Shown here: positions 1 through 61,602 of the stretch, one piece after another
How the letters are laid out: every line of letters begins with the position of its first letter
Position numbering within the stretch: position 1 is the first letter of the stretch
Assembly: GCA_937862935.1 (NCBI GenBank)
Contig: CALMEO010000044.1
Coordinates: 1 to 61,602, forward strand
Direction of reading: 5' to 3'
Source: an uncultured bacterium
GTDB taxonomy: Bacteria; Patescibacteriota; Gracilibacteria; Absconditabacterales; Absconditicoccaceae
Length of the DNA stretch: 61,602 nt
Position numbers and translations under genes: made by a program
Notes under the pieces: model-generated
Seen by the model: only the letters and a program-made list of their open reading frames with translations
Databases searched by the model: none
What the model was told of the DNA's origin: nothing

Positions 1-1
1 A

Positions 2-439
2 GAAAATAAAACTTTTGACACTTGGATGGAAAAACAGTCCAATAAACAGACCCGTATTTTAATTCACGGTACAAGATGTTCATCTGTTCTTTCGATCCTT
101 AAACAAGGTTTAAAGATTAGACCTTCAGGTAACTTCCAATTCTCAGGTAAAGTATACGGAAATGGTAATTACTTCTCAGAAGTAGTTCAAAAGTCATTAG
201 GTTATACAGGTTATGACAATGATAAGATACTAGTAGTGTATGAAGTTCATACAGGTAATCCATTCGTTTATGACGGATGGTACAGAGGTAATTCATTTAC
301 ACTTGATTATAAAAACTTACAGCAACGTGGATTTGATTCAACCTATGTTAAAGCAGGAAACGGGTTACTAAACTCGGAAATTATTGCTTACAACGAAGAG
401 CAATGTAGAATCAAGTACATCATTTGGTTAAAAAATTAA
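2..439 (+). CDS. PARP-like ADP-ribosyltransferase catalytic domain (5' partial)
   Basis: The reading frame is open to the left edge, so the gene starts outside the window; an internal Met lies at 26. Counting from that Met, the protein shows the PARP catalytic layout: HGT with His14, a GxGNYFS loop with Tyr49, and NSEIIAY with Glu118, which gives the H-Y-E triad of poly/mono-ADP-ribosyltransferases that use NAD+. The end (QCRIKYII) also matches the last PARP strand. Known PARPs modify proteins or nucleic acid ends, often with an N-terminal WGR or DNA-binding part; any such part here is cut off. The role in infection is unknown; modification of host enzymes or DNA-end signalling is possible. 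Family assignment is fairly sure, substrate is not. Confidence 0.72.
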   Translation, partial: ENKTFDTWMEKQSNKQTRILIHGTRCSSVLSILKQGLKIRPSGNFQFSGKVYGNGNYFSEVVQKSLGYTGYDNDKILVVYEVHTGNPFVYDGWYRGNSFTLDYKNLQQRGFDSTYVKAGNGLLNSEIIAYNEEQCRIKYIIWLKN

Positions 440-451
440 ACTAATTCAAAT

Positions 452-1024
452 ATGACAAAAAAAGAAAAAATCCTTTCGGTAGCTAAAAAGCTTTGTAAAG
501 CAAATAACACAGTTACGACTTTAGAAATCAAAACTGAGTTGAGAAAACGTTATCCAAACACTCGTTGGGATCAATCAAAAGTATCCACCACGATGATTGA
601 AGCTAATTCAGCAGGTAAATTCGACTATACCGATAACGGTACATTCAGAACTTACTCATTAGTTGGAAAAGGTACTTCAACAGCTCCAGCAGCTCAAGTA
701 ACAACTACAACCACAGGTAAAGTTAAAAAAGCAAAAGCTCCAAAAGCACCGATGACAACACAAAAGATTTCACGTACTAAAGCTTTGGATTTAATTCAAA
801 ACTCAAACGGTAAATTCTTTACAGTTACTTTCATTAAGAAAGATGGTTCACGTAGAGTGTTAAACGGACAATATACACCAGACATGGGAGTAAGTCCACT
901 AGGTTATATATTGGTAAAAGACATCTCTGCAGTACGTAGAAAAGAGGTTAAAACGGTTAAAAATGTAAATCTTCAAACTATTGAAAGTATTACACTTAAT
1001 AATGTATTGTCTAAGATAGATTAA
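452..1024 (+). CDS. Putative DNA-binding protein, HTH N-terminus plus small beta domain
   Basis: This 190-residue basic protein begins with about 75 residues that look like a winged-helix or HTH module (TLEIKTELRKRYP...WDQSKVSTTM). An Ala/Thr/Lys-rich linker follows, and then a C-terminal segment starting near residue 108 with FFTVTFIKKDGSRR. The same FTVTFxKR pattern recurs in the 86-residue protein at 56899, so the C-terminal domain is a module this phage uses twice. It lies 12 bases after the PARP-like gene and ends before a terminator-like hairpin. Function beyond probable nucleic acid binding is not known. Confidence 0.6.
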   Translation: MTKKEKILSVAKKLCKANNTVTTLEIKTELRKRYPNTRWDQSKVSTTMIEANSAGKFDYTDNGTFRTYSLVGKGTSTAPAAQVTTTTTGKVKKAKAPKAPMTTQKISRTKALDLIQNSNGKFFTVTFIKKDGSRRVLNGQYTPDMGVSPLGYILVKDISAVRRKEVKTVKNVNLQTIESITLNNVLSKID

Positions 1025-1045
1025 CTTCCTTAAAAATAATTTCAT

Positions 1046-1073
1046 AAAAGCTTGGGAAACCGAGCTTTTATTA
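1046..1073 (+). terminator. Rho-independent terminator, overlaps promoter
   Basis: A 10-bp stem (one G-U pair) closes a GAAA tetraloop at 1046-1069 and runs into a T-rich tract. It closes the 26-1024 transcript. The -33 TTG of the next promoter lies inside the 5' arm. Confidence 0.8.
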
Positions 1074-1083
1074 TTATCTTTAG
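1052..1083 (+). promoter_or_regulatory. Bacteroidota-type promoter (TTG-N20-TATCTTTAG)
   Basis: TTG at 1052-1054 is followed by exactly 20 bases and TATCTTTAG at 1075-1083. It would drive the small-gene operon starting at 1107. Confidence 0.75.
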
Positions 1084-1106
1084 TTGTAATTCAGAAGAGA
1101 AAGGTT

Positions 1107-1460
1107 ATGTTTAAAAAACTATTCGCTTACAAACCAACAGAACAGGAACAACAGTTCATTGATATTGTAACAGATTTGTTAAATCACCCTAACACGGTGG
1201 TTAGAATGTCTTTCTATTCAAGAAAATATTTTCTCACAAATGAAAAGAAGCATTATCACATGATGTTACAATATCCGAATATACAAGTAACCAATACTAA
1301 ATTTTCCTTTTGTAAACCAATGCATCCTAAGGCATTTGATATAGTTATTAAACTTGTTCACGATTATATTGAAAAAGATCGTCAAGTATTGGAAGATCAA
1401 ATTTTTCAAAACGAAACTAAAATGTTAACCGAAGTACGAAATAATTTACAACTTACATAA
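1107..1460 (+). CDS. Hypothetical protein, 117 aa
   Basis: This is the first gene after a promoter, with start GGTTATG typical of this genome. The protein is soluble, basic and aromatic-rich, and no family is recognised. Its stop abuts the ATG of the next gene (TAATG), which suggests translational coupling within a run of small genes to 3182. Confidence 0.75.
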   Translation: MFKKLFAYKPTEQEQQFIDIVTDLLNHPNTVVRMSFYSRKYFLTNEKKHYHMMLQYPNIQVTNTKFSFCKPMHPKAFDIVIKLVHDYIEKDRQVLEDQIFQNETKMLTEVRNNLQLT

Positions 1461-1723
1461 TGAAATCTAACTTGGTTTTACACACAATGAGTGTGTTTAC
1501 AGTAATTGAAGGTTTTTTAACTCGAAATAGTTTCCAAAATATGGGAAATAATACGTTTGTAAACAAAGAGTGTTCAGTTAAGGTTTTAAAAGATTGTTAT
1601 GAAATTGAATTTGTTGACCCTGATTTTGGAGAAGTGACAATGTATACAGATAGTTTGAATATTCCACAATTAGCGGGAACACTGTCTTGGCACAACTTAA
1701 TCGACAGAAACTACAGTAAATAA
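1460..1723 (+). CDS. Hypothetical protein, 87 aa
   Basis: A small soluble protein with no recognisable motif. Its start overlaps the stop of the gene before and its stop overlaps the ATG of the gene after (TAATG), so it is coupled in the 1107-3182 operon. Confidence 0.7.
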   Translation: MKSNLVLHTMSVFTVIEGFLTRNSFQNMGNNTFVNKECSVKVLKDCYEIEFVDPDFGEVTMYTDSLNIPQLAGTLSWHNLIDRNYSK

Positions 1724-1998
1724 TGAGAGTAAAACATAGCAAGTTTAAAGATTGTGAAATTATCGTCAGTGTTGAGACTGATGGAAAAAGTTTCACATTG
1801 GTAAAAGATCCGTATCCTGAGTATGATGTTAAACCTGATTACTACATTTATTGGAGCAATGTAGGTGAGGACATTAAAACATCAGGAAGAACATTAATTA
1901 GAACAACTTCAGGACGTAAAGTTTCACAAAGTAGAGCTACTAAGATCTTACATGACATGGTTAAAGCATCTAAATATTTAACATTTTCAAAATTATGA
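1723..1998 (+). CDS. Hypothetical protein, 91 aa
   Basis: A basic small protein with a beta-rich N-terminal half and a Ser/Thr/Arg-rich middle (RTTSGRKVSQSRATK). No family is recognised. It overlaps the next gene by 4 bases (ATGA), in operon order with both neighbours. Confidence 0.7.
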   Translation: MRVKHSKFKDCEIIVSVETDGKSFTLVKDPYPEYDVKPDYYIYWSNVGEDIKTSGRTLIRTTSGRKVSQSRATKILHDMVKASKYLTFSKL

Positions 1999-2357
1999 TT
2001 TCATTTTCAACTCTGATCTATATTTTATTAATTCACTTTTTAGCTGATTTTGGATTACAAACACATGATCAAGCTACAAAAAAGGGTACAGATGTACTAT
2101 ATTTAACTTACCATGTTGCTGTTTATTCATTAATTTGGTTGTTTGCTTCGTACACATATTTTGGAAATATTTGGACAGCTCTAGTGTTTTACACATTTAC
2201 ATTTATTTTTCACTGGATCACAGATTTTATGACAAGTAGAATAGGTAAGCCTTTCTGGGATAAAGGAGATTTACATAATGGATTTGTAATAGTTGGGTTT
2301 GATCAAGTTTTACACTATATACAGTTAATAGTAACACTTCTAATATTGACAAAATAA
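1995..2357 (+). CDS. DUF3307-like membrane protein
   Basis: This 120-residue integral membrane protein has about three to four hydrophobic segments. It carries the spaced polar residues of DUF3307: HFLADFGLQ near residue 14, YHVAVYS near 38, HWITDFMTSR near 72 and FDQVLHY near 104. Conserved His and Asp inside membrane segments suggest a metal or small-molecule role, but the family has no established function. DUF3307 proteins occur in phages and bacteria. ATGA overlaps link it to its neighbours. Confidence 0.65.
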   Translation: MISFSTLIYILLIHFLADFGLQTHDQATKKGTDVLYLTYHVAVYSLIWLFASYTYFGNIWTALVFYTFTFIFHWITDFMTSRIGKPFWDKGDLHNGFVIVGFDQVLHYIQLIVTLLILTK

Positions 2358-2584
2358 TGGCAGCACTTTCAAATAATAAGTACGATGTTTTTAATTGGAT
2401 TCAATCAATCATAAACTCAATTGAAAAATACAATCACTACCTTGCTTGTAGAAGGTTAATCAAATTGTTTTATAGTCAACATCAAGATCGGGACTTAAAA
2501 GATATATTAGATTCACATTTAATGTACAGATTACAGGAACTAGGTTCAACTAAAAAAGAAAGTAAGAAACTATTAAAAGGATAG
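2357..2584 (+). CDS. Hypothetical protein, 75 aa
   Basis: A small, probably helical, basic protein with no recognised family. It starts at the stop of the DUF3307 gene (TAATG) and ends with TAG three bases before the next ATG, which is in the same frame. Confidence 0.65.
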   Translation: MAALSNNKYDVFNWIQSIINSIEKYNHYLACRRLIKLFYSQHQDRDLKDILDSHLMYRLQELGSTKKESKKLLKG

Positions 2585-2587
2585 GAA

Positions 2588-2995
2588 ATGACAATTACAC
2601 AAAAGTATGTAGATTTTATTTTGGGAAACATCATCCAAGATAGCATCAGAGTTCAACTCTACAAACCGTTTCAAGATGGTTCAAGAATGTATGTTAAGTT
2701 AGGATCTACGGTATACTGTGAAGTTAAGATTGAAGTGATTGAGAAATATACAAGATCAGCTAAACTAAAACTCACATTTGATAAGTACGTAGTTGAATAT
2801 ATTTTCTTTATTCCTTTCAGTTCAAGTCCGGAATCAATTGAAAGTAAAACACGTTCTAAAATTGAAAAGATTGTCAATCACACTTTCATTGGCGATAATA
2901 GAACTCAAGATATTATGCAAATGTATGAACAACAGTCTAGGTTATTAGGAGAAGCTATAGCGAAAGTTGTTGGAAAGAAAAAAGAAAATGAGTAA
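2588..2995 (+). CDS. Hypothetical protein, 135 aa
   Basis: The first 90 residues look beta-rich and the C-terminus is helical and charged (QQSRLLGEAIAKVVGKKK). No family is recognised. It overlaps the next gene by 8 bases. Confidence 0.65.
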   Translation: MTITQKYVDFILGNIIQDSIRVQLYKPFQDGSRMYVKLGSTVYCEVKIEVIEKYTRSAKLKLTFDKYVVEYIFFIPFSSSPESIESKTRSKIEKIVNHTFIGDNRTQDIMQMYEQQSRLLGEAIAKVVGKKKENE

Positions 2996-3182
2996 GGAAA
3001 TAGAGATAAAAGACAAACTCAAAGATCTTATAGATGATATGGAAGAACTTTACGGAGATCTAGAAGGATTTGAAGTAAGGTTAGAACACCCTATTGTAGA
3101 TGGACAAAGACAGGGTTTTGCTAACATTAAAGAGTTTAACATTCTCTACTTACATAGACAACAAATTGAAATAGAATCATAG
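2988..3182 (+). CDS. Hypothetical acidic protein, 64 aa
   Basis: The start at 2988 (ATGAGTAAGG) is preferred over earlier in-frame codons that lie inside the upstream gene. The protein is acidic and helical at its N-terminus (DKLKDLIDDMEELYGDLEG). It is the last gene of the operon begun at 1107, just before an inserted homing endonuclease. Confidence 0.6.
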   Translation: MSKEIEIKDKLKDLIDDMEELYGDLEGFEVRLEHPIVDGQRQGFANIKEFNILYLHRQQIEIES

Positions 3183-3250
3183 ATATAGTATGTCATAGAC
3201 CTTCCAAAGTCTTATTTTTTAGATTACGGAGCTATTTATCAGAAAAGATT

Positions 3251-3958
3251 ATGTTTGTGTATATGACAATATGTTTAGTAAATGGTAAAAAATACATTGG
3301 TAAATACGAAGGAAAAGAGACTGATAAGTATCTAGGATCTGGAAAATTAATAAAACGAGCTATACAGAAGTACGGAGTACATAATTTTGAAAGGGTAATA
3401 TTGGAAAGGTTCAACAATGTAGAGGACTGTAGAACAGGTGAGAAACTTTGGATTTCCAGATTTAATGCTACATCTGCAAAAGATTTTTACAATATAGCAT
3501 CAGGTGGAGAAGGAGGAAATACTTTTGCGGGAATAGTTGGGGAAGAAAGAATTCAACTAATAGCAAAGTTAAGGCAGAGAAAAAGACCAAAAAAGAAATT
3601 AGGAACACTCCTATGTTTAGATTTACAGAACAAAAAGAGAGTAAGGGTAACATTGGAAGAATTTTACAACAATAATATGTTATTAGGAAATAGTTGTAAA
3701 GGAATCTACATTACTCCTAAGGGTATATTCTCTTCAGCAAAAGTAGCTTCAAAGTACCATAACAATCTAGATTATACAAGTTTATCAAGAAGGTGTAAGT
3801 TTTCTAACAAAAAAGTTACAAAGTCTCACATTTCATGTGATAATAGATTTAATTCTTCAGATTTGGGGAAAACATTTAAGGAATTAGGGTATGGATTTAT
3901 CAGTATAGAAAAGGTAACAGTAGGGTTTTTAAAAATGAATAAAGTAATTAAATCATGA
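3251..3958 (+). CDS. GIY-YIG homing endonuclease
   Basis: This free-standing 235-residue endonuclease has the GIY-YIG core near the N-terminus (VYMTICLVNGKKYIGKYEG, here a YMT/YIG variant), then YLGSGKLIKRAIQKYG and the FERVILERF strand. The GEKLWISRFNA region supplies the usual Glu helix. The C-terminal half is basic and probably recognises DNA. It lies between the small-gene operon and queD, overlapping the queD start by four bases. The upstream CTATTTATC motif at 3232 matches the element seen before the other homing genes. Confidence 0.8.
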   Translation: MFVYMTICLVNGKKYIGKYEGKETDKYLGSGKLIKRAIQKYGVHNFERVILERFNNVEDCRTGEKLWISRFNATSAKDFYNIASGGEGGNTFAGIVGEERIQLIAKLRQRKRPKKKLGTLLCLDLQNKKRVRVTLEEFYNNNMLLGNSCKGIYITPKGIFSSAKVASKYHNNLDYTSLSRRCKFSNKKVTKSHISCDNRFNSSDLGKTFKELGYGFISIEKVTVGFLKMNKVIKS

Positions 3959-4530
3959 AAAAGGTACAGTATATTTCACGCAAAGGTAATTTTGATTCAG
4001 GACACAGGGTTATGAATGAGTTTATGAAATGTTTTAATATTCACGGTCATACATATCTTTACGAGTTAACATTCTCATTTGAAAATATGGAAGAGATTGG
4101 ATATGCAATCGACTTCAAAGAGATTAAAAGAGTTGGGTGTCAATGGATAGATGATCTTTTAGATCATGGAATGATACTTAATCCACATGATACTAGACTA
4201 ATAGAAACAACTAGAGATTATGGAACCAAGTTATGGTTGATGTCTCTTAATGGAGAAGGTGAGTATTGTAACCCTTCGGTTGAAAACATTTCAAGAGAGA
4301 TCTTTCTAGCAATGGAAATATTGTTTGATGAAGTCTATAAAAATTCAGAAACTGGGTTGAAAATTCATAGAGTAACTATTTACGAAACTCCTAACTGTTG
4401 GACAGAGGTAAAAGCAGCTAGTATCACAGACAGAGAAAGAGAAAACTTTAGACAGGCAAGATTTAACGAGATTAAAGCTTATGCTGATACCAAAGGAGTG
4501 TTAGAATATGATGATAGAAAAATAGGATAA
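3955..4530 (+). CDS. queD: QueD / 6-pyruvoyltetrahydropterin synthase family
   Basis: This protein is predicted to make 6-carboxy-tetrahydropterin from dihydroneopterin triphosphate, the second step toward 7-deazaguanine after FolE. The PTPS signature is visible: zinc ligands His17, His30 and His32, and catalytic Cys26 in the CFNIHGH stretch. YAIDFKEIK and the late YETPNCW complete the fold. At 191 residues it is longer than the usual 120-140, with an insertion around residues 80-110. Its partners FolE, QueE, QueF and the DpdA-like protein all lie within 11 kb, and homing endonucleases flank it. A DNA-modification role is inferred from that context. Confidence 0.85.
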   Translation: MKKVQYISRKGNFDSGHRVMNEFMKCFNIHGHTYLYELTFSFENMEEIGYAIDFKEIKRVGCQWIDDLLDHGMILNPHDTRLIETTRDYGTKLWLMSLNGEGEYCNPSVENISREIFLAMEILFDEVYKNSETGLKIHRVTIYETPNCWTEVKAASITDRERENFRQARFNEIKAYADTKGVLEYDDRKIG

Positions 4531-4531
4531 T

Positions 4532-4681
4532 ATGGCATTTCCGTGGACAGCAGTGATTGCATCTATGAATATAAATAGAGTATTACAAGAGAGACGTAGA
4601 AGAGATGAAGACGATAGAAGAAAAGAACGTCAAAAACAACAGGAAGAAAAGAGAGTAAGAAAAAGAAATGATAAAATTTAA
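4532..4681 (+). CDS. Small highly charged protein, 49 aa
   Basis: It starts one base after the queD stop and ends 14 bases inside the next gene. The first 20 residues are mildly hydrophobic; the rest is an Arg/Glu/Lys-rich helix (ERRRRDEDDRRKERQKQQEE). No function is recognised. Its close coupling on both sides argues that it is real. Confidence 0.55.
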   Translation: MAFPWTAVIASMNINRVLQERRRRDEDDRRKERQKQQEEKRVRKRNDKI

Positions 4682-5204
4682 AGAACTGATTACAGAGCAA
4701 AAATTCGAATTCGGATGTGTTATGCTCTATTTTGACTTTCCAGAAATGTTTTCAATTCAGGAACAGATAGATACAGGTGACCTGTATTTAGAAGAAGGAG
4801 ATCGAACATTTGGACTGGAAGAAGAACCTCACACTACTTTGTTGTTTGGTTTGCACGAAGGTGTATCGAATGAAGATGTAGAAAATACACTAAATCAGGT
4901 TAGATTTGGGGATTGTAAAATTTACAATGCTTCAAAATTTAGTAATCCGAATTACGATGTATTGAAGTTTGATGTAGTTGGACAGGGATTACATACAGCT
5001 AATGCAGCTTTGAAAAAATATCCACATACTTCAAACTTTCCTAACTACCACCCACATTGTACAATAGCTTACTTACAAACTGGTAAAGCTGATAAATATA
5101 TAAACATGTTGAAAGATAAGGAGTTTAAATTAACACCTAAGTATGCTGTTTATTCAAAACCAAGTGGAGAAAAGGATCAATTAGAAATTAAATTAGAAAA
5201 ATAA
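4668..5204 (+). CDS. 2H phosphoesterase (2'-5' RNA ligase-like)
   Basis: This 178-residue protein has the two HxT motifs that define 2H phosphoesterases: HTT at residues 55-57 and HCT at 130-132, each inside a beta strand (EPHTTLLFG and YHPHCTIAYL). Members hydrolyse 2',5' or cyclic nucleotide bonds. Phage members include Acb1, which destroys cyclic oligonucleotide signals of CBASS defence, so an anti-defence role is possible; RNA repair or tRNA-fragment processing would also fit. It sits between queD and queE. The superfamily call is firm, the substrate is inference. Confidence 0.75.
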   Translation: MIKFKELITEQKFEFGCVMLYFDFPEMFSIQEQIDTGDLYLEEGDRTFGLEEEPHTTLLFGLHEGVSNEDVENTLNQVRFGDCKIYNASKFSNPNYDVLKFDVVGQGLHTANAALKKYPHTSNFPNYHPHCTIAYLQTGKADKYINMLKDKEFKLTPKYAVYSKPSGEKDQLEIKLEK

Positions 5205-5247
5205 CAGGTGTGACAGTTGGTTGGTGTGAATTCTAATAAACATAAAA

Positions 5248-5274
5248 AGGTACTATTTATAATAAAAAGTACTT
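5248..5274 (+). promoter_or_regulatory. Start-proximal hairpin with TATTTATA loop
   Basis: Arms at 5248-5254 and 5268-5274 form 7 bp with one G-U. The 13-base loop contains ATTTATAATA, and the 3' arm ends just before the HNH start codon. It may hide the start in read-through RNA. Confidence 0.55.
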
Positions 5275-6027
5275 ATGAATTATCAAAAAATTTACGACCA
5301 AATAATTGATCGAGCAAAAAATAGGGTATTGGAAGGATATTTAGAAGAGCATCACATTATTCCAAAGTGTTTGGGAGGAAGTAACGATAAAAGTAATTTG
5401 GTAAAGTTAACAGCAAGGGAGCATTTTATTTGTCATTTTTTATTAGTTAACATATATCCAAACGAAACAAAGTTGCAATATGCTTTCTGGTTGATGTGTA
5501 ATATAAAAAACCCACACCAATCTGATAGGTACATTCCTTCATCAAGGTTGTATGAATATGGTAAACAGCTTCATTCGAATAACATGAAACGAAGAAAAGG
5601 AATCAAGCAAGGACCTAGAACACAAGAGACAAGAGAAAAAATATCTAACAGTAAAAAAGGAAAATCAGTACCTAAGACACAAGAATGGAAAGATAACAGG
5701 TCTAAGGCTATGAAAAAAGCATACGAGGATGGAACACGAGTTTCTAACAAAGGTAAACAAATGCCTGAATGGTTTGGTGCTAGAATTTCTAGATCAAAGA
5801 AAGGGATGATAGGTACTAATTTGGGGATTCCAATGAAAGAGGAACAGAAACAGAAAATATCCCAAACACTAAAAGGGCACCTAGTTTCCGACGATACACG
5901 TAGTAAGATCTCTCAGACTTTGAGAAATAAACCTGAGGTTACTTGTCCACATTGTAAAAAGACCAGTAGGGGTTCTGCTTTTTCTTTTTACCATTTCGAT
6001 AAATGTAAAAAGAATTTAAATAAATAA
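5275..6027 (+). CDS. HNH homing endonuclease with NUMOD repeats and zinc finger
   Basis: This 250-residue free-standing endonuclease starts with an HNH nuclease core (EEHHIIPKCLGGSNDKSNLVKL, with TAREHFICH). It continues with Lys/Ser-rich NUMOD3-type DNA-binding repeats (TREKISNSKKGKS, EEQKQKISQTLKGH) and ends with a CPHC...H...C zinc finger. Its first 60 residues closely resemble those of the HNH protein at 32812, so the two are recent paralogues. It is inserted between the 2H phosphoesterase and queE genes. Confidence 0.85.
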   Translation: MNYQKIYDQIIDRAKNRVLEGYLEEHHIIPKCLGGSNDKSNLVKLTAREHFICHFLLVNIYPNETKLQYAFWLMCNIKNPHQSDRYIPSSRLYEYGKQLHSNNMKRRKGIKQGPRTQETREKISNSKKGKSVPKTQEWKDNRSKAMKKAYEDGTRVSNKGKQMPEWFGARISRSKKGMIGTNLGIPMKEEQKQKISQTLKGHLVSDDTRSKISQTLRNKPEVTCPHCKKTSRGSAFSFYHFDKCKKNLNK

Positions 6028-6029
6028 AA

Positions 6030-6803
6030 ATGAAAAGAATAACAGATTACAACAAGGTATTACCTATTAACGAACTGTACACAGCAGTCCAAGCTGAAGG
6101 GAGTAGAGCAGGATATGCCACAATAGTAGTGCGAACTGTGGGATGTACTCACCGCTGCTGGTTCGGTGAGGGAGGCTGGTGCGATGCTTGGGCAAACTCA
6201 ATCCACCCAGAAAAAGGTAAATACACTTTCCAAGACATTATTAACATATACGACCTAAACCCTCACATTAAAGAGATGATGTTAACAGGTGGATCACCGA
6301 CAATGCACCCAGCTTTAGTAAACGAACTAACACATTTTGCACATGAAAGAGGAATTTTTATTACTATGGAAACAGAGGGATCACATTTCTTGGAAACAGA
6401 CTTTCCGATTAATTTACTTAGCATTTCTCCTAAGTTTTCTAACTCTATTCCACACACAGGTATCAGTACTCCAGCCGGTGATATCGTTGATGAGAAGATG
6501 GTTAAACAACATAATAAGTTTAGATTAAATTACGATGCAATGTCCAAGTCTATTGTTTACCATTCAAACTACCATTTAAAACCGGTATGGGATGGAGAAG
6601 ATCAGGAGGCATTGAGTGAAATTCTAAATTGTATTAGGGTATTAGATGTACCTCAAGATAAGGTATATTTTATGCCAGCTGGAGATACAAGAGAAGCATT
6701 GCTTAACTCCTATCCAAAAGTAATGAATTGGATAAGAGATAATGGATACAAATTTACAGGAAGACCGCATATTATTGCGTTTGACGATCAGAGGGAGGTT
6801 TAG
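6030..6803 (+). CDS. queE: QueE, 7-carboxy-7-deazaguanine synthase (radical SAM)
   Basis: QueE converts 6-carboxy-tetrahydropterin to 7-carboxy-7-deazaguanine with S-adenosylmethionine and a 4Fe-4S cluster. The N-terminus (NELYTAVQAEGSRAGYATIVVRTVGC) and the glycine-rich MLTGGSPTMHP segment are typical. The cluster cysteines are Cys39, Cys43 and Cys51, that is C-x3-C-x7-C with WFGEGGW between the last two, instead of the common CxxxCxxC. At 257 residues it is slightly longer than many homologues. It starts three bases after the preceding HNH stop. Confidence 0.87.
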   Translation: MKRITDYNKVLPINELYTAVQAEGSRAGYATIVVRTVGCTHRCWFGEGGWCDAWANSIHPEKGKYTFQDIINIYDLNPHIKEMMLTGGSPTMHPALVNELTHFAHERGIFITMETEGSHFLETDFPINLLSISPKFSNSIPHTGISTPAGDIVDEKMVKQHNKFRLNYDAMSKSIVYHSNYHLKPVWDGEDQEALSEILNCIRVLDVPQDKVYFMPAGDTREALLNSYPKVMNWIRDNGYKFTGRPHIIAFDDQREV

Positions 6804-6824
6804 TTTATGCCTTATGGTTTATGC

Positions 6825-6848
6825 ATACTATTTATAATAAAACAGTAT
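6825..6848 (+). promoter_or_regulatory. Start-proximal hairpin with TTTATAATA loop
   Basis: ATACT at 6825-6829 pairs with AGTAT at 6844-6848 around a 14-base loop containing ATTTATAATA. The ATG at 6850 follows after one base. The arms differ from those at 5248 but the loop is conserved. Confidence 0.5.
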
Positions 6849-6849
6849 T

Positions 6850-7356
6850 ATGGACTATAGAGGAATTTGGAGAAAACATTACGGAGAAATACCTAAAGAC
6901 AAGAACGGATGGACTTATGAGATACACCATGTAGATGGGAATAGAAATAATAATACTATTCAAAACTTAATATGTGTTTCAATAGAAGAACATTATAATA
7001 TACACCTTATGCAGGGAGACATAGCTGAGGCAAGTGCTATTGCTGCTAGGATGAAAAAGTTACAAGAAGGTGTAATATTTGAGACATGGGTTCTTACAGG
7101 AAGTAAATGGTTTCACAAAGAAGGTAAACAACGTCAAATGAAAGTAGATGACCCTAGAATCGTGGAAGAAGGTTGGACATTGGGAATGAAACCGGAGACA
7201 GTAGATAAAATACGAAAAACATCCCATAAAGCTGTAAAATCTCCTTTAAAAGACCCGGAAGCTAGATCAAGGAAAACATCAGAAAGTTTAAAGAAAGCCT
7301 ACGCAGAAGGAAGGCGTAAACAAAGAAAACCATATAAGAACACTAAAATAGAATAA
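6850..7356 (+). CDS. HNH homing endonuclease
   Basis: This 168-residue protein carries an HNH core (YEIHHVDGNRNNNTIQNLICVSIEEHYNIH) after the MDYRGIWRKHYGEIP start seen in many phage HNH enzymes. The C-terminal 60 residues are basic and NUMOD-like (TVDKIRKTSHKAVKSP). It is shorter than the other HNH genes here and lacks the C-terminal zinc finger. It lies between queE and a small gene pair and is independent of both. Confidence 0.82.
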   Translation: MDYRGIWRKHYGEIPKDKNGWTYEIHHVDGNRNNNTIQNLICVSIEEHYNIHLMQGDIAEASAIAARMKKLQEGVIFETWVLTGSKWFHKEGKQRQMKVDDPRIVEEGWTLGMKPETVDKIRKTSHKAVKSPLKDPEARSRKTSESLKKAYAEGRRKQRKPYKNTKIE

Positions 7357-7363
7357 AAGAAAG

Positions 7364-7759
7364 ATGCGTTTAAGTTTAGAAAATACGTTTGTACTTGATC
7401 TCGATTTCGAGAGAGGTAAACGATACGGAGGTAGAGATACACGTAAAGAGTTGGATGAGAGTTTTGAAAGATTTTTTAACATTATGGGAAAAGACCCGGA
7501 TAAGCTTATTACGTTAATGGACACAGCTGTTAATAAAGAGGTAAAGAAGCGTATGTTGCTTACTCTTGTAGAAACGGAATTAACCGGTTCAGATGAAACA
7601 CATTTTAAACCACTAACATCGGAAGATGTAGACAATTTAGAGAAAGAAAATGGTAGCAGAAGCAACAACGTTCGAAACACTGAGAGTTCTTCACAACCTG
7701 TGGAAGGGTTCGTACATGGAAACGAGCCAAGTAAAAAAGGTACTGAAGGAGCATCTTAA
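7364..7759 (+). CDS. Hypothetical protein, 131 aa
   Basis: Residues 1-95 look like a normal charged helical protein. The last 35 residues (from GSRSNNV) are low-complexity and lie in a 110-base overlap with the next gene, so they read like a shadow of that gene. A frameshift joining the two, or a longer than usual overlap, is possible. No family is recognised. Confidence 0.55.
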   Translation: MRLSLENTFVLDLDFERGKRYGGRDTRKELDESFERFFNIMGKDPDKLITLMDTAVNKEVKKRMLLTLVETELTGSDETHFKPLTSEDVDNLEKENGSRSNNVRNTESSSQPVEGFVHGNEPSKKGTEGAS

Positions 7760-7838
7760 CTTAGAATTAACAGTTTTAGCAAACGGAGAAATTAAAGCAG
7801 AATCCTCAGATGGAAAAACCAAGTATTCAATTAAATAA
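7650..7838 (+). CDS. Hypothetical protein, 62 aa
   Basis: A small protein with a helical N-terminal half and a beta-hairpin-like end (LANGEIKAESSDGKTKYSI). It is in the +1 frame relative to the gene it overlaps, and an in-frame TAG at 7638 sets its 5' limit. The A-rich context before ATG 7650 supports initiation. Confidence 0.55.
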   Translation: MVAEATTFETLRVLHNLWKGSYMETSQVKKVLKEHLNLELTVLANGEIKAESSDGKTKYSIK

Positions 7839-7849
7839 AAAATAAAGTT

Positions 7850-8146
7850 ATGACATTAAAAGATTTAATCGATTTAGCAGGAGAAAGAGATTTAGCAAAA
7901 TCGTATCCAAAAGCAGATGGAGTATATGTATGGGACTACAAAGTACTACCTAATAAAGCAACTAATGTAACTGAACTGCACTTAATACCGAGTGATTCCG
8001 GTAAAGCAGGGTTCAAAGACAAAGTATCTATCGACGAATTAGTAAATTACGTACTAGAAGAAACAGACCCAGAAGTATCAGGAGACGAAATTATCTCACA
8101 ACTGCAAGTAGTAGGTGCGGAAGGAATCACAATAGCGAAAATTTAA
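7850..8146 (+). CDS. Hypothetical protein, 98 aa
   Basis: An acidic soluble protein of mixed alpha/beta character. No family is recognised. Its stop overlaps the start of the phosphoribosyltransferase gene (TTTAATGG), so the two are coupled and may act together. Confidence 0.65.
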   Translation: MTLKDLIDLAGERDLAKSYPKADGVYVWDYKVLPNKATNVTELHLIPSDSGKAGFKDKVSIDELVNYVLEETDPEVSGDEIISQLQVVGAEGITIAKI

Positions 8147-8541
8147 TGGCACTAAAGGTAGGAAATAAAATGTATCTAAGCTGGGATGATATAAATATCC
8201 TAGTAGAAGATCTTTGCAATACAATCGCATCTTCAGGAGCACACATTACGTCTATTACAGGAATAAAAAGAGGAGGACTAATACCAGCAGTAATGATCTC
8301 TCATAAATTAAACATACCTTACGTAGACAGAATTAATAAAGATACTTTGGTTGTGGATGATATTTGCGATACGGGAGAGACGTTAAAAAATAGTATAGCA
8401 CTGTATACTGCAACACTTCATTACAAGCCAACAGCAGGATTTACTCCTGACTTCTATGCAAAAGAAGTAGGATCAGACTGGATTGTATATCCATGGGAAA
8501 GAAAAGATTCAGATGCTATTCAAGATTATTTAAAAAAATAG
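8146..8541 (+). CDS. Phosphoribosyltransferase-like protein
   Basis: This 131-residue type I PRTase-like protein has ITGIKRGGLIPAVMISHKL near residue 40 and the PRPP-binding loop LVVDDICDTGETL near residue 66, with paired acidic residues and DTGET as in xanthine/hypoxanthine PRTases. It is shorter than typical enzymes (about 150-180), mostly for lack of an N-terminal hood. Lying between queE and folE, it may attach ribose phosphate to a 7-deazaguanine base or recycle purines; both are inference. Confidence 0.78.
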   Translation: MALKVGNKMYLSWDDINILVEDLCNTIASSGAHITSITGIKRGGLIPAVMISHKLNIPYVDRINKDTLVVDDICDTGETLKNSIALYTATLHYKPTAGFTPDFYAKEVGSDWIVYPWERKDSDAIQDYLKK

Positions 8542-8593
8542 TTGTTTTTAGTATATTTACCTATTTATAATAAATAAAAAATTTATAGAAGGA

Positions 8594-9325
8594 ATGATAG
8601 GTATTTATAAGATTACGAATCCGAAAGGTAGAATATACGTAGGACAGTCTATTGATATAGAAAAAAGATTTAACCAGTATAAACAATTAACTCATTGTAA
8701 ATCTCAAAAGAAACTATACAATTCGTTAAAGAAGTATGGAATATCTGAGCATGTATTTGAAGTATTGGAAGAATGTAGCTTAAAAGAGCTGAACAGAAGA
8801 GAAAGGTATTGGCAGGAGTATTTTAATGTATTACACGAAGGCCTAAACCTATTACTAACAAGCACAGAACAAGTTAGAACAGTTTTTTCCGAAGAAACCA
8901 GGAGAAAAATCTCAGAATCACTAAAAGGAAATACACCTTGGAATAAGGGTAGGCAAATGCCTCAAGATACTAAGAATAAGATTTCGGAGAAATTAAAAGG
9001 AAGAAAACTTTCTGAAGACACAAAAGAAAAGCGAAGAGGGAATAAGCAGTCTCAAGAGACAATCAATAAAAGAGTATCTTCTAGAAGGAATAACAGCAGT
9101 ATATGGCATTCAGAAGAGACATTAGAAAAGATGAAAGGTCCGCGAAAACCTTATGGACCTCAAATAAATCCTCAAAAAAGTAAGACCGAAGAACATAAAG
9201 AGAAGTTAAGAGGACCTAGAGGTACTAGAGGTCCGCAACAAAAAGTAAAATGTCCGTATTGCCTAAAAGAAGGAGGAAATACCATGTCACGTTGGCATTT
9301 TGAAAACTGTAAACAGAAGTTGTAA
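8594..9325 (+). CDS. GIY-YIG homing endonuclease with NUMOD3 repeats and zinc finger
   Basis: The protein opens with MIGIYKITNPKGRIYVGQS, an exact GIY...YVG core, followed by the KYGISEHVFEVLEEC strand and the ELNRRERYWQEYF helix with catalytic Glu. NUMOD3 motifs (TRRKISESLKGNTPWNKG, TKNKISEKLKG) and a C-terminal CPYC...H...C finger form the DNA-binding half. It is closely related to the gene at 25564. A CTATTTATAATA motif at 8561 precedes it. It is inserted between the PRTase and folE genes. Confidence 0.88.
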   Translation: MIGIYKITNPKGRIYVGQSIDIEKRFNQYKQLTHCKSQKKLYNSLKKYGISEHVFEVLEECSLKELNRRERYWQEYFNVLHEGLNLLLTSTEQVRTVFSEETRRKISESLKGNTPWNKGRQMPQDTKNKISEKLKGRKLSEDTKEKRRGNKQSQETINKRVSSRRNNSSIWHSEETLEKMKGPRKPYGPQINPQKSKTEEHKEKLRGPRGTRGPQQKVKCPYCLKEGGNTMSRWHFENCKQKL

Positions 9326-9351
9326 ATGAAGAATTAAATTCATATATTTTA
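9320..9351 (+). promoter_or_regulatory. Promoter, TATATTTTA variant
   Basis: TTG 9320-9322, a 20-base spacer, then TATATTTTA at 9343-9351. The TTG lies in the last codons of the upstream homing gene. It would give folE its own leader of about 60 bases. Confidence 0.55.
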
Positions 9352-9415
9352 ATAATAATAAGTACTGATTAATAACAGCAAAAGAGAGTCGAAGAACCTC
9401 GTAAAAAAACAAAGT

Positions 9416-10129
9416 ATGAATACTCAAAAAAAATTTATATCCGGAACTGAACTTGTACAAGCCGGATTCGCAAATGGTATCTCAACACAATTAGCTAAGA
9501 AGCAATTAATAGACGGACCAGAAGCAAGATTAACTGAAGTAGAAAAGCAACATATTATTGAAGATGCTGCTGAAGCATTTGGACAATTCCTATCAGCTTT
9601 AGGATGTGATTGGAAGAATGATCCAAATTCATCTGATACTCCTAAAAGAGTTGCAAAGGCTTATGTAAATGATTTATGGGCCGGACGATTTGAACCAATG
9701 ACTAAAATTACAGCATTCCCTTCTGATGGATATGATGGAATTGTATTTGAAGGAAACATTCCAATTACGTCAATGTGTTCTCATCATCACCAAACAATTA
9801 CAGGAAGAGTTCATATTGGATATGTTCCTTCCTCAGATGGAAAAGTAGTTGGTCTTTCAAAATTAAACAGAATTGTAGAGCAATTTGCAAGAAGAGGTGC
9901 TATCCAGGAACAATTAACAGTTGCCATTCACAATGCAGTGGATAAAATCTGTGAAGGTAATCTAGGAGTAGCAGTTATGATTGAAGCAGGTCATAATTGT
10001 GTAAGCTGTAGAGGAATTAAGCATCAAGGTGCTTCTATGAAGACAGCAAAATTAACAGGATGTTTTTTAGATGAAGCATCAGCAAGAGCAGAATTTTACG
10101 AATTTGTAAAAGGGTATAGTTGTAAATAA
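9416..10129 (+). CDS. folE: GTP cyclohydrolase I (FolE)
   Basis: FolE opens GTP to dihydroneopterin triphosphate, the first step of both folate and 7-deazaguanine synthesis. The 237-residue protein has the zinc site Cys121, His124 and Cys195 (SMCSHHHQTITG and GHNCVSCRGI), the substrate loop SDTPKRVAKAY near 73 and GLSKLNRIVEQFARR near 146. Length and order are as in bacterial type IA enzymes, with an extra 35-residue N-terminus. With QueD and QueE it forms the route to 7-carboxy-7-deazaguanine. Confidence 0.95.
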   Translation: MNTQKKFISGTELVQAGFANGISTQLAKKQLIDGPEARLTEVEKQHIIEDAAEAFGQFLSALGCDWKNDPNSSDTPKRVAKAYVNDLWAGRFEPMTKITAFPSDGYDGIVFEGNIPITSMCSHHHQTITGRVHIGYVPSSDGKVVGLSKLNRIVEQFARRGAIQEQLTVAIHNAVDKICEGNLGVAVMIEAGHNCVSCRGIKHQGASMKTAKLTGCFLDEASARAEFYEFVKGYSCK

Positions 10130-10141
10130 AAAACAAACAGT

Positions 10142-10339
10142 ATGAAATATTGGACAGTCACAGTACAATTGGAACATGAAAGCGATACAGGTCGTGTTCA
10201 GAGAACAAGAGAACTCTACTTGGTAGATGCAGTTTCAGCTTCAGATGCAGAAGCAAAAATTTACAAAGAGTTTGAAGGTGAATCAAACTTTACGGTAATA
10301 GGAGCAGTACAATCTAAAATTATCAAAGTAATTGAGTAA
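10142..10339 (+). CDS. Hypothetical protein, 65 aa
   Basis: A small beta-rich protein (YWTVTVQLEHESDTGRVQ, LYLVDAVSASDAEAKIYKEF). The pattern of two strands, a helix starting SASDAEAK and another strand is common in small phage proteins, but no family is named here. It lies between folE and a terminator. Confidence 0.65.
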   Translation: MKYWTVTVQLEHESDTGRVQRTRELYLVDAVSASDAEAKIYKEFEGESNFTVIGAVQSKIIKVIE

Positions 10340-10343
10340 AGAG

Positions 10344-10367
10344 TTGGACCTTCGGGTCCAATTTCTT
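10344..10367 (+). terminator. Rho-independent terminator, overlaps promoter
   Basis: A perfect 7-bp stem TTGGACC/GGTCCAA closes a TTCG tetraloop at 10344-10361 and is followed by TTTCTT. The first TTG doubles as the -33 element of the next promoter. Confidence 0.8.
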
Positions 10368-10375
10368 ATATTAAG
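10344..10375 (+). promoter_or_regulatory. Promoter, TATATTAAG variant
   Basis: TTG 10344-10346, 20 bases, TATATTAAG 10367-10375. It drives the MazG-like/DpdA-like operon from 10388. Confidence 0.65.
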
Positions 10376-10387
10376 AAAAAGCAAATT

Positions 10388-11047
10388 ATGACCTTAATAG
10401 AGAAACAACAAGAATTAATCGATCTACTGTCTGATCAAATTACACAACTAACCCTACTTTCTAAAATAGAACTGGGTGACGATGTGATAAAAGAAGTCGT
10501 TAGACTTAAAGAAGAAATCCAAATCTTAAAATCAACTTCCGTACATTTTGTCGATGAGGTAGAGGAATTTAACCACCTAATGGGTAAACCGAACAACTAT
10601 GAACCAATCATCCCCGAAAGAAAAGAATGGGAGTTTGTATACAATTTCGTCCTTGAAGAACTTGAGGAATATAGAGAAGCTTGCGAAAAAGGAGACATCG
10701 TGGAAGTTCTGGATGCTTTGTGCGATATTGCTTATGTTGCCACTGGGAACGGTACTATGTTACATGGCCTTAAGAGTAAGATATGGCCGGCATATCAAGA
10801 AGTACAAGCTTCAAATTTGTCGAAAGCTTGTAAAACTGAAGAAGAAGCAATCGCAACTGTCGAGAAGAGAAGTATCGAACAAGGTGAAGCATGTCACTAT
10901 GAAAAAGTTGGAGAAATGTTCATCGTCTACAGAACAAGAGATAGAAAAGTAATGAAAAATACCAATTACTTTAAACCTAACTTACATCAGTTCTTTTCTG
11001 AGAAGGAAATTCAAAAAGTGCACTTAATGCAGTTAACAGGGAAGTAA
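10388..11047 (+). CDS. MazG-like nucleotide pyrophosphohydrolase
   Basis: The 219-residue protein has a helical N-terminus and a MazG/all-alpha NTP-PPase core near residues 78-125. The motif ELEEYREACEKGDIVEVLDALCDIAYV carries the ExxE...ExxD acidic residues that bind magnesium. Members hydrolyse (d)NTPs to monophosphates. Placed immediately before the DpdA-like gene, it may clear competing nucleotides or process a deazaguanine nucleotide; that role is inferred. The C-terminal 60 residues (RSIEQGEACHYEKVGEMFIVYRT) form an extra small domain. Confidence 0.72.
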   Translation: MTLIEKQQELIDLLSDQITQLTLLSKIELGDDVIKEVVRLKEEIQILKSTSVHFVDEVEEFNHLMGKPNNYEPIIPERKEWEFVYNFVLEELEEYREACEKGDIVEVLDALCDIAYVATGNGTMLHGLKSKIWPAYQEVQASNLSKACKTEEEAIATVEKRSIEQGEACHYEKVGEMFIVYRTRDRKVMKNTNYFKPNLHQFFSEKEIQKVHLMQLTGK

Positions 11048-11262
11048 TGCAAGAAGCTTTAGATCATATTGAAAAGCATAAAGTTTATATCGAAAGTTTA
11101 GGAACTTTTATGATTCCGGTAACAGAGGCATTTAAAGTTGTTGAACTTTCGTATAACTCTCAATTAGAAGAAGCTCTTGCACTAATCCAAGGGACTTTTA
11201 CAGAAACAGAACAAGAAATCCAAAATTTAGAAGATGATAAAGATAGCTCACGAGAGTCCTAA
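11047..11262 (+). CDS. Hypothetical protein, 71 aa
   Basis: A small, probably all-helical acidic protein. Its start overlaps the MazG-like stop (TAATG) and its end overlaps the DpdA-like gene by 29 bases, so it is translated with both. No family is recognised. Confidence 0.6.
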   Translation: MQEALDHIEKHKVYIESLGTFMIPVTEAFKVVELSYNSQLEEALALIQGTFTETEQEIQNLEDDKDSSRES

Positions 11263-12028
11263 GTCAATATTTGACAAAGTACAAGCAGTAACTGATTACG
11301 ATTATGCTTTGGTACATTTATTTGAAGAAGATCCAGAATATCTAGCTTTGTTTAGACAAGCTAAGGAAAGTGGAAGAGAAATAATTTTAGATAACTCAAT
11401 CTTTGAGTTGGAAGAAGCCTTTGATGCAGAAAAATTTGCAGGATGGGTACTAGATTTACAACCAGATTGGTATATTGTACCGGATGCATTAGAAGATGCT
11501 AAAAAGACTTGCAATCAGATGGCAGAATGGAACATAAAGTTCAAGAATCTACCAGGTAAAAAGATTGGAGTAGTTCAAGGGAAAACATATCATCAAATCA
11601 AAACATGTTACGAATACATGGATAAGATTGCAGGTGTAGATATGATTGCAATATCCTTTGATTACTCATATTACACGCATTCTTTTTCACATCCTAATAA
11701 ATATGTATCGTGGATGTTAGGACGCGTTAAGCTCTTAGGAGATTTAGTGAGAGATGGTGTTATAAATACTTCTAAGCCTCATCACTTGTTAGGTTGTTCG
11801 TTACCTCAAGAATTTGCATTTTATTCAAACTATGATTGGATTTATTCTTTAGACACTTCCAACCCTGTAGTACATGGTATTAAAGGAGTTGAGTATAGAG
11901 AAGATGGGTTATGGTCAAAAGAGTCACAAAAACTATTTGAATTAATCAACCATGATGTTACAGATGTGAATACAATTCTGTACAACATTCACAAATTTAG
12001 ATGGTTTACAAATGGCTCAAAAGTATAA
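11234..12028 (+). CDS. DpdA/TGT-like 7-deazaguanine DNA transglycosylase (candidate)
   Basis: This 264-residue TIM-barrel-like protein resembles phage DpdA proteins, paralogues of tRNA-guanine transglycosylase that swap guanine in DNA for a 7-deazaguanine. Visible elements are ALVHLFEEDPEY near 25, IILDNSIFEL near 50 (Asp53 is a candidate active-site residue), WYIVPDALEDAKKTCNQMAEW near 79, GVVQGKTYHQIKTCYEY and HHLLGCSLPQEF. Classical TGT zinc ligands are not obvious, as expected for short phage forms. Its company with folE, queD, queE and queF is strong support. Family is likely; the base inserted is unknown. Confidence 0.72.
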   Translation: MIKIAHESPKSIFDKVQAVTDYDYALVHLFEEDPEYLALFRQAKESGREIILDNSIFELEEAFDAEKFAGWVLDLQPDWYIVPDALEDAKKTCNQMAEWNIKFKNLPGKKIGVVQGKTYHQIKTCYEYMDKIAGVDMIAISFDYSYYTHSFSHPNKYVSWMLGRVKLLGDLVRDGVINTSKPHHLLGCSLPQEFAFYSNYDWIYSLDTSNPVVHGIKGVEYREDGLWSKESQKLFELINHDVTDVNTILYNIHKFRWFTNGSKV

Positions 12029-12206
12029 CACAGGAGATAAGGTCAAATTTTTGTTTCTAGGTGCACCACACGTAGGAACAATTCTAGAGTTTAACAAGGT
12101 AGATGTTCATGGATCAGTTAGACCTAGGTACATAGTGTCAGACGGGAAATATAAATACCCTATCCCTTTTGAGCACCTTCTTGGAAAAATTTGTGAGACT
12201 AAATAA
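12012..12206 (+). CDS. Hypothetical SH3-like protein, 64 aa
   Basis: A small basic beta protein (TGDKVKFLFLGAPHVGTILEF...RYIVSDGKYKYPIP) with the look of an SH3-like barrel. It overlaps the DpdA-like gene by 17 bases. A role in nucleic acid contact is only a guess. Confidence 0.6.
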   Translation: MAQKYNTGDKVKFLFLGAPHVGTILEFNKVDVHGSVRPRYIVSDGKYKYPIPFEHLLGKICETK

Positions 12207-12222
12207 AAATCACTATATTACA
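12191..12222 (+). promoter_or_regulatory. Promoter, TATATTACA variant
   Basis: TTG 12191-12193, 20 bases, TATATTACA 12214-12222. The ATG of the next gene follows after two bases, so its mRNA would be leaderless or nearly so. Confidence 0.5.
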
Positions 12223-12224
12223 AT

Positions 12225-13223
12225 ATGGAAAAAAAGACTTATATATCGTATGGGTATGAAATAGAGTGGTCAGATATTGACCGTAGAGTTGATATACCTC
12301 TTAAGTTAGGACAATGGGAAGGACCTAAAATAGCTGGGTATTATATGGGTTCTGAGATTGATATAGTGAATACAGTTGGGGTGTGGAAAGGAATTGGAAC
12401 AGATCCACTCTGTATTGATTGTAAAGTAGGAGGTGAAATAAATGTTCAACCAGCTACTTCTCCTGAGGTTTTAACCAATCGTGTAATGGAAATTATGGAT
12501 TTGTTTTCTGTAGTAGGTACAGGATGTGTTAATCATGGTCATGTTCATGTTTACGTTAAAGGGCTCAAACAAGATTTAAACTTACTCAAAAATGTATTTA
12601 AGTATGTTGAGTTAAATGAACTTGATACACAAAAAGCTTGCCACTCATGGGATGATAAAACTCATGATGAGGTATGGTCTTCAGACTTGGAAGAGTGGGT
12701 TAAAACATACTTACAGTTCGATGGATGTAAAACCATTAACCCTAAAATTTATGAGATAGTTGATAAAGCTAAATCCGTAGATGAAATTATTTCTGCATTA
12801 GAAACTTATAATGCAGTTAACAGATGTTGGATAACAGGTAAAACCGACGATACATATTCAAATAGAACTGCAATCAACTTGTTCAACCTCATTAAGGGAG
12901 AAACTTTTGAATTTAGATGCTTCAGATCCAGCATTAACCCAGCAGAGTTGTATTCATCTTTTACATTTGTAAGACGTTTTACAGAAGAAGCACTAAAAGG
13001 TGAAAAAGGAAAACCTGTGAAAGATATTCTTAAAGAAGGTAACTTTAGGTTTCCTACATTAGACTTTAACATAAACGATGCTTTAGGGTGGCAAAAGACT
13101 AGGCAACAAAAAGGAAGATCAGGACCTTTTAAAAAATATACAGGTACTACAATTCCACATGATGAAGTTTTCATTGATATGTCAGAGATTATTAACTTGT
13201 GTAAAAAAGATCTAGGTATATGA
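12225..13223 (+). CDS. Amidoligase-like (COOH-NH2 ligase) protein
   Basis: This 332-residue protein fits the putative amidoligase family, a branch of the glutamine synthetase-like ATP-dependent ligases. It has a GYEIEW start with the paired Glu, a second acidic strand GGEINVQPATSPEVLTNRV near 70, a histidine-rich strand NHGHVHVYVKG near 102 and a late FEFRCFRSS strand near 228. Such enzymes join a carboxylate to an amine. Next to QueF, whose product preQ1 carries a free aminomethyl group, it could make a hypermodified base; that is a hypothesis. The ATP-grasp fold is not involved. Family call moderate. Confidence 0.58.
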   Translation: MEKKTYISYGYEIEWSDIDRRVDIPLKLGQWEGPKIAGYYMGSEIDIVNTVGVWKGIGTDPLCIDCKVGGEINVQPATSPEVLTNRVMEIMDLFSVVGTGCVNHGHVHVYVKGLKQDLNLLKNVFKYVELNELDTQKACHSWDDKTHDEVWSSDLEEWVKTYLQFDGCKTINPKIYEIVDKAKSVDEIISALETYNAVNRCWITGKTDDTYSNRTAINLFNLIKGETFEFRCFRSSINPAELYSSFTFVRRFTEEALKGEKGKPVKDILKEGNFRFPTLDFNINDALGWQKTRQQKGRSGPFKKYTGTTIPHDEVFIDMSEIINLCKKDLGI

Positions 13224-13765
13224 TATATACATTGACAGGTACACATAGTACAGGTAAGTCTACGTTGCTTAGTAAATTGAAAGAGGTTTACCCTAACTTT
13301 TACTTTAATGATTCATCTACAAGAGATGTTACAACTAAGGAAGAAAGGAGACTATATGAAATTTCTGACGATTCTCAGAACAAACTGTTCAAAGCTATCG
13401 AAGTAAAAGAGGTAGAACTTTTGCAAGTTTCCAATAGTTTACCTATTTTTATGGATAGATCGTTTGTAGACTTTACAGCTTATACACTTACTTTTAACAA
13501 ACAGGGAAAAATTTCAGATACGTTTGCTGCAATGATGCAATACGAATGTGAGAAAAGATTATCAAAGAATCAGTACGATAAGATATTTTACTTACCTATT
13601 GAATTCGACATTGTAGATGACGGAATTCGGAGTATTGATAAAGAGTTACAAAGAAGTGTTGATATTGAAATTAGAACTTTGTTATCAAATCAAACAAATG
13701 TAATAACATTAACTGGTACTATTGATGAAAGACTTAAACAGGTTAGCAATTGTATCGGTAGATAA
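13220..13765 (+). CDS. P-loop ATPase/kinase (NadR-like AAA_28)
   Basis: The protein has a clear Walker A, GTHSTGKSTLL, at residues 7-17 after one strand, and a DRSFVDFTAYT segment near 72-82 like the Walker B/lid region of NadR-type kinases. At 181 residues it is a single kinase-like domain. It overlaps its neighbours (ATGATAT at the start, about 40 bases at the end). It may phosphorylate a nucleoside or small ligand in the base-modification pathway; substrate unknown. Confidence 0.72.
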   Translation: MIYTLTGTHSTGKSTLLSKLKEVYPNFYFNDSSTRDVTTKEERRLYEISDDSQNKLFKAIEVKEVELLQVSNSLPIFMDRSFVDFTAYTLTFNKQGKISDTFAAMMQYECEKRLSKNQYDKIFYLPIEFDIVDDGIRSIDKELQRSVDIEIRTLLSNQTNVITLTGTIDERLKQVSNCIGR

Positions 13766-14171
13766 GTTAAAGGATTGTTCTGAACCTTTTGCAAAAGAGT
13801 TACTTACACTTTGGCATAATAGAAAGTTGAGAGGTGAAGCAATTATTTACGAAAAATCAGACAGAATTCTAGGATTTATTCTACTTGAACATAAAGAAGG
13901 TGAAATAGTAAACAGAGGTCTATATGTAAGAGAGAATTTTAGAGGTTACGGTATAGGTCAATCAATGTTAACTTATCTCCATAAAACTTATTGTAAATCC
14001 CATATGATCTGGACAAATATAACCAAAGGTTCAGAAGGAATTTATCACAAGTTTAACTATAGGGTTTTAGGTGAGAGAAAAGAGTTTGGACAGTTTATAG
14101 CTTACTATCCTGAATCAAAAATAACAGAAAGTAAAATACAACAATTAAAAAATAAAGTAGATGGTGAATAA
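13725..14171 (+). CDS. GNAT-family N-acetyltransferase
   Basis: The start at ATG 13725 is chosen over TTG 13722. The 148-residue protein carries the acetyl-CoA pyrophosphate-binding motif RENFRGYGIGQSML near residue 67 (R-x-x-G-x-G/A) between beta 4 and helix 3, with ILGFILLEHKEGEIVNRGLYV before it and GIYHKFNYRVLGERKEF after. It could acetylate an amine, perhaps the aminomethyl of preQ1 or a protein. It is coupled to queF downstream by a 10-base overlap. Confidence 0.8.
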   Translation: MKDLNRLAIVSVDKLKDCSEPFAKELLTLWHNRKLRGEAIIYEKSDRILGFILLEHKEGEIVNRGLYVRENFRGYGIGQSMLTYLHKTYCKSHMIWTNITKGSEGIYHKFNYRVLGERKEFGQFIAYYPESKITESKIQQLKNKVDGE

Positions 14172-15063
14172 TCAAGCAGAAGTAGTAAAAATTGCAGGGA
14201 CACATTTAGGAAAAGTGGGGGGAGAAGGATACAAAGATACCTATGATCCAAGTTTATTAGTTGCAATCCCGAGATACCTAAACAGAGAAGTTTATGGAAT
14301 TGATGACAATAACCTTCCCTTCATAGGAGGGGATGTATGGAATGCATATGAAGTATCAGCAATTACAAACAAAGGGCTACCGGTAGTTGGAATGTTAAAA
14401 ATCTACTACTCAGCAGATTCAAAACTTCACGTAGAATCTAAATCAATTAAACTGTATTTAAACTCATTCAATATGACTAAAATGGGTGACACAGCACAGG
14501 AATGTCTACAAGAACTTGTCTTTAGGGTAGAAAGAGACTTATCAGAAGCGTTAGAGACCTTGGTTGAAGCGTGCATCTTTACAGAGACGCCAAGTCAGGA
14601 ATATTCTTTTGAGGATTTCCCAAGAATACAGAAATTGATAACAGGTCTTGATGATTTAGAGTTTACTTCATACCATTCAGATGAATCGCAATTGAAAGGA
14701 TCCGGCCAATCAGGTGTGTTAAAGGTAGATATAGACTTTTTAAGATCTAACTGCAGGGTGACCAACCAACCGGATTTTGGAAACATGTATATCCATATTG
14801 AGTCGGATAATTTACCTGATTTGGATTCCATTGCAAGGTATGTAGTAAGTCATAGACAGGTTAGTCACTTCCATGAGGAAATTTGTGAAATGACATTCAT
14901 GCACCTTATGAAGGCTTTTTCACCGAACAAGTTAATGGTAGGATGTCTTTACAGTCGCCGTGGCGGGATTGATATTAATCCTGTAAGAGCAACACATAAA
15001 GAATTAATTCCTAGATGGTTCCAGGATGTAACCTGTAAACTTCAAAAAACTTTAAAACAGTAA
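14161..15063 (+). CDS. queF: QueF, NADPH-dependent preQ0 reductase (long form)
   Basis: QueF reduces the nitrile of 7-cyano-7-deazaguanine (preQ0) to the aminomethyl of preQ1. The 300-residue length matches the two-domain long form. The substrate-binding ESKSIKLYLNSFN lies near 92-104. The catalytic Cys198 lies in LRSNCRVTNQPDFGN, with Asp205 as proton donor, His238-Glu239 in SHFHEEICE and the closing YSRRGGIDINP near 264-274. All key residues are present. In a phage with a DpdA-like protein this implies a preQ1-level base in DNA, or interference with host queuosine supply. Confidence 0.93.
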   Translation: MVNNQAEVVKIAGTHLGKVGGEGYKDTYDPSLLVAIPRYLNREVYGIDDNNLPFIGGDVWNAYEVSAITNKGLPVVGMLKIYYSADSKLHVESKSIKLYLNSFNMTKMGDTAQECLQELVFRVERDLSEALETLVEACIFTETPSQEYSFEDFPRIQKLITGLDDLEFTSYHSDESQLKGSGQSGVLKVDIDFLRSNCRVTNQPDFGNMYIHIESDNLPDLDSIARYVVSHRQVSHFHEEICEMTFMHLMKAFSPNKLMVGCLYSRRGGIDINPVRATHKELIPRWFQDVTCKLQKTLKQ

Positions 15064-15084
15064 ACAAGTCAAGGTAGTCTAACA

Positions 15085-15126
15085 CTTCTTCCTTTTTGTG
15101 TATATGTACATATTTATAGGAAAGAG
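15085..15126 (+). promoter_or_regulatory. Hairpin with TATTTATA in loop before HNH gene
   Basis: CTTcTTCCT (15085-15093) pairs with AGGAAaGAG (15118-15126), 8 bp with one mismatch and one G-U. The 24-base loop holds ACATATTTAT. The HNH start lies 5 bases downstream. Confidence 0.4.
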
Positions 15127-15131
15127 TAATT

Positions 15132-15896
15132 ATGGACTATCGAAAGCATTACAACAGTCTTGTAGAAAGAGCAAGAAAAAGGGAAAAAGATCCTGGGACA
15201 TACTGCGAGTTGCACCATATTTTGATGAAATCGGAAGGGGGTACAAACGAAGAATCCAACCTGGTTTGGTTGTCAGCTAGAGAACATTTTGTAGCACATT
15301 GGTTACTATTCAGGGAGAAACCTGAGAGTTACGTTAGAGCTGAAGCTTTTAGGATGATGTGTGATGTAGATCCCAGTTTAGATAAATTAAGGTACATTCC
15401 AAGTGGGAGAGTCGTTGCAGAAGCAAGAGAAGCCTCAGCAAGGCTCAAGTCGGAACTGTACAAGAAAAAATGTTGGGTGAAAAAAGACGGAACCCATAAG
15501 AACATCTTCAGAGAAGAACTTGAGATTTATCTGGAACTAGGGTGGGAAAGAGGGAAAAATTATTCTCATTCTCCTGAAACAAGGGAAAAACTCAGACAAT
15601 CTAGGTTAAATGAAGCTCCTAGAGGACCTCAATTTTACCAGAAGATGTCTCAGATAGTGAAGGAAAGGTATAAAAACAATCCGGAAAGTTGGAAAAAATC
15701 TAAAGAGACAAGAAAAAAACTTTCCGGACTATCCAAACAAAAATGGGAGTCTGAAGAGTTTAGAGCTAGGTTTAGGGAAACCAGAAGTAAAAGTCGAGTT
15801 AAATGTCCACATTGTGTAAAAGAGGGTAACTTTAATATAATGCAAAGGTGGCACTTTGACAACTGTAAACATAATCCACAGAAAAATGAAAAATAG
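15132..15896 (+). CDS. HNH homing endonuclease with zinc finger
   Basis: This 254-residue enzyme has an HNH core (CELHHILMKSEGGTNEESNLVWLSAREHFVAHWLL) and an arginine/lysine-rich NUMOD-like middle (SPETREKLRQSRLNEAPRGPQ). A C-terminal CPHCVKEGNFN...WHFDNC finger is shared with the other homing proteins here. It is inserted between queF and a nuclease-like gene and overlaps the latter by 11 bases. Confidence 0.85.
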   Translation: MDYRKHYNSLVERARKREKDPGTYCELHHILMKSEGGTNEESNLVWLSAREHFVAHWLLFREKPESYVRAEAFRMMCDVDPSLDKLRYIPSGRVVAEAREASARLKSELYKKKCWVKKDGTHKNIFREELEIYLELGWERGKNYSHSPETREKLRQSRLNEAPRGPQFYQKMSQIVKERYKNNPESWKKSKETRKKLSGLSKQKWESEEFRARFRETRSKSRVKCPHCVKEGNFNIMQRWHFDNCKHNPQKNEK

Positions 15897-16383
15897 AAAT
15901 CCAGAAAACTCTGGAACAGTAAATGGAGATACATTTCAGGAGAGATTAGCCAAAGGTAAAGAAGGAGAGAGAGCTATTATTTTGGCTCTCTCCAACGTTA
16001 CCGATGTAAGAGATCTAACTGATTACGGTAAATACGAAGCATATCAGAAAAAAGGACTTGATTTTGAATTCCTAAATAAAGAAACTGGAGCTTGGGACAG
16101 AGGTGATGCTAAGGCAAATATTACAGAACACGGCTATACGTTTTTAGAATTGTACAAAGGTAACGGAAGTTTAGGATGGTTTTACTTAACTAAGTCAGAC
16201 TGGATTTACTGTTACAGTAGATTTACAAAGGGAATCTACTACTACGGGGTAAACCCAATGAGAGAATATGTATCAAATGGAGTAAAGATTAACACTGTCA
16301 AGATAGTACAAGTCTCAGACGGTTCCAAAGGAATCTGGGTGAATGTAATTGAAAATTCATTAGTAAAAAAGTTTGAAAGTTAA
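15886..16383 (+). CDS. Putative PD-(D/E)XK-like nuclease or DNA-binding protein, 165 aa
   Basis: The start at 15886 overlaps the HNH stop. The protein contains GKEGERAIILAL near 20, then LDFEF near 55 and DRGDAKAN near 69, a spacing that recalls PD-(D/E)XK nucleases (E...D...DAK). It then has several beta strands rich in Trp/Tyr. It lies just before DNA polymerase, which fits a replication or recombination role. The nuclease call is tentative. Confidence 0.45.
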   Translation: MKNRNPENSGTVNGDTFQERLAKGKEGERAIILALSNVTDVRDLTDYGKYEAYQKKGLDFEFLNKETGAWDRGDAKANITEHGYTFLELYKGNGSLGWFYLTKSDWIYCYSRFTKGIYYYGVNPMREYVSNGVKINTVKIVQVSDGSKGIWVNVIENSLVKKFES

Positions 16384-16403
16384 AGTATTTTTACTAAATT
16401 AAT
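16373..16403 (+). promoter_or_regulatory. Weak promoter candidate for DNA polymerase
   Basis: TTTG ending at 16375, 19 bases, TAAATTAAT 16395-16403. The polymerase ATG follows after two bases. The -7 box is weak, so this is tentative. Confidence 0.35.
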
Positions 16404-16405
16404 AT

Positions 16406-18742
16406 ATGATTCAAATAGAAAAGAAATATTACATAGTTGATAATCCGGAAACAGTAAATATACTATTAGATCATATTAACCAATCTGATGTTATTGCATA
16501 TGACACTGAAACAACAAGTTTAAACCCGAGAAAAGGGGAAATTGTTGGATGGTCGGTATCTGGAGATGAGGGGATAGGTTTTTATCTTCCCACCATAAAA
16601 TGGAACCCAGTAGAAGAAAGGTTAGAAGAGTGTTTAATTGGTGGAAAAGGAGCTCATACTGTAACAAGGAAAATCTTACCAATGTTAAAAGGGAAGAAAC
16701 TTGTATGTCACAATGCCAGTTTCGATATGAGGTATACGAAAAATTACTATGGGGTAGACTTATTGAAAGATCTTTGGATAGATACAGCTTTACTTGTTCA
16801 TACAGTTCAAGAAGAGGGAGCAGGTATGGGAGTTTTCGGTCTAAAACCTTTAGCTATTTCAATTCAAGAACACATTGGATTAAACGTAGAAGAAGCAGCA
16901 AACAAGGAACAGATAGAACTAAAAGAATCTATCAAGAAAAACGGAGGTTCGGTTACAAAAGAGAGTTTTGAAATCTATAAAGCAGATATGGACATTTTAG
17001 CAAAATATGCTGCTGCCGATACCGATTTAACGTTAAGAATCTGCAACTATTTCTTACCTAAGTTAAAAGAAGAGAATTTAGAAAAGTTCTTCTTTGAAGA
17101 AGAGGTAATGCCACTCTATAAGGAAGTCACAATTCCAATGGAAGAGTTGGGTGTTGATTTAGATATTCCGTTGTTGGAAAAAACTAGAGAGGAAATTACT
17201 AAAGACTTGGAGGAGAACAGACGTATTGTCATCAACAGTATACTAAGTACACCAGAAGCCAAAGAATGGGTAGTTGATACTGCTTTAAAAACTTTTCCAC
17301 CTTCTAATAAAGGAAACTGGGCTCAAAATCTGGTTACGTTATATTCTCTGAATATTCCAAAAAGTGAAAAAACAGGTAAGTATTCGTTGACTAAGAAGGT
17401 ACTAGAAGAGTTAGAAGAGAGTAACGTAAAACAGTTCCTATTATCCGGAGATCTAAAACATTTAGATGAAATGGAGGTTGTTAGAATCTCAATGTCAATG
17501 TGGAAAGATTTGAATGAAGGGGAATACGTAAACATTCAATCTAAAAAACACTTAGGTGAAATTGCATTTGACTATATGGGAATTAAACCATTAACTCAAA
17601 CAGCAAAAGGTCAAGATAAATTTGATATGGAAATGTTAGAAGAGTTGTCAAAGTCACATGCATGGGCCAATAACCTGAGAGTCTACAACAAACTTCTTAA
17701 GGTTAAGTCTACATATATTGATAGATTTTTAGATGGTCAAGAAGATGGAAAGTATTACTTTTATTTTAAACAAAATGGTACAGTATCGGGTAGATACGGT
17801 TCAGATGCACAACAGTTACCTAAACCAAAAGAAGAAGGAGATGATGTTCCAATCATCGTTCATTATAATAACCTTGTAAGGTCTTTTTTAATTGCAGGAA
17901 AAGGAAGAAAATTTATTGATGATGACTACTCAAGTCTTGAACCTAGAATATTTAGTGCAGTGACTGGGGACGAAGGACTGAAAGATATTTACAGAAATAA
18001 CTGGGACTTCTACTCTACAATTGCTATCAAAACTGAGAACTTAGATCAAGATAAGGTAAAGTACCCTAATGGAGTATCACCAGATATACAATCACCGGTC
18101 TTTTTAAAGAAAATAGATCCGACTAAACGTAACATGGCTAAAGGATACTCCCTAGGGTTAGCCTACGGTATGAGTCCATATGCATTATCAATGAACCTTG
18201 GAATATCACAAGAAGAGGGAAAAGTGTTACACGAAGGTTACTTGAATGGATTTCCAAAACTAAAGGAGTGGATTGAAAAGTCTAGGGAATTTACCAAAGC
18301 AAATGGGTACATAAAAAACATGGTAGGACGAATTAGACACCTACCTAAGGTAAAACAAATTTACTCCAAATACGGTGATCAGATATTAGACTACAAATTT
18401 AGAAAAGAACTTTCACAAAGATACGGATTAGAAGCAGTCACACAACTCTACAGGGATTATAAAAACGGTATTAACAACTGTCTTAATTTTCAAATACAAA
18501 GCATGGGGGCTTCTGTTGTTAATCGAGCAGCAATCCAGATTAATAGAAAGGCAAAGGAACTTGGAATTGACGCCAGAGTCTGTGCACAAATTCACGATCA
18601 ATTAGTAATTAACGTAAGGGAAGAGGAAGCGAAAATGTTTGCACCTCATGTACAGAATATTATGGAAAATACAACAAAGTTGGACGGTGTAATTCTTGTA
18701 GCAGAACCTGAAATTGCAAATAATTTAAAAGAGGGACACTGA
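16406..18742 (+). CDS. Family A DNA polymerase with 3'-5' exonuclease domain
   Basis: This 778-residue replicative polymerase has an N-terminal DEDD proofreading domain: Exo I AYDTETTSLNP (Asp33, Glu35), Exo II LVCHNASFDMRYT near 100 and Exo III YAAADTDLTLRI near 200. The C-terminal palm and fingers show motif A DDDYSSLEPR near 505, motif B RNMAKGYSLGLAYG near 573 and motif C QIHDQLVINV near 728. Motif A reads SLEPR where SQIELR is usual, as in several phage enzymes. There is no 5' nuclease domain. It would replicate phage DNA that may carry deazaguanine. Confidence 0.95.
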   Translation: MIQIEKKYYIVDNPETVNILLDHINQSDVIAYDTETTSLNPRKGEIVGWSVSGDEGIGFYLPTIKWNPVEERLEECLIGGKGAHTVTRKILPMLKGKKLVCHNASFDMRYTKNYYGVDLLKDLWIDTALLVHTVQEEGAGMGVFGLKPLAISIQEHIGLNVEEAANKEQIELKESIKKNGGSVTKESFEIYKADMDILAKYAAADTDLTLRICNYFLPKLKEENLEKFFFEEEVMPLYKEVTIPMEELGVDLDIPLLEKTREEITKDLEENRRIVINSILSTPEAKEWVVDTALKTFPPSNKGNWAQNLVTLYSLNIPKSEKTGKYSLTKKVLEELEESNVKQFLLSGDLKHLDEMEVVRISMSMWKDLNEGEYVNIQSKKHLGEIAFDYMGIKPLTQTAKGQDKFDMEMLEELSKSHAWANNLRVYNKLLKVKSTYIDRFLDGQEDGKYYFYFKQNGTVSGRYGSDAQQLPKPKEEGDDVPIIVHYNNLVRSFLIAGKGRKFIDDDYSSLEPRIFSAVTGDEGLKDIYRNNWDFYSTIAIKTENLDQDKVKYPNGVSPDIQSPVFLKKIDPTKRNMAKGYSLGLAYGMSPYALSMNLGISQEEGKVLHEGYLNGFPKLKEWIEKSREFTKANGYIKNMVGRIRHLPKVKQIYSKYGDQILDYKFRKELSQRYGLEAVTQLYRDYKNGINNCLNFQIQSMGASVVNRAAIQINRKAKELGIDARVCAQIHDQLVINVREEEAKMFAPHVQNIMENTTKLDGVILVAEPEIANNLKEGH

Positions 18743-18761
18743 AACCTCATTGTTTCGGGTC

Positions 18762-18788
18762 TTACACCTATTTATACGAAAGGTGTAA
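18762..18788 (+). promoter_or_regulatory. Perfect 7-bp hairpin with TATTTATA loop at HNH start
   Basis: TTACACC (18762-18768) pairs perfectly with GGTGTAA (18782-18788) around TATTTATACGAAA. The A of the HNH start codon is the last paired base, so the start would be occluded in RNA that includes both arms. Confidence 0.6.
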
Positions 18789-19504
18789 TGAATTACGAAA
18801 AAATTTACAATCACATTGTTGAATCCTCAAAGGGGAAAAATAGGAAAAGGGGAAAGCAAGAGTATTTTGAAAATCACCACATAACCCCAAGGTGTATGGG
18901 AGGTTCTAATGAAAAGGAAAACCTTGTTCTGCTGACAGCAAAAGAGCATTTTTTATGTCACCGACTTCTTTGTGAAATATATCCGGAGACGAAAGAGTTA
19001 CAATTTGCATTTTGGGCAATGTGTAATCAAAGAGGTAAGAAAGGGCAGAGAACCTACACAGTAAGTGCACGTACGTATGAGAGAATGAAAGAAAGGGTGT
19101 CTGAAATGAGGAGAAAACGTAAAACCATACCCTGTAGAGGGTGTAAGAAAGGGTTCGAAAGAATCTACTCTTGGATTAGGGAGAAGAATTACTGCAGTAG
19201 AGAATGTTATATCAGTTCAAACGGAGTTACAGTAGGGGAAGTGCACATTTATAAAGGAGCACTTCGAAAATTTATCCCGAAAAGCAAACTGAACAGGTAC
19301 ATAACTAAGGGATGGACTGAAGGAAGACTTTTTTTACAAAAACCTGTTCAAAGATGTGATATGTTTGGAAATATCCTACAAGAGTACGGTTCTGTTAAAG
19401 AAGCAACCAGGTCAGGAGAATTTGGTGTGACAGGTATCAGTCAGTGTGCTAACGGTAAAAGAAAGACTCATAAAGGATATGTTTGGAAATATCGGCAGTT
19501 GTAA
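18788..19504 (+). CDS. HNH homing endonuclease with two zinc-binding modules
   Basis: This 238-residue protein begins with the HNH core (FENHHITPRCMGGSNEKENLVLLTAKEHFLCHRLL). A treble-clef-like finger follows (CRGCKKGFERIYSWIREKNYCSRECY, near residues 117-142). The end (RCDMFGNILQEYGSVKEATRSGEFGVTGISQCANGKRKTHKGYVW) is a NUMOD1-type helix-turn-helix. It sits between DNA polymerase and groES. Confidence 0.85.
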   Translation: MNYEKIYNHIVESSKGKNRKRGKQEYFENHHITPRCMGGSNEKENLVLLTAKEHFLCHRLLCEIYPETKELQFAFWAMCNQRGKKGQRTYTVSARTYERMKERVSEMRRKRKTIPCRGCKKGFERIYSWIREKNYCSRECYISSNGVTVGEVHIYKGALRKFIPKSKLNRYITKGWTEGRLFLQKPVQRCDMFGNILQEYGSVKEATRSGEFGVTGISQCANGKRKTHKGYVWKYRQL

Positions 19505-19558
19505 CTTTGAATATTTATTTATACATTGTTTAACAAGTTATCAAATTAAAAGTAGTTT

Positions 19559-21510
<1,952 letters not shown>

Positions 21511-21533
21511 TTTTAATTTAAAAACAAAACAAG

Positions 21534-21710
21534 ATGAACAAACAAGAATTATTTGATGAAATGAGTAATTTGTTTGAGGACTTTAAGACTCAACACAATG
21601 GGACTACAAAAAGATCTCAAGCTATTGCTAGAAAGAGAATTAACGAAGTTAAGAAGTTAATTACAGCTTACAGAAAAGCATCAGTAGACGAACAAAAAGC
21701 AGCAGTTTAA
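21534..21710 (+). CDS. Histone H1-like (Hc1-type) small protein, 58 aa
   Basis: A short helical Lys/Arg-rich protein (FEDFKTQHNGTTKRSQAIARKRINEVKKL) resembling the small histone H1-like proteins common in Bacteroidota. These have a central basic stretch with Arg-x-Arg-x-x-x-x-x-Lys-x-Leu spacing and bind DNA. It lies directly after groEL, before a GC-rich structured segment. Function is inferred from resemblance only. Confidence 0.5.
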   Translation: MNKQELFDEMSNLFEDFKTQHNGTTKRSQAIARKRINEVKKLITAYRKASVDEQKAAV

Positions 21711-21719
21711 GGACCGAAA

Positions 21720-21809
21720 GGTGGGGGGCATCAAGCTCCTCACCGAAGGTGCCACGCGCAATTTCAACAATTAGAAACCCGATTACGACCGAGTAAAAAC
21801 CCGTAGTCG
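21720..21809 (+). ncRNA. Structured RNA candidate, two hairpins
   Basis: This stretch is much richer in G+C than its surroundings. Hairpin 1 pairs 21720-21729 with 21735-21744 (10 bp, two G-U, 5-base loop ATCAA). Hairpin 2 pairs 21780-21787 with 21802-21809 (8 bp, one G-U). Neither is followed by a T-run, so they are not simple terminators. It could be a 5' leader of the next gene or a separate small RNA. No known family was recognised. Confidence 0.4.
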
Positions 21810-21826
21810 ACATTAAAAACAGTTTT

Positions 21827-22249
21827 ATGACAACAATTGAGATTATCGTATTGATAGTAGGTGTATTCCTATTTGCAGGAGTACTTGGATTTGGTCTTTC
21901 TCAAGGTGGAAAGGATGAACCAGAAGTTGAAACTTTTACAGAGTATACCACAGAGGAGTATGCTAATATCAAAGCAGCAGAAGAGGCTTACAACAAACCA
22001 GTTGTAGATATTGAGGTAAATGAACCGGAATTCGTAGCCAAGTTAGTGAAAACTCCTAAAATTCTACCACCGGAGTCGATCATTAATGCAGAAGCATTAC
22101 TAAGTAAGGCTACAGGATCAGACGAAGCACCAGTAACGGTAGAATTATCAGTAGAAAGAACAGCTCCAAAATCAGAGTTTCCTATCGATAAGCCAAAAGC
22201 TAAGAAAAAGTACCCAAGAAAAAAGAAACCAGCTAAAGTTCAGGAGTAA
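21827..22249 (+). CDS. Membrane-anchored protein with basic tail, 140 aa
   Basis: One N-terminal membrane segment (residues 4-24, IEIIVLIVGVFLFAGVLGFG) is followed by an acidic, probably disordered region and a Lys/Pro-rich end (KAKKKYPRKKKPAK). It resembles small membrane proteins near phage lysis or structural genes but belongs to no named family. It overlaps the next start (TAATG). Confidence 0.6.
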   Translation: MTTIEIIVLIVGVFLFAGVLGFGLSQGGKDEPEVETFTEYTTEEYANIKAAEEAYNKPVVDIEVNEPEFVAKLVKTPKILPPESIINAEALLSKATGSDEAPVTVELSVERTAPKSEFPIDKPKAKKKYPRKKKPAKVQE

Positions 22250-22500
22250 TGTCAGATTCAAGAGCCAAGTATGAAGATCTTATTCAGAACAAAGACTTCA
22301 AAGAAACAACTCCACATCAAAAAAGCTTACAGCTTATTTGTGAGATAGTACATGCAGCTTCAAGGGCTGACCTAGTTGAGGAGCTTGTTAACAAAGCTCT
22401 AGAGATTTCAAAACAAACACCAAACCACACACCAGCAACTGTCTTTCAAATTGCAGCAGATGCAGTTAAAGTGGATGAACTTTGCAACAAAATTAAATAA
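22249..22500 (+). CDS. Hypothetical helical protein, 83 aa
   Basis: An all-helical small protein with no recognisable motif. It starts at the stop of the previous gene and ends directly before the next ATG, so the three genes 21827-22734 form one coupled unit. Confidence 0.65.
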   Translation: MSDSRAKYEDLIQNKDFKETTPHQKSLQLICEIVHAASRADLVEELVNKALEISKQTPNHTPATVFQIAADAVKVDELCNKIK

Positions 22501-22734
22501 ATGGAAAACACAACAGTACAACCAAAATTAGCATTATCAGATACAACAGGTGTAACTTGTGACGAATGTGGACATACAATCTTTGAAGAAGGATTGATCA
22601 TCAGAAGAGTGTCTCAGTTCCTTACAGGAACTTCGCAACCTGGAATGATACCGATACCTGTCTTTGCTTGTAAAAAATGTCAACACGTTAATACAGAGTT
22701 TTTACCGAGAGAATTGAAAGACTTGGGTGAATAA
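22501..22734 (+). CDS. Zinc-ribbon protein, 77 aa
   Basis: Two CxxC pairs (CDECGHTIFEEG near residue 20 and CKKCQHVN near 57) form a zinc ribbon around a 35-residue insert. Small proteins of this kind occur in many phage structural regions. The partner is unknown. A terminator follows. Confidence 0.7.
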   Translation: MENTTVQPKLALSDTTGVTCDECGHTIFEEGLIIRRVSQFLTGTSQPGMIPIPVFACKKCQHVNTEFLPRELKDLGE

Positions 22735-22735
22735 T

Positions 22736-22749
22736 CTATAACGTTATAG
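22736..22749. promoter_or_regulatory. 14-bp perfect palindrome
   Basis: CTATAACGTTATAG is a perfect dyad just before the terminator and the lysis genes. It could be an operator, but no matching site was noticed elsewhere. Confidence 0.3.
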
Positions 22750-22757
22750 TATAGGAA

Positions 22758-22779
22758 AGAGGCTAAGGCCTCTTTTTTT
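22758..22779 (+). terminator. Rho-independent terminator
   Basis: AGAGGC/GCCTCT, 6 bp with loop TAAG, followed by seven T. It separates the small-gene unit from the lysis cassette. Confidence 0.8.
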
Positions 22780-22782
22780 ATG

Positions 22783-22814
22783 CCTATTTATTAGTATAAC
22801 AATAAATAAGTAGG
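22783..22814 (+). promoter_or_regulatory. Hairpin with CCTATTTATT arm before lysis genes
   Basis: CCTA + TTTATT (22783-22792) pairs with AATAAA + TAGG (22801-22806, 22811-22814), with TAAG bulged. The holin-like start is two bases later. It shares the CTATTTAT motif seen before homing genes and may mark a late promoter. Confidence 0.5.
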
Positions 22815-22815
22815 T

Positions 22816-23016
22816 ATGACACTGTTTGATAGATTTAAAAGTCCTACACCAAAAGTGTGGAGACAATTGGGGAATGGTTTATTAGCTGTTTCTGCAGCTA
22901 TTTCGGGGTATACAATGTATGCAGAACAACCCGTAGTTGCTGCCATTACAATGGTAAGTGGAGTGTTAGGTAAGTTTTTAACTAGCTTCTTTGTAGAAGA
23001 CAACACACCACAGTAA
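22816..23016 (+). CDS. Small membrane protein, holin-like
   Basis: This 66-residue protein has two closely spaced hydrophobic segments (about 20-36 and 41-58), QLGNGLLAVSAAISGYTMY and PVVAAITMVSGVLGKFL, and a charged N-terminus. Its position, overlapping the start of the endolysin gene, suggests a holin or a pinholin-like partner. Confidence 0.6.
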   Translation: MTLFDRFKSPTPKVWRQLGNGLLAVSAAISGYTMYAEQPVVAAITMVSGVLGKFLTSFFVEDNTPQ

Positions 23017-23624
23017 TGAGTATTCAAGCGTTACAAACAAAAATAGGAGTAAAAGCTGACGGGGACTTTGGGCCAACGTCATTTAGAGCTGCTTGTAAGT
23101 TCTTTAATCTAACTCCAGAAAGAGGTGCTCACTTCTTTGGTCAAACAGAACATGAAACCGGAGGTTTCAAACTATTTGTAGAAAACCTAAACTACTCTGC
23201 AGATGGATTGAAAAAGATCTTCCCTAAATATTTTCCAGGAAATATGGCAGATCTTTATGCTAGACAACCAGAAAAGATAGCAAATAGGGTTTATGCCTCT
23301 AGAATGGGTAATGGAGATGAGAAATCAGGAGATGGTTTCAAATTTAGAGGTAGAGGTGCTTTACAGTTAACAGGAAAGGACAATTACACAACATTTGCTC
23401 AACACCTTCAAAAACCAGAAATTTTAACAAACCCGGATTTAGTAGCTACTCTTTATGCTTTTGAATCTGCAATGTTCTTTTTCGATAAAAACAAACTTTG
23501 GTCAATATGTGATCAAGGAGTAAATGATGCAACTATTTTAGCTTTAACAAAAAGGGTAAATGGTGGTACTCACGGACTAGATGATAGAGAAGTAAAAACT
23601 AAAAAATATTACAGTTTTGTCTAA
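23016..23624 (+). CDS. Endolysin, GH19 chitinase/lysozyme-like
   Basis: The 202-residue protein starts with a short peptidoglycan-binding-like segment (ALQTKIGVKADGDFGPTSFRA). A GH19 glycoside hydrolase domain follows: FFGQTEHETGGF (Glu as likely acid near 46-48), ANRVYASRMGNG, the KFRGRGALQLTGKDNY signature near 109-124 and a closing VNGGTHGLDDR. GH19 phage endolysins cut the glycan strand of peptidoglycan. There is no signal peptide, so holin-dependent export is expected. Confidence 0.88.
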   Translation: MSIQALQTKIGVKADGDFGPTSFRAACKFFNLTPERGAHFFGQTEHETGGFKLFVENLNYSADGLKKIFPKYFPGNMADLYARQPEKIANRVYASRMGNGDEKSGDGFKFRGRGALQLTGKDNYTTFAQHLQKPEILTNPDLVATLYAFESAMFFFDKNKLWSICDQGVNDATILALTKRVNGGTHGLDDREVKTKKYYSFV

Positions 23625-23663
23625 TGTATGTCTAACACTGGTTTTTAACATATATAAGTTATT

Positions 23664-24086
23664 ATGAAAACAGGACTAATTATTACTTTAACAATGTCAA
23701 CAATTATGACCTTTATCGGCACTTATTTTTATAATTTGACAGCAGAGAATGTTGAACAGTTTCTAGCAGTAGGAGTTGTAGTTTTTGCTGATGGATTTTT
23801 CGGTATATGGGCCGGTATTAAACGGGAAGGTTTTCAAACCAACAAAGCTCTTAAAGTTCTTAAAACATTTATATTTTGGGTAATGATGTTAGCTTGTATT
23901 TTAGTAATAGAGAAGGGATTTACAGGAACTGCCTGGTTAAGTGAAACTATTATGGCACCTTTCTTAGTATTCCAGTTAGTATCGATACTAAAAAATGCAT
24001 CTTTAGCTGGGATAATAAAGAATGAACTTCTTACACAAATATTAGACAGATTAGATAAACATAAAGGTGAGAGAGATGCTAACTAA
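23664..24086 (+). CDS. Phage holin-like membrane protein, 140 aa
   Basis: Three to four hydrophobic segments (residues 3-24, 34-50, 69-87 and 95-110) and a charged C-terminal tail match phage holins of the LydA/phi-LC3 type. It follows the endolysin and overlaps the next membrane protein. With the 22816 product it would form the membrane part of the lysis system. Confidence 0.65.
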   Translation: MKTGLIITLTMSTIMTFIGTYFYNLTAENVEQFLAVGVVVFADGFFGIWAGIKREGFQTNKALKVLKTFIFWVMMLACILVIEKGFTGTAWLSETIMAPFLVFQLVSILKNASLAGIIKNELLTQILDRLDKHKGERDAN

Positions 24087-24720
24087 ACTATTTCTATTTT
24101 TAAAAAAGTTAGACCTGAAATCATTACTGATTCTTGGTTTAATCATTATTATACTGGTAATGAGAGCATGTAGTGGTGAAGGAGATACCGGTAAACCGGA
24201 AACAATTAACGTTAATGGACATGCATATGAAGTTGTTGATAAGAGAACAGATACAGTGTATGTACCGAAAGATACAATCGTATATAAACCCGGTAAGACA
24301 ATCTATAGGGACAAGCCAATTTATATCCCTATTCCTCCCAATGTGGATTCTTTAGAAGTTATTAAGGATTATTACTCTGCAATCGTTTATAGAGACACAT
24401 TGCATTTAAGTGAGAACATGGGGTATGTAAGTGTAACTGATACAATTTCTCAAAATAAGATAATAGGGAGACGTTGGAGTGCTAGATTAAAGAAGGAAAC
24501 TATTCATGAAACTACAATTGTAAAAGAACCAGCTAGAACACAGCTATATATCGGAGGTACGGTAGGGTTCGATACTAAAAGCCCTATTAACTTTGTAGGT
24601 CCTACACTAATGTTGAAAACTAAATCAGATAGAGTATATTTACTCTCAGCTGGTTACGGAGTTGATCAGAGGACAATTATACAGGGTGGACTTCTTTGGA
24701 AGATAAAATTTCGTAAATGA
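24076..24720 (+). CDS. Membrane-anchored periplasmic protein, spanin candidate
   Basis: The ATG at 24076 is chosen over GTG 24067. One membrane anchor (residues 15-30, SLLILGLIIIILVMRAC) is followed by about 180 residues predicted outside the cytoplasm. That part has Pro-rich beta repeats (DTVYVPKDTIVYKPGKTIY), a coil, and a C-terminal glycine/aromatic beta segment like an outer-membrane strand. Location at the end of the lysis cassette suggests a spanin that bridges inner and outer membranes. Sequence alone does not prove it. Confidence 0.5.
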   Translation: MLTKLFLFLKKLDLKSLLILGLIIIILVMRACSGEGDTGKPETINVNGHAYEVVDKRTDTVYVPKDTIVYKPGKTIYRDKPIYIPIPPNVDSLEVIKDYYSAIVYRDTLHLSENMGYVSVTDTISQNKIIGRRWSARLKKETIHETTIVKEPARTQLYIGGTVGFDTKSPINFVGPTLMLKTKSDRVYLLSAGYGVDQRTIIQGGLLWKIKFRK

Positions 24721-24727
24721 TAAAAGC

Positions 24728-24752
24728 AGGCTTGATTTTTCAAGCCTTTTTT
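24728..24752 (+). terminator. Rho-independent terminator
   Basis: AGGCTTGA/TCAAGCCT, 8-bp perfect stem with a TTTT loop and a T-run, ends the lysis operon. Confidence 0.88.
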
Positions 24753-24781
24753 ATTATATTGGGTTATAGAAAATTTAGAAT

Positions 24782-25057
24782 ATGAATTCAAGAGAAACCC
24801 ATGTTACAATTGATGATGACGATGATGAAACTACAATGGAAGCAGTAAATCACCCCCAACATTACGGAGGTAAGGACAATCCTTACGAAGTGGTAAAAGT
24901 ACTAGAAGCCTGGGGCCTTGATAAGGACTTTTACCTAGGTAATACAATTAAGTATATTGCAAGATGCGGTAAAAAAGATAGTGAAATCCAAGAATTGGAG
25001 AAAGCTATGTGGTATTTAGATCGTAGAATTAAATGTCTAAAAAAAGAGCAAAAATAG
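24782..25057 (+). CDS. DUF3310 protein (T7 gp1.7-like)
   Basis: The 91-residue protein has the DUF3310 signature NHPQHYGG...NPYEVVKVLEAWGLDKDFYLGNTIKYIARCGKK. It ends with EIQELEKAMWYLDRRI. The family includes T7 gp1.7, linked to nucleotide metabolism. The first 25 residues are an acidic leader (DDDDDE). Confidence 0.85.
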   Translation: MNSRETHVTIDDDDDETTMEAVNHPQHYGGKDNPYEVVKVLEAWGLDKDFYLGNTIKYIARCGKKDSEIQELEKAMWYLDRRIKCLKKEQK

Positions 25058-25089
25058 TTGTATCTTTCAAATATTCTTACTATCTTTAA
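25058..25089 (+). promoter_or_regulatory. Promoter (TTG-N20-TATCTTTAA)
   Basis: TTG 25058-25060, 20 bases, TATCTTTAA 25081-25089. It stands directly before the secreted mini-protein, giving that gene its own transcript. Confidence 0.7.
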
Positions 25090-25112
25090 CTATTAATAAA
25101 AAGATAAGGAAT

Positions 25113-25451
25113 ATGAAAAAATTATTTTTGGGAGCTCTACTATTACTGAGCACATTAAGTTTTAGCCAGAAGAGTATACATGTACTTAACAGGGAAAACC
25201 CTAATATTCCAGGGTTAATTTTACAGGAAGACCCTACATATACTACAGTCTTACTGATAAGAACTACAGCTTGTACAGATATAACAGTTAAGATTTACAC
25301 TGTAATTGGAACTGAAGTAACTGATTTTGAACGTCTTACAAACGGTATTGACATTAAACATCTAACTGCTGGTGTATACATATTACAAATTATAGAGGGT
25401 GAGAAAGTAGATTACAGAAAGTTAATTTATTCCCCTAAAACAAAAACCTAA
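25113..25451 (+). CDS. Secreted mini-protein with T9SS type A C-terminal sorting domain
   Basis: Residues 1-18 form a Sec signal peptide (KKLFLGALLLLSTLSFS). Residues about 57-107 match the type IX secretion C-terminal domain: ITVKIYTVIGTEV, NGIDIKHLTAGVYILQI and a Lys-rich end. Almost nothing lies between the two (about 35 residues), so there is no cargo domain. In Bacteroidota such domains send proteins through the T9SS for surface attachment. A phage-made, cargo-free CTD with its own promoter could block or coat the export machinery or surface adhesins during infection; that is inference. The domain call is strong. Confidence 0.8.
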   Translation: MKKLFLGALLLLSTLSFSQKSIHVLNRENPNIPGLILQEDPTYTTVLLIRTTACTDITVKIYTVIGTEVTDFERLTNGIDIKHLTAGVYILQIIEGEKVDYRKLIYSPKTKT

Positions 25452-25474
25452 CCTATTTATATCAAATAGAAGGT
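25451..25474 (+). promoter_or_regulatory. Hairpin with CTATTTATA motif before GIY-YIG gene
   Basis: ACCT + ATTT (25451-25458) pairs with AAAT + AGGT (25464-25467, 25471-25474), with AGA bulged. A TTG codon at 25477 follows by two bases, and the main ATG lies at 25564. Confidence 0.45.
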
Positions 25475-25563
25475 ACTTGCCCTACCGAGAAAAACATTAC
25501 GGAGATTTTAGATACTTTCCCATGGGCAAGATGGGTGTATCTAATTTCTCCTTTCTTTTTAAT

Positions 25564-26253
25564 ATGATAGTGGGGATTTATAAAATTACAAGTCCAAAAG
25601 GTCGAGTATACATTGGGCAAAGTTCAAATGTTCTACACAGGTGGGAAACCTACAAGAAAGTACTATGTAAAGGTCAACCGAGGTTATATATGTCTTTAGT
25701 AAAGTACGGAATTGAAAACCACAACTTCGAAGTACTTGAGGAGTGTACAAAGGAACAGTTAAACGAAAGAGAACGTTATTGGCAAGAATTTTACGATGTA
25801 ATTGGAAGAAACGGACTAAACTGTAAATTAACAAAAACAGAAGATAAGTCAGGTACATGTTCAGAACAGGTAAAAGAGAAGATTTCAATTACAATGAAAA
25901 AAATGGGATATCGTCCCCCTTCTAGAGAAGGGGTACAGGGTTACTGGAAAGGTAAAACAAAACCTGTAGAAGCTAACTTGAAAACTTCAGTAAAACTTAA
26001 AGGGATTATTCGAGGACCTAAATCTGAAGAGTCGAAAAGTTTACAACGACAGTCTATGTCGGAGAAAGTACCTTGGAACAAAGGTAAAAAGTATACACAA
26101 ACTAACCAAAGAAAAGGTAGAAAAATCATTAACATACTAACCGGTATAGTCTATGATTCTATTAAACAAGCTTCACTTGTAGAGCAGGTTTCAAGAGATA
26201 CTGTCACGTACAGTTGTAAAAAGTTACAAAGTCCATTTAAGTACTATGCTTGA
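25564..26253 (+). CDS. GIY-YIG homing endonuclease
   Basis: Starting at ATG 25564 the protein reads MIVGIYKITSPKGRVYIGQS, a full GIY-YIG core. The helix QLNERERYWQEFYD carries the catalytic Glu, and NUMOD3 repeats and a NUMOD1-like HTH end follow (GIVYDSIKQASLVEQVSRDTVTYSC). The frame is open upstream to TTG 25477; those 29 residues (PYREKHYGDFRYF) resemble the N-terminus of HNH enzymes such as the one at 6850, perhaps a relic. It is inserted after the T9SS mini-protein. Confidence 0.85.
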   Translation: MIVGIYKITSPKGRVYIGQSSNVLHRWETYKKVLCKGQPRLYMSLVKYGIENHNFEVLEECTKEQLNERERYWQEFYDVIGRNGLNCKLTKTEDKSGTCSEQVKEKISITMKKMGYRPPSREGVQGYWKGKTKPVEANLKTSVKLKGIIRGPKSEESKSLQRQSMSEKVPWNKGKKYTQTNQRKGRKIINILTGIVYDSIKQASLVEQVSRDTVTYSCKKLQSPFKYYA

Positions 26254-26281
26254 TTTTCTGAGAAAACATTCTTATATTAAG
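26250..26281 (+). promoter_or_regulatory. Promoter, TATATTAAG variant
   Basis: TTG 26250-26252 (overlapping the homing gene stop), 20 bases, TATATTAAG 26273-26281, driving the nuclease at 26305. Confidence 0.6.
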
Positions 26282-26304
26282 AGAAATAGATACACGTAAA
26301 GCAC

Positions 26305-27240
26305 ATGGCAAAAAAGGTACCAAACGAGGTTAAGATAATCCAAAAGTATGAGAAAAAGCAGATAGATTATTCAATTAGTAAGTCTATCTCATATTCACAA
26401 ACGTTAATGTACAGTACATGTCCTCATGCATGGTCATTATCATATGTGAAAAACTTGCAAACGTACAAACCCTCTATTCACACTGTATTTGGTACAGCTT
26501 TACATGAAACTTTACAAGAATGGTTAACAGTTCTGTACACTCAAACCGTTAAAGCAGCTACCGAAATAGATCTAGGTGTATTACTTTTACAGAAAATGCA
26601 TACAACCTATAAGAAAGAGAAGGAAAGATTCGGTCAACATTTCAGTAATTCTCAGGAATTATCGGAATTTCACAATGATGGTGTAGAAATTCTGGGATAC
26701 ATTAAGCGAAATAGAGCTAGGTATTTCAGTAATAGAGCTACTTACCTGGTTGGAGTAGAGATTCCACTGGTATATTCCGTTGCAAAGAACGTATACTTTA
26801 AAGGGTATATTGATGTAGTCCTGTACAATTCTAATGCGGATAAGTACACGATATTAGATATTAAGACTTCCACTTCAGGGTGGAATGCTACAGCAAAGAA
26901 AGATGATAAGAAGTTAGCTCAACTATTACTCTACAAGGAATTTTTAGCTAAACAGTTTGACATTGATGTAGATAAGATTGATGTTCAATACTTTATCGTA
27001 AAAAGAAAAGTACCAGATGATCCAGAATACCCAGCAATGGGCAGAAGAGTACAGGAATTTGCACCACCTTCAGGAAAAATCAAAAGAGGTCAAGCTTTAG
27101 CAGCTTTGATTAGATTTGTAACAGATGCTTTTGATGAGGAAGGTAGGTATATAGAGAAGGAATATAGTAAAATACCTTCAAAAAGTAACTGTATGTTTTG
27201 TCAATTTAAAGATACTGAACATTGTAATGCTAGGTTTTAA
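26305..27240 (+). CDS. Cas4/RecB-like PD-(D/E)XK exonuclease with Fe-S cysteines
   Basis: This 311-residue nuclease begins with SYSQTLMYSTCPHAW (Cys39) and FGTALHETLQEWL, the RecB-family His motif. It has the catalytic core GYIDVVLY...YTILDIKTS (Asp...Asp-x-Lys) near 170-192, then QLLLYKEFL. It ends with three cysteines, Cys296, Cys299 and Cys307. One early plus three late Cys is the 4Fe-4S arrangement of Cas4, AddB and DNA2. Phage relatives serve as recombination exonucleases. No CRISPR genes accompany it. Confidence 0.85.
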   Translation: MAKKVPNEVKIIQKYEKKQIDYSISKSISYSQTLMYSTCPHAWSLSYVKNLQTYKPSIHTVFGTALHETLQEWLTVLYTQTVKAATEIDLGVLLLQKMHTTYKKEKERFGQHFSNSQELSEFHNDGVEILGYIKRNRARYFSNRATYLVGVEIPLVYSVAKNVYFKGYIDVVLYNSNADKYTILDIKTSTSGWNATAKKDDKKLAQLLLYKEFLAKQFDIDVDKIDVQYFIVKRKVPDDPEYPAMGRRVQEFAPPSGKIKRGQALAALIRFVTDAFDEEGRYIEKEYSKIPSKSNCMFCQFKDTEHCNARF

Positions 27241-27264
27241 TATTGTTATATATTTATACAATAT
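27240..27264 (+). promoter_or_regulatory. Perfect 7-bp hairpin, ATATTTAT loop
   Basis: ATATTGT (27240-27246) pairs with ACAATAT (27258-27264) around TATATATTTAT, between the nuclease and the RHH gene. It belongs to the TATTTAT hairpin class. Confidence 0.4.
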
Positions 27265-27285
27265 ATAAACATATATTTATTAACT

Positions 27286-27474
27286 ATGGATTCAAAAAAA
27301 CTGACAAGCGTAAAGGTGGAACAAGAGTTGTTCCAAGATTTTAAAGAAGAGTGTGTTAGATACAAGTTTTCACTACAGAAACTTGTAGATCGTTCAATAT
27401 ACCTGTATTTAACAGATGAGGGGTTTAGGCAAAGACTTCACTTACAAACCAATCTTAAGTTACCAAAAAAGTAG
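27286..27474 (+). CDS. Ribbon-helix-helix-like small DNA-binding protein
   Basis: The 62-residue protein has a short basic strand (KLTSVKVEQ) followed by two helices (ELFQDFKEECVRYKFSLQKLVDRSIYLYLTD), as in Arc/CopG/MetJ repressors. It may regulate phage transcription. A dyad-rich segment (27240-27285) lies immediately upstream and could be its operator; this is inference. Confidence 0.62.
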   Translation: MDSKKLTSVKVEQELFQDFKEECVRYKFSLQKLVDRSIYLYLTDEGFRQRLHLQTNLKLPKK

Positions 27475-27567
27475 AATAGTAAGAGTATAGGAAAGTGACC
27501 TATATACACATTAACAAAACAACAGGTACTAGACCCGGTTGTATATTAAACTATATTTAAGAAAAAC

Positions 27568-29072
27568 ATGTCGAACAATAAAAGTTACGAAACAAAATTT
27601 CGTCACCTTAAGCGAGAGGATAGAAAGAAAATCTTGCTTTTGTGTGACGATATTTGATGCTCCCCCTGGAGAAATCTAGGGGGAGGAAAGCAATCAGAAT
27701 GCACAGCGGTATTGCAACAATGGCTAGAGAAATAGTTATTGGAACAGCACATCACTTTAACTGGTTAAATGTTGGTGCTGCAATTAATCACCCAGATAAT
27801 GGAAAGGGTTTTGACCTATCTAACGATATAAATGTATTAACAGGTTTGGAAGATTCTTGGGTAAGAGTAATAGGTAGTAATGGTTATGGAGATGCAAACC
27901 TGATTAGAGGTTTGATGAAACAGGAGAAACCGGATGCAATCTTTATCTTTACAGACCCTAGGTATTGGGTATGGTTATTTGAATTGGAAAGAGAGATTAG
28001 AAATCAAATCCCAATTTATTATTTAAACATTTGGGATGATCTTCCAACTCCATTATACAATAAACCATACTATGAATCCTGTGATCTGTTAATGGCTATT
28101 TCAAAACAAACTAAAAACATTAATGAGATAGTCTTAGGTGAAGAAGCTAAAAACAAAATCATTAAATATGTTCCTCACGGAATAAATGAAAATCATTTCT
28201 TTCCTATCAGAGAAGGACATGAGAACTTTGAACTGTTAAAAGAGTTTAAAAGTAAGATGTTTGGAGGAAAAGATATTGAATTTGTTGTACTTTTTAATTC
28301 AAGAAACATTAGAAGAAAATCACCTGGGGATGTAATACTATCTTACAAACTCTTCTGTGATAAAATTGGAAAAGAAGCTTCTAAAAAATGTGCATTAGTA
28401 ATGCATACACAAGCTGTAGATGATAATGGAACAGATCTGTATGCAGTTAGAGAAGCTCTTTGTGATGAAAGTTACATAAATGTATTCTTCTCACAAGATA
28501 AACTGGAAACTCCACAAATGAACCTGTTATGTAACATAGCGGATGTAGGTTTACTCATTACTTCAAATGAAGGATGGGGATTATCCCTAACTGAAACCAT
28601 GATGAGTGGTAGAATGATCATTGCAAATGTTACAGGAGGAATGCAAGACCAAATGAGATTTGAAGGTAATGATGGAAAATGGATTGACTTTACTCCGGAT
28701 TTTCCTTCTAACCATAGGGGAACTTTCAAGAAATGTGGTAAATGGGCAATACCAGTATTCCCTTCTAACCTATCTTTAGTAGGTTCACCATCTACTCCGT
28801 ATATTTTTGACGATAGATGTAGTCCTGAAGATGTTGCTGATGCAATAAACGAAGTTTATCACATGGACAAAGAAGAGAGAGAAAGAAGAGGTTTACTAGC
28901 TAGAGAATGGGTAACTTCAAATGAATCAGGAATGTCAGCAAGACAAATGTGTGAAAACATTATTGAATCAATGGACGAAGCATTTGAAAAATTTGTTCCA
29001 AGACCGAGATTTGAATTACACAAGATCACAGATAGACCTAAAAAACGTTTAACACATAAATTACAATATTGA
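27568..29072 (+). CDS. GT-B glycosyltransferase interrupted by candidate translational bypass
   Basis: Frame 1 runs from ATG 27568 for 29 codons (ending KKILLLCDDI), then meets TGA at 27655. The protein resumes in another frame at 27696 with RMHSGIATMAREIVIG and continues to 29072. Joining across 27655-27695 gives about 487 residues. The body has GT4-type features: SNEGWGLSLTETMMSGRMII near the C-terminus (E-x7-E) and VPHGINENHFF at the domain junction. LLLCDDI-RMHSG makes a natural first strand and glycine loop, so both parts belong to one gene. Initiation at TTG 27654 or ATG 27657 would give a protein lacking the first strand. It probably transfers a sugar in virion, DNA or host glycan modification. 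Confidence 0.78.
27655..27695 (+). other. 41-nt coding gap with hairpin, candidate bypass element
   Basis: The segment starts with TGA directly after an ATT codon and ends with an ATC codon, both read by one Ile tRNA. Inside, CTCCCCCT (27660-27667) pairs perfectly with AGGGGGAG (27678-27685) around a 10-base loop. The GGGGGAGG stretch lies several bases before the landing codon. A stop after take-off, a hairpin and an SD-like site before landing are the parts known from T4 gene 60. The net shift of 41 nt excludes simple readthrough. Confidence 0.55.
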
Positions 29073-29129
29073 TTATTCATATTAGTTTTTTTATTAGTTT
29101 TTTATTTTACAAGCTATTTATAATAGAGA

Positions 29130-29282
29130 ATGGGACGACTTAAAAAGTATTTATCGCAAGAAGAAAAGATAGAAGCTCAAAAAGAGTGGTCTCGTTCTTA
29201 TTATTGGAAAAATAAAGAACAGATAGATGAAAAAGCAAGAGAAAAATATAGACAAGGGAAACAAAAGAAAAGGGGAGTATAG
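29130..29282 (+). CDS. Small basic protein, 50 aa (possible N-terminus of next gene)
   Basis: The sequence MGRLKKYLSQEEKIEAQKEW...YYWKNKEQ is charged and helical, typical of the N-terminal part of some phage nucleases. It follows a CTATT/AATAG mini-hairpin at 29114-29126 and overlaps the next ORF by 56 bases in another frame. Either a separate peptide or the first part of a frameshifted endonuclease. Confidence 0.45.
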   Translation: MGRLKKYLSQEEKIEAQKEWSRSYYWKNKEQIDEKAREKYRQGKQKKRGV

Positions 29283-29925
29283 GAAGTGTAGAGGTTGTGA
29301 CAAGGAGCTGTATTACCGTCCTTTTGAAGTCCAGAAAGGTATCACCAGATTTTGTTCACATTCCTGCAAAGCTAAAGTTGTGGTAAATAAACGTAAAACA
29401 GGTAAGATGTTAACCTGTTTAAATTGTAACAACAGTTTTTATGCACAGTACAAAGAAATTCAAAACAATAGAAAAAGTTGTTCACCGAAATGTGCTAACG
29501 AACTTAAAATTGGATTACCCTTATTGTCAAAAAGAACTGGGTATAATAAGGTATGTAAAACATGTCAAAAAACTTTCTATGTAGCTTTATGGAATCAGCA
29601 CCAAAAATACTGTTCAGTAGATTGTTACGTTTCTTCTGAAGGAATAAGATACAAAGCTAATTATAACCCGGATTCAATTAAAATAATTGAAAGTTACGGT
29701 CAATTATACGGGTACTGTTTTAAACATGCGTTGAACGGAGGTGAATTTAGGGTACCAGGAACATATTATCACGTAGATGCGTATGACGAAAAGGAGAATG
29801 TAGTACTAGAGATCGATGAAAATCATCATTTTCTCTCTGACGGAACATTGAAATTGTACGACATTAAAAGACAATTTAAGATACAAGAAATACTAAAGTG
29901 TAAATTTATAAGAATTAAAATTTAA
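29227..29925 (+). CDS. Zinc-ribbon plus Vsr/DUF559-like nuclease, putative homing endonuclease
   Basis: Three Cys-rich modules (CRGCDKELYYR...FCSHSCK, CLNCNNSFYA...CSPKC, CKTCQKTFYV...YCSVDC) occupy residues 20-142. A PD-(D/E)XK-like end follows, VDAYDEKENVVLEIDENHHF...DIKRQFKIQEILKCKFIRI, similar to the Vsr/DUF559 nuclease fold. Position between two glycosyltransferase genes and a homing-type upstream motif suggest a mobile endonuclease of a different class from the GIY-YIG and HNH genes. The true start is uncertain (see 29130). Confidence 0.6.
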   Translation: MKKQEKNIDKGNKRKGEYRKCRGCDKELYYRPFEVQKGITRFCSHSCKAKVVVNKRKTGKMLTCLNCNNSFYAQYKEIQNNRKSCSPKCANELKIGLPLLSKRTGYNKVCKTCQKTFYVALWNQHQKYCSVDCYVSSEGIRYKANYNPDSIKIIESYGQLYGYCFKHALNGGEFRVPGTYYHVDAYDEKENVVLEIDENHHFLSDGTLKLYDIKRQFKIQEILKCKFIRIKI

Positions 29926-29932
29926 AAAGTTT

Positions 29933-30457
29933 ATGGAGAATAAGATTAGTTGCGTTATTTCAGCACCGGTGGATACGTACAGTGGGTACGGTGCTCGAAG
30001 CAGAGACCTGATAAAAACTATCATAGAAACTAGACCAGATTGGAACATTACAATATTGTCCCAAAGGTGGGGAAATACACGATTCGGTTACCTGGAAGAC
30101 CATAATGAAACAGGCTTACAATCGAGAATTATAACAAACTTAACATTTCAACCTGATGTGTGGATTCAGGTCACGATTCCTTCAGAATTCCAAAAAGTAG
30201 GTAAATACGCAATCGGAGTAACAGCAGGAATTGAAACAACACTTTGTGATGCTTCTTGGATACAGGGATGTAATAATATGGATTTAGTTCTAGTTTCATC
30301 TCAACATGCTAAAAAAGTTTTCACTGAAAGTAAGTATAACGTAACAGATAACAGAACAGGACAAGTAACAAGTTACATAGAGTTAAAAACTAAAATGGAA
30401 GTGTTATTCGAAGGAGTTGACACTACTAAGTACTGTAAAATAGATTGGGAGGATTAA
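29933..30457 (+). CDS. GT-B glycosyltransferase, N-terminal half
   Basis: The 174 residues form one Rossmann-like domain: CVISAPVDTYSGYGARSRDL, the NITILSQRWG strand, ALT-type VTAGIETTLC and DLVLVSSQHAKKVF. The half ends VLFEGVDTTKYCKIDWED, exactly where a GT-B enzyme passes to its C-terminal domain. A TAA follows. The missing half is encoded at 30537 in a different frame. Joined, the product would be about 435 residues, a normal GT4 length. Confidence 0.75.
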   Translation: MENKISCVISAPVDTYSGYGARSRDLIKTIIETRPDWNITILSQRWGNTRFGYLEDHNETGLQSRIITNLTFQPDVWIQVTIPSEFQKVGKYAIGVTAGIETTLCDASWIQGCNNMDLVLVSSQHAKKVFTESKYNVTDNRTGQVTSYIELKTKMEVLFEGVDTTKYCKIDWED

Positions 30458-30551
30458 AAACGTAGGTCATTGGGTTTCGGACTCAGAACCACCTATGAGA
30501 AGAATAGGTGGAAAAATTAAGAAATAAACGAATATTATGAAAAAAACAGAT
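30455..30551 (+). other. 97-nt gap with perfect hairpin between glycosyltransferase halves
   Basis: The gap opens with TAA after a GAT codon (30452-30454) and closes with a GAT codon (30549-30551). CCACCTAT (30489-30496) pairs perfectly with ATAGGTGG (30504-30511) around a 7-base loop. The identical codons at both ends would suit peptidyl-tRNA hopping. An ATG at 30537 with A-rich context would instead allow separate translation of the second half. Confidence 0.45.
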
Positions 30552-31337
30552 TCAAAAATTTATCAGGACCTACTAAAAATACCGGAAGATTTTTTATTTC
30601 TCGTAGTTGGACATTGGCTTCCAGGTGATATGGGAGAAGATAGGAAGAATATTGGATTCACAATCAAAGCATTCTTAGAAACATTTAAGAATAGACCAGT
30701 AAATAAACGTCCTGCATTATTACTTAAGGTGCAAGCTGGAGCTGGAACATCTATTATGGACCGTGAATTATTGTTAGATAAGATTGATGCAATAAGGAAA
30801 ACTGTAAAAGGTGACTTACCGAATGTATATGTACTTCACGGTGACATGACTGATACAGAGGTCAACGAGTTATACAATAGTCCTAAAGTAAAAGCAATGG
30901 TATCTCTTACAAAAGGGGAAGGATTTGGAAGACCTTTACTGGAATTTAGTCTAATAAACAAACCAATCATTGCAAGTGCTTGGTCAGGACATGTAGATTT
31001 CTTAGATAAAGAATTTGTTACATTTGTAGGGGGTACACTTACACCTGTACACCCGTCAGCAGCTGTTGATAGAATGATACTAAGGGAAAGTTTATGGTTT
31101 ACACCAGATTCAAATGAAGTAGGAAGAGCATTTAAGAATGTTTATGACAACTATGATAAACTTATAGGGAATGCAAAAAGACAGGGACATAAGTCAAGAA
31201 CTAACTACTCTTATGAAAATATGAGAGACTTAGTAAAAACATTGTTAGACTCAAACATACCAGAGTTTCCAACCCAAGTTCAATTGAAATTACCTCAATT
31301 GAAGAAAATTGAATTACCAAAACTAAAAAAAGTATAA
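30537..31337 (+). CDS. GT-B glycosyltransferase, C-terminal (nucleotide-sugar) half
   Basis: This part has FLVVGHWLPGDMGEDRKN near residue 22, the GT4 donor-site signature KGEGFGRPLLEFSLINKPIIAS near 127 with the E-x7-E pair, and a C-terminal helix. The tail (LPQLKKIELPKLKK) is a short repeat. It lacks an acceptor domain and should need the upstream half. The start chosen is the only ATG in frame before the conserved region. Confidence 0.75.
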   Translation: MKKTDSKIYQDLLKIPEDFLFLVVGHWLPGDMGEDRKNIGFTIKAFLETFKNRPVNKRPALLLKVQAGAGTSIMDRELLLDKIDAIRKTVKGDLPNVYVLHGDMTDTEVNELYNSPKVKAMVSLTKGEGFGRPLLEFSLINKPIIASAWSGHVDFLDKEFVTFVGGTLTPVHPSAAVDRMILRESLWFTPDSNEVGRAFKNVYDNYDKLIGNAKRQGHKSRTNYSYENMRDLVKTLLDSNIPEFPTQVQLKLPQLKKIELPKLKKV

Positions 31338-31708
31338 TGAAACTTTTAAAGAACCTCTACAACAAATTTTTTAATAAAAAAGTTAACGAAGTTAAACCGG
31401 ATACAGACCCGTTTGGAGATAAATTTAGAGAGCAAGCTAAGAAAATTTTAGAGATGAAAAGTTCAGACGTCTCTGAGGCAGTAAAGACTAGAGTAGCATT
31501 TACTTTGGATCCGGTTGAATTTAGCAAGAGTCTATCGTTTGATGAATATGAACTGGACACTGTAACATTGAGAAACCTATCCCCTGGTGCAAGAAAGAAA
31601 ATCTTAAAAATTGTTAGAGAAGATCAAAACGCTAGAATAGAGACTTTTATAAGGATTACAGAGAATCTTAAGGGTATTCCTAGACACTTAAAATTAGAAT
31701 TAAAATAA
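31337..31708 (+). CDS. Hypothetical protein, 123 aa
   Basis: A basic, mostly helical protein without recognised family. It starts in the stop of the glycosyltransferase gene (TAATG) and ends at the next start (TAATG), so it is co-translated with both. Confidence 0.65.
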   Translation: MKLLKNLYNKFFNKKVNEVKPDTDPFGDKFREQAKKILEMKSSDVSEAVKTRVAFTLDPVEFSKSLSFDEYELDTVTLRNLSPGARKKILKIVREDQNARIETFIRITENLKGIPRHLKLELK

Positions 31709-32157
31709 TGGAACAAATGACAATTTGCCCACACTGTGGAGGAAATGCCTGTTTTGAACAGCAAGTATCGGAAGATGTAACAACTAAATTCTGTTTCGGA
31801 TGTGGATGGTCCACAAGTACACCTATGAAAGTGGGTAGTAGATTAGTAACAGAAACACTGGATACATCACCAAGTTTGTACAAAGACTTAATGTATACGG
31901 ATGATAAAGGTCAAGTATGGTTTCCTGCTACAGTCACATTACCGGAGAAAGGAATGGTGTTTTTAGATGGAACATCAAAAGATAATTGGCAATGGGCAGC
32001 AGTAAAAGCTGTGGAAATTACAAAAGAAGAAAAATCTAAGTTCCCAAAAGATCAGAAATATAAAATGGACACAAAAAATATGAAATTTTTTGGACAAAGA
32101 GACTTCATGGATGCATTGGATGAGATTCACTTCTTTGATATTCAAGTTGTAGAATAG
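31708..32157 (+). CDS. Zinc-ribbon protein, 149 aa
   Basis: An N-terminal zinc ribbon (CPHCGGNACFEQ...FCFGCGWS, residues 5-31) is followed by a beta-rich domain with Trp and Lys residues (VWFPATVTLPEKGMVFLDG). Similar architecture occurs in phage tail-region proteins. Exact role unknown. Confidence 0.62.
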   Translation: MEQMTICPHCGGNACFEQQVSEDVTTKFCFGCGWSTSTPMKVGSRLVTETLDTSPSLYKDLMYTDDKGQVWFPATVTLPEKGMVFLDGTSKDNWQWAAVKAVEITKEEKSKFPKDQKYKMDTKNMKFFGQRDFMDALDEIHFFDIQVVE

Positions 32158-32178
32158 AGAAATTCTTCATATATTTAA
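32147..32178 (+). promoter_or_regulatory. Promoter, TATATTTAA variant
   Basis: TTG 32147-32149, 20 bases, TATATTTAA 32170-32178. The ATG at 32181 is two bases later, so the mRNA would be near leaderless. Confidence 0.5.
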
Positions 32179-32186
32179 GTATGAAG
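32165..32186 (+). promoter_or_regulatory. Perfect 7-bp hairpin covering a start codon
   Basis: CTTCATA (32165-32171) pairs with TATGAAG (32180-32186); the ATG lies inside the 3' arm. RNA from upstream would hide the start, while RNA begun at the overlapping promoter would lack the 5' arm. Confidence 0.5.
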
Positions 32187-32834
32187 TTAAGTTATGCAAT
32201 TACAGTAAAAGATGAACTGGAAGAAGTCACGAGATTAATTGAGTTTTTAATTAAGCATAAACGTACAGAAGATGAAATCATCATACTATTTGACACAGGA
32301 GGAAGTGTAGATGTTCATGTATATCTAGATTCGATAGATCATGAAGATATTTTCATAATACAAGACCAGTTTAAAGGAAACTTTGCTGATTGGAAAAATT
32401 TATTAACATCGTATTGTACTGGAGATTACATTTTTCAGATTGATGCTGATGAATACCCGGATGAAGTCCTTGTCCTAACTTTACCTGAAATTTTAGAACT
32501 AACCGGTGAAGTAGATATTATTCTGGTTCCAAGAGTTAATACAGTAAAGGGTATTACCGAAGCTCATATAAAAAAGTGGGGATGGATTATGAACGATAAA
32601 GGTTGGGTTAATTTTCCCGATTTTCAGTGGAGAATCTACAAAAATAGTCCTTATATTAAGTGGAAAAATAAAGTTCACGAAGTGTTAACAGGGTATAAAA
32701 GTTATGCAACATTACCAGAAAGACAAGAGTATTCACTTTATCATCCAAAAACAATTGATAGACAGGAAAAGCAAAATAGCAGCTATTTATTGTTACAGAA
32801 AGAACGTAACAATGAACTATCAAAAAATTTATGA
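32181..32834 (+). CDS. GT2-like glycosyltransferase, 217 aa
   Basis: A GT-A fold is indicated by the MKLSYAITVKDELEEVTRLIEFL start, the DTGGS loop and the acidic YIFQIDADEYPDE metal motif near residue 90. WRIYKNSPYIKWKNKVHEVL is the usual acceptor-side segment of such enzymes. The last 18 residues (after RQEKQN) are encoded by sequence that belongs to the inserted HNH element, which overlaps by 23 bases. Confidence 0.8.
   Translation: MKLSYAITVKDELEEVTRLIEFLIKHKRTEDEIIILFDTGGSVDVHVYLDSIDHEDIFIIQDQFKGNFADWKNLLTSYCTGDYIFQIDADEYPDEVLVLTLPEILELTGEVDIILVPRVNTVKGITEAHIKKWGWIMNDKGWVNFPDFQWRIYKNSPYIKWKNKVHEVLTGYKSYATLPERQEYSLYHPKTIDRQEKQNSSYLLLQKERNNELSKNL
32790..32812 (+). promoter_or_regulatory. 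Perfect 7-bp hairpin at HNH start
   Basis: TTGTTAC (32790-32796) pairs with GTAACAA (32806-32812), ending on the A of the HNH start codon. CTATTTAT (32783-32790) immediately precedes the 5' arm. Confidence 0.55.
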
Positions 32835-33711
32835 TCAAATAATTGATCGAGCACAAAAAGAAAATAGAAGGAAAAGTAAAGAAGTTTATTTCGAAAGACA
32901 TCATATTATTCCGAAATGTTTGGGAGGAAGTAACGAAAAGTCAAACTTAGTTTTACTAACTGCAAGGGAACATTTTTTATGTCATTGGATACTATATAGG
33001 TTACATCCTACTAATTCGAAACTACTTTTTGCATTTAAGATGATGTGTGATGTACAAAATAGGGAAAGAATGAACAGATTTGTTCCTTCTTCAAGAATTG
33101 TAGCTGAAGCTAGAGAAGCTTTTAGTACACTAATTAGAACTCTTCCGAAAACTGAAGAAACTAAACAGAAAATTTCAAAAGCAAATTTAGGTAGGATTTG
33201 GACAGAAGAAGCTAGAAAAAATCACAAAGAAGGGGTAAAAGGGTGTAAAAAGCCTACAAGAACACCGGAACATCTATCAAAGATATCAGAAGCACTAAAA
33301 GGAAAGAAAAAAAAGCCCTTTTCTGAAGAACATAAACGTAAGATTTCGGAAACACTTAGTAAAAAGCAAAAAACATCTGTACACTTACTTAGAATTTCAG
33401 AAGCATTGAAAGGAAGGGAACTAACCGAAGAAACTAAACAAAAAATTAGAGAGAAAAATACAGGTAAAAAACACACCGAAGAAACTAAACAAAAAATGAG
33501 AGAGAAAAATACAGGTAAAAAACACACCGAAGAAACTAAACAAAAAATGAAACATCCAAAACCTGTTGGATTTGGAGAAAAAGTAAGACAAAGAAATCTA
33601 GATAGGGGCAAACTTGGACCATTACAAAGATTACAGTGTCCACATTGTAATGTGGAGATGTCGATAAACAACATATACAGGTTTCATTTTGATAATTGTA
33701 AAAATAAGTAA
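32812..33711 (+). CDS. HNH homing endonuclease with expanded NUMOD3 repeats
   Basis: The 299-residue protein has the same first 60 residues as the enzyme at 5275 (MNYQKIYDQIIDRA, then HHIIPKCLGGSN). It has seven or more NUMOD3-like units and a CPHC...FHFDNC finger. The start at 32812 matches the paralogue and sits at a hairpin end. A 51-bp tandem duplication lengthens the DNA-binding region. It interrupts the glycosyltransferase cluster. Confidence 0.88.
   Translation: MNYQKIYDQIIDRAQKENRRKSKEVYFERHHIIPKCLGGSNEKSNLVLLTAREHFLCHWILYRLHPTNSKLLFAFKMMCDVQNRERMNRFVPSSRIVAEAREAFSTLIRTLPKTEETKQKISKANLGRIWTEEARKNHKEGVKGCKKPTRTPEHLSKISEALKGKKKKPFSEEHKRKISETLSKKQKTSVHLLRISEALKGRELTEETKQKIREKNTGKKHTEETKQKMREKNTGKKHTEETKQKMKHPKPVGFGEKVRQRNLDRGKLGPLQRLQCPHCNVEMSINNIYRFHFDNCKNK
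33430..33550 (+). repeat. 51-bp tandem repeat within the HNH gene
   Basis: Units 33430-33480 and 33481-33531 differ at one base, and a third partial unit follows. Each encodes 17 residues (ETKQK[I/M]REKNTGKKHTE), one NUMOD3 unit, so the copy number changed recently. Confidence 0.85.
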
Positions 33712-33715
33712 AATT

Positions 33716-34561
33716 ATGCATCATCCACTTACTCACTGTATTTCTACTTACAATAACCTACCTTACTTGAAATTAGCTGTTGAATCAGTTAGAAAGAATT
33801 CATACTTTAAGAGTGCACCGTTTATCATTCATGCTGAAAATTGTACCGATGGTACTAATGAATGGTTGGTAGAAAATGCTGGGAGATTCAATCTCTCTTA
33901 TTACATTGATGTACATAACGAAGCTCCAAAAGGTATTGGAGGTGGTATGAACTTCTGTGCTGAAAAAGTAGAAACAGAGTACATAAACTTCTTACATTCA
34001 GATTTTTACGTAACTAAAGATTGGGACTTAGAATTGTTGAAGATTCATGAAAAGTATCCTGAAGAAAAATTATGGGTGAATTCCTTTAGAATTGAACCTG
34101 ATATATTCAAAAATCCTCAAAGACATGGTACATTGTTTGTACCGGAAGAGATGTTTGGAAGTTACCACCATAATTTTTTAAGTCAAACACTTGAAGATTG
34201 GGTATTAGCGTTGAAAGAAAGTAACGACTATTTTGAAATTCCGAAAGGAGAAGGAGTGTCTGGATTGATTAAAAAATCCGTATGGGATGAAGTAGGAGGT
34301 AATGACCCGATCTTTGCACCAACCTCTTGGGATGATATGGACTTATTCCTCAGAATGTTACAACATGGAGTAAGGTTTGTACTACCTTTCAGTTCAATTG
34401 TTTGGCACTTTGGAGCAAGAGGTTCACACAGGTTAGAGGAAAACAATGGACAATCTTCACAAAGACAAAGAGAAGCAGAACAGAAAAACATATATAAGTG
34501 GTTGGGAAAGTGGGGAAAATTACCTATCTTTGATGAATACGGAATGATAAAACAGTTTTAA
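33716..34561 (+). CDS. GT2-like glycosyltransferase, 281 aa
   Basis: The start at ATG 33716 follows the HNH stop by four bases. It has a GT-A core: THCISTYNNLPYLKLAVESVRK, NCTDGTNEWL, INFLHSDFYVTKDWDLELL (Asp-x-Asp-like), GVSGLIKKSVWDEVGGNDP and DDMDLFLRMLQHG. It resembles the gene at 40313, so the cluster holds paralogues. It likely adds a sugar to a phage-directed glycan. Confidence 0.85.
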   Translation: MHHPLTHCISTYNNLPYLKLAVESVRKNSYFKSAPFIIHAENCTDGTNEWLVENAGRFNLSYYIDVHNEAPKGIGGGMNFCAEKVETEYINFLHSDFYVTKDWDLELLKIHEKYPEEKLWVNSFRIEPDIFKNPQRHGTLFVPEEMFGSYHHNFLSQTLEDWVLALKESNDYFEIPKGEGVSGLIKKSVWDEVGGNDPIFAPTSWDDMDLFLRMLQHGVRFVLPFSSIVWHFGARGSHRLEENNGQSSQRQREAEQKNIYKWLGKWGKLPIFDEYGMIKQF

Positions 34562-35247
34562 TGAAACACATACCAATAGTAATTTTGAATAGGGACAGAT
34601 TTGTCCCATTAGTAGAACAGGTTACTGTACTACAAAGTAAAGGATACAATAACATCACAATTATTGATAATCAATCTACTTACCCTCCATTACTGGAATG
34701 GTACAAGACATCAGGACTTGATATATTTGTCAACGATATTGTACCGAATAATAATAAAGCATTTTTGAATTTAGTTCAAATTGGTCATCCAAAATTTACT
34801 CAAATTGTTTCAGATTGGTACGTATTTAACGACAGTGATATCATACCGGAAGAAAATGTACCTGATAACTTTATTGAAGACCTAATCAGGTATGCAGTGA
34901 AGTATCAAAAACTAAAAGTAGGGATGTCAATTCGAATTGATGATATTGACCTCAATTATCCGTTAAACAAATGGGTACATGAGTACGAATCTACATACTG
35001 GACAAACGGTGTTAAAGATGGTGATGTTGAACTTTATCCACACCCTATTGACACTACGTTTGCTGTACATGCACCGGGTATGATGCCAGATTGGAGCAAC
35101 AGTACATTAAGGGTTGGACTTCCGTACATAGTAAAACATGCACCTTTCTATTATGATCCGGAAAATTTACCTGAAGATGAGAAGTACTACCTACAACATA
35201 TGAATAAAAGCAGTAGTAATTGGTCAAGTAAAGTAGAAATAAAATGA
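34561..35247 (+). CDS. GT-A-like glycosyltransferase, 228 aa
   Basis: It starts MKHIPIVILNRDRFVPLVEQV with the NITIIDNQSTYPPLLEWY strand-loop, then WYVFNDSDIIPEENVPD with a D-x-D motif near 92. Such short GT-A enzymes occur in capsule clusters. TAATG coupling joins it to the gene before, and a 4-base overlap to the SDR after. Confidence 0.75.
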   Translation: MKHIPIVILNRDRFVPLVEQVTVLQSKGYNNITIIDNQSTYPPLLEWYKTSGLDIFVNDIVPNNNKAFLNLVQIGHPKFTQIVSDWYVFNDSDIIPEENVPDNFIEDLIRYAVKYQKLKVGMSIRIDDIDLNYPLNKWVHEYESTYWTNGVKDGDVELYPHPIDTTFAVHAPGMMPDWSNSTLRVGLPYIVKHAPFYYDPENLPEDEKYYLQHMNKSSSNWSSKVEIK

Positions 35248-35894
35248 AAACAATAGCAGTTTTTGGAGGAACCGGAGGACTAGGAAGTCTTTTGTGTCCA
35301 TATTTAGAAAAAAGTTACGAAAAGGTAATAGTAATAGGTTCTAAAGATGTAGATGTTACTTCATATGGAGAAGTAAAAGATTTTTTTGATACACATAGTA
35401 TTGACGTTGTCATTAATTTAAGTGGGTATAATTACGACAAATTTGTTCACAAATTAACCGCAGAGGATTTAAGTGAAGTTAGGAAACAAATTGAGATTAA
35501 CATACAGGGAACAATCAACATAACAAGCTGTGCTTTACCTCAAATGAGAGAAAAAGGATACGGTAGTTTAATATTAGTTTCTTCAGTCTTAGCAGATCAC
35601 CCTGTAATTAGTACTAGCATTTACTCAGGATGTAAAGGATTTGTTGATAGTTTTGTTAAGACTGTTGCACTTGAAAATGCTGGTAAAAATATATCCTGTA
35701 ATAGTCTGCAATTGGGATACTTTGATGGAGGTTTAACCTTCAGAATACCTGAACAGTTTAGGGATAAAATAGTAAAGAATATACCTGCTCAAAGATGGGG
35801 AGACATAGAAGAGTTGTACAACACAGTCAACTACCTGGTTAAAACCCCTTATATTACCGGTCAGAATATTAACATTAGTGGAGGTATTATATGA
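35244..35894 (+). CDS. Short-chain dehydrogenase/reductase
   Basis: This 216-residue SDR has the NAD(P) motif GGTGGLGSLL at 8-17, NLSG near 60, catalytic Ser in LVSSVLA near 117 and YSGCKG (Tyr-x3-Lys) near 130. It probably oxidises or reduces a nucleotide-sugar intermediate for the neighbouring transferases. ATGA overlaps on both sides. Confidence 0.88.
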   Translation: MKTIAVFGGTGGLGSLLCPYLEKSYEKVIVIGSKDVDVTSYGEVKDFFDTHSIDVVINLSGYNYDKFVHKLTAEDLSEVRKQIEINIQGTINITSCALPQMREKGYGSLILVSSVLADHPVISTSIYSGCKGFVDSFVKTVALENAGKNISCNSLQLGYFDGGLTFRIPEQFRDKIVKNIPAQRWGDIEELYNTVNYLVKTPYITGQNINISGGII

Positions 35895-36739
35895 TTTACA
35901 AAAACGTAGATAAAAACATTTACATTGAAGCTGCCGAAATTAACCTAGGGGATAACATTAAATTAGGTAAGGATATTGACATTAGGGTCAGAGGTAAGTT
36001 TAAAATTGGGGAAAACAGTGTTATAGGTGACAGGTTTAGAGCAAATGCAGAGGAAATCATCATAGGAGATTACTTTTTTAATGTACCTACAGATTCAAGA
36101 GGAATGTTTATCGGTGGAGGAGCTTCAAACTTTCCAGATGCAAAGCTACACATTGGAGATAGAATGGTATGTCACACAGGTCACATTAATGTTGCTTGTC
36201 CGGTAAACATTGGAGACGATGTTGGACTTTCTCACGATGTAGATATTATTACACATGGTTTCTGGTCATCTGTTTTAAACGGATACCCGAGAATGTTTAA
36301 AGGTGTTGATATCGGAAACAATGTAATTGTAGGTTGGAAAACCGTAATAATGGGAGGAGTAGACATTACCAACAATGTTGTAATTGGTGCTCATTCAACA
36401 GTTACAAAGTCATTAGATGTAGAAAAAGGAATTTACGTGGGTACACCGGCAAAACTTGTAAAAACAGTTAAAGAACCCTTGTTAATTGAACAACATGAAA
36501 TTTTAGGGGAAATTGTGGATGAATTTAAAAAGTTGATGAAGTACTACGTTGTAGATAGGTTAGAGGTTGAGGCTTCTTACCCGTTTGTTAAAGTTAATGA
36601 CTTACTTATTGATGTTATAAGATTAACTTTTGAAGGATATCATGATAAGGTTTCTGATGCTTTTAGAGACTTTCTTAGAAGGTACGGAATTAGGGTATTT
36701 GCTCCACATGGTTTTCTATTTAAGTTAGAGAGAAAATAA
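35891..36739 (+). CDS. Left-handed beta-helix acyltransferase (hexapeptide repeat)
   Basis: Hexapeptide repeats run through residues 15-195 (IGENSVIGDRF, IGDDVGLSHDVDIITHGF, IGNNVIVGWKTVIMGG, GAHSTVTKSL). The end VGTPAKLVKTV is typical of LbH acetyltransferases of the WbbJ/MaA type, with His in ITHGF as likely catalytic base. An extra C-terminal 80-residue domain is not recognised. It would acetylate a sugar amine or hydroxyl. Confidence 0.85.
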   Translation: MIYKNVDKNIYIEAAEINLGDNIKLGKDIDIRVRGKFKIGENSVIGDRFRANAEEIIIGDYFFNVPTDSRGMFIGGGASNFPDAKLHIGDRMVCHTGHINVACPVNIGDDVGLSHDVDIITHGFWSSVLNGYPRMFKGVDIGNNVIVGWKTVIMGGVDITNNVVIGAHSTVTKSLDVEKGIYVGTPAKLVKTVKEPLLIEQHEILGEIVDEFKKLMKYYVVDRLEVEASYPFVKVNDLLIDVIRLTFEGYHDKVSDAFRDFLRRYGIRVFAPHGFLFKLERK

Positions 36740-37374
36740 TGAAATTTTTAAATTTTAAAAGAGTATTATGTCTTGCACCACATCCTGATGATGCTGAATA
36801 CAGTATAGCAGGAGCTGTACTAAAATACCCTGAAACACATTTTGACATTTTATGTTTAACTCAAGGAGGATTTTGCGATATAACACCCGGTAAAGCACGT
36901 CACCAAGAGGTACGGGATGCCTGGTCAGTTAGTAAGGTAACAAATTACAACCTATATTTTAGTGATGAACCTGTTTTAAGAAACAAGGGAATTGATGAAT
37001 GGGTAAAATACATTGAAGACACTTTCACACTCCAAAACGAGTACAACTGTTTATTAGTTCCTTCAGAGGTTGACAGTCATCATGAACATGTAGTTGTCTC
37101 GTCATTAGCTGCTCCGCTATCTAGGGTAACACCGTATAGCATTTTACAATATAGGTCTCCTTCAACATTAGATGGATGGATACCTAACCTGTTTATATCA
37201 CTGAGTGATAGTCAGTACAGAATTAAAAAGGAGATGATTAAAGGGTTCAAGTCACAAAAAGGAAAACCCTACTTTTTAGATAATGTAGTAGACGGTTTTC
37301 ATACCAATTTTCAAGGTCTAAAAAAAGGAAAGGGTTTTGTAGAATCTTACAGAATTGTTACATATTATGAATAA
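36739..37374 (+). CDS. LmbE/PIG-L family de-N-acetylase
   Basis: The 211-residue protein has the zinc motif APHPDDAEYSIAG at residues 13-25 and the second His cluster DSHHEHVVVSSLA near 112-124. Family members remove N-acetyl groups from GlcNAc-type sugars. Next to an acyltransferase, this suggests de-acetylation and re-acylation of one amino sugar. The start coincides with the stop of the acyltransferase gene. Confidence 0.9.
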   Translation: MKFLNFKRVLCLAPHPDDAEYSIAGAVLKYPETHFDILCLTQGGFCDITPGKARHQEVRDAWSVSKVTNYNLYFSDEPVLRNKGIDEWVKYIEDTFTLQNEYNCLLVPSEVDSHHEHVVVSSLAAPLSRVTPYSILQYRSPSTLDGWIPNLFISLSDSQYRIKKEMIKGFKSQKGKPYFLDNVVDGFHTNFQGLKKGKGFVESYRIVTYYE

Positions 37375-38152
37375 GTTTGCAATATATTGTAAAAGTTATG
37401 ATAAAGATGTTTATAGAGTAAAGACATTATTAGAAAGTGTCACCAAATATAACTCAAATAACTTACCGTTTTACATTTCTGTTCCAACAAGTGATTTGGG
37501 ACTGTTTCAACAAGTTTTAGGTACAGAAGGTTATATACTTCTTGCTGACGAAGATATTGATAAAACAAATAAAGGTTGGAAAGGTCAACAAATAGTAAAA
37601 AGTCAATTTTGGAAAACAGGACTTTGTGAAAACTATCTTTGCATTGATTCCGATTGTTTCTTTATTAAACCTTTTTACCTTTCAGATTTTATGTTTGATG
37701 AGGAAACTCCTTATACAATTTGTCACGAGTATAAATCTTTCTTTGAATTTATGGATAAGTTTCCACTTGAATTTGATCCGTACGAATCCTTTAAAAAGGA
37801 AAGACTTGAGATAATGGAACTGTTCGGAAGAACAGGGGTAATTTATGATTTTGGTCCTGGACCTACAATATGGTCAGCCAAGGTGTGGGAAAGTTTAGAG
37901 AATGAGTACATATTACCCAACTCCCTATCATTCGCAGACCTAATAGAAGCTAACGGTTCGGAATTTACTTGGTACGGGGAATGGTTATTACACAGTCAAG
38001 TACTTAGGTTACTACCTAAGGGTCCACTGTTTAAAAATTACCATTATCCACATCAATACGAACTTGACAAACAGTTTAACTATACATTAGATAAAATTAA
38101 AAAGCAGTATTTAGGTATAGGATTACAATCAATCTACAATTTTAATATATGA
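37367..38152 (+). CDS. DUF6492-like glycosyltransferase-type protein
   Basis: The start at 37367 (MNKFAIYCKSYDKDVYRV) overlaps the deacetylase end by 8 bases. YLCIDSDCFFIKPF near residue 85 is a D-x-D metal motif, and SFADLIEANGSEFTWYGEWL near 190 is conserved in DUF6492 proteins, which lie in capsule loci. The role is probably sugar transfer, by analogy. Confidence 0.7.
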   Translation: MNKFAIYCKSYDKDVYRVKTLLESVTKYNSNNLPFYISVPTSDLGLFQQVLGTEGYILLADEDIDKTNKGWKGQQIVKSQFWKTGLCENYLCIDSDCFFIKPFYLSDFMFDEETPYTICHEYKSFFEFMDKFPLEFDPYESFKKERLEIMELFGRTGVIYDFGPGPTIWSAKVWESLENEYILPNSLSFADLIEANGSEFTWYGEWLLHSQVLRLLPKGPLFKNYHYPHQYELDKQFNYTLDKIKKQYLGIGLQSIYNFNI

Positions 38153-38766
38153 AATCACTAGAACAAATAAGTTTAGGTTTCAAATCAGATAAAGGAGCAA
38201 TTTACCACAACTATTTAGAAATTTATGAAAAGTATTTTTCTAAGTACAGAAATTCGTTAAAGACTTTTCTTGAAATAGGGTTATGGGAAGGTGAAAGTCT
38301 CAGAATGTGGAGAGAATATTTCGATGTAGGACACCTAGTGGGTGTAGACATTTTAGACCTATCTCATGTACGTCTAGCTAACACAACTATCCTACAGGGA
38401 GATCAATCAAATAGGGATGATTTGAATTCCATTGTTGCAAACACTTTTCCACAATTTGATATCATTATTGACGATGGTGGACATATGATGCACCAAATGC
38501 AAATTACATTAGGTACAATGTTCAAATACCTGTCACCTGATGGAGTGTATGTTATTGAAGATTTACATACCTGTGGTAACCCTTCATATAATAGGGGTAC
38601 AGATACAGAGACTATTGATGTACTTGAAACTTTTATCAAGACCGGTAAGATCGTTAGCAACTGTATGTTAGAATCTGAAATAGAGTATTTAGAACAACAC
38701 ATCGATAAGGTGAATATAGAACAAGGAAATGTTTCAAAAATTGCATTTATCACCAAAAAAGGTTAA
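38149..38766 (+). CDS. SAM-dependent methyltransferase
   Basis: This 205-residue class I methyltransferase has motif I KTFLEIGLWEGESLRMW near 38-54, VGVDI near 64 and FDIIIDDGGHMMHQM near 101-115. It resembles sugar O-methyltransferases of the MycE/cephalosporin hydroxylase-like group (GFKSDKGAIYHNYLEIYEKYF start). It would methylate a sugar hydroxyl. Confidence 0.85.
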   Translation: MKSLEQISLGFKSDKGAIYHNYLEIYEKYFSKYRNSLKTFLEIGLWEGESLRMWREYFDVGHLVGVDILDLSHVRLANTTILQGDQSNRDDLNSIVANTFPQFDIIIDDGGHMMHQMQITLGTMFKYLSPDGVYVIEDLHTCGNPSYNRGTDTETIDVLETFIKTGKIVSNCMLESEIEYLEQHIDKVNIEQGNVSKIAFITKKG

Positions 38767-39610
38767 TAAGAGTTGTATAATATTTGCATGTACAATACTT
38801 TCAGAGGATAGGTTACATGTACTATCAGAGTTTGTACAAGAATTTCAACTAAACTTTTCAGATTCTGATTTATATATTGGAATTAATTCGGGGTCTATAC
38901 CCGTTTTGGAAGATCACTTACTTAACAGTGGATTGAACATTAAAGCAATATCAAGGGTATCAGACGAACTTTATACTCAAAGTGATGCTTCAGCCTATCA
39001 ATTAGCATTAAAATTACTTAACCAGTCTAAAGAAGATTACGAATACTGTTGGTTTATCCACACCAAGGGTGGAGTAAATTCACATAGTGATTATCTACGT
39101 AAGTGGTACATAGATAATTTCTTAGGACAACGGTATAGTGTTGAAAATTTTATGACAAGTTTACCTGGAATTGGTTCATGTGCAATGTTAGGAGTAGAGT
39201 ACGACAATAACAAGGTCTATTCTGAACAAGATGAACTTCTTCCCATATTTTCCAAAGAAATCACAAAGGATTTTCCATTTCCTTTTATAGAATATTTTTA
39301 CATACATACCCTTTATGTAATCAAAGGAAACATAGTAAAAAATTTTTTTTCTTTATTACCACAAGAGTGGTTTAATATAAAACTGAACAGATATTATTTT
39401 GAAGGTGTATTTCCTTTTATAGTTTCTAGAACAGGTTATTATCCGTTTCTTTTTAATACCCGTTCTATGAATGGGGTAGACCTAAAAACCGTACAGAATA
39501 ATTGGATTCTAAAAAATAATTTAATATCTTATGATAAAATACTAAATGTACCTACACAAAATTATTATTTTCATCAATTAACCCCACCTTATGTTAGTAG
39601 CAACACTTAA
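38729..39610 (+). CDS. Putative glycan-biosynthesis protein, 293 aa
   Basis: It contains CWFIHTKGGVNSHSDYLRKWYIDNFL near residue 110, like the HTKG segment of rhamnan-synthesis and capsule GT proteins. It lacks an obvious D-x-D motif. It overlaps the methyltransferase by 38 bases and the next gene by 20. The exact start is uncertain because the conserved part begins near residue 14. Confidence 0.6.
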   Translation: MFQKLHLSPKKVNKSCIIFACTILSEDRLHVLSEFVQEFQLNFSDSDLYIGINSGSIPVLEDHLLNSGLNIKAISRVSDELYTQSDASAYQLALKLLNQSKEDYEYCWFIHTKGGVNSHSDYLRKWYIDNFLGQRYSVENFMTSLPGIGSCAMLGVEYDNNKVYSEQDELLPIFSKEITKDFPFPFIEYFYIHTLYVIKGNIVKNFFSLLPQEWFNIKLNRYYFEGVFPFIVSRTGYYPFLFNTRSMNGVDLKTVQNNWILKNNLISYDKILNVPTQNYYFHQLTPPYVSSNT

Positions 39611-40316
39611 TCACAATTTACCAAACCTTACTGATAATTTAGTTACACAGTTAAAAAGGGATCCCTATTTTCAAAATTGTGAACTAATGGTAGTGGATAA
39701 TGGTTCAACAGAACCTTTAGCAAAGTCAACAACTCACAGGCTTGAAGAAAATGTATTCTTTGGAGGGGGGTTTAATGTAGTTTTAGATTATTTCCTAAAC
39801 GAAACTAAACACGATTGGTTATACTTTCTTAATAATGATTTAATATTTCACGGACCAAGTTTCTTGACAACTTCAATTGAGAATGCAACAACTTCGTTTG
39901 CTGATGTGTATTCACCTTCTATTATAAATGCTTCAGTTGATCAATGTTACTGGAAGCAAATGTGGAATTGGGGGAAAAAAATTCGATCTGTTAAATGGGT
40001 AGATTTTCAATGTCCATTGATACACAGGAAAGTTTTGGAGAAGATTGAACATTACCCTTCTGAATTGATATATGGATGGGGATTGGATTTTTACACAGGA
40101 TGTATTACAGAACAAAATAATTGGAAAACGGTTGTAGATGATACACATACAATTTGTCACTTAAACTCACAGACTTTTAAGCAGAATAAAATAAACATCG
40201 GAGTAAGTGAATTTTGTCAAAAAGCGGAAATGAGTATGAATAGTTTCTTTTTGACTTCTGAGTTAAATTCATTATATTTAGAACTGAGACAATATGGGGA
40301 ATCCTATTATTTATGA
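39591..40316 (+). CDS. GT2-like glycosyltransferase, 241 aa
   Basis: The GT-A core is visible as LVATLNHNLPNLTDNLVTQL, LMVVDNGSTEPL near 33 and DWLYFLNNDLIFHGPSFL near 75. QCPLIHRKVLEKI follows, and then the acceptor-side YGWGLDFYTG. It is coupled to both neighbours by overlaps. Confidence 0.82.
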   Translation: MLVATLNHNLPNLTDNLVTQLKRDPYFQNCELMVVDNGSTEPLAKSTTHRLEENVFFGGGFNVVLDYFLNETKHDWLYFLNNDLIFHGPSFLTTSIENATTSFADVYSPSIINASVDQCYWKQMWNWGKKIRSVKWVDFQCPLIHRKVLEKIEHYPSELIYGWGLDFYTGCITEQNNWKTVVDDTHTICHLNSQTFKQNKINIGVSEFCQKAEMSMNSFFLTSELNSLYLELRQYGESYYL

Positions 40317-41233
40317 AAATATCGATCATCATTCCTAGCTTTAACAATTTAAAACATTTAAAAAATGTTTACTTATCAATTCAAAAACATGAACCCGAAG
40401 CTGAAGTAATCTTACTTGATGACGGTTCAACAGATGGAACATGGGAATGGATACAAGAACAGAATTGTATCAAGTTTAGAAGTGAAGAAAGAGTAGGACA
40501 CACAATACTGTATGACAAGGGAATCGAGATGGCTACAAACGCTATTGTAGGTATCTTACATGCAGATATGATTGTAGGTCCTAACTACTCTAAAAACCTA
40601 ATTAAGCATTTAAAACCTCAGACAGTTGTATGTGCAACTAGAATTGAACCACCTTTACACCCAGAAGGAAAAGAAAAGATCATTAGAGATTTTGGGATGG
40701 ACTTTGATACCTTAAATGTAGAGTCATTCGAAGAGTTCGTTAGAGACTTACAAGTAGTTGAAGGAGAGACAACTAAAGGAATGTTTGCTCCTTGGATACT
40801 TTACAAAGAAGATTTTCAAGCAATAGGAGGTCATGACCCGTTATTTGCTCCATTCCCTTATGAAGATTCAGATATTTTTCAAAGATGGATTCTAGCAGGG
40901 TATGAATTAGTGCAATCACGAGATGCTTTTGTGTATCATTTAACCTGTAGAGGACATAGATGGAGTGAACAAGTAGGAAAAGATGATGAGTACTACAAAG
41001 ATGTATCAAAAAGAGCAGCTAGAAATTACTTAAGAAAGTGGGGTTCTTGGATTGCAAATGATGAATTTCAATACCCGATCATAAGACCTAAGTACAACAT
41101 TGCTTACGTGTTAAAAAACTCTACCTTATCTTTGGTTGATTTACTTGAACCTTGGTGTGACCGTCTATACATCGATGATGAAATGCAAGTGATTACACCA
41201 CACTACGTCGAAAGAGAACAATTAAATACCTAA
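40313..41233 (+). CDS. GT2-family glycosyltransferase, 306 aa
   Basis: It shows MKISIIIPSFNNLKHLKNVYLS, VILLDDGSTDGTWEW near 34, VGILHADMIVGPNYSKNL near 78 with Asp as metal ligand, and APFPYEDSDIFQRWILAG near 178. The C-terminal part (LLEPWCDRLYIDDEMQVITPHYVEREQLNT) ends at TAA 41231. The same frame stays open for 84 more codons, and the text across the stop looks like one protein, so this stop may be recent. Confidence 0.85.
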   Translation: MKISIIIPSFNNLKHLKNVYLSIQKHEPEAEVILLDDGSTDGTWEWIQEQNCIKFRSEERVGHTILYDKGIEMATNAIVGILHADMIVGPNYSKNLIKHLKPQTVVCATRIEPPLHPEGKEKIIRDFGMDFDTLNVESFEEFVRDLQVVEGETTKGMFAPWILYKEDFQAIGGHDPLFAPFPYEDSDIFQRWILAGYELVQSRDAFVYHLTCRGHRWSEQVGKDDEYYKDVSKRAARNYLRKWGSWIANDEFQYPIIRPKYNIAYVLKNSTLSLVDLLEPWCDRLYIDDEMQVITPHYVEREQLNT

Positions 41234-41485
41234 TTTGATTTATCGAAACGTATATTAACATTAAACCATAATGACCCTTGGGGAGAAAATGATATAATTG
41301 TGGAGATAGATGGTAAATCGATTACTTCAGAATCGTTTAACATTTTAACTCAATTACCACAAATTATCCAAGATAGTGGAGAAGTGGGAACATTTGAATT
41401 GGACATATTTAAAGTGACAATTAACTCAATGGCAGACTACAAGTACAACTTAATCACTATTAAAGACCCCAACTATTTATATTAA
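41234..41485 (+). pseudogene. In-frame extension of the glycosyltransferase past TAA
   Basis: In the frame of the 40313 gene the bases after TAA encode FDLSKRILTLNHNDPWGEND, IIVEIDGKSITSES and a 45-residue end. There is no ATG in that frame; the only internal start is GTG 41300. The stop differs by one base from AAA (Lys). Readthrough, a nonsense mutation or a sequence error would each explain it. Confidence 0.55.
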
Positions 41486-41490
41486 AACGA

Positions 41491-41859
41491 ATGAAATTAG
41501 ATTTACAAAAAGAAGTTAAACAACTACTTTCGGAAGTTACAAAAGTAAACTTTAAAGGTCATACATTTGTACTGAAAGTAGATGTAAATGAAGACCCGAA
41601 TAAGAAAGGGATTAAGGTGCAGTTCTTACCAACTTCCTTTGCAGGTATGGATAAAAAGCAACAGGATGATGTTGCAATGGAATTGGCACAAAAGTTGAAT
41701 CAAGGATTATCACCGTTAGGTCTATCTGTAGAAAGAGATAGAGAATTAAAAGATAAGTCAATTTTAGGGTTCTTTATTTATATTGAATACCTGGATAAAA
41801 TTATACTAAATGCTTTATCACAAGCATCGAAACCCGATAATAATACTAATCCACAATAA
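41491..41859 (+). CDS. Hypothetical protein, 122 aa
   Basis: An alpha/beta protein with KVNFKGHTFVLKVDVNEDPNKKGIKVQFL and DKKQQDDVAMELAQKLNQGLSPLGL. It is reminiscent of small phage structural or chaperone-like proteins, with no named family. A CTATTTATATTA motif precedes it at 41473. Confidence 0.65.
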   Translation: MKLDLQKEVKQLLSEVTKVNFKGHTFVLKVDVNEDPNKKGIKVQFLPTSFAGMDKKQQDDVAMELAQKLNQGLSPLGLSVERDRELKDKSILGFFIYIEYLDKIILNALSQASKPDNNTNPQ

Positions 41860-41862
41860 AAT

Positions 41863-42066
41863 ATGAAGTTTTGTTTCTATTCAAAAACCGATCCTAGACA
41901 GGAACCAATTGGAGCTTGTGAAGCTTTATCATCGCAAGAAGCTGTTAGATTTTTTGCACTAACTAAAATGTTACCAATTGATCAATTCCAAATACTATTT
42001 GGAGTAAAACAGTTTACAAATGAAGAAGGATATTCGTCAAGTAATAAACAGTTACTTACAGACTAA
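41863..42066 (+). CDS. Hypothetical protein, 67 aa
   Basis: It resembles a short phage protein with a strand (KFCFYSKTDP) and two helices (SSQEAVRFFALTKMLPIDQFQILF). Its last 15 residues lie in a 47-base overlap with the next gene. No function is recognised. Confidence 0.6.
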   Translation: MKFCFYSKTDPRQEPIGACEALSSQEAVRFFALTKMLPIDQFQILFGVKQFTNEEGYSSSNKQLLTD

Positions 42067-42430
42067 AGTAACACTACGAGAAAGTTCAATGACTCAAGAT
42101 AATTTAGATAAGAAATTATTTATTGACTCTCTTAATCTACTTCGTGAAATTGATGATAGACGAGACTTCATGGAAGAGGAGTTAGGAGTTGATTTGTCTG
42201 TATATGAAGAAAAGTTTTTACAGGTTATTGAAAACCTGTTTAGAATGCATTTTAGTAAAGAACAATTATCACTTATACAACACTATGTTTATGTAATCCC
42301 AACTCTTCAGAATTGGGATGGTAAAGTAGATGTGACAGATGGAAAAGAGATCATTACTGTTGATTTTGAAACACCGGAACAAGTTTGGAACGTAATTACA
42401 AGTATAAAGAAAAAATCATCGAAAAGTTGA
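42020..42430 (+). CDS. Hypothetical protein, 136 aa
   Basis: A mostly helical acidic protein (NLLREIDDRRDFMEEELGVDL, FLQVIENLFRMHFSKEQLSLIQ) with a beta end. No family is recognised. A promoter-like site overlaps its stop. Confidence 0.65.
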   Translation: MKKDIRQVINSYLQTKVTLRESSMTQDNLDKKLFIDSLNLLREIDDRRDFMEEELGVDLSVYEEKFLQVIENLFRMHFSKEQLSLIQHYVYVIPTLQNWDGKVDVTDGKEIITVDFETPEQVWNVITSIKKKSSKS

Positions 42431-42458
42431 TAGATAAGAAAGAAATTGTTATATTTAG
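42427..42458 (+). promoter_or_regulatory. Promoter, TATATTTAG variant
   Basis: TTG 42427-42429, 20 bases, TATATTTAG 42450-42458, driving the gene at 42504. Confidence 0.6.
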
Positions 42459-42503
42459 CTTGTATTTACAAAGTATCGACACAAATAAAGTTTAAAACAA
42501 AAA

Positions 42504-42947
42504 ATGGTTATGAAAGAAAAAGAATTTTTTAAATGTAGTAGATGTGGGGAAGATACCCCTATGTTGAGGTTAATTAAATACAATTACGACTTTTGTGTTA
42601 AGTGTTCTGATGTTAAACCAAAGGTAGGTAGAGTAGTTGTAATTGGAGAAGGAGATTACACAGCTACTGAATTGGATATTCTTGATCAAGATGTAGCTAG
42701 AAGGTTACAAGAGATGGACAACACTTCAAGAGGAGTAAAGAATAACCCGTTAGAAATACTTGATTACGATGGAACAGAAGTGTCAGGTATCGAGAAAATG
42801 TTGCAAGATGTTACTGAAAAAGCTCTAATTGGGGAAGATATTGATGAACCTGAATTTATCGAATTACCTGATATGTTAGATGACGAGGAAGAAGTTGAAG
42901 AATTTGATAACATCCTTCAAGATTCCGGTGAAGAATATGAAGACTGA
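42504..42947 (+). CDS. Zinc-finger acidic protein, 147 aa
   Basis: An N-terminal finger (CSRCGEDTPM...CVKCSD, residues 8-31) is followed by a long acidic part ending EEVEEFDNILQDSGEEYED. An alternative start is ATG 42510. It could be a transcription-related or decoy protein; no family is assigned. The stop overlaps the next start (ATGATG). Confidence 0.65.
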   Translation: MVMKEKEFFKCSRCGEDTPMLRLIKYNYDFCVKCSDVKPKVGRVVVIGEGDYTATELDILDQDVARRLQEMDNTSRGVKNNPLEILDYDGTEVSGIEKMLQDVTEKALIGEDIDEPEFIELPDMLDDEEEVEEFDNILQDSGEEYED

Positions 42948-43591
42948 TGCCAAAAGCTAAATTTTTATCAAAAGACGATTGCTTACGAGCAATGGAAAAC
43001 ACAAGGAGTAACCGGGGAGCTGCCCGATTTCTTCGCTGTAGTTTTCTACATTATAAAAAGTATGCAAAGACCTATACTAATGCGGATGGGGTATCATTAT
43101 TTGAACTTCACAAAAATCAGTCTGGTAAGGGTATTCCAAAGTTTCTACCCAATAAAGGTAAACAAGCTCCGTTAAAAGAACTGATAGAAGGTAAACTTTC
43201 TATTGATAGTTTTGAACCTGCTAAGATAAAACAAAGGTTAATCTTTGAAGGTTATCTGAAAGAGGAGTGTTCTAAATGTGGCTTTCACGAAGAAAGAGTT
43301 GCTGACAGGAAAATTCCACTTATCCTTCACTTTAAAGATAGAAACAAGAAAAATTATGAACTTAACAACATTGAATTAATGTGTTACAACTGTTCATTCT
43401 TGTACTCAATTTCACCCATTTCAGATAAACAGGTGATTGCAATGGAAGATTTTGCTGATAAACAAGCACCAGAAGTTGATTTTGAAATTGATGACCATAT
43501 GAAAGAACATTTAATTTCATTAGGATTGTGGCAGGAAGATACTACCCCGGGTAGTGAGTATATTTCCAAAGATTTTACAGGAACTCTTTAG
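42947..43591 (+). CDS. HNH-like DNA-binding protein, 214 aa
   Basis: The N-terminal 60 residues include an HTH-like RSNRGAARFLRCSFLHYKKYA. The C-terminal half has CSKCGFHEERVADRKIPLILHFKDRNKKNYELNNIELMCYNC, an HNH-type zinc fold in which His, Asn and Asn are kept. Its tight coupling to a zinc-finger gene and the lack of NUMOD repeats suggest a resident phage protein rather than a homing endonuclease. Confidence 0.65.
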   Translation: MPKAKFLSKDDCLRAMENTRSNRGAARFLRCSFLHYKKYAKTYTNADGVSLFELHKNQSGKGIPKFLPNKGKQAPLKELIEGKLSIDSFEPAKIKQRLIFEGYLKEECSKCGFHEERVADRKIPLILHFKDRNKKNYELNNIELMCYNCSFLYSISPISDKQVIAMEDFADKQAPEVDFEIDDHMKEHLISLGLWQEDTTPGSEYISKDFTGTL

Positions 43592-43599
43592 AAACTAAG

Positions 43600-43631
43600 T
43601 TGTTTCATTAAGATTAATTCACTATCTTTAG
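43600..43631 (+). promoter_or_regulatory. Promoter (TTG-N20-TATCTTTAG)
   Basis: TTG 43600-43602, 20 bases, TATCTTTAG 43623-43631, in front of a small membrane protein gene. Confidence 0.7.
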
Positions 43632-43649
43632 AGAATAAATAGAAATGTT

Positions 43650-43907
43650 ATGTATTTGGTAATCCTTATTTTAGTACTGGTTAACTTTTTTACTTCAACA
43701 GGTTGGTTAGATTTGTTGAATAAAATATTTAAACCTACGTACGACCTCTTACACTTTATTATTCCGCTTACAATTGTAACTTCGTTACTATTTGTACTGG
43801 TACCTATTTGGTTTCCTAACATAATTGTTGCATGGATTTTAGGTTGTTTAGCCTATTTAGTGGTAGGGTTTCTACTTGTTTGTTTTCCAAACGAAGAAGA
43901 AGAATAG
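43650..43907 (+). CDS. Small membrane protein, 85 aa
   Basis: Three hydrophobic segments (residues 1-18, 27-48 and 52-78) and a short acidic tail. No family is recognised. It is first after a promoter. Confidence 0.65.
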   Translation: MYLVILILVLVNFFTSTGWLDLLNKIFKPTYDLLHFIIPLTIVTSLLFVLVPIWFPNIIVAWILGCLAYLVVGFLLVCFPNEEEE

Positions 43908-43921
43908 TGGAAAAAACTGGA

Positions 43922-44221
43922 ATGACAGTAAGGCTTGAGTATGATTTCATTACTCATTCCGTATGTGAAGTTCGAATTAAAGGTACATGGTATAGAACAA
44001 CACCGAGAGAATTTAGGTCTTTTGATGGTGAAAGAAAGTTAACCCTACCTCATAGGCAACCTAGGCAGGGTAAATTATCTGAGTTTATGGTAGGTGGACC
44101 TCTTATAATGATCACAACCATGTACAATGGACCAGTGTACAGGTATTGTACAAATGAAATTATACCTCGACAAAATACAGAAACAATAATAAGGGGTATA
44201 CAAAGTAAAAGAACCGTCTAA
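43922..44221 (+). CDS. Hypothetical basic protein, 99 aa
   Basis: The start at ATG 43922 is preferred; GTG 43907 is possible. The protein is beta-rich with many Arg and Thr residues (RLEYDFITHSVCEVRIKGTWYR). No family is recognised. It follows the membrane protein gene in the same transcript. Confidence 0.6.
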   Translation: MTVRLEYDFITHSVCEVRIKGTWYRTTPREFRSFDGERKLTLPHRQPRQGKLSEFMVGGPLIMITTMYNGPVYRYCTNEIIPRQNTETIIRGIQSKRTV

Positions 44222-44245
44222 AGACGTAAAATAAGTTAATAAATT

Positions 44246-44557
44246 ATGAAAAGACTGTTAGTAGAGGGATTAAGTGAATTTTCGGACATGTTTAGAGAGA
44301 AGGACGTTGAGATGACAACCTCAATCCGTGATAGTATTCAAGAAGCTCTGGATCAAAATAAACGAACAGCAAATTTGTTTGAGGTAGAGTTTGAAGGAGT
44401 TGAAACAATTATTGAGATCTCATTACCGAAAAGTCAATGGAAAATTGCTCTAGAAAACTGTTTAAAACATTTTCATGAATGGGAAATGCCTGATGACGAA
44501 ATTGATACATTCTTATTACTTAAAAAATTAAAAGAAGATGACAATAATATTAAGTAA
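44246..44557 (+). CDS. Hypothetical protein, 103 aa
   Basis: A helical acidic protein (LSEFSDMFREKDVEM, ENCLKHFHEWEMPDDEIDTFLLLKKLKEDD). No family is recognised. It is last in the unit begun at 43650. Confidence 0.65.
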   Translation: MKRLLVEGLSEFSDMFREKDVEMTTSIRDSIQEALDQNKRTANLFEVEFEGVETIIEISLPKSQWKIALENCLKHFHEWEMPDDEIDTFLLLKKLKEDDNNIK

Positions 44558-44589
44558 CTGTTACACTTAAAAATAAAAACTTTAAAATG

Positions 44590-44621
44590 TTGGTAGTCTA
44601 ATTAATATTCTATATTTTTAG
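44590..44621 (+). promoter_or_regulatory. Promoter (TTGGTAG...TATTTTTAG)
   Basis: TTG 44590-44592, 20 bases, TATTTTTAG 44613-44621, before the DUF932 gene. Confidence 0.65.
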
Positions 44622-44652
44622 GTATATTGTTAAACAAATAAACAAATAGGTT

Positions 44653-45474
44653 ATGTTATTACGTTTCAAAACAACTCTTGCAGATTCATATCTAACAAAA
44701 GAGCAAATCAAAAAGGTAGCCCCGATAGTACTAGCTTCAGCTCCGACTAATGACAAGTTAAGCACTCAGTACCTTCACATTAACACTGAGAATATCATTG
44801 ACGATATGGCTAAGTTAGGTTGGTTACCGGTACAAGCTGCACAAAGGAAATCAAAAGGAAATGGAACAATCTTTTCCAAACATCTGGTATCGTTTCAAAA
44901 TCCTGAAATAAAGATTAAAGGTAAAAACGGTGATGATGCTTATCCAAGAATACTTCTTACAAACTCACATGATGGGTTCAATTCATTCCAATTCCGAGTT
45001 GGAATTTTTCGACTAGTTTGTTCAAACGGGTTAGTAATTGCCGATGAACAGTTTACATCCTTTAAATTACGTCACAAAGGTTATACCTTTGAGGAATTAC
45101 AGTCGATTATTAATACAGCAGTTGAAGATTTACCGAACAAAATCCAAGTTTTAAACAAAATGCAAGTACGTATGCTTACTCAGGAAGAGAAAAGACAACT
45201 TGCTATTGATGCTATGCAGTTACGTTCAAACGTAATCGATGCTGAATGGGATGAAGACACTATTACAGATGTGTTAGAACCTTTACGTGATGCTGACAAA
45301 GGGGAAGATTTGTGGTCCGTATTTAATGTCATTCAAGAGAAAATTACTCAAGGAGGGTACAAATCTGCACTAAAAGGAGCTAAAGTACGTAAAGTGAGAA
45401 AAATTAAATCTTTTGAAAGAGATTTGAACATCAATCAACAGTTGTTTAGGTTAGCAACAGCATTAATTAACTAA
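44653..45474 (+). CDS. DUF932 protein
   Basis: This 273-residue protein has the DUF932 signature near residue 100: RILLTNSHDGFNSFQFRVGIFRLVCSNGLVI, followed by a helical C-terminal half. DUF932 proteins are found in phages and plasmids and have no settled function. It is first after its promoter and ends at the next start (TAATG). Confidence 0.85.
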   Translation: MLLRFKTTLADSYLTKEQIKKVAPIVLASAPTNDKLSTQYLHINTENIIDDMAKLGWLPVQAAQRKSKGNGTIFSKHLVSFQNPEIKIKGKNGDDAYPRILLTNSHDGFNSFQFRVGIFRLVCSNGLVIADEQFTSFKLRHKGYTFEELQSIINTAVEDLPNKIQVLNKMQVRMLTQEEKRQLAIDAMQLRSNVIDAEWDEDTITDVLEPLRDADKGEDLWSVFNVIQEKITQGGYKSALKGAKVRKVRKIKSFERDLNINQQLFRLATALIN

Positions 45475-45710
45475 TGAGGGAACAATATCTAGAAATGAGA
45501 AGAACCAGTCAATACGATCTTAACTGGTTCTTTCAATACTATCTTCAAAATAAAACAGAGGAGATGTTATTATTACCGTTTGAAGTATTCCTACAAACCT
45601 TCAGGATGTACTTTCAGATACATGCACAAAACATTTTTGATACTTTAGATGTTAAATTTGAAGTTCAAAAAATTGAGGACATTAACAGAAAAATCTTATA
45701 TATGATGTAA
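45474..45710 (+). CDS. Hypothetical protein, 78 aa
   Basis: A helical protein with many aromatic residues (NWFFQYYLQNKTEEMLLLPFEVFLQTFRMYFQIH). No family is recognised. It is coupled on both sides to its neighbours. Confidence 0.6.
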   Translation: MREQYLEMRRTSQYDLNWFFQYYLQNKTEEMLLLPFEVFLQTFRMYFQIHAQNIFDTLDVKFEVQKIEDINRKILYMM

Positions 45711-45925
45711 TGATAAAAGGTAAAAAGTTAGAAACAGAAAATTACGTTCAAGTTACATTAAAAAGTGGAAAAATTCATCCAAAACTTTTTAAAAATCCTC
45801 AACGAGCAATCCGTATAATAGGTGTTGAAAATATTTTAAAGTTGCGTGAAATACCTAAAGATCAGGTTAAAATTTCTTATTCAGGGGTTGATGCCATTAC
45901 AGGTACACCAGAAGAAAGTTTATAA
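45710..45925 (+). CDS. Hypothetical protein, 71 aa
   Basis: A basic small protein with two strands and a helix (YVQVTLKSGKIHPKLFKNPQRAIRIIGVENI). No family is recognised. It is last in the DUF932 unit. Confidence 0.6.
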   Translation: MIKGKKLETENYVQVTLKSGKIHPKLFKNPQRAIRIIGVENILKLREIPKDQVKISYSGVDAITGTPEESL

Positions 45926-45930
45926 AAAGG

Positions 45931-45962
45931 TTGTTAGTCTAAATTTTAATCATTATCTTTAG
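45931..45962 (+). promoter_or_regulatory. Promoter (TTGTTAG...TATCTTTAG)
   Basis: TTG 45931-45933, 20 bases, TATCTTTAG 45954-45962; starts the unit 45984-47095. Confidence 0.75.
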
Positions 45963-45983
45963 CTATAATTAAAAATATATTAA

Positions 45984-46421
45984 ATGGCAAGAAAATTTCA
46001 AAATGGAGAAGTAGTAACTGTTACTGACAAATTCCCAAAATATCTTCTTAAAAGTTGGGGGCTAGAAGTAGGTAATACTCTTATAATTAACAGTCTTTCA
46101 TATGATGGACACTACCATGTTAAGAAGTCAGTTGATTCTAAATTAACACACCGTGTACCTACTGTAGCAATTGCTAAAATTACCGGAGGTAAGAGAATGC
46201 AACTCCAAGAACAAATTGAAAAGGCTGAAGAACAAATTAAACGAACTAAAGCTTTTATTAGGGAAACAAAAGCTAAAATTACTTTCATGGATGAAACCGG
46301 TTCGGAAACATTTGACGAAAATGAGTTTAAAGCTTATCAAACTTTAAGTATTATTGAGAAGGGAGATCTCACTAAAATAGAAAAAGCAAAAGCAATTGCA
46401 GCTCTAATCAATAAAAAGTAA
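45984..46421 (+). CDS. Hypothetical protein, 145 aa, with coiled coil
   Basis: The first 70 residues form a small beta domain (FQNGEVVTVTDKFP). Residues 72-100 form a coiled coil (QLQEQIEKAEEQIKRTKAFI). The rest is helical and acidic. No family is recognised. Confidence 0.65.
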   Translation: MARKFQNGEVVTVTDKFPKYLLKSWGLEVGNTLIINSLSYDGHYHVKKSVDSKLTHRVPTVAIAKITGGKRMQLQEQIEKAEEQIKRTKAFIRETKAKITFMDETGSETFDENEFKAYQTLSIIEKGDLTKIEKAKAIAALINKK

Positions 46422-46425
46422 TTAT

Positions 46426-46623
46426 ATGGAAGTAGTAGAAAAAGTATTAACGGTTTTAGGTATTGTAATGGTTGTTGCAATATTATTAGCTTGGCCGGTT
46501 CAGATATTATGGAATGGGTGTTTAGTTCAAGCTGTAGATGGAATTCACCCTATAGGGTTTTGGCAAGCATTGGGGATTAATGTACTATTTAGTTTTTTAT
46601 TCAAATCTACAAACTCTAAATAA
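46426..46623 (+). CDS. Small membrane protein, 65 aa
   Basis: Two hydrophobic segments (residues 5-28 and 45-60) with a short polar loop. No family is recognised. It is part of the unit begun at 45984. Confidence 0.55.
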   Translation: MEVVEKVLTVLGIVMVVAILLAWPVQILWNGCLVQAVDGIHPIGFWQALGINVLFSFLFKSTNSK

Positions 46624-46625
46624 AT

Positions 46626-46844
46626 ATGAGCGGAAAGATTCTAAGTATAAAAGAAAGGATACCTCAGGAAACTACATTACCTGATGGAACATATACCGGA
46701 ACGTGGGGTGGATATGTAATCGATGTTAGATATAAGGACAAATCTTATGAACTTACAACCGAAGAGGGAGTAAGAGGTATGGGATTCAAAGTAGTGGTTC
46801 ACATTGTAAATGGAGTAGCAACATTTACCTCAATAATAAATTAA
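46626..46844 (+). CDS. Hypothetical beta protein, 72 aa
   Basis: It resembles a small beta barrel (DGTYTGTWGGYVIDVRYKDKSYELT...FKVVVHIVNGVATF). No family is recognised. It starts two bases after the previous stop. Confidence 0.6.
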   Translation: MSGKILSIKERIPQETTLPDGTYTGTWGGYVIDVRYKDKSYELTTEEGVRGMGFKVVVHIVNGVATFTSIIN

Positions 46845-46846
46845 TT

Positions 46847-47095
46847 ATGAAAATACAAATTTCAACAGGATGGAAGATAATAGTTTATCTGATGTCCCTA
46901 GTCATATTACTTCAATTTCTTGATGTAAATTTCAAACTTATGAATACACCAGACAGTTTTGTAGCAACCGTAGGGGTATTTGCGTTTGGGGCTACAGTAG
47001 GACTATTTGTATTTATTCTTATTCAACTAATTAAATTAGGAAGTAAGTTGATAAAAGAACTTGAAGAACAGGAAGAAAAGGAGGATAAAAAATGA
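46847..47095 (+). CDS. Small membrane protein, 82 aa
   Basis: Two membrane segments (residues 9-27 and 38-62) precede a charged C-terminal tail (KELEEQEEKEDKK). No family is recognised. Confidence 0.6.
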   Translation: MKIQISTGWKIIVYLMSLVILLQFLDVNFKLMNTPDSFVATVGVFAFGATVGLFVFILIQLIKLGSKLIKELEEQEEKEDKK

Positions 47096-47169
47096 CACTA
47101 CTGAGTATTTTATATTTTTAGAGAGTTAAATTAAACAAATAATTAAATCAGAAACTAAATTAAAATCAA

Positions 47170-47700
47170 ATGAAAAAAATGTTTTCGTTATTAGTATTAG
47201 TACTAAGTTTAAGTTTAAACGTAAGTGCTCAACATGCAACACCGCACGCTGCACCACATGTCACAGTTACTCCACATGTAACTTCTACACCGCACGTTAG
47301 TGTTCCCACTCATGTTACTGTTTCACCACATACCGGTACTACTGTTCACGCTTCAAAATCTGTGACCACTAAACCAGTTTCAACTTCAAAATTGGTTACA
47401 GAACCGGTCACGACAGTTGTTCCACTAGTTAGACCTTTGATACATACTAGTGCAAATGTAAATAAGGTAGATTCAACTGAAAATAGTAAAGAAGCAGAAG
47501 TCAAACAATCTACACCTCCATTACCTTCTACTAAAGAAGATAATTCAAGTTCAGGATGGGCACTAATAGGGGTATTTTGTGTAATTTTGGGACTTATATT
47601 GTATGTAACGTTTTATGGTCCGAATGAAAATCCATCTGAAGTAGAACAAGATTCTATTAAGGATAAAAGTACCAAAGTAGAACCAAAATCAAATAAGTAA
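47170..47700 (+). CDS. Secreted or membrane protein with His-Thr-Pro repeats
   Basis: Residues 1-20 form a signal peptide (MFSLLVLVLSLSLNVSA). Residues 21-60 are a repeat of about six residues with PHV/PHA units, giving about nine His. A Thr/Val/Pro-rich stretch, one membrane segment (about 131-147, WALIGVFCVILGLILYV) and a charged tail follow. The His repeats might bind metal. It is encoded 21 bases before the SPFH gene. Confidence 0.6.
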   Translation: MKKMFSLLVLVLSLSLNVSAQHATPHAAPHVTVTPHVTSTPHVSVPTHVTVSPHTGTTVHASKSVTTKPVSTSKLVTEPVTTVVPLVRPLIHTSANVNKVDSTENSKEAEVKQSTPPLPSTKEDNSSSGWALIGVFCVILGLILYVTFYGPNENPSEVEQDSIKDKSTKVEPKSNK

Positions 47701-47721
47701 TTAACTAAATCTAAATAAAAA

Positions 47722-48558
47722 ATGAACAAATTATTAGGTATTTTTGGACTTGTAGTAGCCATTTTAATAGGTGTCAGTTCATGTGAAAGAATTGATGCTG
47801 GTCACGTAGGTGTAAAAGTTGATATGTACGGTTCAAGTAAAGGAGTGAACGGAGTTACAGAATGTACAGGTTGGGTATTTTATAACCCACTATCCACTAA
47901 AATTTACGAATTTCCAATTTACATTCAACACAAAGAGTATAAAGATGAGAATTCATTCACCGTAAACACTAAAGATGGATCTGAGTTTCATGTTTCACCA
48001 ATTATTAACTACTCAATTAAGCGAGAAAAAGTGCCACATATCTTTGATAAATATAGACGTAGCTTGGAAGATATTGAATCAGGGTTCTTAAAGACAGCGG
48101 TGTATGATGCATTTAGGTTAGCTACAAATAACTATACAGCTGAAGATTTAATCTCTAACAGACAGGGATTTGAAATAAAAGTTCGACAGCTGTTAGAAGG
48201 ACAGTTACTTAAAGAAGGATTCGTTATTAACCAATTTACATCTAATCTTGAATACCCAGGCTCGTTTAAAAATGCCATCAATGCTAAAAACAATGCAGTA
48301 CAAGCAGCTTTAATGGCAGAGAATAAGGTAAAACAAGCTGAGGCTGAAGCTAAAATCAAAGTTGCTACTGCACAAGGTAATGCTGAATCAATGTTGACAG
48401 TAGCTAAAGCTGAAGCAGAGTCAAATAGGTTACGTCAAAGCACTTTAACACCTCTGTTAATCCAGCAACAATGGATTGAAGCTTGGAGAAAAGGTGGGTC
48501 ACAGGTACCAACTTACATGGCCGGTGGTGGTGAAAAATTCATGATGAACATCAAATAA
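47722..48558 (+). CDS. SPFH/prohibitin-family lipoprotein
   Basis: The N-terminus is a lipoprotein-type signal (LLGIFGLVVAILIGVSSC, Cys20). The SPFH/Band 7 domain follows (HVGVKVDMYG, DSEFHV-like strands, FDKYRRSLEDIESGFLKTAVYDAFR). A long Ala/Glu/Lys helix comes next (ENKVKQAEAEAKIKVATAQGNAES) as in prohibitin and HflK/C. SPFH proteins form rings that organise membrane domains and shield proteases. A lipid anchor instead of a membrane helix is unusual. Confidence 0.85.
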   Translation: MNKLLGIFGLVVAILIGVSSCERIDAGHVGVKVDMYGSSKGVNGVTECTGWVFYNPLSTKIYEFPIYIQHKEYKDENSFTVNTKDGSEFHVSPIINYSIKREKVPHIFDKYRRSLEDIESGFLKTAVYDAFRLATNNYTAEDLISNRQGFEIKVRQLLEGQLLKEGFVINQFTSNLEYPGSFKNAINAKNNAVQAALMAENKVKQAEAEAKIKVATAQGNAESMLTVAKAEAESNRLRQSTLTPLLIQQQWIEAWRKGGSQVPTYMAGGGEKFMMNIK

Positions 48559-48581
48559 ACTGGAATAGAATATAGATAAGT

Positions 48582-48609
48582 AAAAGGTCCTTTTCGAAGG
48601 ACCTTTTTT
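48582..48609 (+). terminator. Rho-independent terminator
   Basis: AAAGGTCCTT/AAGGACCTTT, 10-bp perfect stem with a TTCG loop and a T-run, ends the SPFH unit. Confidence 0.9.
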
Positions 48610-48628
48610 ACTATTTATATCATATAGT
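48610..48628 (+). promoter_or_regulatory. CTATTTATAT hairpin before 48633
   Basis: ACTAT (48610-48614) pairs with ATAGT (48624-48628) around TTATATCAT, directly after the terminator and 4 bases before the next start. It belongs to the TATTTATA class and may be a late promoter. Confidence 0.45.
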
Positions 48629-48632
48629 TATT

Positions 48633-49844
48633 ATGAATATTAATAAGGAACAAGCTAAACAAATCTTACAGCAACTGACTCCAAAAGAGTTGGAAATTTA
48701 CAGAAAGTTAAACAAGGAACTTTCAGGAGTAAATGAAGAAAACATTCAACTACTTATTAAGGGAATTGCTTCAAATTGGAAAAAATTCTCAGGAGCTATG
48801 TTAATGGCCTTGATGATGAATAGTAACGTAGCAAATGCAATTAATAAATATTCCCCAGAAACCTACAATGGTATTAAAACGGAAATTTCAAAAGACACAA
48901 TTAAATCAACTTCAGGTAGTAGAACAGTATTGTCAACCACCTTGGAACAAACATTTGAAAGTGGAAAAGCTGATATAACTGATAGAACAGTTCAATTAGC
49001 TGTAACCGATATTAAAGGGTGGATTAGTAAAAACAGTGGAAGAAAATTTAAGATAGTAGTCCTAGCAGGAGAATCTCAAGTAACCAATCAAAACGGATTT
49101 AAAAAGAGAGGATCACTTGCACAACATAGAGCAGATGAAGTTAAAAGGAGACTGCAAAGAGAATTAAATGCTCCAATTGAAACTCAAATTATAATTGGTA
49201 ATACACCTTATAAAAGATCTATTGATAACCCAAAGGATACTAAGTATCAAAAAGAACAATTTATCAAAGTTAACATAGAAGTTAATGCTGAAAGTGTTTG
49301 TAATTTTTCAAATGTAAAACCCGGTGTTCAAGGTTCAGCATCAAACGGATACGTTACATTTGATGATTACGTAGCAGGAGATGGTACATTTACAATTAAT
49401 CCAGGGCAAATTCCAGATAGATTAGTTATTACTGATACTAATGGGAACATTAAAGCAGATACAGGTTACATTACAACTGAGCAAAGTAAATACTCCAGTA
49501 GTTGGAAATATGTACCAGCTTATGTACTAGAACTTACTAAGATTAGATTGACCAAAGCTGAAGCAGTTCAAGGTAAATCAATCAAAACTATTCATGTAAA
49601 AGATTTTCAAGATCTGGTTTCACAACTGTCAAATAGTTCAAATCCGCAGATGAAAGGGAATGAAATAGCTCCAGCACTTGTTGAATTGGAATTAATGGTC
49701 AACAAAGGGGTAAAAGAGTTCGTGATTTATGATAATATGGGTAATGGAACGGTTAGATTTAGTGAACAATCAGGAGATTTAAAAGCAACTGTATACTCCC
49801 CAGTGGGTAAAACAGGTTATACATTAAAAGGAAACTGTAATTAA
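48633..49844 (+). CDS. OmpA-like-domain protein, 403 aa
   Basis: After an N-terminal helical region with one hydrophobic stretch (AMLMALMMNSNVANA, residues 52-66), residues about 110-215 look like an OmpA-type domain: TFESGKADITDRTVQLAVTDIKGWI, then IVVLAGESQ and LAQHRADEVKRRLQREL. The rest is beta-rich. No secretion signal is at the very N-terminus, so it may be a virion or internal head protein. Family assignment is moderate. Confidence 0.55.
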   Translation: MNINKEQAKQILQQLTPKELEIYRKLNKELSGVNEENIQLLIKGIASNWKKFSGAMLMALMMNSNVANAINKYSPETYNGIKTEISKDTIKSTSGSRTVLSTTLEQTFESGKADITDRTVQLAVTDIKGWISKNSGRKFKIVVLAGESQVTNQNGFKKRGSLAQHRADEVKRRLQRELNAPIETQIIIGNTPYKRSIDNPKDTKYQKEQFIKVNIEVNAESVCNFSNVKPGVQGSASNGYVTFDDYVAGDGTFTINPGQIPDRLVITDTNGNIKADTGYITTEQSKYSSSWKYVPAYVLELTKIRLTKAEAVQGKSIKTIHVKDFQDLVSQLSNSSNPQMKGNEIAPALVELELMVNKGVKEFVIYDNMGNGTVRFSEQSGDLKATVYSPVGKTGYTLKGNCN

Positions 49845-49873
49845 TCTTAGTTACATAAATATAAATGGTTAAG

Positions 49874-49900
49874 AGAGTTGGTTATTCAACTCTTTTTTTT
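49874..49900 (+). terminator. Rho-independent terminator, overlaps promoter
   Basis: AGAGTTG/CAACTCT, 7 bp with a 6-base loop, then a run of eight T. The TTG of the next promoter is in the 5' arm. Confidence 0.85.
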
Positions 49901-49909
49901 TATCTTTAG
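49878..49909 (+). promoter_or_regulatory. Promoter (TTGG...TATCTTTAG)
   Basis: TTG 49878-49880, 20 bases, TATCTTTAG 49901-49909. It is fused to the terminator hairpin. Confidence 0.8.
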
Positions 49910-49930
49910 CTTATAATTAAAATGAAGGTT

Positions 49931-50047
49931 ATGAGAGAATTTGTAGACTATGGGTTTGAATTTGCAATAGGATGTTGTTTATTTGCTTTAGGAGTATTAG
50001 TAATTTACGTAGTTATTCATATGATAAAAGACCTAGTTAGAAACTAA
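49931..50047 (+). CDS. Small membrane peptide, 38 aa
   Basis: MREFVDYGFEFAIG is followed by one membrane segment (CCLFALGVLVIYVVIHMI) and a short basic end. The GGTTATG context at 49931 fits other starts here; ATG 49922 is also in frame. First gene after a promoter, and the next gene starts one base after its stop. Confidence 0.55.
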   Translation: MREFVDYGFEFAIGCCLFALGVLVIYVVIHMIKDLVRN

Positions 50048-50048
50048 T

Positions 50049-50429
50049 ATGAAAAGGTTCTATCCATTAATACTGTTAATCGGATGCTTAGGATGTAATA
50101 TTCAATTCTTTAATCAAAAATCACACTGTAAGTTCTTTTATCATTGGGAATCTGTTAACCCTCAACAAATTGATATGGAAATTATTATCCACAGAGAGGA
50201 TGATAAACCTAGGGTAACAGAAATCGAATTTAATCACGACAGTCAACTTGGGACCGGAACCGTTATGTTAACGACCCATGTTAGGTTAATTGGGAAGGAT
50301 CAATTAGAAGTTGAGATTATTAATCCAACTACGCTAGGTATTACACAAGTTAAATACTTAGGGATTGAAGGTAAAAAACTTCTTAGAATTGTAAACAGTG
50401 ATACAATTGTATTTAAAAGACGGTACTAA
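50049..50429 (+). CDS. Lipoprotein-like protein, 126 aa
   Basis: A signal region ending LLIGCLGCN puts Cys13 or Cys16 at a lipobox. The remainder is beta-rich and probably periplasmic (MEIIIHREDDKPRVTEIEF). Function unknown; phage lipoproteins are often superinfection-exclusion factors, which is only a guess here. Confidence 0.6.
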   Translation: MKRFYPLILLIGCLGCNIQFFNQKSHCKFFYHWESVNPQQIDMEIIIHREDDKPRVTEIEFNHDSQLGTGTVMLTTHVRLIGKDQLEVEIINPTTLGITQVKYLGIEGKKLLRIVNSDTIVFKRRY

Positions 50430-50433
50430 ATAT

Positions 50434-50601
50434 ATGAAAGTTCAAATACCTCACATAAGACCTTTTAAAGAGTCGAAAGTAGATTACTGGGTTGGATACA
50501 CTCACTATAGGATAACAAAGGAAGGTATTATATTCGTAGCTGGAGGTATTGAATCAGAAGAAGCAAAACAAGAATTGAGAAACTTTTTAAATCAAAAGTA
50601 A
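50434..50601 (+). CDS. Hypothetical protein, 55 aa
   Basis: The start at ATG 50434 is chosen because earlier in-frame codons overlap the previous gene. It has a strand-rich start (YWVGYTHYRITKEGIIFVAGG) and a helical end. No family is recognised. Confidence 0.55.
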   Translation: MKVQIPHIRPFKESKVDYWVGYTHYRITKEGIIFVAGGIESEEAKQELRNFLNQK

Positions 50602-50604
50602 AAT

Positions 50605-50832
50605 ATGAAAGTAATCTACATGGCTCCTACAATGGAGCTTCTATTTAAAAAAGATGCCAAGAATGCTCAAGCATTGGTAGATAGTGGAGTAACAAAGCAG
50701 ACTGAATCAGGTATGTTATATCTTGTAATTGACATTGATACTTTAAAAAAATAGGATGAATTTTCAGAAGGATTAAAATCAAGAGTAAATCAAGTACTGA
50801 TTCAAGTGGATAAGTATTTTAATAAAAAGTAA
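50605..50832 (+). pseudogene. Small gene with in-frame TAG, 49 + 25 codons
   Basis: ATG 50605 opens 49 codons ending IDIDTLKK, then TAG at 50752. The same frame continues DEFSEGLKSRVNQVLIQVDKYFNKK to TAA 50830, with no start codon of its own. The joined peptide reads naturally, so the amber codon may be a mutation (AAG to TAG), readthrough or an error. Confidence 0.5.
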
Positions 50833-50835
50833 GTT

Positions 50836-51105
50836 ATGGAATTTTTACAACAATGGGGAGAAGTTATAATAACTCTCTTGTTCATTTTTATTTTGATATT
50901 TTTACCTTACGGTAAAATTTTTAAATCTACAGACTACAACTCTACTTCTTCCTTCATGGAAGGGTACAGTAAAGCAGAAAACGAAATTCTAAAAGGGAAA
51001 GACCCTACAACATTGTTTCACCAATGTCCAGGAGCTGAAGATGCTTGGGATAGGGGATGGGTTCAAGCCTGTTCAGATTATAGAAAAAAACAACCTAAAA
51101 TATGA
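50836..51105 (+). CDS. Membrane protein, 89 aa
   Basis: One membrane segment (residues 9-26, VIITLLFIFILIFLPYG) is followed by a soluble part with CPGAEDAWDRGWVQACSDY, including two Cys. It overlaps the YqeY-like gene by four bases (ATGA). Confidence 0.6.
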   Translation: MEFLQQWGEVIITLLFIFILIFLPYGKIFKSTDYNSTSSFMEGYSKAENEILKGKDPTTLFHQCPGAEDAWDRGWVQACSDYRKKQPKI

Positions 51106-51560
51106 CACTAAAACAACAAATATTTGCTGATTTCATTACAGCAATGAAAGCAAAAAATGATGCAGCTAAATCTGCATTAAGCAGTGTTAAAGCTAAGATT
51201 ACAGAAGCAGAAAAAGCAACTGGAGATTGGAAACCCACAGACGGTGAAGTATTAAAAATTATTATTAAAGCAATTAAACAACGTGAAGAGTCTCAAACAA
51301 TCTACGAGAAAGCTGGGAGAGAAGAACAAGCATTAGCTGAAGCTTCAGAAGCTGCTGTATTGAAAAACTACTTACCGAAACCAATGACAGAAGACGAGAT
51401 CAGGAATGCAGTACGTTCTATCTCATCTGACTTACTTGGAGTTGTTTCTAACACACAAGCATTAAAAGGAAAGACAATTGGAGAGTTTAACAAACAGTTC
51501 AATGGTAGAGCTGACGTATCGATTGTTAAAAGAATAGTTGAAGAAATAGTTGGTAACTAA
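51102..51560 (+). CDS. GatB/YqeY-domain protein
   Basis: The 152-residue protein matches bacterial YqeY: LKQQIFADFITAMKAKNDAAKSALSSVKAKI, QREESQTIYEKAGREEQALAE, LKNYLPKPMTEDEI and a GRADVSIVKRIVEEI end. YqeY shares the tail domain of GatB, thought to contact tRNA during amidation. A role in the phage is unknown. Confidence 0.9.
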   Translation: MTLKQQIFADFITAMKAKNDAAKSALSSVKAKITEAEKATGDWKPTDGEVLKIIIKAIKQREESQTIYEKAGREEQALAEASEAAVLKNYLPKPMTEDEIRNAVRSISSDLLGVVSNTQALKGKTIGEFNKQFNGRADVSIVKRIVEEIVGN

Positions 51561-51582
51561 GTAGGTAATTATTATCTTTAGC
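51551..51582 (+). promoter_or_regulatory. Promoter (TTGGTAA...TATCTTTAG)
   Basis: TTG 51551-51553 in the last codons of the YqeY-like gene, 20 bases, TATCTTTAG 51574-51582; drives DNA ligase. Confidence 0.75.
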
Positions 51583-51597
51583 TACAAATTAAAACAT

Positions 51598-52905
51598 ATG
51601 CAAGATCAATCATTAGGTAAATTACAACAGTTCATTGATGATTCAAATCAAACCAATTCAAGTACAGATAAAATAAGTGTACTTAGGAAGTGGAGTGAGG
51701 ATGAAGACGTCAAAAAAGGGCTACATTATACTTACAATTTCTTTAAGAAGTATAACGTAACTTCTGTAAATTGTAAGAAGAGGTCTGATTTAATAGCTCC
51801 AGTTGAGAGTTGCCATGTTAACATCTTTCAACTATTGGATGATTTAAGTAACAGAGTGTTAACAGGTCATGAAGCAATTATGGCTGTTAATAGATTTGTT
51901 GCTGAGAATTCCGAGTACGAAGATTTGGTATGGTGTATCATTGATAGAAATCTTAAAACAAGATCAACTATCACGTTAATTAACAAAGTTATACCCGATT
52001 TAATACCCGTTTTTGACGTCGCATTAGCGTTGCCGTACGACGATAGAACCAAAAAGAAAGTAAACTGGAAAGATGGTTGGTATTGTTCCAGAAAGTTAGA
52101 TGGAGTAAGATGTTTAACCATCATTGACGAAAATGGTGAACCTACTTTTTATTCTAGAAAAGGGAATGAATTTACTTCGTTAGGTAAACTTGTTGAGGAA
52201 ATCAAGAAGCTTGGACTTAAAAACATGGTACTTGATGGTGAAATGTGTGTTGTTGACGAAGATGGAAATGAAAACTTTACTGCAATTGTAAGTGAAATCA
52301 AACGTAAAGATTACACTGTAGAAAATCCACAGTATTTGGTCTTTGACTTACTAACTTTAGAGGAATTTAATTCCAAAGTGTCTACCCGAGTGTTATCTGA
52401 AAGATATACCTCAATTAAAGAGTTACTAGATAATGTAGAGATTACAAGGATTAAAAGGGTAAAACAAGTTCTCATAGCTGATGAAGAGGAATTGAAAACT
52501 CTTACTACAATGGCTAAAGACCGTGAGTGGGAAGGCTTAATGTTACGTAAGGATTCTACCTACAAAGGTAAACGTTCTGATGAAATACTTAAAGTAAAAG
52601 CATTCCTTGATGCTGAATATGTTGTAAAAGGTACTGAGAGTTCTATCTCAAGAGTTATTATTAACGGAGAAGAAGTAGAAGAGGAAACTTTAAAATGTAT
52701 TGTAATTGAACATAAAGGATGTGATGTACAAGTTGGTTCAGGATTTAGTTTAGAACAACGTAGAAAATACTTTGCACATCCAGAAGAGATAATCGGTAAG
52801 ACAGTTACTGTCCAGTACTTTGAGGAGACTCAAAATCAACATGGAGGGTATTCATTACGATTCCCAGTAATTAAAGCAGTATATGATGATGAAAGAGATT
52901 TTTAA
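51598..52905 (+). CDS. ATP-dependent DNA ligase
   Basis: The 435-residue ligase has the KxDG motif I in CSRKLDGVR near residue 166, which carries the AMP. Motif III MVLDGEMCVVDEDG, motif IV EWEGLMLRK and motif V EILKVKAF follow, with an OB-fold at the C-terminus. The N-terminal 150 residues match the short helical domain of T4-like ligases. It seals nicks in replication and repair. It is the first gene after its promoter. Confidence 0.93.
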   Translation: MQDQSLGKLQQFIDDSNQTNSSTDKISVLRKWSEDEDVKKGLHYTYNFFKKYNVTSVNCKKRSDLIAPVESCHVNIFQLLDDLSNRVLTGHEAIMAVNRFVAENSEYEDLVWCIIDRNLKTRSTITLINKVIPDLIPVFDVALALPYDDRTKKKVNWKDGWYCSRKLDGVRCLTIIDENGEPTFYSRKGNEFTSLGKLVEEIKKLGLKNMVLDGEMCVVDEDGNENFTAIVSEIKRKDYTVENPQYLVFDLLTLEEFNSKVSTRVLSERYTSIKELLDNVEITRIKRVKQVLIADEEELKTLTTMAKDREWEGLMLRKDSTYKGKRSDEILKVKAFLDAEYVVKGTESSISRVIINGEEVEEETLKCIVIEHKGCDVQVGSGFSLEQRRKYFAHPEEIIGKTVTVQYFEETQNQHGGYSLRFPVIKAVYDDERDF

Positions 52906-53182
52906 GAAAGAGGATTTTAAGAAACTTAAAGAAGTTTATAAAGAGTTTTCTGAGACCGGGGTAGGGTCTTACATTGTACACTGGATTATTGGGATAATAG
53001 TTATGACTGTAGCAGCAGTAATCATTTACATTCTTACCTGTTTTGTTACATGGTCAATTCCTTTTCCTTCAAGCCCTTTAAAACACCCGGAACATGTTGG
53101 AATATTTGTAAGAATCTTTATTCTTGGATATTCTTTTGTGGTATTTGTAGTAACTTTCGGAGATAATGAGAGTGATTATTGA
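52889..53182 (+). CDS. Membrane protein, 97 aa
   Basis: The start at ATG 52889 overlaps the ligase end by 17 bases. Two membrane segments (about 30-53 and 72-92) flank a Pro-rich loop. No family is recognised. Confidence 0.6.
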   Translation: MKEIFKKEDFKKLKEVYKEFSETGVGSYIVHWIIGIIVMTVAAVIIYILTCFVTWSIPFPSSPLKHPEHVGIFVRIFILGYSFVVFVVTFGDNESDY

Positions 53183-53190
53183 TACAAAGT

Positions 53191-53222
53191 TTGATACTTT
53201 GATCTATTCTTTCTATCTTTAG
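53191..53222 (+). promoter_or_regulatory. Promoter within a hairpin loop
   Basis: TTG 53191-53193 lies in the loop of CAAAGT/ACTTTG (53185-53190/53196-53201). After 20 bases comes TATCTTTAG at 53214-53222. Confidence 0.7.
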
Positions 53223-53239
53223 GTTGTAATTAAAATTAA

Positions 53240-53512
53240 AGGTATAAATACAACTGTCCAGTTCTGTATACATACACTATTTGGCACTGTTCAGATATTA
53301 CAAAAGAGGACTTTTCTACATACCCGTTACTATCCTCCACACCCGTTACAAAGTTCGTAGACGCTACAGATGTGTATAGGTGGATTCAGGAATACTTAGC
53401 TAGAAAAGTAGACCAATCTCAAGCAAGACAAGATAATTTGTCGGATGTTCAACGTTTAGTAAATAAAGGATTTGATAAAGTAACGTCATTTAGACCAAAA
53501 ATAAATGTGTAA
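53240..53512 (+). pseudogene. Small gene with lost start codon
   Basis: An open frame of 90 codons ending VTSFRPKINV follows a promoter but has no ATG near its start. Inserting one G in the bases at 53243-53246 would restore ATGAAATAC directly after the usual AAAGGT leader. The protein reads WHCSDITKEDFSTYPLL and FVDATDVYRWIQEYLARK. A 1-base deletion or sequence error is likely. Confidence 0.55.
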
Positions 53513-53517
53513 AAGGT

Positions 53518-53549
53518 TTGTTAGGTTGTTTTATTCTTTCTATCTTTAG
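53518..53549 (+). promoter_or_regulatory. Promoter (TTTG...TATCTTTAG)
   Basis: TTG 53518-53520, 20 bases, TATCTTTAG 53541-53549, before the unit 53568-54861. Confidence 0.8.
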
Positions 53550-53567
53550 CTAAGAAATAAAGTGATT

Positions 53568-53819
53568 ATGAAAACATTATCTTTTACAATTAAGATTTCA
53601 CAAACTGATATTTTCAAACACAGTTCAACAAATGTTTACCTTAATAAGAAAACAGGAAAACTAAACTACGGGTTTGTTAGAGGTAAGTATGACTTTAACC
53701 AACAGGTTGAACTTAAAGTAGGTAGAACCACAGTATTTTCAACCAAACTTGTTGAATTGAAACCGAGTGAATCCCTTCTAAAAGAAGTTATTAAACAATA
53801 TAATTCACAAGTAAAATAA
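53568..53819 (+). CDS. Hypothetical protein, 83 aa
   Basis: ATG 53568 is preferred to GTG 53562. A basic beta-rich protein (SFTIKISQTDIFKHSSTNVYL). No family is recognised. First in its transcript. Confidence 0.65.
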   Translation: MKTLSFTIKISQTDIFKHSSTNVYLNKKTGKLNYGFVRGKYDFNQQVELKVGRTTVFSTKLVELKPSESLLKEVIKQYNSQVK

Positions 53820-53823
53820 GGTT

Positions 53824-54048
53824 ATGGTAAGTAAATTTATATCGGTAAAAAAGCTTAACTTTCTTCAAGAAGCTATCAAGTTTTTGGACAACTACAAAAC
53901 TCCCGTAGGTGAAGAACACCTAATTATAACTGAACCTGTTGATGGAACAGCTTCAGTAGATGGTCACAAATCTAAACTTCTTGCTAGGTTAGGTGAAATT
54001 AATATTGAACGAGAAGAAATCATTACGAAACTTCTACAAAAAAACTAA
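53824..54048 (+). CDS. Hypothetical protein, 74 aa
   Basis: A mixed helical protein (LNFLQEAIKFLDNYKTP...LLARLGEINIEREEIITKLL). No family is recognised. Located in the 53568 unit. Confidence 0.6.
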   Translation: MVSKFISVKKLNFLQEAIKFLDNYKTPVGEEHLIITEPVDGTASVDGHKSKLLARLGEINIEREEIITKLLQKN

Positions 54049-54051
54049 GTT

Positions 54052-54435
54052 ATGGAAAAAACTAAATTACAAATACTTAAACATATTGCAGACGGGTATT
54101 ACTTTGGTGAAAATCCAACCTACGAGCAACTGTTAGAAGCTGCGTATAACAACTATTACCGTTGTATTGCAAAAATGCCTACGGATATCTTCATTTTAGG
54201 AACTGTTGAACGTTATGTGATAAAGGATTTAGAACATGCCAACCGTATCTTAGACTTAGTTAAGGAAGTTGTTACTGAAATTATGGAATATTCTGGATTT
54301 GAATTGACATTTACAGACGGAGAATGGCTTGAATTGAAAATAGTTGAGGAAAAAACTACTTCCTTTCTTAAACCCCATAAGTATATCCTTTCAAGTGCAA
54401 ACAAACGTTACATGTCTGAATTTTTTGAAGTATAA
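54052..54435 (+). CDS. Hypothetical protein, 127 aa
   Basis: A mostly helical, slightly acidic protein (QILKHIADGYYFGENPTYEQLLEAAY). No family is recognised. It starts three bases after the preceding stop. Confidence 0.6.
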   Translation: MEKTKLQILKHIADGYYFGENPTYEQLLEAAYNNYYRCIAKMPTDIFILGTVERYVIKDLEHANRILDLVKEVVTEIMEYSGFELTFTDGEWLELKIVEEKTTSFLKPHKYILSSANKRYMSEFFEV

Positions 54436-54438
54436 CTT

Positions 54439-54861
54439 ATGACGAGAATTAATGCATTCATTCCGGTTGAGGATTTATCAAACAAACATTTGATTGCCGA
54501 ACATAGAGAGATAAAACGTATACCAAATCACGTAGCTAAACATTTTAAGAAACTTTCACTAACAAAGATACCTAAACAGTTTACTCTTAATACAGGTCAC
54601 GTTACTTTCTTTTTTGATAAAGGAGAGTTCACATACAAACGGTATGAACAACTCTACGAGGAGTGTAAGAGGAGAGGATTTAATGTTACGTATTTTGGAC
54701 ATGCTTGGGACATTTATAGCGACATATCCACTAACTGGTACAAAGATATTAAAGCTACTCCTCAGGAAAAAATACGCATACAAACTCTTATTAGAGACAG
54801 GATTAGAAGTAATGAACAGAAAGCACTCGAAAAAAAGTTAGCAAAAAAGTTGGTAGCTTAA
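54439..54861 (+). CDS. Hypothetical basic protein, 140 aa
   Basis: Basic throughout, with strand-rich middle (FTLNTGHVTFFFDKGEFTYKRYEQLYEECKRRGFNV) and a Lys/Arg-rich helical tail (RSNEQKALEKKLAKKLVA). The pattern of a strand, YEQLYEECKRRGFNV and another strand recalls pyrimidine-dimer-glycosylase (DenV)-like phage proteins. That similarity is noted with low confidence. The next promoter overlaps its last codons. Confidence 0.55.
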   Translation: MTRINAFIPVEDLSNKHLIAEHREIKRIPNHVAKHFKKLSLTKIPKQFTLNTGHVTFFFDKGEFTYKRYEQLYEECKRRGFNVTYFGHAWDIYSDISTNWYKDIKATPQEKIRIQTLIRDRIRSNEQKALEKKLAKKLVA

Positions 54862-54881
54862 TTTATTCACCATATCTTTAG
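54850..54881 (+). promoter_or_regulatory. Promoter (TTGGTAG...TATCTTTAG)
   Basis: TTG 54850-54852 in the codons before the stop, 20 bases, TATCTTTAG 54873-54881. Confidence 0.85.
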
Positions 54882-54905
54882 CTAGTAATTAAAACAATAA
54901 GTGTT

Positions 54906-55685
54906 ATGATAGATATTTTAAACGAGAAAATCGAAGAGTTAGCCAAACAGAAACAAGCTGTTCATCATGCAAGATGGGAAGTTGAACAAGAGTTCATCAA
55001 GGAAATGAATGAACACTTTAGTAAGTTTTTCAGAGGTACCGTATCGGAAGATGTTACTGTAAGTTGTACAAGTACTTCTATTCAATTTCAAAAGAAAAAC
55101 GAAGAAGGAACTTACGACAAAGAAATGTTCAACCTATACCTAAAGGAAAATTACTTCAGTAAAGAGGAACAACCTCCGTACAGAGGTCTTGAAATTAGTT
55201 ACTATACAACTTCAACTAACTCAGAATGGGAGTTACAAAGGTTGATTAATCTTGGAAGAGTTGCAGAAACTTTTAGTAAGTTCAAGGAAGAGATATTAGC
55301 TGATGCAAACAATCTTCGTACAACTTACTTAGAAAGAATAGAGAAAGGTAATTACTGGAGAGATGGTTACGATCTTGATAAGCAAATTGAAAGTATCAAA
55401 AAAGTAATTAAGGAACAGGAAACGAACTCTATTAGAGAACAGTTGTTCAAAGATGGAATAACATTTAGTAAAGGAGTTCACGTTAGGTTAAAATTTAACT
55501 TTGAACCGTTTATAAGAACTATTAAGTTAGTTGACTTAAGTAGATCAGAAAAGAAAGCAACTGCAATATTCACTTACGAACATGGAAATCATACTGCCAG
55601 GGAAGAGAATGTAGATGTAGTAAAAGTAACCGAACAGGTATTAGGTTACGGTAAAAGTATTATTCAATCGGAAACGGTAGAATAG
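54906..55685 (+). CDS. Hypothetical protein, 259 aa
   Basis: The N-terminal 25 residues form an amphipathic helix (IEELAKQKQAVHHARWEVEQ). The middle is mixed and residues 130-180 are coiled. No family is recognised. It is the only gene of its transcript and ends before a terminator. Confidence 0.65.
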   Translation: MIDILNEKIEELAKQKQAVHHARWEVEQEFIKEMNEHFSKFFRGTVSEDVTVSCTSTSIQFQKKNEEGTYDKEMFNLYLKENYFSKEEQPPYRGLEISYYTTSTNSEWELQRLINLGRVAETFSKFKEEILADANNLRTTYLERIEKGNYWRDGYDLDKQIESIKKVIKEQETNSIREQLFKDGITFSKGVHVRLKFNFEPFIRTIKLVDLSRSEKKATAIFTYEHGNHTAREENVDVVKVTEQVLGYGKSIIQSETVE

Positions 55686-55706
55686 TTTTAATTACACACC
55701 TGGAAT

Positions 55707-55730
55707 AGGCTACTGAAAAGTAGCCTTTTT
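55707..55730 (+). terminator. Rho-independent terminator
   Basis: AGGCTACT/AGTAGCCT, 8-bp perfect stem with a GAAA loop and a T-run. Confidence 0.9.
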
Positions 55731-55747
55731 CTTTTAAAAAAAAAAGT

Positions 55748-55779
55748 TTGTGAGTATGATTTATTCTTACTATCTTTAG
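55748..55779 (+). promoter_or_regulatory. Promoter (TTTG...TATCTTTAG)
   Basis: TTG 55748-55750, 20 bases, TATCTTTAG 55771-55779, after an A-run. Confidence 0.85.
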
Positions 55780-55802
55780 CTTGTAATTAAAACAAATAAC
55801 AA

Positions 55803-56105
55803 ATGGACTACGGAAAAAAGTATTTTACGAACACAAACAAGTTTGGAGTTGGAAGAGTTGAAACTATGAGAATGGTTAATCAACCGGAAATATTGAACTT
55901 TATCACTCATAATCCGGGAAAGACAGAGCTTCAAATTATGGAAGAACTGTATAACTATCCAAACTACATTGGTATCTTCCAAGAAAGTAACAAGAAGTAT
56001 GCTGATAGATTACGGTCTTTGTTACATGCTAAGAAGATTTCCAGAGTTAAAGCTAGAACTGCAGACGGACCTCGATTTATTTACTTTACTACTTACGAGA
56101 AATAG
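55803..56105 (+). CDS. Winged-helix-like protein, 100 aa
   Basis: Residues 28-85 fit a winged helix: LNFITHNPGKTELQIMEEL, DRLRSLLHAKKISRVKA and a wing GPRFIYFTT. It may regulate early genes. It is the sole gene between two promoters. Confidence 0.6.
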   Translation: MDYGKKYFTNTNKFGVGRVETMRMVNQPEILNFITHNPGKTELQIMEELYNYPNYIGIFQESNKKYADRLRSLLHAKKISRVKARTADGPRFIYFTTYEK

Positions 56106-56112
56106 TAAAAAA

Positions 56113-56158
56113 AGTTAGAGGAGTAGTTGATACTCTGCTAATTTTTACATATCTTTAG
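56113..56158 (+). promoter_or_regulatory. Promoter with -33 TTG in a GTTGA hairpin loop
   Basis: GAGTA/TACTC (56121-56125/56131-56135) closes loop GTTGA; TTG 56127-56129, 20 bases, TATCTTTAG 56150-56158. An A-run precedes and T-rich bases follow the hairpin. Confidence 0.8.
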
Positions 56159-56183
56159 GGTGTAATTAAAACAAATAAGAGTT

Positions 56184-56492
56184 ATGTCAACAGAAATCAA
56201 AAAGTACTGTAATCAACACTTCTATACAGATGTTCATCCTTGGGAGGTTGTTGAAGTTATTAACGAGAAAAAAGTGGTAATCCGTCCAATGAAAGAGATT
56301 AGAAAGACTGATCCAATCATCATACCGGGAGGATTTGCTGGACACTGTATTAACAATAGAGCAATTGAATATGACTATGAATCAATACCGGATGCTCAGA
56401 CAATGACAATTAAGTTACATAAAAAAGGGTGGAACTTTGGCCAATTCAGGATGTCAGACGAACCCCTATATTATTACGATTATAATTTCTAA
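56184..56492 (+). CDS. Hypothetical protein, 102 aa
   Basis: A mixed beta protein (WEVVEVINEKKVVIRPMKEIRKTDPIIIPGGFAGHC). Its pattern of conserved Gly and aromatic residues suggests a fold shared with other small phage early proteins. No family is recognised. Confidence 0.65.
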   Translation: MSTEIKKYCNQHFYTDVHPWEVVEVINEKKVVIRPMKEIRKTDPIIIPGGFAGHCINNRAIEYDYESIPDAQTMTIKLHKKGWNFGQFRMSDEPLYYYDYNF

Positions 56493-56499
56493 AAAAAGT

Positions 56500-56542
56500 T
56501 AGCAGATTAGTTGATAGTCTGCTTTCTTTTAATTATCTTTAG
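56500..56542 (+). promoter_or_regulatory. Promoter/terminator fusion with GTTGA loop
   Basis: AGCAGATTA (56501-56509) pairs with TAGTCTGCT (56515-56523) around GTTGA, 9 bp with one G-U, then T-rich. TTG 56511-56513, 20 bases, TATCTTTAG 56534-56542. Confidence 0.8.
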
Positions 56543-56567
56543 CTAGTAATTAAAACAAATAAGAGTT

Positions 56568-56825
56568 ATGGCATTAGGAAGAAAAGCAATGATGACATTC
56601 CTTGAGAAAAAAGGATGTAACGTAGTAGGTGACACAGAACGTTTTAATGGAATGGAAGGAGGTATTTAGCTAAGTGGAGAAGAGGATGACGGGTTGTTTG
56701 ATTATTATTCTCAAAGTTCAAAGTTTGAATTGGGGATACTTAAGACACTTCAGGAAGCTGTTGAAGAACAGGGATGGTGGTTTGAATGGAATGACCCTGG
56801 AACAATAATGTGTTGGCCAAATTAA
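56568..56825 (+). pseudogene. Small early gene with in-frame TAG (33 + 51 codons)
   Basis: ATG 56568 follows a promoter and reads MALGRKAMMTFLEKKG...GMEGGI, then TAG at 56667-56669. It continues in frame LSGEEDDGLFDYYSQ...GWWFEWNDPGTIMCWPN to TAA 56823. The GGI-LSGE context suggests Trp (TGG) at the amber position. It could be a nonsense mutation, readthrough or sequence error. No family name is assigned. Confidence 0.6.
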
Positions 56826-56842
56826 AATAATTAGAGGAAGGG

Positions 56843-56874
56843 TTGGTAGTTCAATCCTTTCTCCTTATCTTTAG
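56843..56874 (+). promoter_or_regulatory. Promoter/terminator fusion
   Basis: AAGGGTTG/CAATCCTT (one G-U) surrounds the -33; TTG 56843-56845, 20 bases, TATCTTTAG 56866-56874. Confidence 0.8.
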
Positions 56875-56898
56875 GTATAATTAAAAAACTTAAAGGTT

Positions 56899-57159
56899 AT
56901 GTTGGTACAAGATTTATTACGTGAAACATCTAACAAAAAGATATTCACAGTTACATTTAGAAAAAGAACTACAGGAGAATTACGAACAATGAATGCTATG
57001 AGAGGTGTTCGTAAAGGAGTAACAGGAGAGGGTCTACCTTTTGATCCTTCTAAAAAGAACTTGTTAACAGTCTACGATATGAAGAAGAGGGGTCACAGGT
57101 TTGTCAACTTAGATGAGGTGATTTCCTTTACAGCAAATAAGAAAAAGTTTCAAAAATAG
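56899..57159 (+). CDS. FTVTF-domain protein, 86 aa
   Basis: It starts LLRETSNKKIFTVTFRKRTTGELRTMNAM, matching the C-terminal domain of the protein at 452 (KFFTVTFIKKDGSRR). The stretch LLTVYDMKKRGHRFVNLDEVISF parallels YILVKDISAVRRK...NLQTIESITL. This small beta module may bind nucleic acid. It is a single-gene transcript. Confidence 0.7.
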   Translation: MLVQDLLRETSNKKIFTVTFRKRTTGELRTMNAMRGVRKGVTGEGLPFDPSKKNLLTVYDMKKRGHRFVNLDEVISFTANKKKFQK

Positions 57160-57160
57160 T

Positions 57161-57191
57161 TTGAGAGTTTAAAAATTTACACTATCTTTAG
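57161..57191 (+). promoter_or_regulatory. Promoter, 19-base spacer
   Basis: TTG 57161-57163, 19 bases, TATCTTTAG 57183-57191, overlapping the preceding stop. Confidence 0.7.
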
Positions 57192-57216
57192 TTTATAAGT
57201 AAAATCATTGTTAATT

Positions 57217-57552
57217 ATGAAACAAATTACACCTCAACAAGCACAAGAAATTATCAACATTGCTTGTACTGATTCAGATTACGGAAAGTTAAATAAGAAC
57301 GGTATGTACACCCCTAAGACAGGTTTTGTAATTGCAAAAACAATGGGAAAAGTAAGAAACGGGAGCATAGTAAAAGTTATCAAAATTGACAAAGGTAACA
57401 GCTCGTGTGTTAACAAAGTAGGAGATATTGGAACTGTACGTGGTTACTGTAGTGACTTAGGAAGTGAAGGAGGATTTAGAGTTCAAGTAGAGAGTAGAGG
57501 TAGGTTCAGTAATTGGCAAGATATCACAGAAGTTGAAATACTACAGTATTAG
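57217..57552 (+). CDS. Hypothetical protein, 111 aa
   Basis: ATG 57217 is chosen. The second half resembles a small beta barrel with KVGDIGTVRGYCSDLGSEGGFRVQVESRGRFSNW, a KOW/SH3-like look. No family is named. Confidence 0.6.
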   Translation: MKQITPQQAQEIINIACTDSDYGKLNKNGMYTPKTGFVIAKTMGKVRNGSIVKVIKIDKGNSSCVNKVGDIGTVRGYCSDLGSEGGFRVQVESRGRFSNWQDITEVEILQY

Positions 57553-57591
57553 TGTTACAAAAGGAAAAAGTAATAATAAATCTCAGGTAAT

Positions 57592-57669
57592 ATGGTAATG
57601 ATAGTCTTAGCAATATTTTTGATAATGTTAATATCAATAGACAGTGATAATAATGACTTTCCTTATTGA
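57592..57669 (+). CDS. Possible membrane peptide, 25 aa
   Basis: MVMIVLAIFLIMLISIDSD is one hydrophobic helix with a short polar end. It is very short and lacks a good promoter, so it may not be a gene. Confidence 0.3.
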   Translation: MVMIVLAIFLIMLISIDSDNNDFPY

Positions 57670-57693
57670 AATTTGTTTAATTAAAGTAAAAGT

Positions 57694-57723
57694 TTGTTGG
57701 ATTAAAAATTAGTTGTATCTTTG
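57694..57723 (+). promoter_or_regulatory. Promoter matching the classic TTTG/TAnnTTTG consensus
   Basis: TTTG ending at 57696, 19 bases, TATCTTTG 57716-57723. This is the only site here with the host-type final G. Confidence 0.8.
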
Positions 57724-57737
57724 TAGAAATAAATTAT

Positions 57738-57932
57738 ATGTCAGAAAAATTTGCTCCTAAAAAAATGGTTCTTAAATGGTGGAATAGTCTTCCTACTAAT
57801 ATGAAAGATGTGTTCATTAAACTAACTTATGGTGATGATATTAATACTATTGATTTAAAAATGAAAAAAGAAATGTATAATAGGTATGATTTAGTTACTG
57901 AATCAGACCTTATTGAAAAAAACTTGATATAA
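57738..57932 (+). CDS. Hypothetical protein, 64 aa
   Basis: A helical protein with PKKMVLKWWNSLPTNMKDVFIKLTYGDD. No family is recognised. Codon choice (many -AT, -TT ends) is slightly different from neighbours. It follows a classic promoter. Confidence 0.6.
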   Translation: MSEKFAPKKMVLKWWNSLPTNMKDVFIKLTYGDDINTIDLKMKKEMYNRYDLVTESDLIEKNLI

Positions 57933-57953
57933 ACAAAACAGAGATACTTATGA

Positions 57954-57962
57954 TATCTTTAG
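57954..57962 (+). promoter_or_regulatory. -7 box of a weak promoter
   Basis: TATCTTTAG 57954-57962 lies three bases before ATG 57966. No TTG is at the usual distance (nearest 27 bases), so strength is doubtful. Confidence 0.4.
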
Positions 57963-57965
57963 CTT

Positions 57966-58385
57966 ATGTCACAATATAAAGGAAGTCAAGGTAAATGGGT
58001 AATGCATCCAAACGGTGAAGTAGTTACTACAGTAGATGGAAAGTTTATCTGTCTTATGACCAAACCAGGAATATTAATAACTGAAGAAAAGAAATGTGAT
58101 GCTTTACTTATTTCTAAATCTCCAGAAATGTTAGAGTTCTTAAAAAAGGTAATGAACTCACACCCGGATGGTAACCCAATGTTGTTAATTGAAGAAGCAA
58201 AAAGACTGTACAAAGAAGCAACAACATTTACGAGAGTGAAAATAATCCACGTAAAATGGGATGTAGAGAAACAGGATTGGGAAAAGTCTAGAGAAGAAAT
58301 AGAACAAATGGGAAGGGTAATTAAAGAGCAGTACATATCTACGGCTTCAAGAATAGACTATTGGGTAGAGAAATCCATTGTCTAA
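57966..58385 (+). CDS. Hypothetical protein, 139 aa
   Basis: The first half (GKWVMHPNGEVVTTVDGKFICLMTKPG...DALLISKSPEMLEFLKKVM) resembles phage early proteins with a beta-sheet followed by a helix. The C-terminal part is helical and charged. Its mRNA would be nearly leaderless if transcribed from the box at 57954. Confidence 0.6.
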   Translation: MSQYKGSQGKWVMHPNGEVVTTVDGKFICLMTKPGILITEEKKCDALLISKSPEMLEFLKKVMNSHPDGNPMLLIEEAKRLYKEATTFTRVKIIHVKWDVEKQDWEKSREEIEQMGRVIKEQYISTASRIDYWVEKSIV

Positions 58386-58434
58386 CAAAGTGTTTTATTG
58401 TTTATAGATCTTTATATTAAAAGTGTAAGAACTT

Positions 58435-58557
58435 ATGAGAGACCCATTGAGAATTATTGAGAAAATGGTTAAATTGTTATTCATTTACAAAAGGTATAAA
58501 GTGTACAAAAGGGAAAAGAGGTATAGAAAAATACAATTAGGTAATGATAAGGAATAG
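58435..58557 (+). CDS. Small very basic protein, 40 aa
   Basis: MRDPLRIIEKMVKLLFIYKRYKVYKREKRYR is strongly positive and amphipathic. The start context ACTTATG fits. No function is recognised. Confidence 0.45.
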   Translation: MRDPLRIIEKMVKLLFIYKRYKVYKREKRYRKIQLGNDKE

Positions 58558-58572
58558 AAAGAACCTATTATT

Positions 58573-58835
58573 ATGTGTATTAATCTGGAAGATAAAGTAG
58601 TAGGTAAGGAATTGGGGATTGGGGTCTATGCATACCCGTCTACTTATCCCCTATATACCCGGCTCTTATTCCCGTTTACTTAATACCCGGAACATTAGAA
58701 GATTCTTACCAAATTCAGGAATTCATTAATGATTCAATGATCAACCCTATACAAGAATTCCAGAAATTTTATGAATTCTTTAAAAAAAAACAGGAAACCC
58801 TGTTCCCGTTGAATTGTTACCCGGAATTTACTTAA
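58573..58835 (+). pseudogene. Degenerate gene, frameshifted
   Basis: ATG 58573 gives 36 codons (MCINLEDKVVGKELGIGVYAYP). A second frame from about 58637 encodes VYLSPIYPALIPVYLIPGTL and EDSYQIQEFINDSM through to TAA 58833, with no start. One base change near 58635 would join them. The DNA holds several ACCCG(T/G) motifs. Confidence 0.4.
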
Positions 58836-58976
58836 AAAATTTAATCAATTTCAGGAATTTACTTATACTTTAGAAGTTGTACGTAATAACAAAAAGTAAA
58901 AAGTCTAAGTAGATTTCAGAATTTACTTCTAAATCATAAGTAAACAGGTTTTTACTTTAAACTTTTAAGAAAAAAG
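58836..58976. other. Non-coding stretch with imperfect CAGGAATTTACTT repeats
   Basis: No gene is supported. The stretch TTCAGGAATTTACTTAT near 58850 recurs imperfectly near 58916 (TTCAGAATTTACTTCT) and near 58823. Otherwise nothing is seen. Confidence 0.4.
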
Positions 58977-59008
58977 TTGATTCTTATAGGTAAACTTACT
59001 ATCTTTAG
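58977..59008 (+). promoter_or_regulatory. Promoter (GTTGA...TATCTTTAG)
   Basis: TTG 58977-58979 after an A-run, 20 bases, TATCTTTAG 59000-59008. Confidence 0.85.
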
Positions 59009-59033
59009 CTTGTAATTAAAACAAATAAAAGTT

Positions 59034-59405
59034 ATGAGAAAAGGTCAGTTAATCAGAATGGTATTGAAAGCCTGTAAGTATCACATCAAGTACCTTAAAG
59101 AAAACTTCCAGGATAAATCTCGAAATGAAATTCACAGATATCTTTCAGACCACGGTCTTCAAAATGGTGTATGCTATTACATCTTTAGAAATGTTCCAGA
59201 GAAGTATGCACACAACAGTTATAGAGTTACTTGGGTAAAGAAATATAACAGTTACGGTAACGTATGGGGTAACTACCCAGGAGTTCTATATGGATTAAAA
59301 TATACTCTCGAATTACTACAACTTAGAGTAGATAACTTAGAAAAAGAGTTAGCTTCCGGTGACAAACTACACCAAAGGATAACATCTAAAAATTACACTG
59401 TATAA
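59034..59405 (+). CDS. Hypothetical protein, 123 aa
   Basis: A basic protein with many aromatics (HIKYLKENFQDKSRNEIHRYL, YNSYGNVWGNYPGVLYGLKYTLELLQLRVDNLEKEL). The end is a coiled coil. No family is recognised. Confidence 0.6.
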   Translation: MRKGQLIRMVLKACKYHIKYLKENFQDKSRNEIHRYLSDHGLQNGVCYYIFRNVPEKYAHNSYRVTWVKKYNSYGNVWGNYPGVLYGLKYTLELLQLRVDNLEKELASGDKLHQRITSKNYTV

Positions 59406-59470
59406 ACCCGTTTGTACACACCCGTTCTAAACCCGATCGTACACCCGTTATACATACCTGGTAAAACCCA
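59403..59470. repeat. Cluster of ACCCGTT-like motifs
   Basis: AACCCGTT, CACCCGTT, AACCCGAT and CACCCGTT follow in 55 bases, each with a GTACA or CTAA spacer. Similar motifs lie at 53322-53346 and 58633-58690. The role is unknown. Confidence 0.4.
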
Positions 59471-59479
59471 ACTAAAAAC

Positions 59480-59511
59480 TTGGTAAAACTATTTAAACTT
59501 ACTATCTTTAG
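59480..59511 (+). promoter_or_regulatory. Promoter for a leaderless gene
   Basis: TTG 59480-59482, 20 bases, TATCTTTAG 59503-59511; ATG 59515 is three bases later. Confidence 0.8.
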
Positions 59512-59514
59512 GTT

Positions 59515-59733
59515 ATGGAGATTAAGGTAAAAGAATCAAATCTTATTAACGGTAAAACCTATAAATTAGATAAATTTGGAAACAAAGGAGTCTATTTAGG
59601 AAGGTTAGAAAGAGAATACGGTATAGTTGTTTGTTTCAATCCTCTAGGTAAATGTAGAAGACATACCAAAACATCTGAAGGTTGGGTAGAATTTAAACAT
59701 TTTCCAGATTATGTTTGGATACAATTAGACTAG
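59515..59733 (+). CDS. Hypothetical protein, 72 aa
   Basis: A small beta protein (NLINGKTYKLDKFGNKGVYLGRLEREYGIVVCF) ending in a Trp-rich strand. It looks like a small barrel. The start sits at the expected transcription start, so the mRNA should lack a leader. Confidence 0.6.
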   Translation: MEIKVKESNLINGKTYKLDKFGNKGVYLGRLEREYGIVVCFNPLGKCRRHTKTSEGWVEFKHFPDYVWIQLD

Positions 59734-59755
59734 TTATAAGAAAACAGTGTATGAT

Positions 59756-59923
59756 ATGAAAGTAGTTCAAATCACTCTCCAGGAGAGGTGGGCAGCTTCC
59801 CAGAGTAGGGTCCACAAAAGTAAAAAACAATACTCCAGAAAAGACAAACATAAAAAAGGTCCCAAAAAAGGACCTTTCCCCCTATACATGGAGATTTCTC
59901 TCAAACACAGGGAGGGAGAGTAG
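59756..59923 (+). CDS. Small basic protein, 55 aa
   Basis: MKVVQITLQERWAASQSR is followed by a Lys/Arg-rich segment (VHKSKKQYSRKDKHKKG) like those in small basic phage proteins. An 8-bp hairpin AAAGGTCC/GGACCTTT at 59855-59877 lies inside the gene. Function unknown. Confidence 0.5.
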   Translation: MKVVQITLQERWAASQSRVHKSKKQYSRKDKHKKGPKKGPFPLYMEISLKHREGE

Positions 59924-60093
59924 AAGGTACCGATCCGTCCACTCTTCCGGAACTATTTCAACTCCAGGCCACAAATAATGTTCGTTAAATTTCTTACCTA
60001 AAGTTAAGGAGAATACTTCTAAGTACCAAAATTTTTTAATAATTAATTTCTATAGAAAAATCCAGGATAATAGAAAAATAATATATTAAAAAG
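59924..60093. other. No gene seen
   Basis: The stretch is AT-rich after 60020 with no open frame of note and no clear hairpin. It ends in the next promoter. Confidence 0.4.
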
Positions 60094-60125
60094 TTGGTAC
60101 CATGTATAAAAGGTCTTATCTTTAG
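60094..60125 (+). promoter_or_regulatory. Promoter (TTGGTAC...TATCTTTAG)
   Basis: TTG 60094-60096, 20 bases, TATCTTTAG 60117-60125. Confidence 0.85.
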
Positions 60126-60154
60126 GTATTAATAATAATTAAAACATCAACATT

Positions 60155-60394
60155 ATGAAAAAAATCAAAATTACATTTGAATTAGAAGTAGATGCTTTAA
60201 AAGCAGCACTAACAGATGTAGGAAATAACATGGGCTATACTTTACGGGAATTACAAAACGAAGACTTACTTAAGTTAGAAACAGAACTAAATTCGGATAT
60301 TGAAAATCACTTTGTACATAATTTAGTTGAGTTTTTAGAGGAAGGATTAGAACAGGATTGTTATATTGAATTTTTTGAAGATGAAGATGAATAG
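60155..60394 (+). CDS. Hypothetical acidic protein, 79 aa
   Basis: A very acidic alpha/beta protein (KIKITFELEVDALKAALTD...LVEFLEEGLEQDCYIEFFEDEDE). Acidic early phage proteins often mimic DNA or bind host factors; that is only a thought. It is a single-gene transcript. Confidence 0.6.
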   Translation: MKKIKITFELEVDALKAALTDVGNNMGYTLRELQNEDLLKLETELNSDIENHFVHNLVEFLEEGLEQDCYIEFFEDEDE

Positions 60395-60423
60395 AATAAT
60401 TTTAAAAGATTTAATGAAATAGT

Positions 60424-60454
60424 TTGAAAATAGAATCTTTATTATTATCTTTAG
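60424..60454 (+). promoter_or_regulatory. Promoter (TTTG...TATCTTTAG), 19-base spacer
   Basis: TTG 60424-60426, 19 bases, TATCTTTAG 60446-60454; the leader (AACATCAACATTATG) equals that of the gene at 60155. Confidence 0.8.
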
Positions 60455-60480
60455 GTATTAGTAATTAAAACATCAACATT

Positions 60481-60645
60481 ATGGTACATCCAAGTTATCC
60501 AAAAGCAAAAAATGAGTATCAAGGAACTTCAGAAACTCCGAAACAATCCTTAAATGTAAGGGAACAACACAAAGCAGATATGAAAGCATTTGCAATAAGG
60601 CTACGACAATTGTTCCTGGACAGGGGAATGGAGCCATCTTGGTAA
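60481..60645 (+). CDS. Hypothetical protein, 54 aa
   Basis: MVHPSYPKAKNEYQGTSETP is polar and probably disordered; the rest is a basic helix (REQHKADMKAFAIRLRQLFL). No family is recognised. It is preceded by a promoter and followed by a terminator. Confidence 0.55.
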   Translation: MVHPSYPKAKNEYQGTSETPKQSLNVREQHKADMKAFAIRLRQLFLDRGMEPSW

Positions 60646-60665
60646 TCCAAAAACATTAAAATCCA

Positions 60666-60692
60666 AAGGGGAGAGTATAGTGCTCTCCTTTT
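60666..60692 (+). terminator. Rho-independent terminator
   Basis: GGAGAG/CTCTCC core stem (60670-60675/60683-60688) extended by AAGG/TTTT pairs and followed by T-rich bases. Confidence 0.7.
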
Positions 60693-60800
60693 CCTATGTA
60701 ATATATATTTGAGTAGATGGTACCTAGCAGAAGTAATGAAAGTTAAGGAGACAAAGGGATCCTTAGTCCTAAAATTTTTAAAAAAAAGTTTATAAAAAAG

Positions 60801-60832
60801 TTGGTAGTTAAAGTGGAATGTATTATCTTTAG
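60801..60832 (+). promoter_or_regulatory. Promoter (TTGGTAG...TATCTTTAG)
   Basis: TTG 60801-60803, 20 bases, TATCTTTAG 60824-60832. No clear gene lies before the next promoter 100 bases on, so the two may act in tandem or make a short RNA. Confidence 0.85.
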
Positions 60833-60902
60833 GGTGTTAAAATAAAGAAATAGTTCTTATACATTAATGGTTAAAATTTTTTTAAAAAAAACTTTAAAAA
60901 AG

Positions 60903-60934
60903 TTGGTAGTTAGTACGAGAGTTATTATCTTTAG
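60903..60934 (+). promoter_or_regulatory. Promoter (TTGGTAG...TATCTTTAG)
   Basis: TTG 60903-60905, 20 bases, TATCTTTAG 60926-60934, in front of the last gene. Confidence 0.85.
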
Positions 60935-60977
60935 GGTATAGAAATAAATCAATTATTAATATTTAAAACATTACATT

Positions 60978-61601
60978 ATGAATCCTCAAAATTTAAACAG
61001 AGCACAATTGTTGGAAGTTATCAAAAACAAAAAAATTGAAACTCCAAAGCCAGCACATCAAATCAAAACAGCTGAATTAGCTAACATTATTGAAGCTTAT
61101 TTGAAAGTTGAAAAAGTGGATGTAGCTCCAAAAGCTCCAAAGGAGCCAAAACAAAAAGTTGAACCACAAGTTGAAGAGCCAAAAGTAGTTGTACTTACTG
61201 AGGAAGGAGACAAAAACAACTGTACAGTTAAAATGCTTCAAAATGCTTTTGGAATTGAGAAGTACGAAGATGCAGCTCAAGAAGCCATTAATTTGTGGCA
61301 ACGAAAAAGAGGACATGGGGTGAAAACAGCTACGATTCTTGAAAGTTTCTCTACAGGAAAAGTGTTAGGTAAAAAAGTTGAAAAAGTCGAAGCTACAAAT
61401 GCTTACTTGGCAATTGGCGGAGGCACAATTACGAGAAAAATGAACTTGGTTTCGTTTTCAAGAAAGTTCAAAAAAGGGACTTTTGTAATTTTAGTAAACG
61501 GTCACGCATTAGTTTGTAAAGATGGTGAAATGCTAAATGCCGTACAAGGTGAATATGGTATCAAAAATGCTTTAATACTTCACGCTTGGGAAGTAAAATA
61601 A
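60978..61601 (+). CDS. Papain-like fold protein with SAP-like N-terminus
   Basis: Residues 1-45 (LNRAQLLEVIKNKKIETP...TAELANIIEAYL) look like a SAP/HeH DNA-binding helix pair. A Lys/Pro/Glu linker follows. Residues 76-207 have a Cys-His layout: NNCTVKMLQNAFG (Cys near 82), AAQEAINLWQRKRGHGVKT, and FVILVNGHALVCKDGEML (His near 177). This is the pattern of papain-like cysteine peptidases or transglutaminases. Target unknown. Tandem promoters precede it. Confidence 0.55.
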   Translation: MNPQNLNRAQLLEVIKNKKIETPKPAHQIKTAELANIIEAYLKVEKVDVAPKAPKEPKQKVEPQVEEPKVVVLTEEGDKNNCTVKMLQNAFGIEKYEDAAQEAINLWQRKRGHGVKTATILESFSTGKVLGKKVEKVEATNAYLAIGGGTITRKMNLVSFSRKFKKGTFVILVNGHALVCKDGEMLNAVQGEYGIKNALILHAWEVK

Positions 61602-61602
61602 A

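Follow-up and report, generated by a model that had tools for sequence, protein, structure and literature searches.

Natural translational bypasses regarded as established are those of gene 60 in phage T4 and of the byp inserts in yeast mitochondria, to which a few unverified candidates can be added, and counterparts have long been presumed to exist (PMC5009743). T4 gene 39/60 was split by insertion of an endonuclease, and the 50-nt gap may have protected against the nuclease (PMC5009743, PMC2988022). The stem-loops of T4 are credited with pushing the ribosome forward by refolding in its wake as it slides (PMC11194080, PMC5009743). For high-processivity bypassing in T4 a limit of 56 nt has been reported (PMC11194080), and the gaps described below are shorter. 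In the mitochondria of Magnusiomyces capitatus 81 bypassed byp inserts occur, which are short and considered mobile (PMC5009743, PMC4592705), and a 29-nt hop has been reported, without follow-up, for an adhesin gene of Prevotella loescheii (PMC5009743). The mob and seg genes of T-even phages encode free-standing GIY-YIG or HNH nucleases with a separate DNA-binding C-terminal part, lie intergenically beside their targets and undergo co-conversion with them (PMC2988022). Our search of the literature on other phage bypasses yielded none of the kind considered here.

The locus studied here lies in a 61.6-kb stretch of DNA (the window), for which a first-pass annotation had proposed a bypass within a glycosyltransferase gene. 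Our comparison of homologous sequences leads to the same reading: this GT-B glycosyltransferase gene of Immutovirus-like phages is very probably interrupted by a cassette for programmed translational bypassing like that of T4 gene 60. All parts of the gene are on the plus strand. Its 5' coding part (27568–27654) consists of 29 codons, MSNNKSYETKFRHLKREDRKKILLLCDDI, the last of which is the take-off codon ATT at 27652–27654. It is followed by a non-coding gap of 41 nt (27655–27695; TGATGCTCCCCCTGGAGAAATCTAGGGGGAGGAAAGCAATC) that starts with TGA at 27655 and ends with the landing codon ATC at 27693–27695. The 3' coding part (27696–29072) opens with AGA27696, comprises 458 codons and a stop, matches Pfam Glycos_transf_1 and continues the family sequence with RMHSGIATMAREIV in a frame that differs from that of the 5' part. 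Translation thus confirmed what the annotation had described, namely a frame from ATG27568 to CDDI that runs into TGA, a gap of 41 nt and the return of the family sequence at 27696 in another frame.

In comparison with the immuto phage, 22 of 24 conserved genes of the window are single unbroken matches, and the only broken ones are the interrupted glycosyltransferase gene and the glycosyltransferase gene next to it. Hence the contig is not error-ridden, and from the same matches we assign the window to a phage of the Flavobacterium type that is a relative of Immutovirus. Orthologues in the immuto phage also exist for a set of queuosine/7-deazaguanine DNA-modification genes at 6030–12028 (QueE, FolE, DpdA-like), and sixteen dispersed copies of a repeat (family D1, GTTGGTA...TATCTTTAG) between 25035 and 60848 resemble phage promoters of the Bacteroidota type. 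The phage contig has probably been misbinned: TGA terminates several window genes, but a trmD-like gene of the bin (G000 contig C19:299–330, L348) carries this codon twice in frame at a glycine motif, as in lineages in which TGA encodes glycine. The trmD-like gene also contains an in-frame CCCCCTTGACAAAGGGGG palindrome.

The two sides of the gap are contiguous in homologues, as the annotation had expected. In 79 of 80 viral contigs that encode the downstream protein, the sequence ...DD(I/L/M)-R... is unbroken, and the gene of the Flavobacterium immuto phage likewise reads through the CDDI-RMHSG junction. Homologues lacking the first 29 residues would have spoken for another reading; instead, the first 29 codons carry family sequence, and the 5' part of the window gene matches residues 4–23 of the immuto glycosyltransferase at 85%. 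The one interrupted homologue among the 80 (L096, also named L076 but a single locus) and three more genes found by a pattern scan (L083, L102 and L116) bring the interrupted genes to five, all broken at the same codon junction (Ile-Arg). Related inserts at an identical junction in four further contigs show that the gap is neither a product of chance nor an error.

The inserts are related to each other but differ in sequence and length. Those of the window and L083 (TGATGGCCCCCTTGAGGAAACTTAAGGGGGAAAAGTAAATC) measure 41 nt, that of L102 (GGCTGCCCCCTCAGGGAAACTTGAGGGGGAAATGTAAATT) 40 nt, and those of L116 (TAATGCCCCCCTTGGAGCTATTCAAGGGGGAAAAGAATC) and L096 (ATT|GTTTGCCCCCTCAGGGAAACTTGAGGGGGAATGTAAATC|AGAATG) 39 nt. 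Since all three frame classes are represented, neither one frameshift nor one readthrough of a stop would suit all five genes. The geometry is common to all: ATT, 5–6 nt, a stem of 10–11 bp with a tetraloop, 6–8 nt, ATY and AGAATG. The take-off codon is invariably ATT, and the landing codon is ATC in four copies and ATT in one, so that both can be read by one tRNA in each gene; the synonymous Ile codon at the end of the gap, pointed out previously for the window, therefore extends to the entire set. Immediately behind the take-off codon the window has a stop as claimed (TGA), and so do L083 (TGA) and L116 (TAA), but this is not a constant feature, as GTT or GGC takes its place in L096 and L102. 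Contiguity in the homologues, together with the occurrence of three insert lengths (39, 40 and 41 nt) at a single codon junction, supports the bypass reading at the level of sequence.

Five copies are known in total. Among the matches listed for a hairpin-only pattern in the viral contigs, only four glycosyltransferase copies resembled gene inserts by eye, and neither patterns with any landing codon or with GACAT as take-off nor a hairpin-plus-landing pattern revealed a sixth copy. No copy was found in the species genome contigs or in isolated phages. A covariance model of the element, run against 86 loci and 24 whole records, returned the known copies and weak matches only, and the strongest of the latter, on bin contig C19, turned out to be a different C5/G5 palindrome in the trmD-like gene.

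Within the gap a hairpin is predicted at 27660–27685, with an 11-bp stem (CUCCCCCUGGA / UCUAGGGGGAG) and a GAAA tetraloop (fold z = -4.2). The annotation had noted a perfect 8-bp G/C hairpin, which exists but is longer, as the stem extends to 11 bp including one G-U pair; the GGGGGAGG stretch that it placed ahead of the landing site is also there, but most of it belongs to the 3' arm of this hairpin. No other G+C-rich perfect inverted repeat of at least 8 bp with a loop of at most 20 occurs in the window. A stem of 10–11 bp with a tetraloop, mostly GAAA, is found in all five copies, and over the four distinct sequences its 10 pairs are 100% paired with 4 of them changed on both sides, while slid controls gave no double-changed pairs.

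A second structure, not part of the earlier description, is predicted upstream of the gap. It is a long 5' stem-loop inside the coding sequence of the window gene that reaches up to the take-off codon (27595–27655; MFE -21.1, z = -6.7 against synonymous shuffles), with a lower stem (27600–27606 with 27644–27650), an upper stem (27610–27617 with 27632–27639) and a base (27595–27598 with 27652–27655). For the last 60 coding nucleotides including the take-off codon, the five element-bearing genes yielded MFE values of -19.5 to -26.7, with z-scores from -6.1 to -11.0 relative to shuffles of synonymous codons; these genes occupy ranks 1–5 of 84 for predicted 5' folding, and the same 60 nt of intact genes gave a mean MFE of -8.5 (z = -1.25) and a best value of -16.0. 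The lower stem (columns 6–12 with 50–56) is complete in all five genes, double changes occur at columns 8-54 (G-C to A-U), 17-46 and 18-45, and the base of the predicted fold includes the take-off codon in the window, L116 and L102. T4 gene 60 folded likewise into a 5' stem-loop followed by the take-off hairpin, and the long coding stem-loop described here is the predicted counterpart of T4's 5' stem-loop. As the 5' region of T4 gene 60 reached a z-score of only -0.7 in the synonymous-shuffle test, the z-scores are suggestive and do not represent a validated marker of bypassing. Folding of the sequence after the landing site in search of a conserved 3' stem-loop gave inconsistent results across the five copies.

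Hairpins close to both ends of the insert might also point to its removal from the mRNA, either as a tiny intron or by enzymatic excision and ligation, in which case the ribosome would not skip anything. Such a process would be equally independent of frame and length, but we regard it as unlikely: 39–41 nt is far below the size of any known self-splicing intron, Rfam returned no family match at gathering thresholds, the predicted folds fail to join both ends as a bulge-helix-bulge, and no bacterial machinery for such a reaction is known. Excision would also leave the constant Ile landing codon after an Ile take-off codon unaccounted for. An RtcB ligase was not found in the bin, which is probably not the host of the phage.

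The surroundings of the gene, which the first-pass annotation had not covered, also speak for the bypass reading. Directly upstream of the interrupted gene, L083, L096 and L102 each carry a free-standing homing endonuclease gene; L116 and the window lack it and still contain the insert. None of the 79 uninterrupted genes has such an endonuclease gene directly upstream. This association (3 of the 4 other copies versus 0 of 79) corresponds to a Fisher p = 4e-5 without the window and 1e-4 with it; both values are approximate, since some loci are near-copies of one another and a few offer little sequence upstream of the gene. Judged by eye from their motifs, the endonucleases have a GIY-YIG-like N-terminus in L096 and L102 and an HNH-like one in L083, and Pfam detected NUMOD3 only. 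A C-terminal region of some 100 residues, ending with EG(S/A)ANNMSRYHFxNCK, is common to the three proteins. A collection-wide search with an alignment of this region recovered the three endonucleases at 52–100% identity, all at interrupted genes, and other matches were weaker along most of its length. Five of the next-ranked loci were read; they had other neighbours, and no hairpin insert was noticed in their flanks.

When a tree was built from the protein encoded by the 3' part, each of the five elements fell on a branch of its own; this requires five changes, of which well-supported branches force three, so that the tree supports the separation in part. Because the genes are thus separated, the element would either move or be repeatedly lost. 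L096 and L102 are free of synonymous differences over the last 20 codons ahead of the insert and differ by 0.65 per site elsewhere in the gene, and three other element-bearing pairs differ by 0.35 in these 20 codons and by 0.63–0.80 in the rest. A low synonymous difference before the insert would fit co-conversion and equally a constraint on the 5' stem-loop. Overall, these observations suggest that the five copies probably belong to a horizontally spreading family of bypass cassettes outside T4, made up of a 39–41 nt insert, a coding stem-loop and a GIY-YIG- or HNH-like endonuclease, which invades one conserved codon junction of the glycosyltransferase gene and whose gap length may fall in any frame.

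Many further free-standing GIY-YIG-like and HNH-like endonuclease genes are spread over about 30 kb of the window (3251–3958, 5275–6027, 6850–7356, 8594–9325, 15132–15896, 18788–19504, 25477–26253 and 32797–33702), and the corresponding stretch of the immuto relative has no annotation of them. The endonuclease encoded at 8594–9325 ends with a zinc-finger-like C-terminal sequence, NTMSRWHFENCKQK, common to the bypass-associated endonucleases, and lies upstream of a GTP cyclohydrolase gene that is itself uninterrupted. The next glycosyltransferase gene of the window (29933–31337) is split into two frames, 29933–30457 and 30537–31337. At the matching place, L005 (4903–6943) harbors a free-standing HNH-like endonuclease gene (5478–6131), of whose 3' end the window retains a remnant at 30486–30527 (EPPMRRIGGKIKK versus EPPMQRIGGKLKK in L005). 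As read from these sequences, this is a gene into which an endonuclease was inserted and later deleted, leaving it split as in T4 39/60.

The endonuclease association and the disrupted reading frames would also agree with an insert that serves as protection from the homing endonuclease only, so that the glycosyltransferase would be inactivated and a pseudogene in the making. This is very unlikely in view of the state of the gene, as both parts are open and constrained in five separate lineages. The 3' part is open over 457–462 codons without stops in all five genes, its pN/pS of 0.17–0.30, comparable to that of intact pairs, indicates purifying selection, and it retains 172–192 of 196 residues that are invariant among ten intact homologues. 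The 5' part keeps its frame and the family sequence including the DDI end in all five, and by these measures both coding parts look constrained. Moreover, a dying gene would not be expected to preserve covariation in the gap hairpin or to retain a coding stem-loop beside the gap.

The predicted structure of one uninterrupted homologue (mean pLDDT 83) matches GT-B proteins, among them MshA and PimB', and places the first beta strand at residues 17–22 and the junction at 26/27, beside the invariant residues D24, D25 and R27. This bears on a shortened glycosyltransferase made by a fresh start at ATG27699 (RMHSG) or within the gap, for which the 29-codon part would be a leader peptide. In each of the five copies the landing codon and AGA are succeeded by an ATG, a purine-rich GGGGGA lies slightly more than 12 nt upstream of it, and the window alone offers a frame with an ATG start from 27657. 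However, the in-gap start at 27654 or 27657, named as a rival from the outset, would work in the window alone: it runs into TAA in L083 and is out of frame in L116, the sole ATG of L096 has TAA as its next codon, and L102 has no ATG with an open in-frame continuation. As the strand precedes the junction, a protein that starts after the gap would, according to the model, lack the first beta strand as well as the invariant DD, and the family sequence is preserved in the 5' part up to the DDI at its end. We therefore consider a fresh start highly improbable. Errors in sequencing or assembly, or a genetic code in which TGA specifies an amino acid, might be suspected for a metagenome-derived contig whose bin stems from a bacterium that may use another code, but are next to impossible given the related yet distinct inserts of five independent contigs, the otherwise intact window genes, TGA at the end of 6 of 29 checked window genes, and a gap that stays in the wrong frame if TGA is recoded to sense and contains TAA in L116.

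A programmed bypass would probably run as follows. After translation of the first 25–29 codons, the ribosome would stall on AUU and peptidyl-tRNA-Ile would detach from this codon. The ribosome would then slide across the gap, with the 5' stem-loop refolding behind it, until the same tRNA re-pairs at AUC or AUU and translation goes on from AGA to the full-length enzyme. The insert may split the site at which the upstream endonuclease is presumed to cut, so that insert-free alleles would be cleaved. Endonuclease and insert would thereby co-spread by homing, with bypassing as the means that renders the insert harmless, and in the window and L116 the endonuclease gene would be gone and the insert left behind.

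Compared with described systems, the Magnusiomyces capitatus byps, likened here by description, are mitochondrial, occur in many genes per genome, have relaxed codon matching and are seemingly independent of mRNA context, whereas the elements reported here reside at one site in one gene family with strong flanking structure. The Prevotella loescheii hop shares the Bacteroidota setting and the short distance proposed, but no endonuclease or homologous element is known for it. T-even mob and seg genes are alike in arrangement; here, however, one C-terminal domain occurs with both nuclease types and is linked to an insert of the bypass type. The closest resemblance is to T4 gene 60, the 50-nt bypass in a topoisomerase gene. 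In both cases the gap is located early in the coding frame, a tetraloop hairpin is combined with a 5' stem-loop, and an endonuclease gene lies just upstream (mobA in T4, three of the five copies here). In T4 the take-off and landing codons are identical (GGA/GGA), and here they are the cognate Ile codons AUU/AUC or AUU/AUU. The stop after take-off in T4 has its equivalent in three of the five copies. The T4 hairpin pairs over the take-off codon and has a UUCG loop, whereas the hairpin here starts 5–6 nt after that codon and mostly has GAAA, and the 5' stem-loop is much longer than in T4. A nascent-peptide signal is essential for bypassing in T4; here none is obvious, and there is no dedicated signal to point to in the first 25–29 residues, which are ordinary family sequence. 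Gene, phage lineage and host phylum are different, the gap spans 39–41 nt in all three frames, and several related copies exist with two nuclease types; an informal comparison revealed no sequence kinship between T4 gene 60 and these inserts. If the proposed reading is true, it would add a second phage bypass in another gene and host phylum, with several natural variants for comparison. The stop after take-off, the frame and a known peptide signal are features of T4 that do not consistently recur, whereas cognate codons, hairpin, 5' stem-loop and endonuclease do recur, and the copies make both the bypass mechanism and the origin from a selfish element directly testable.
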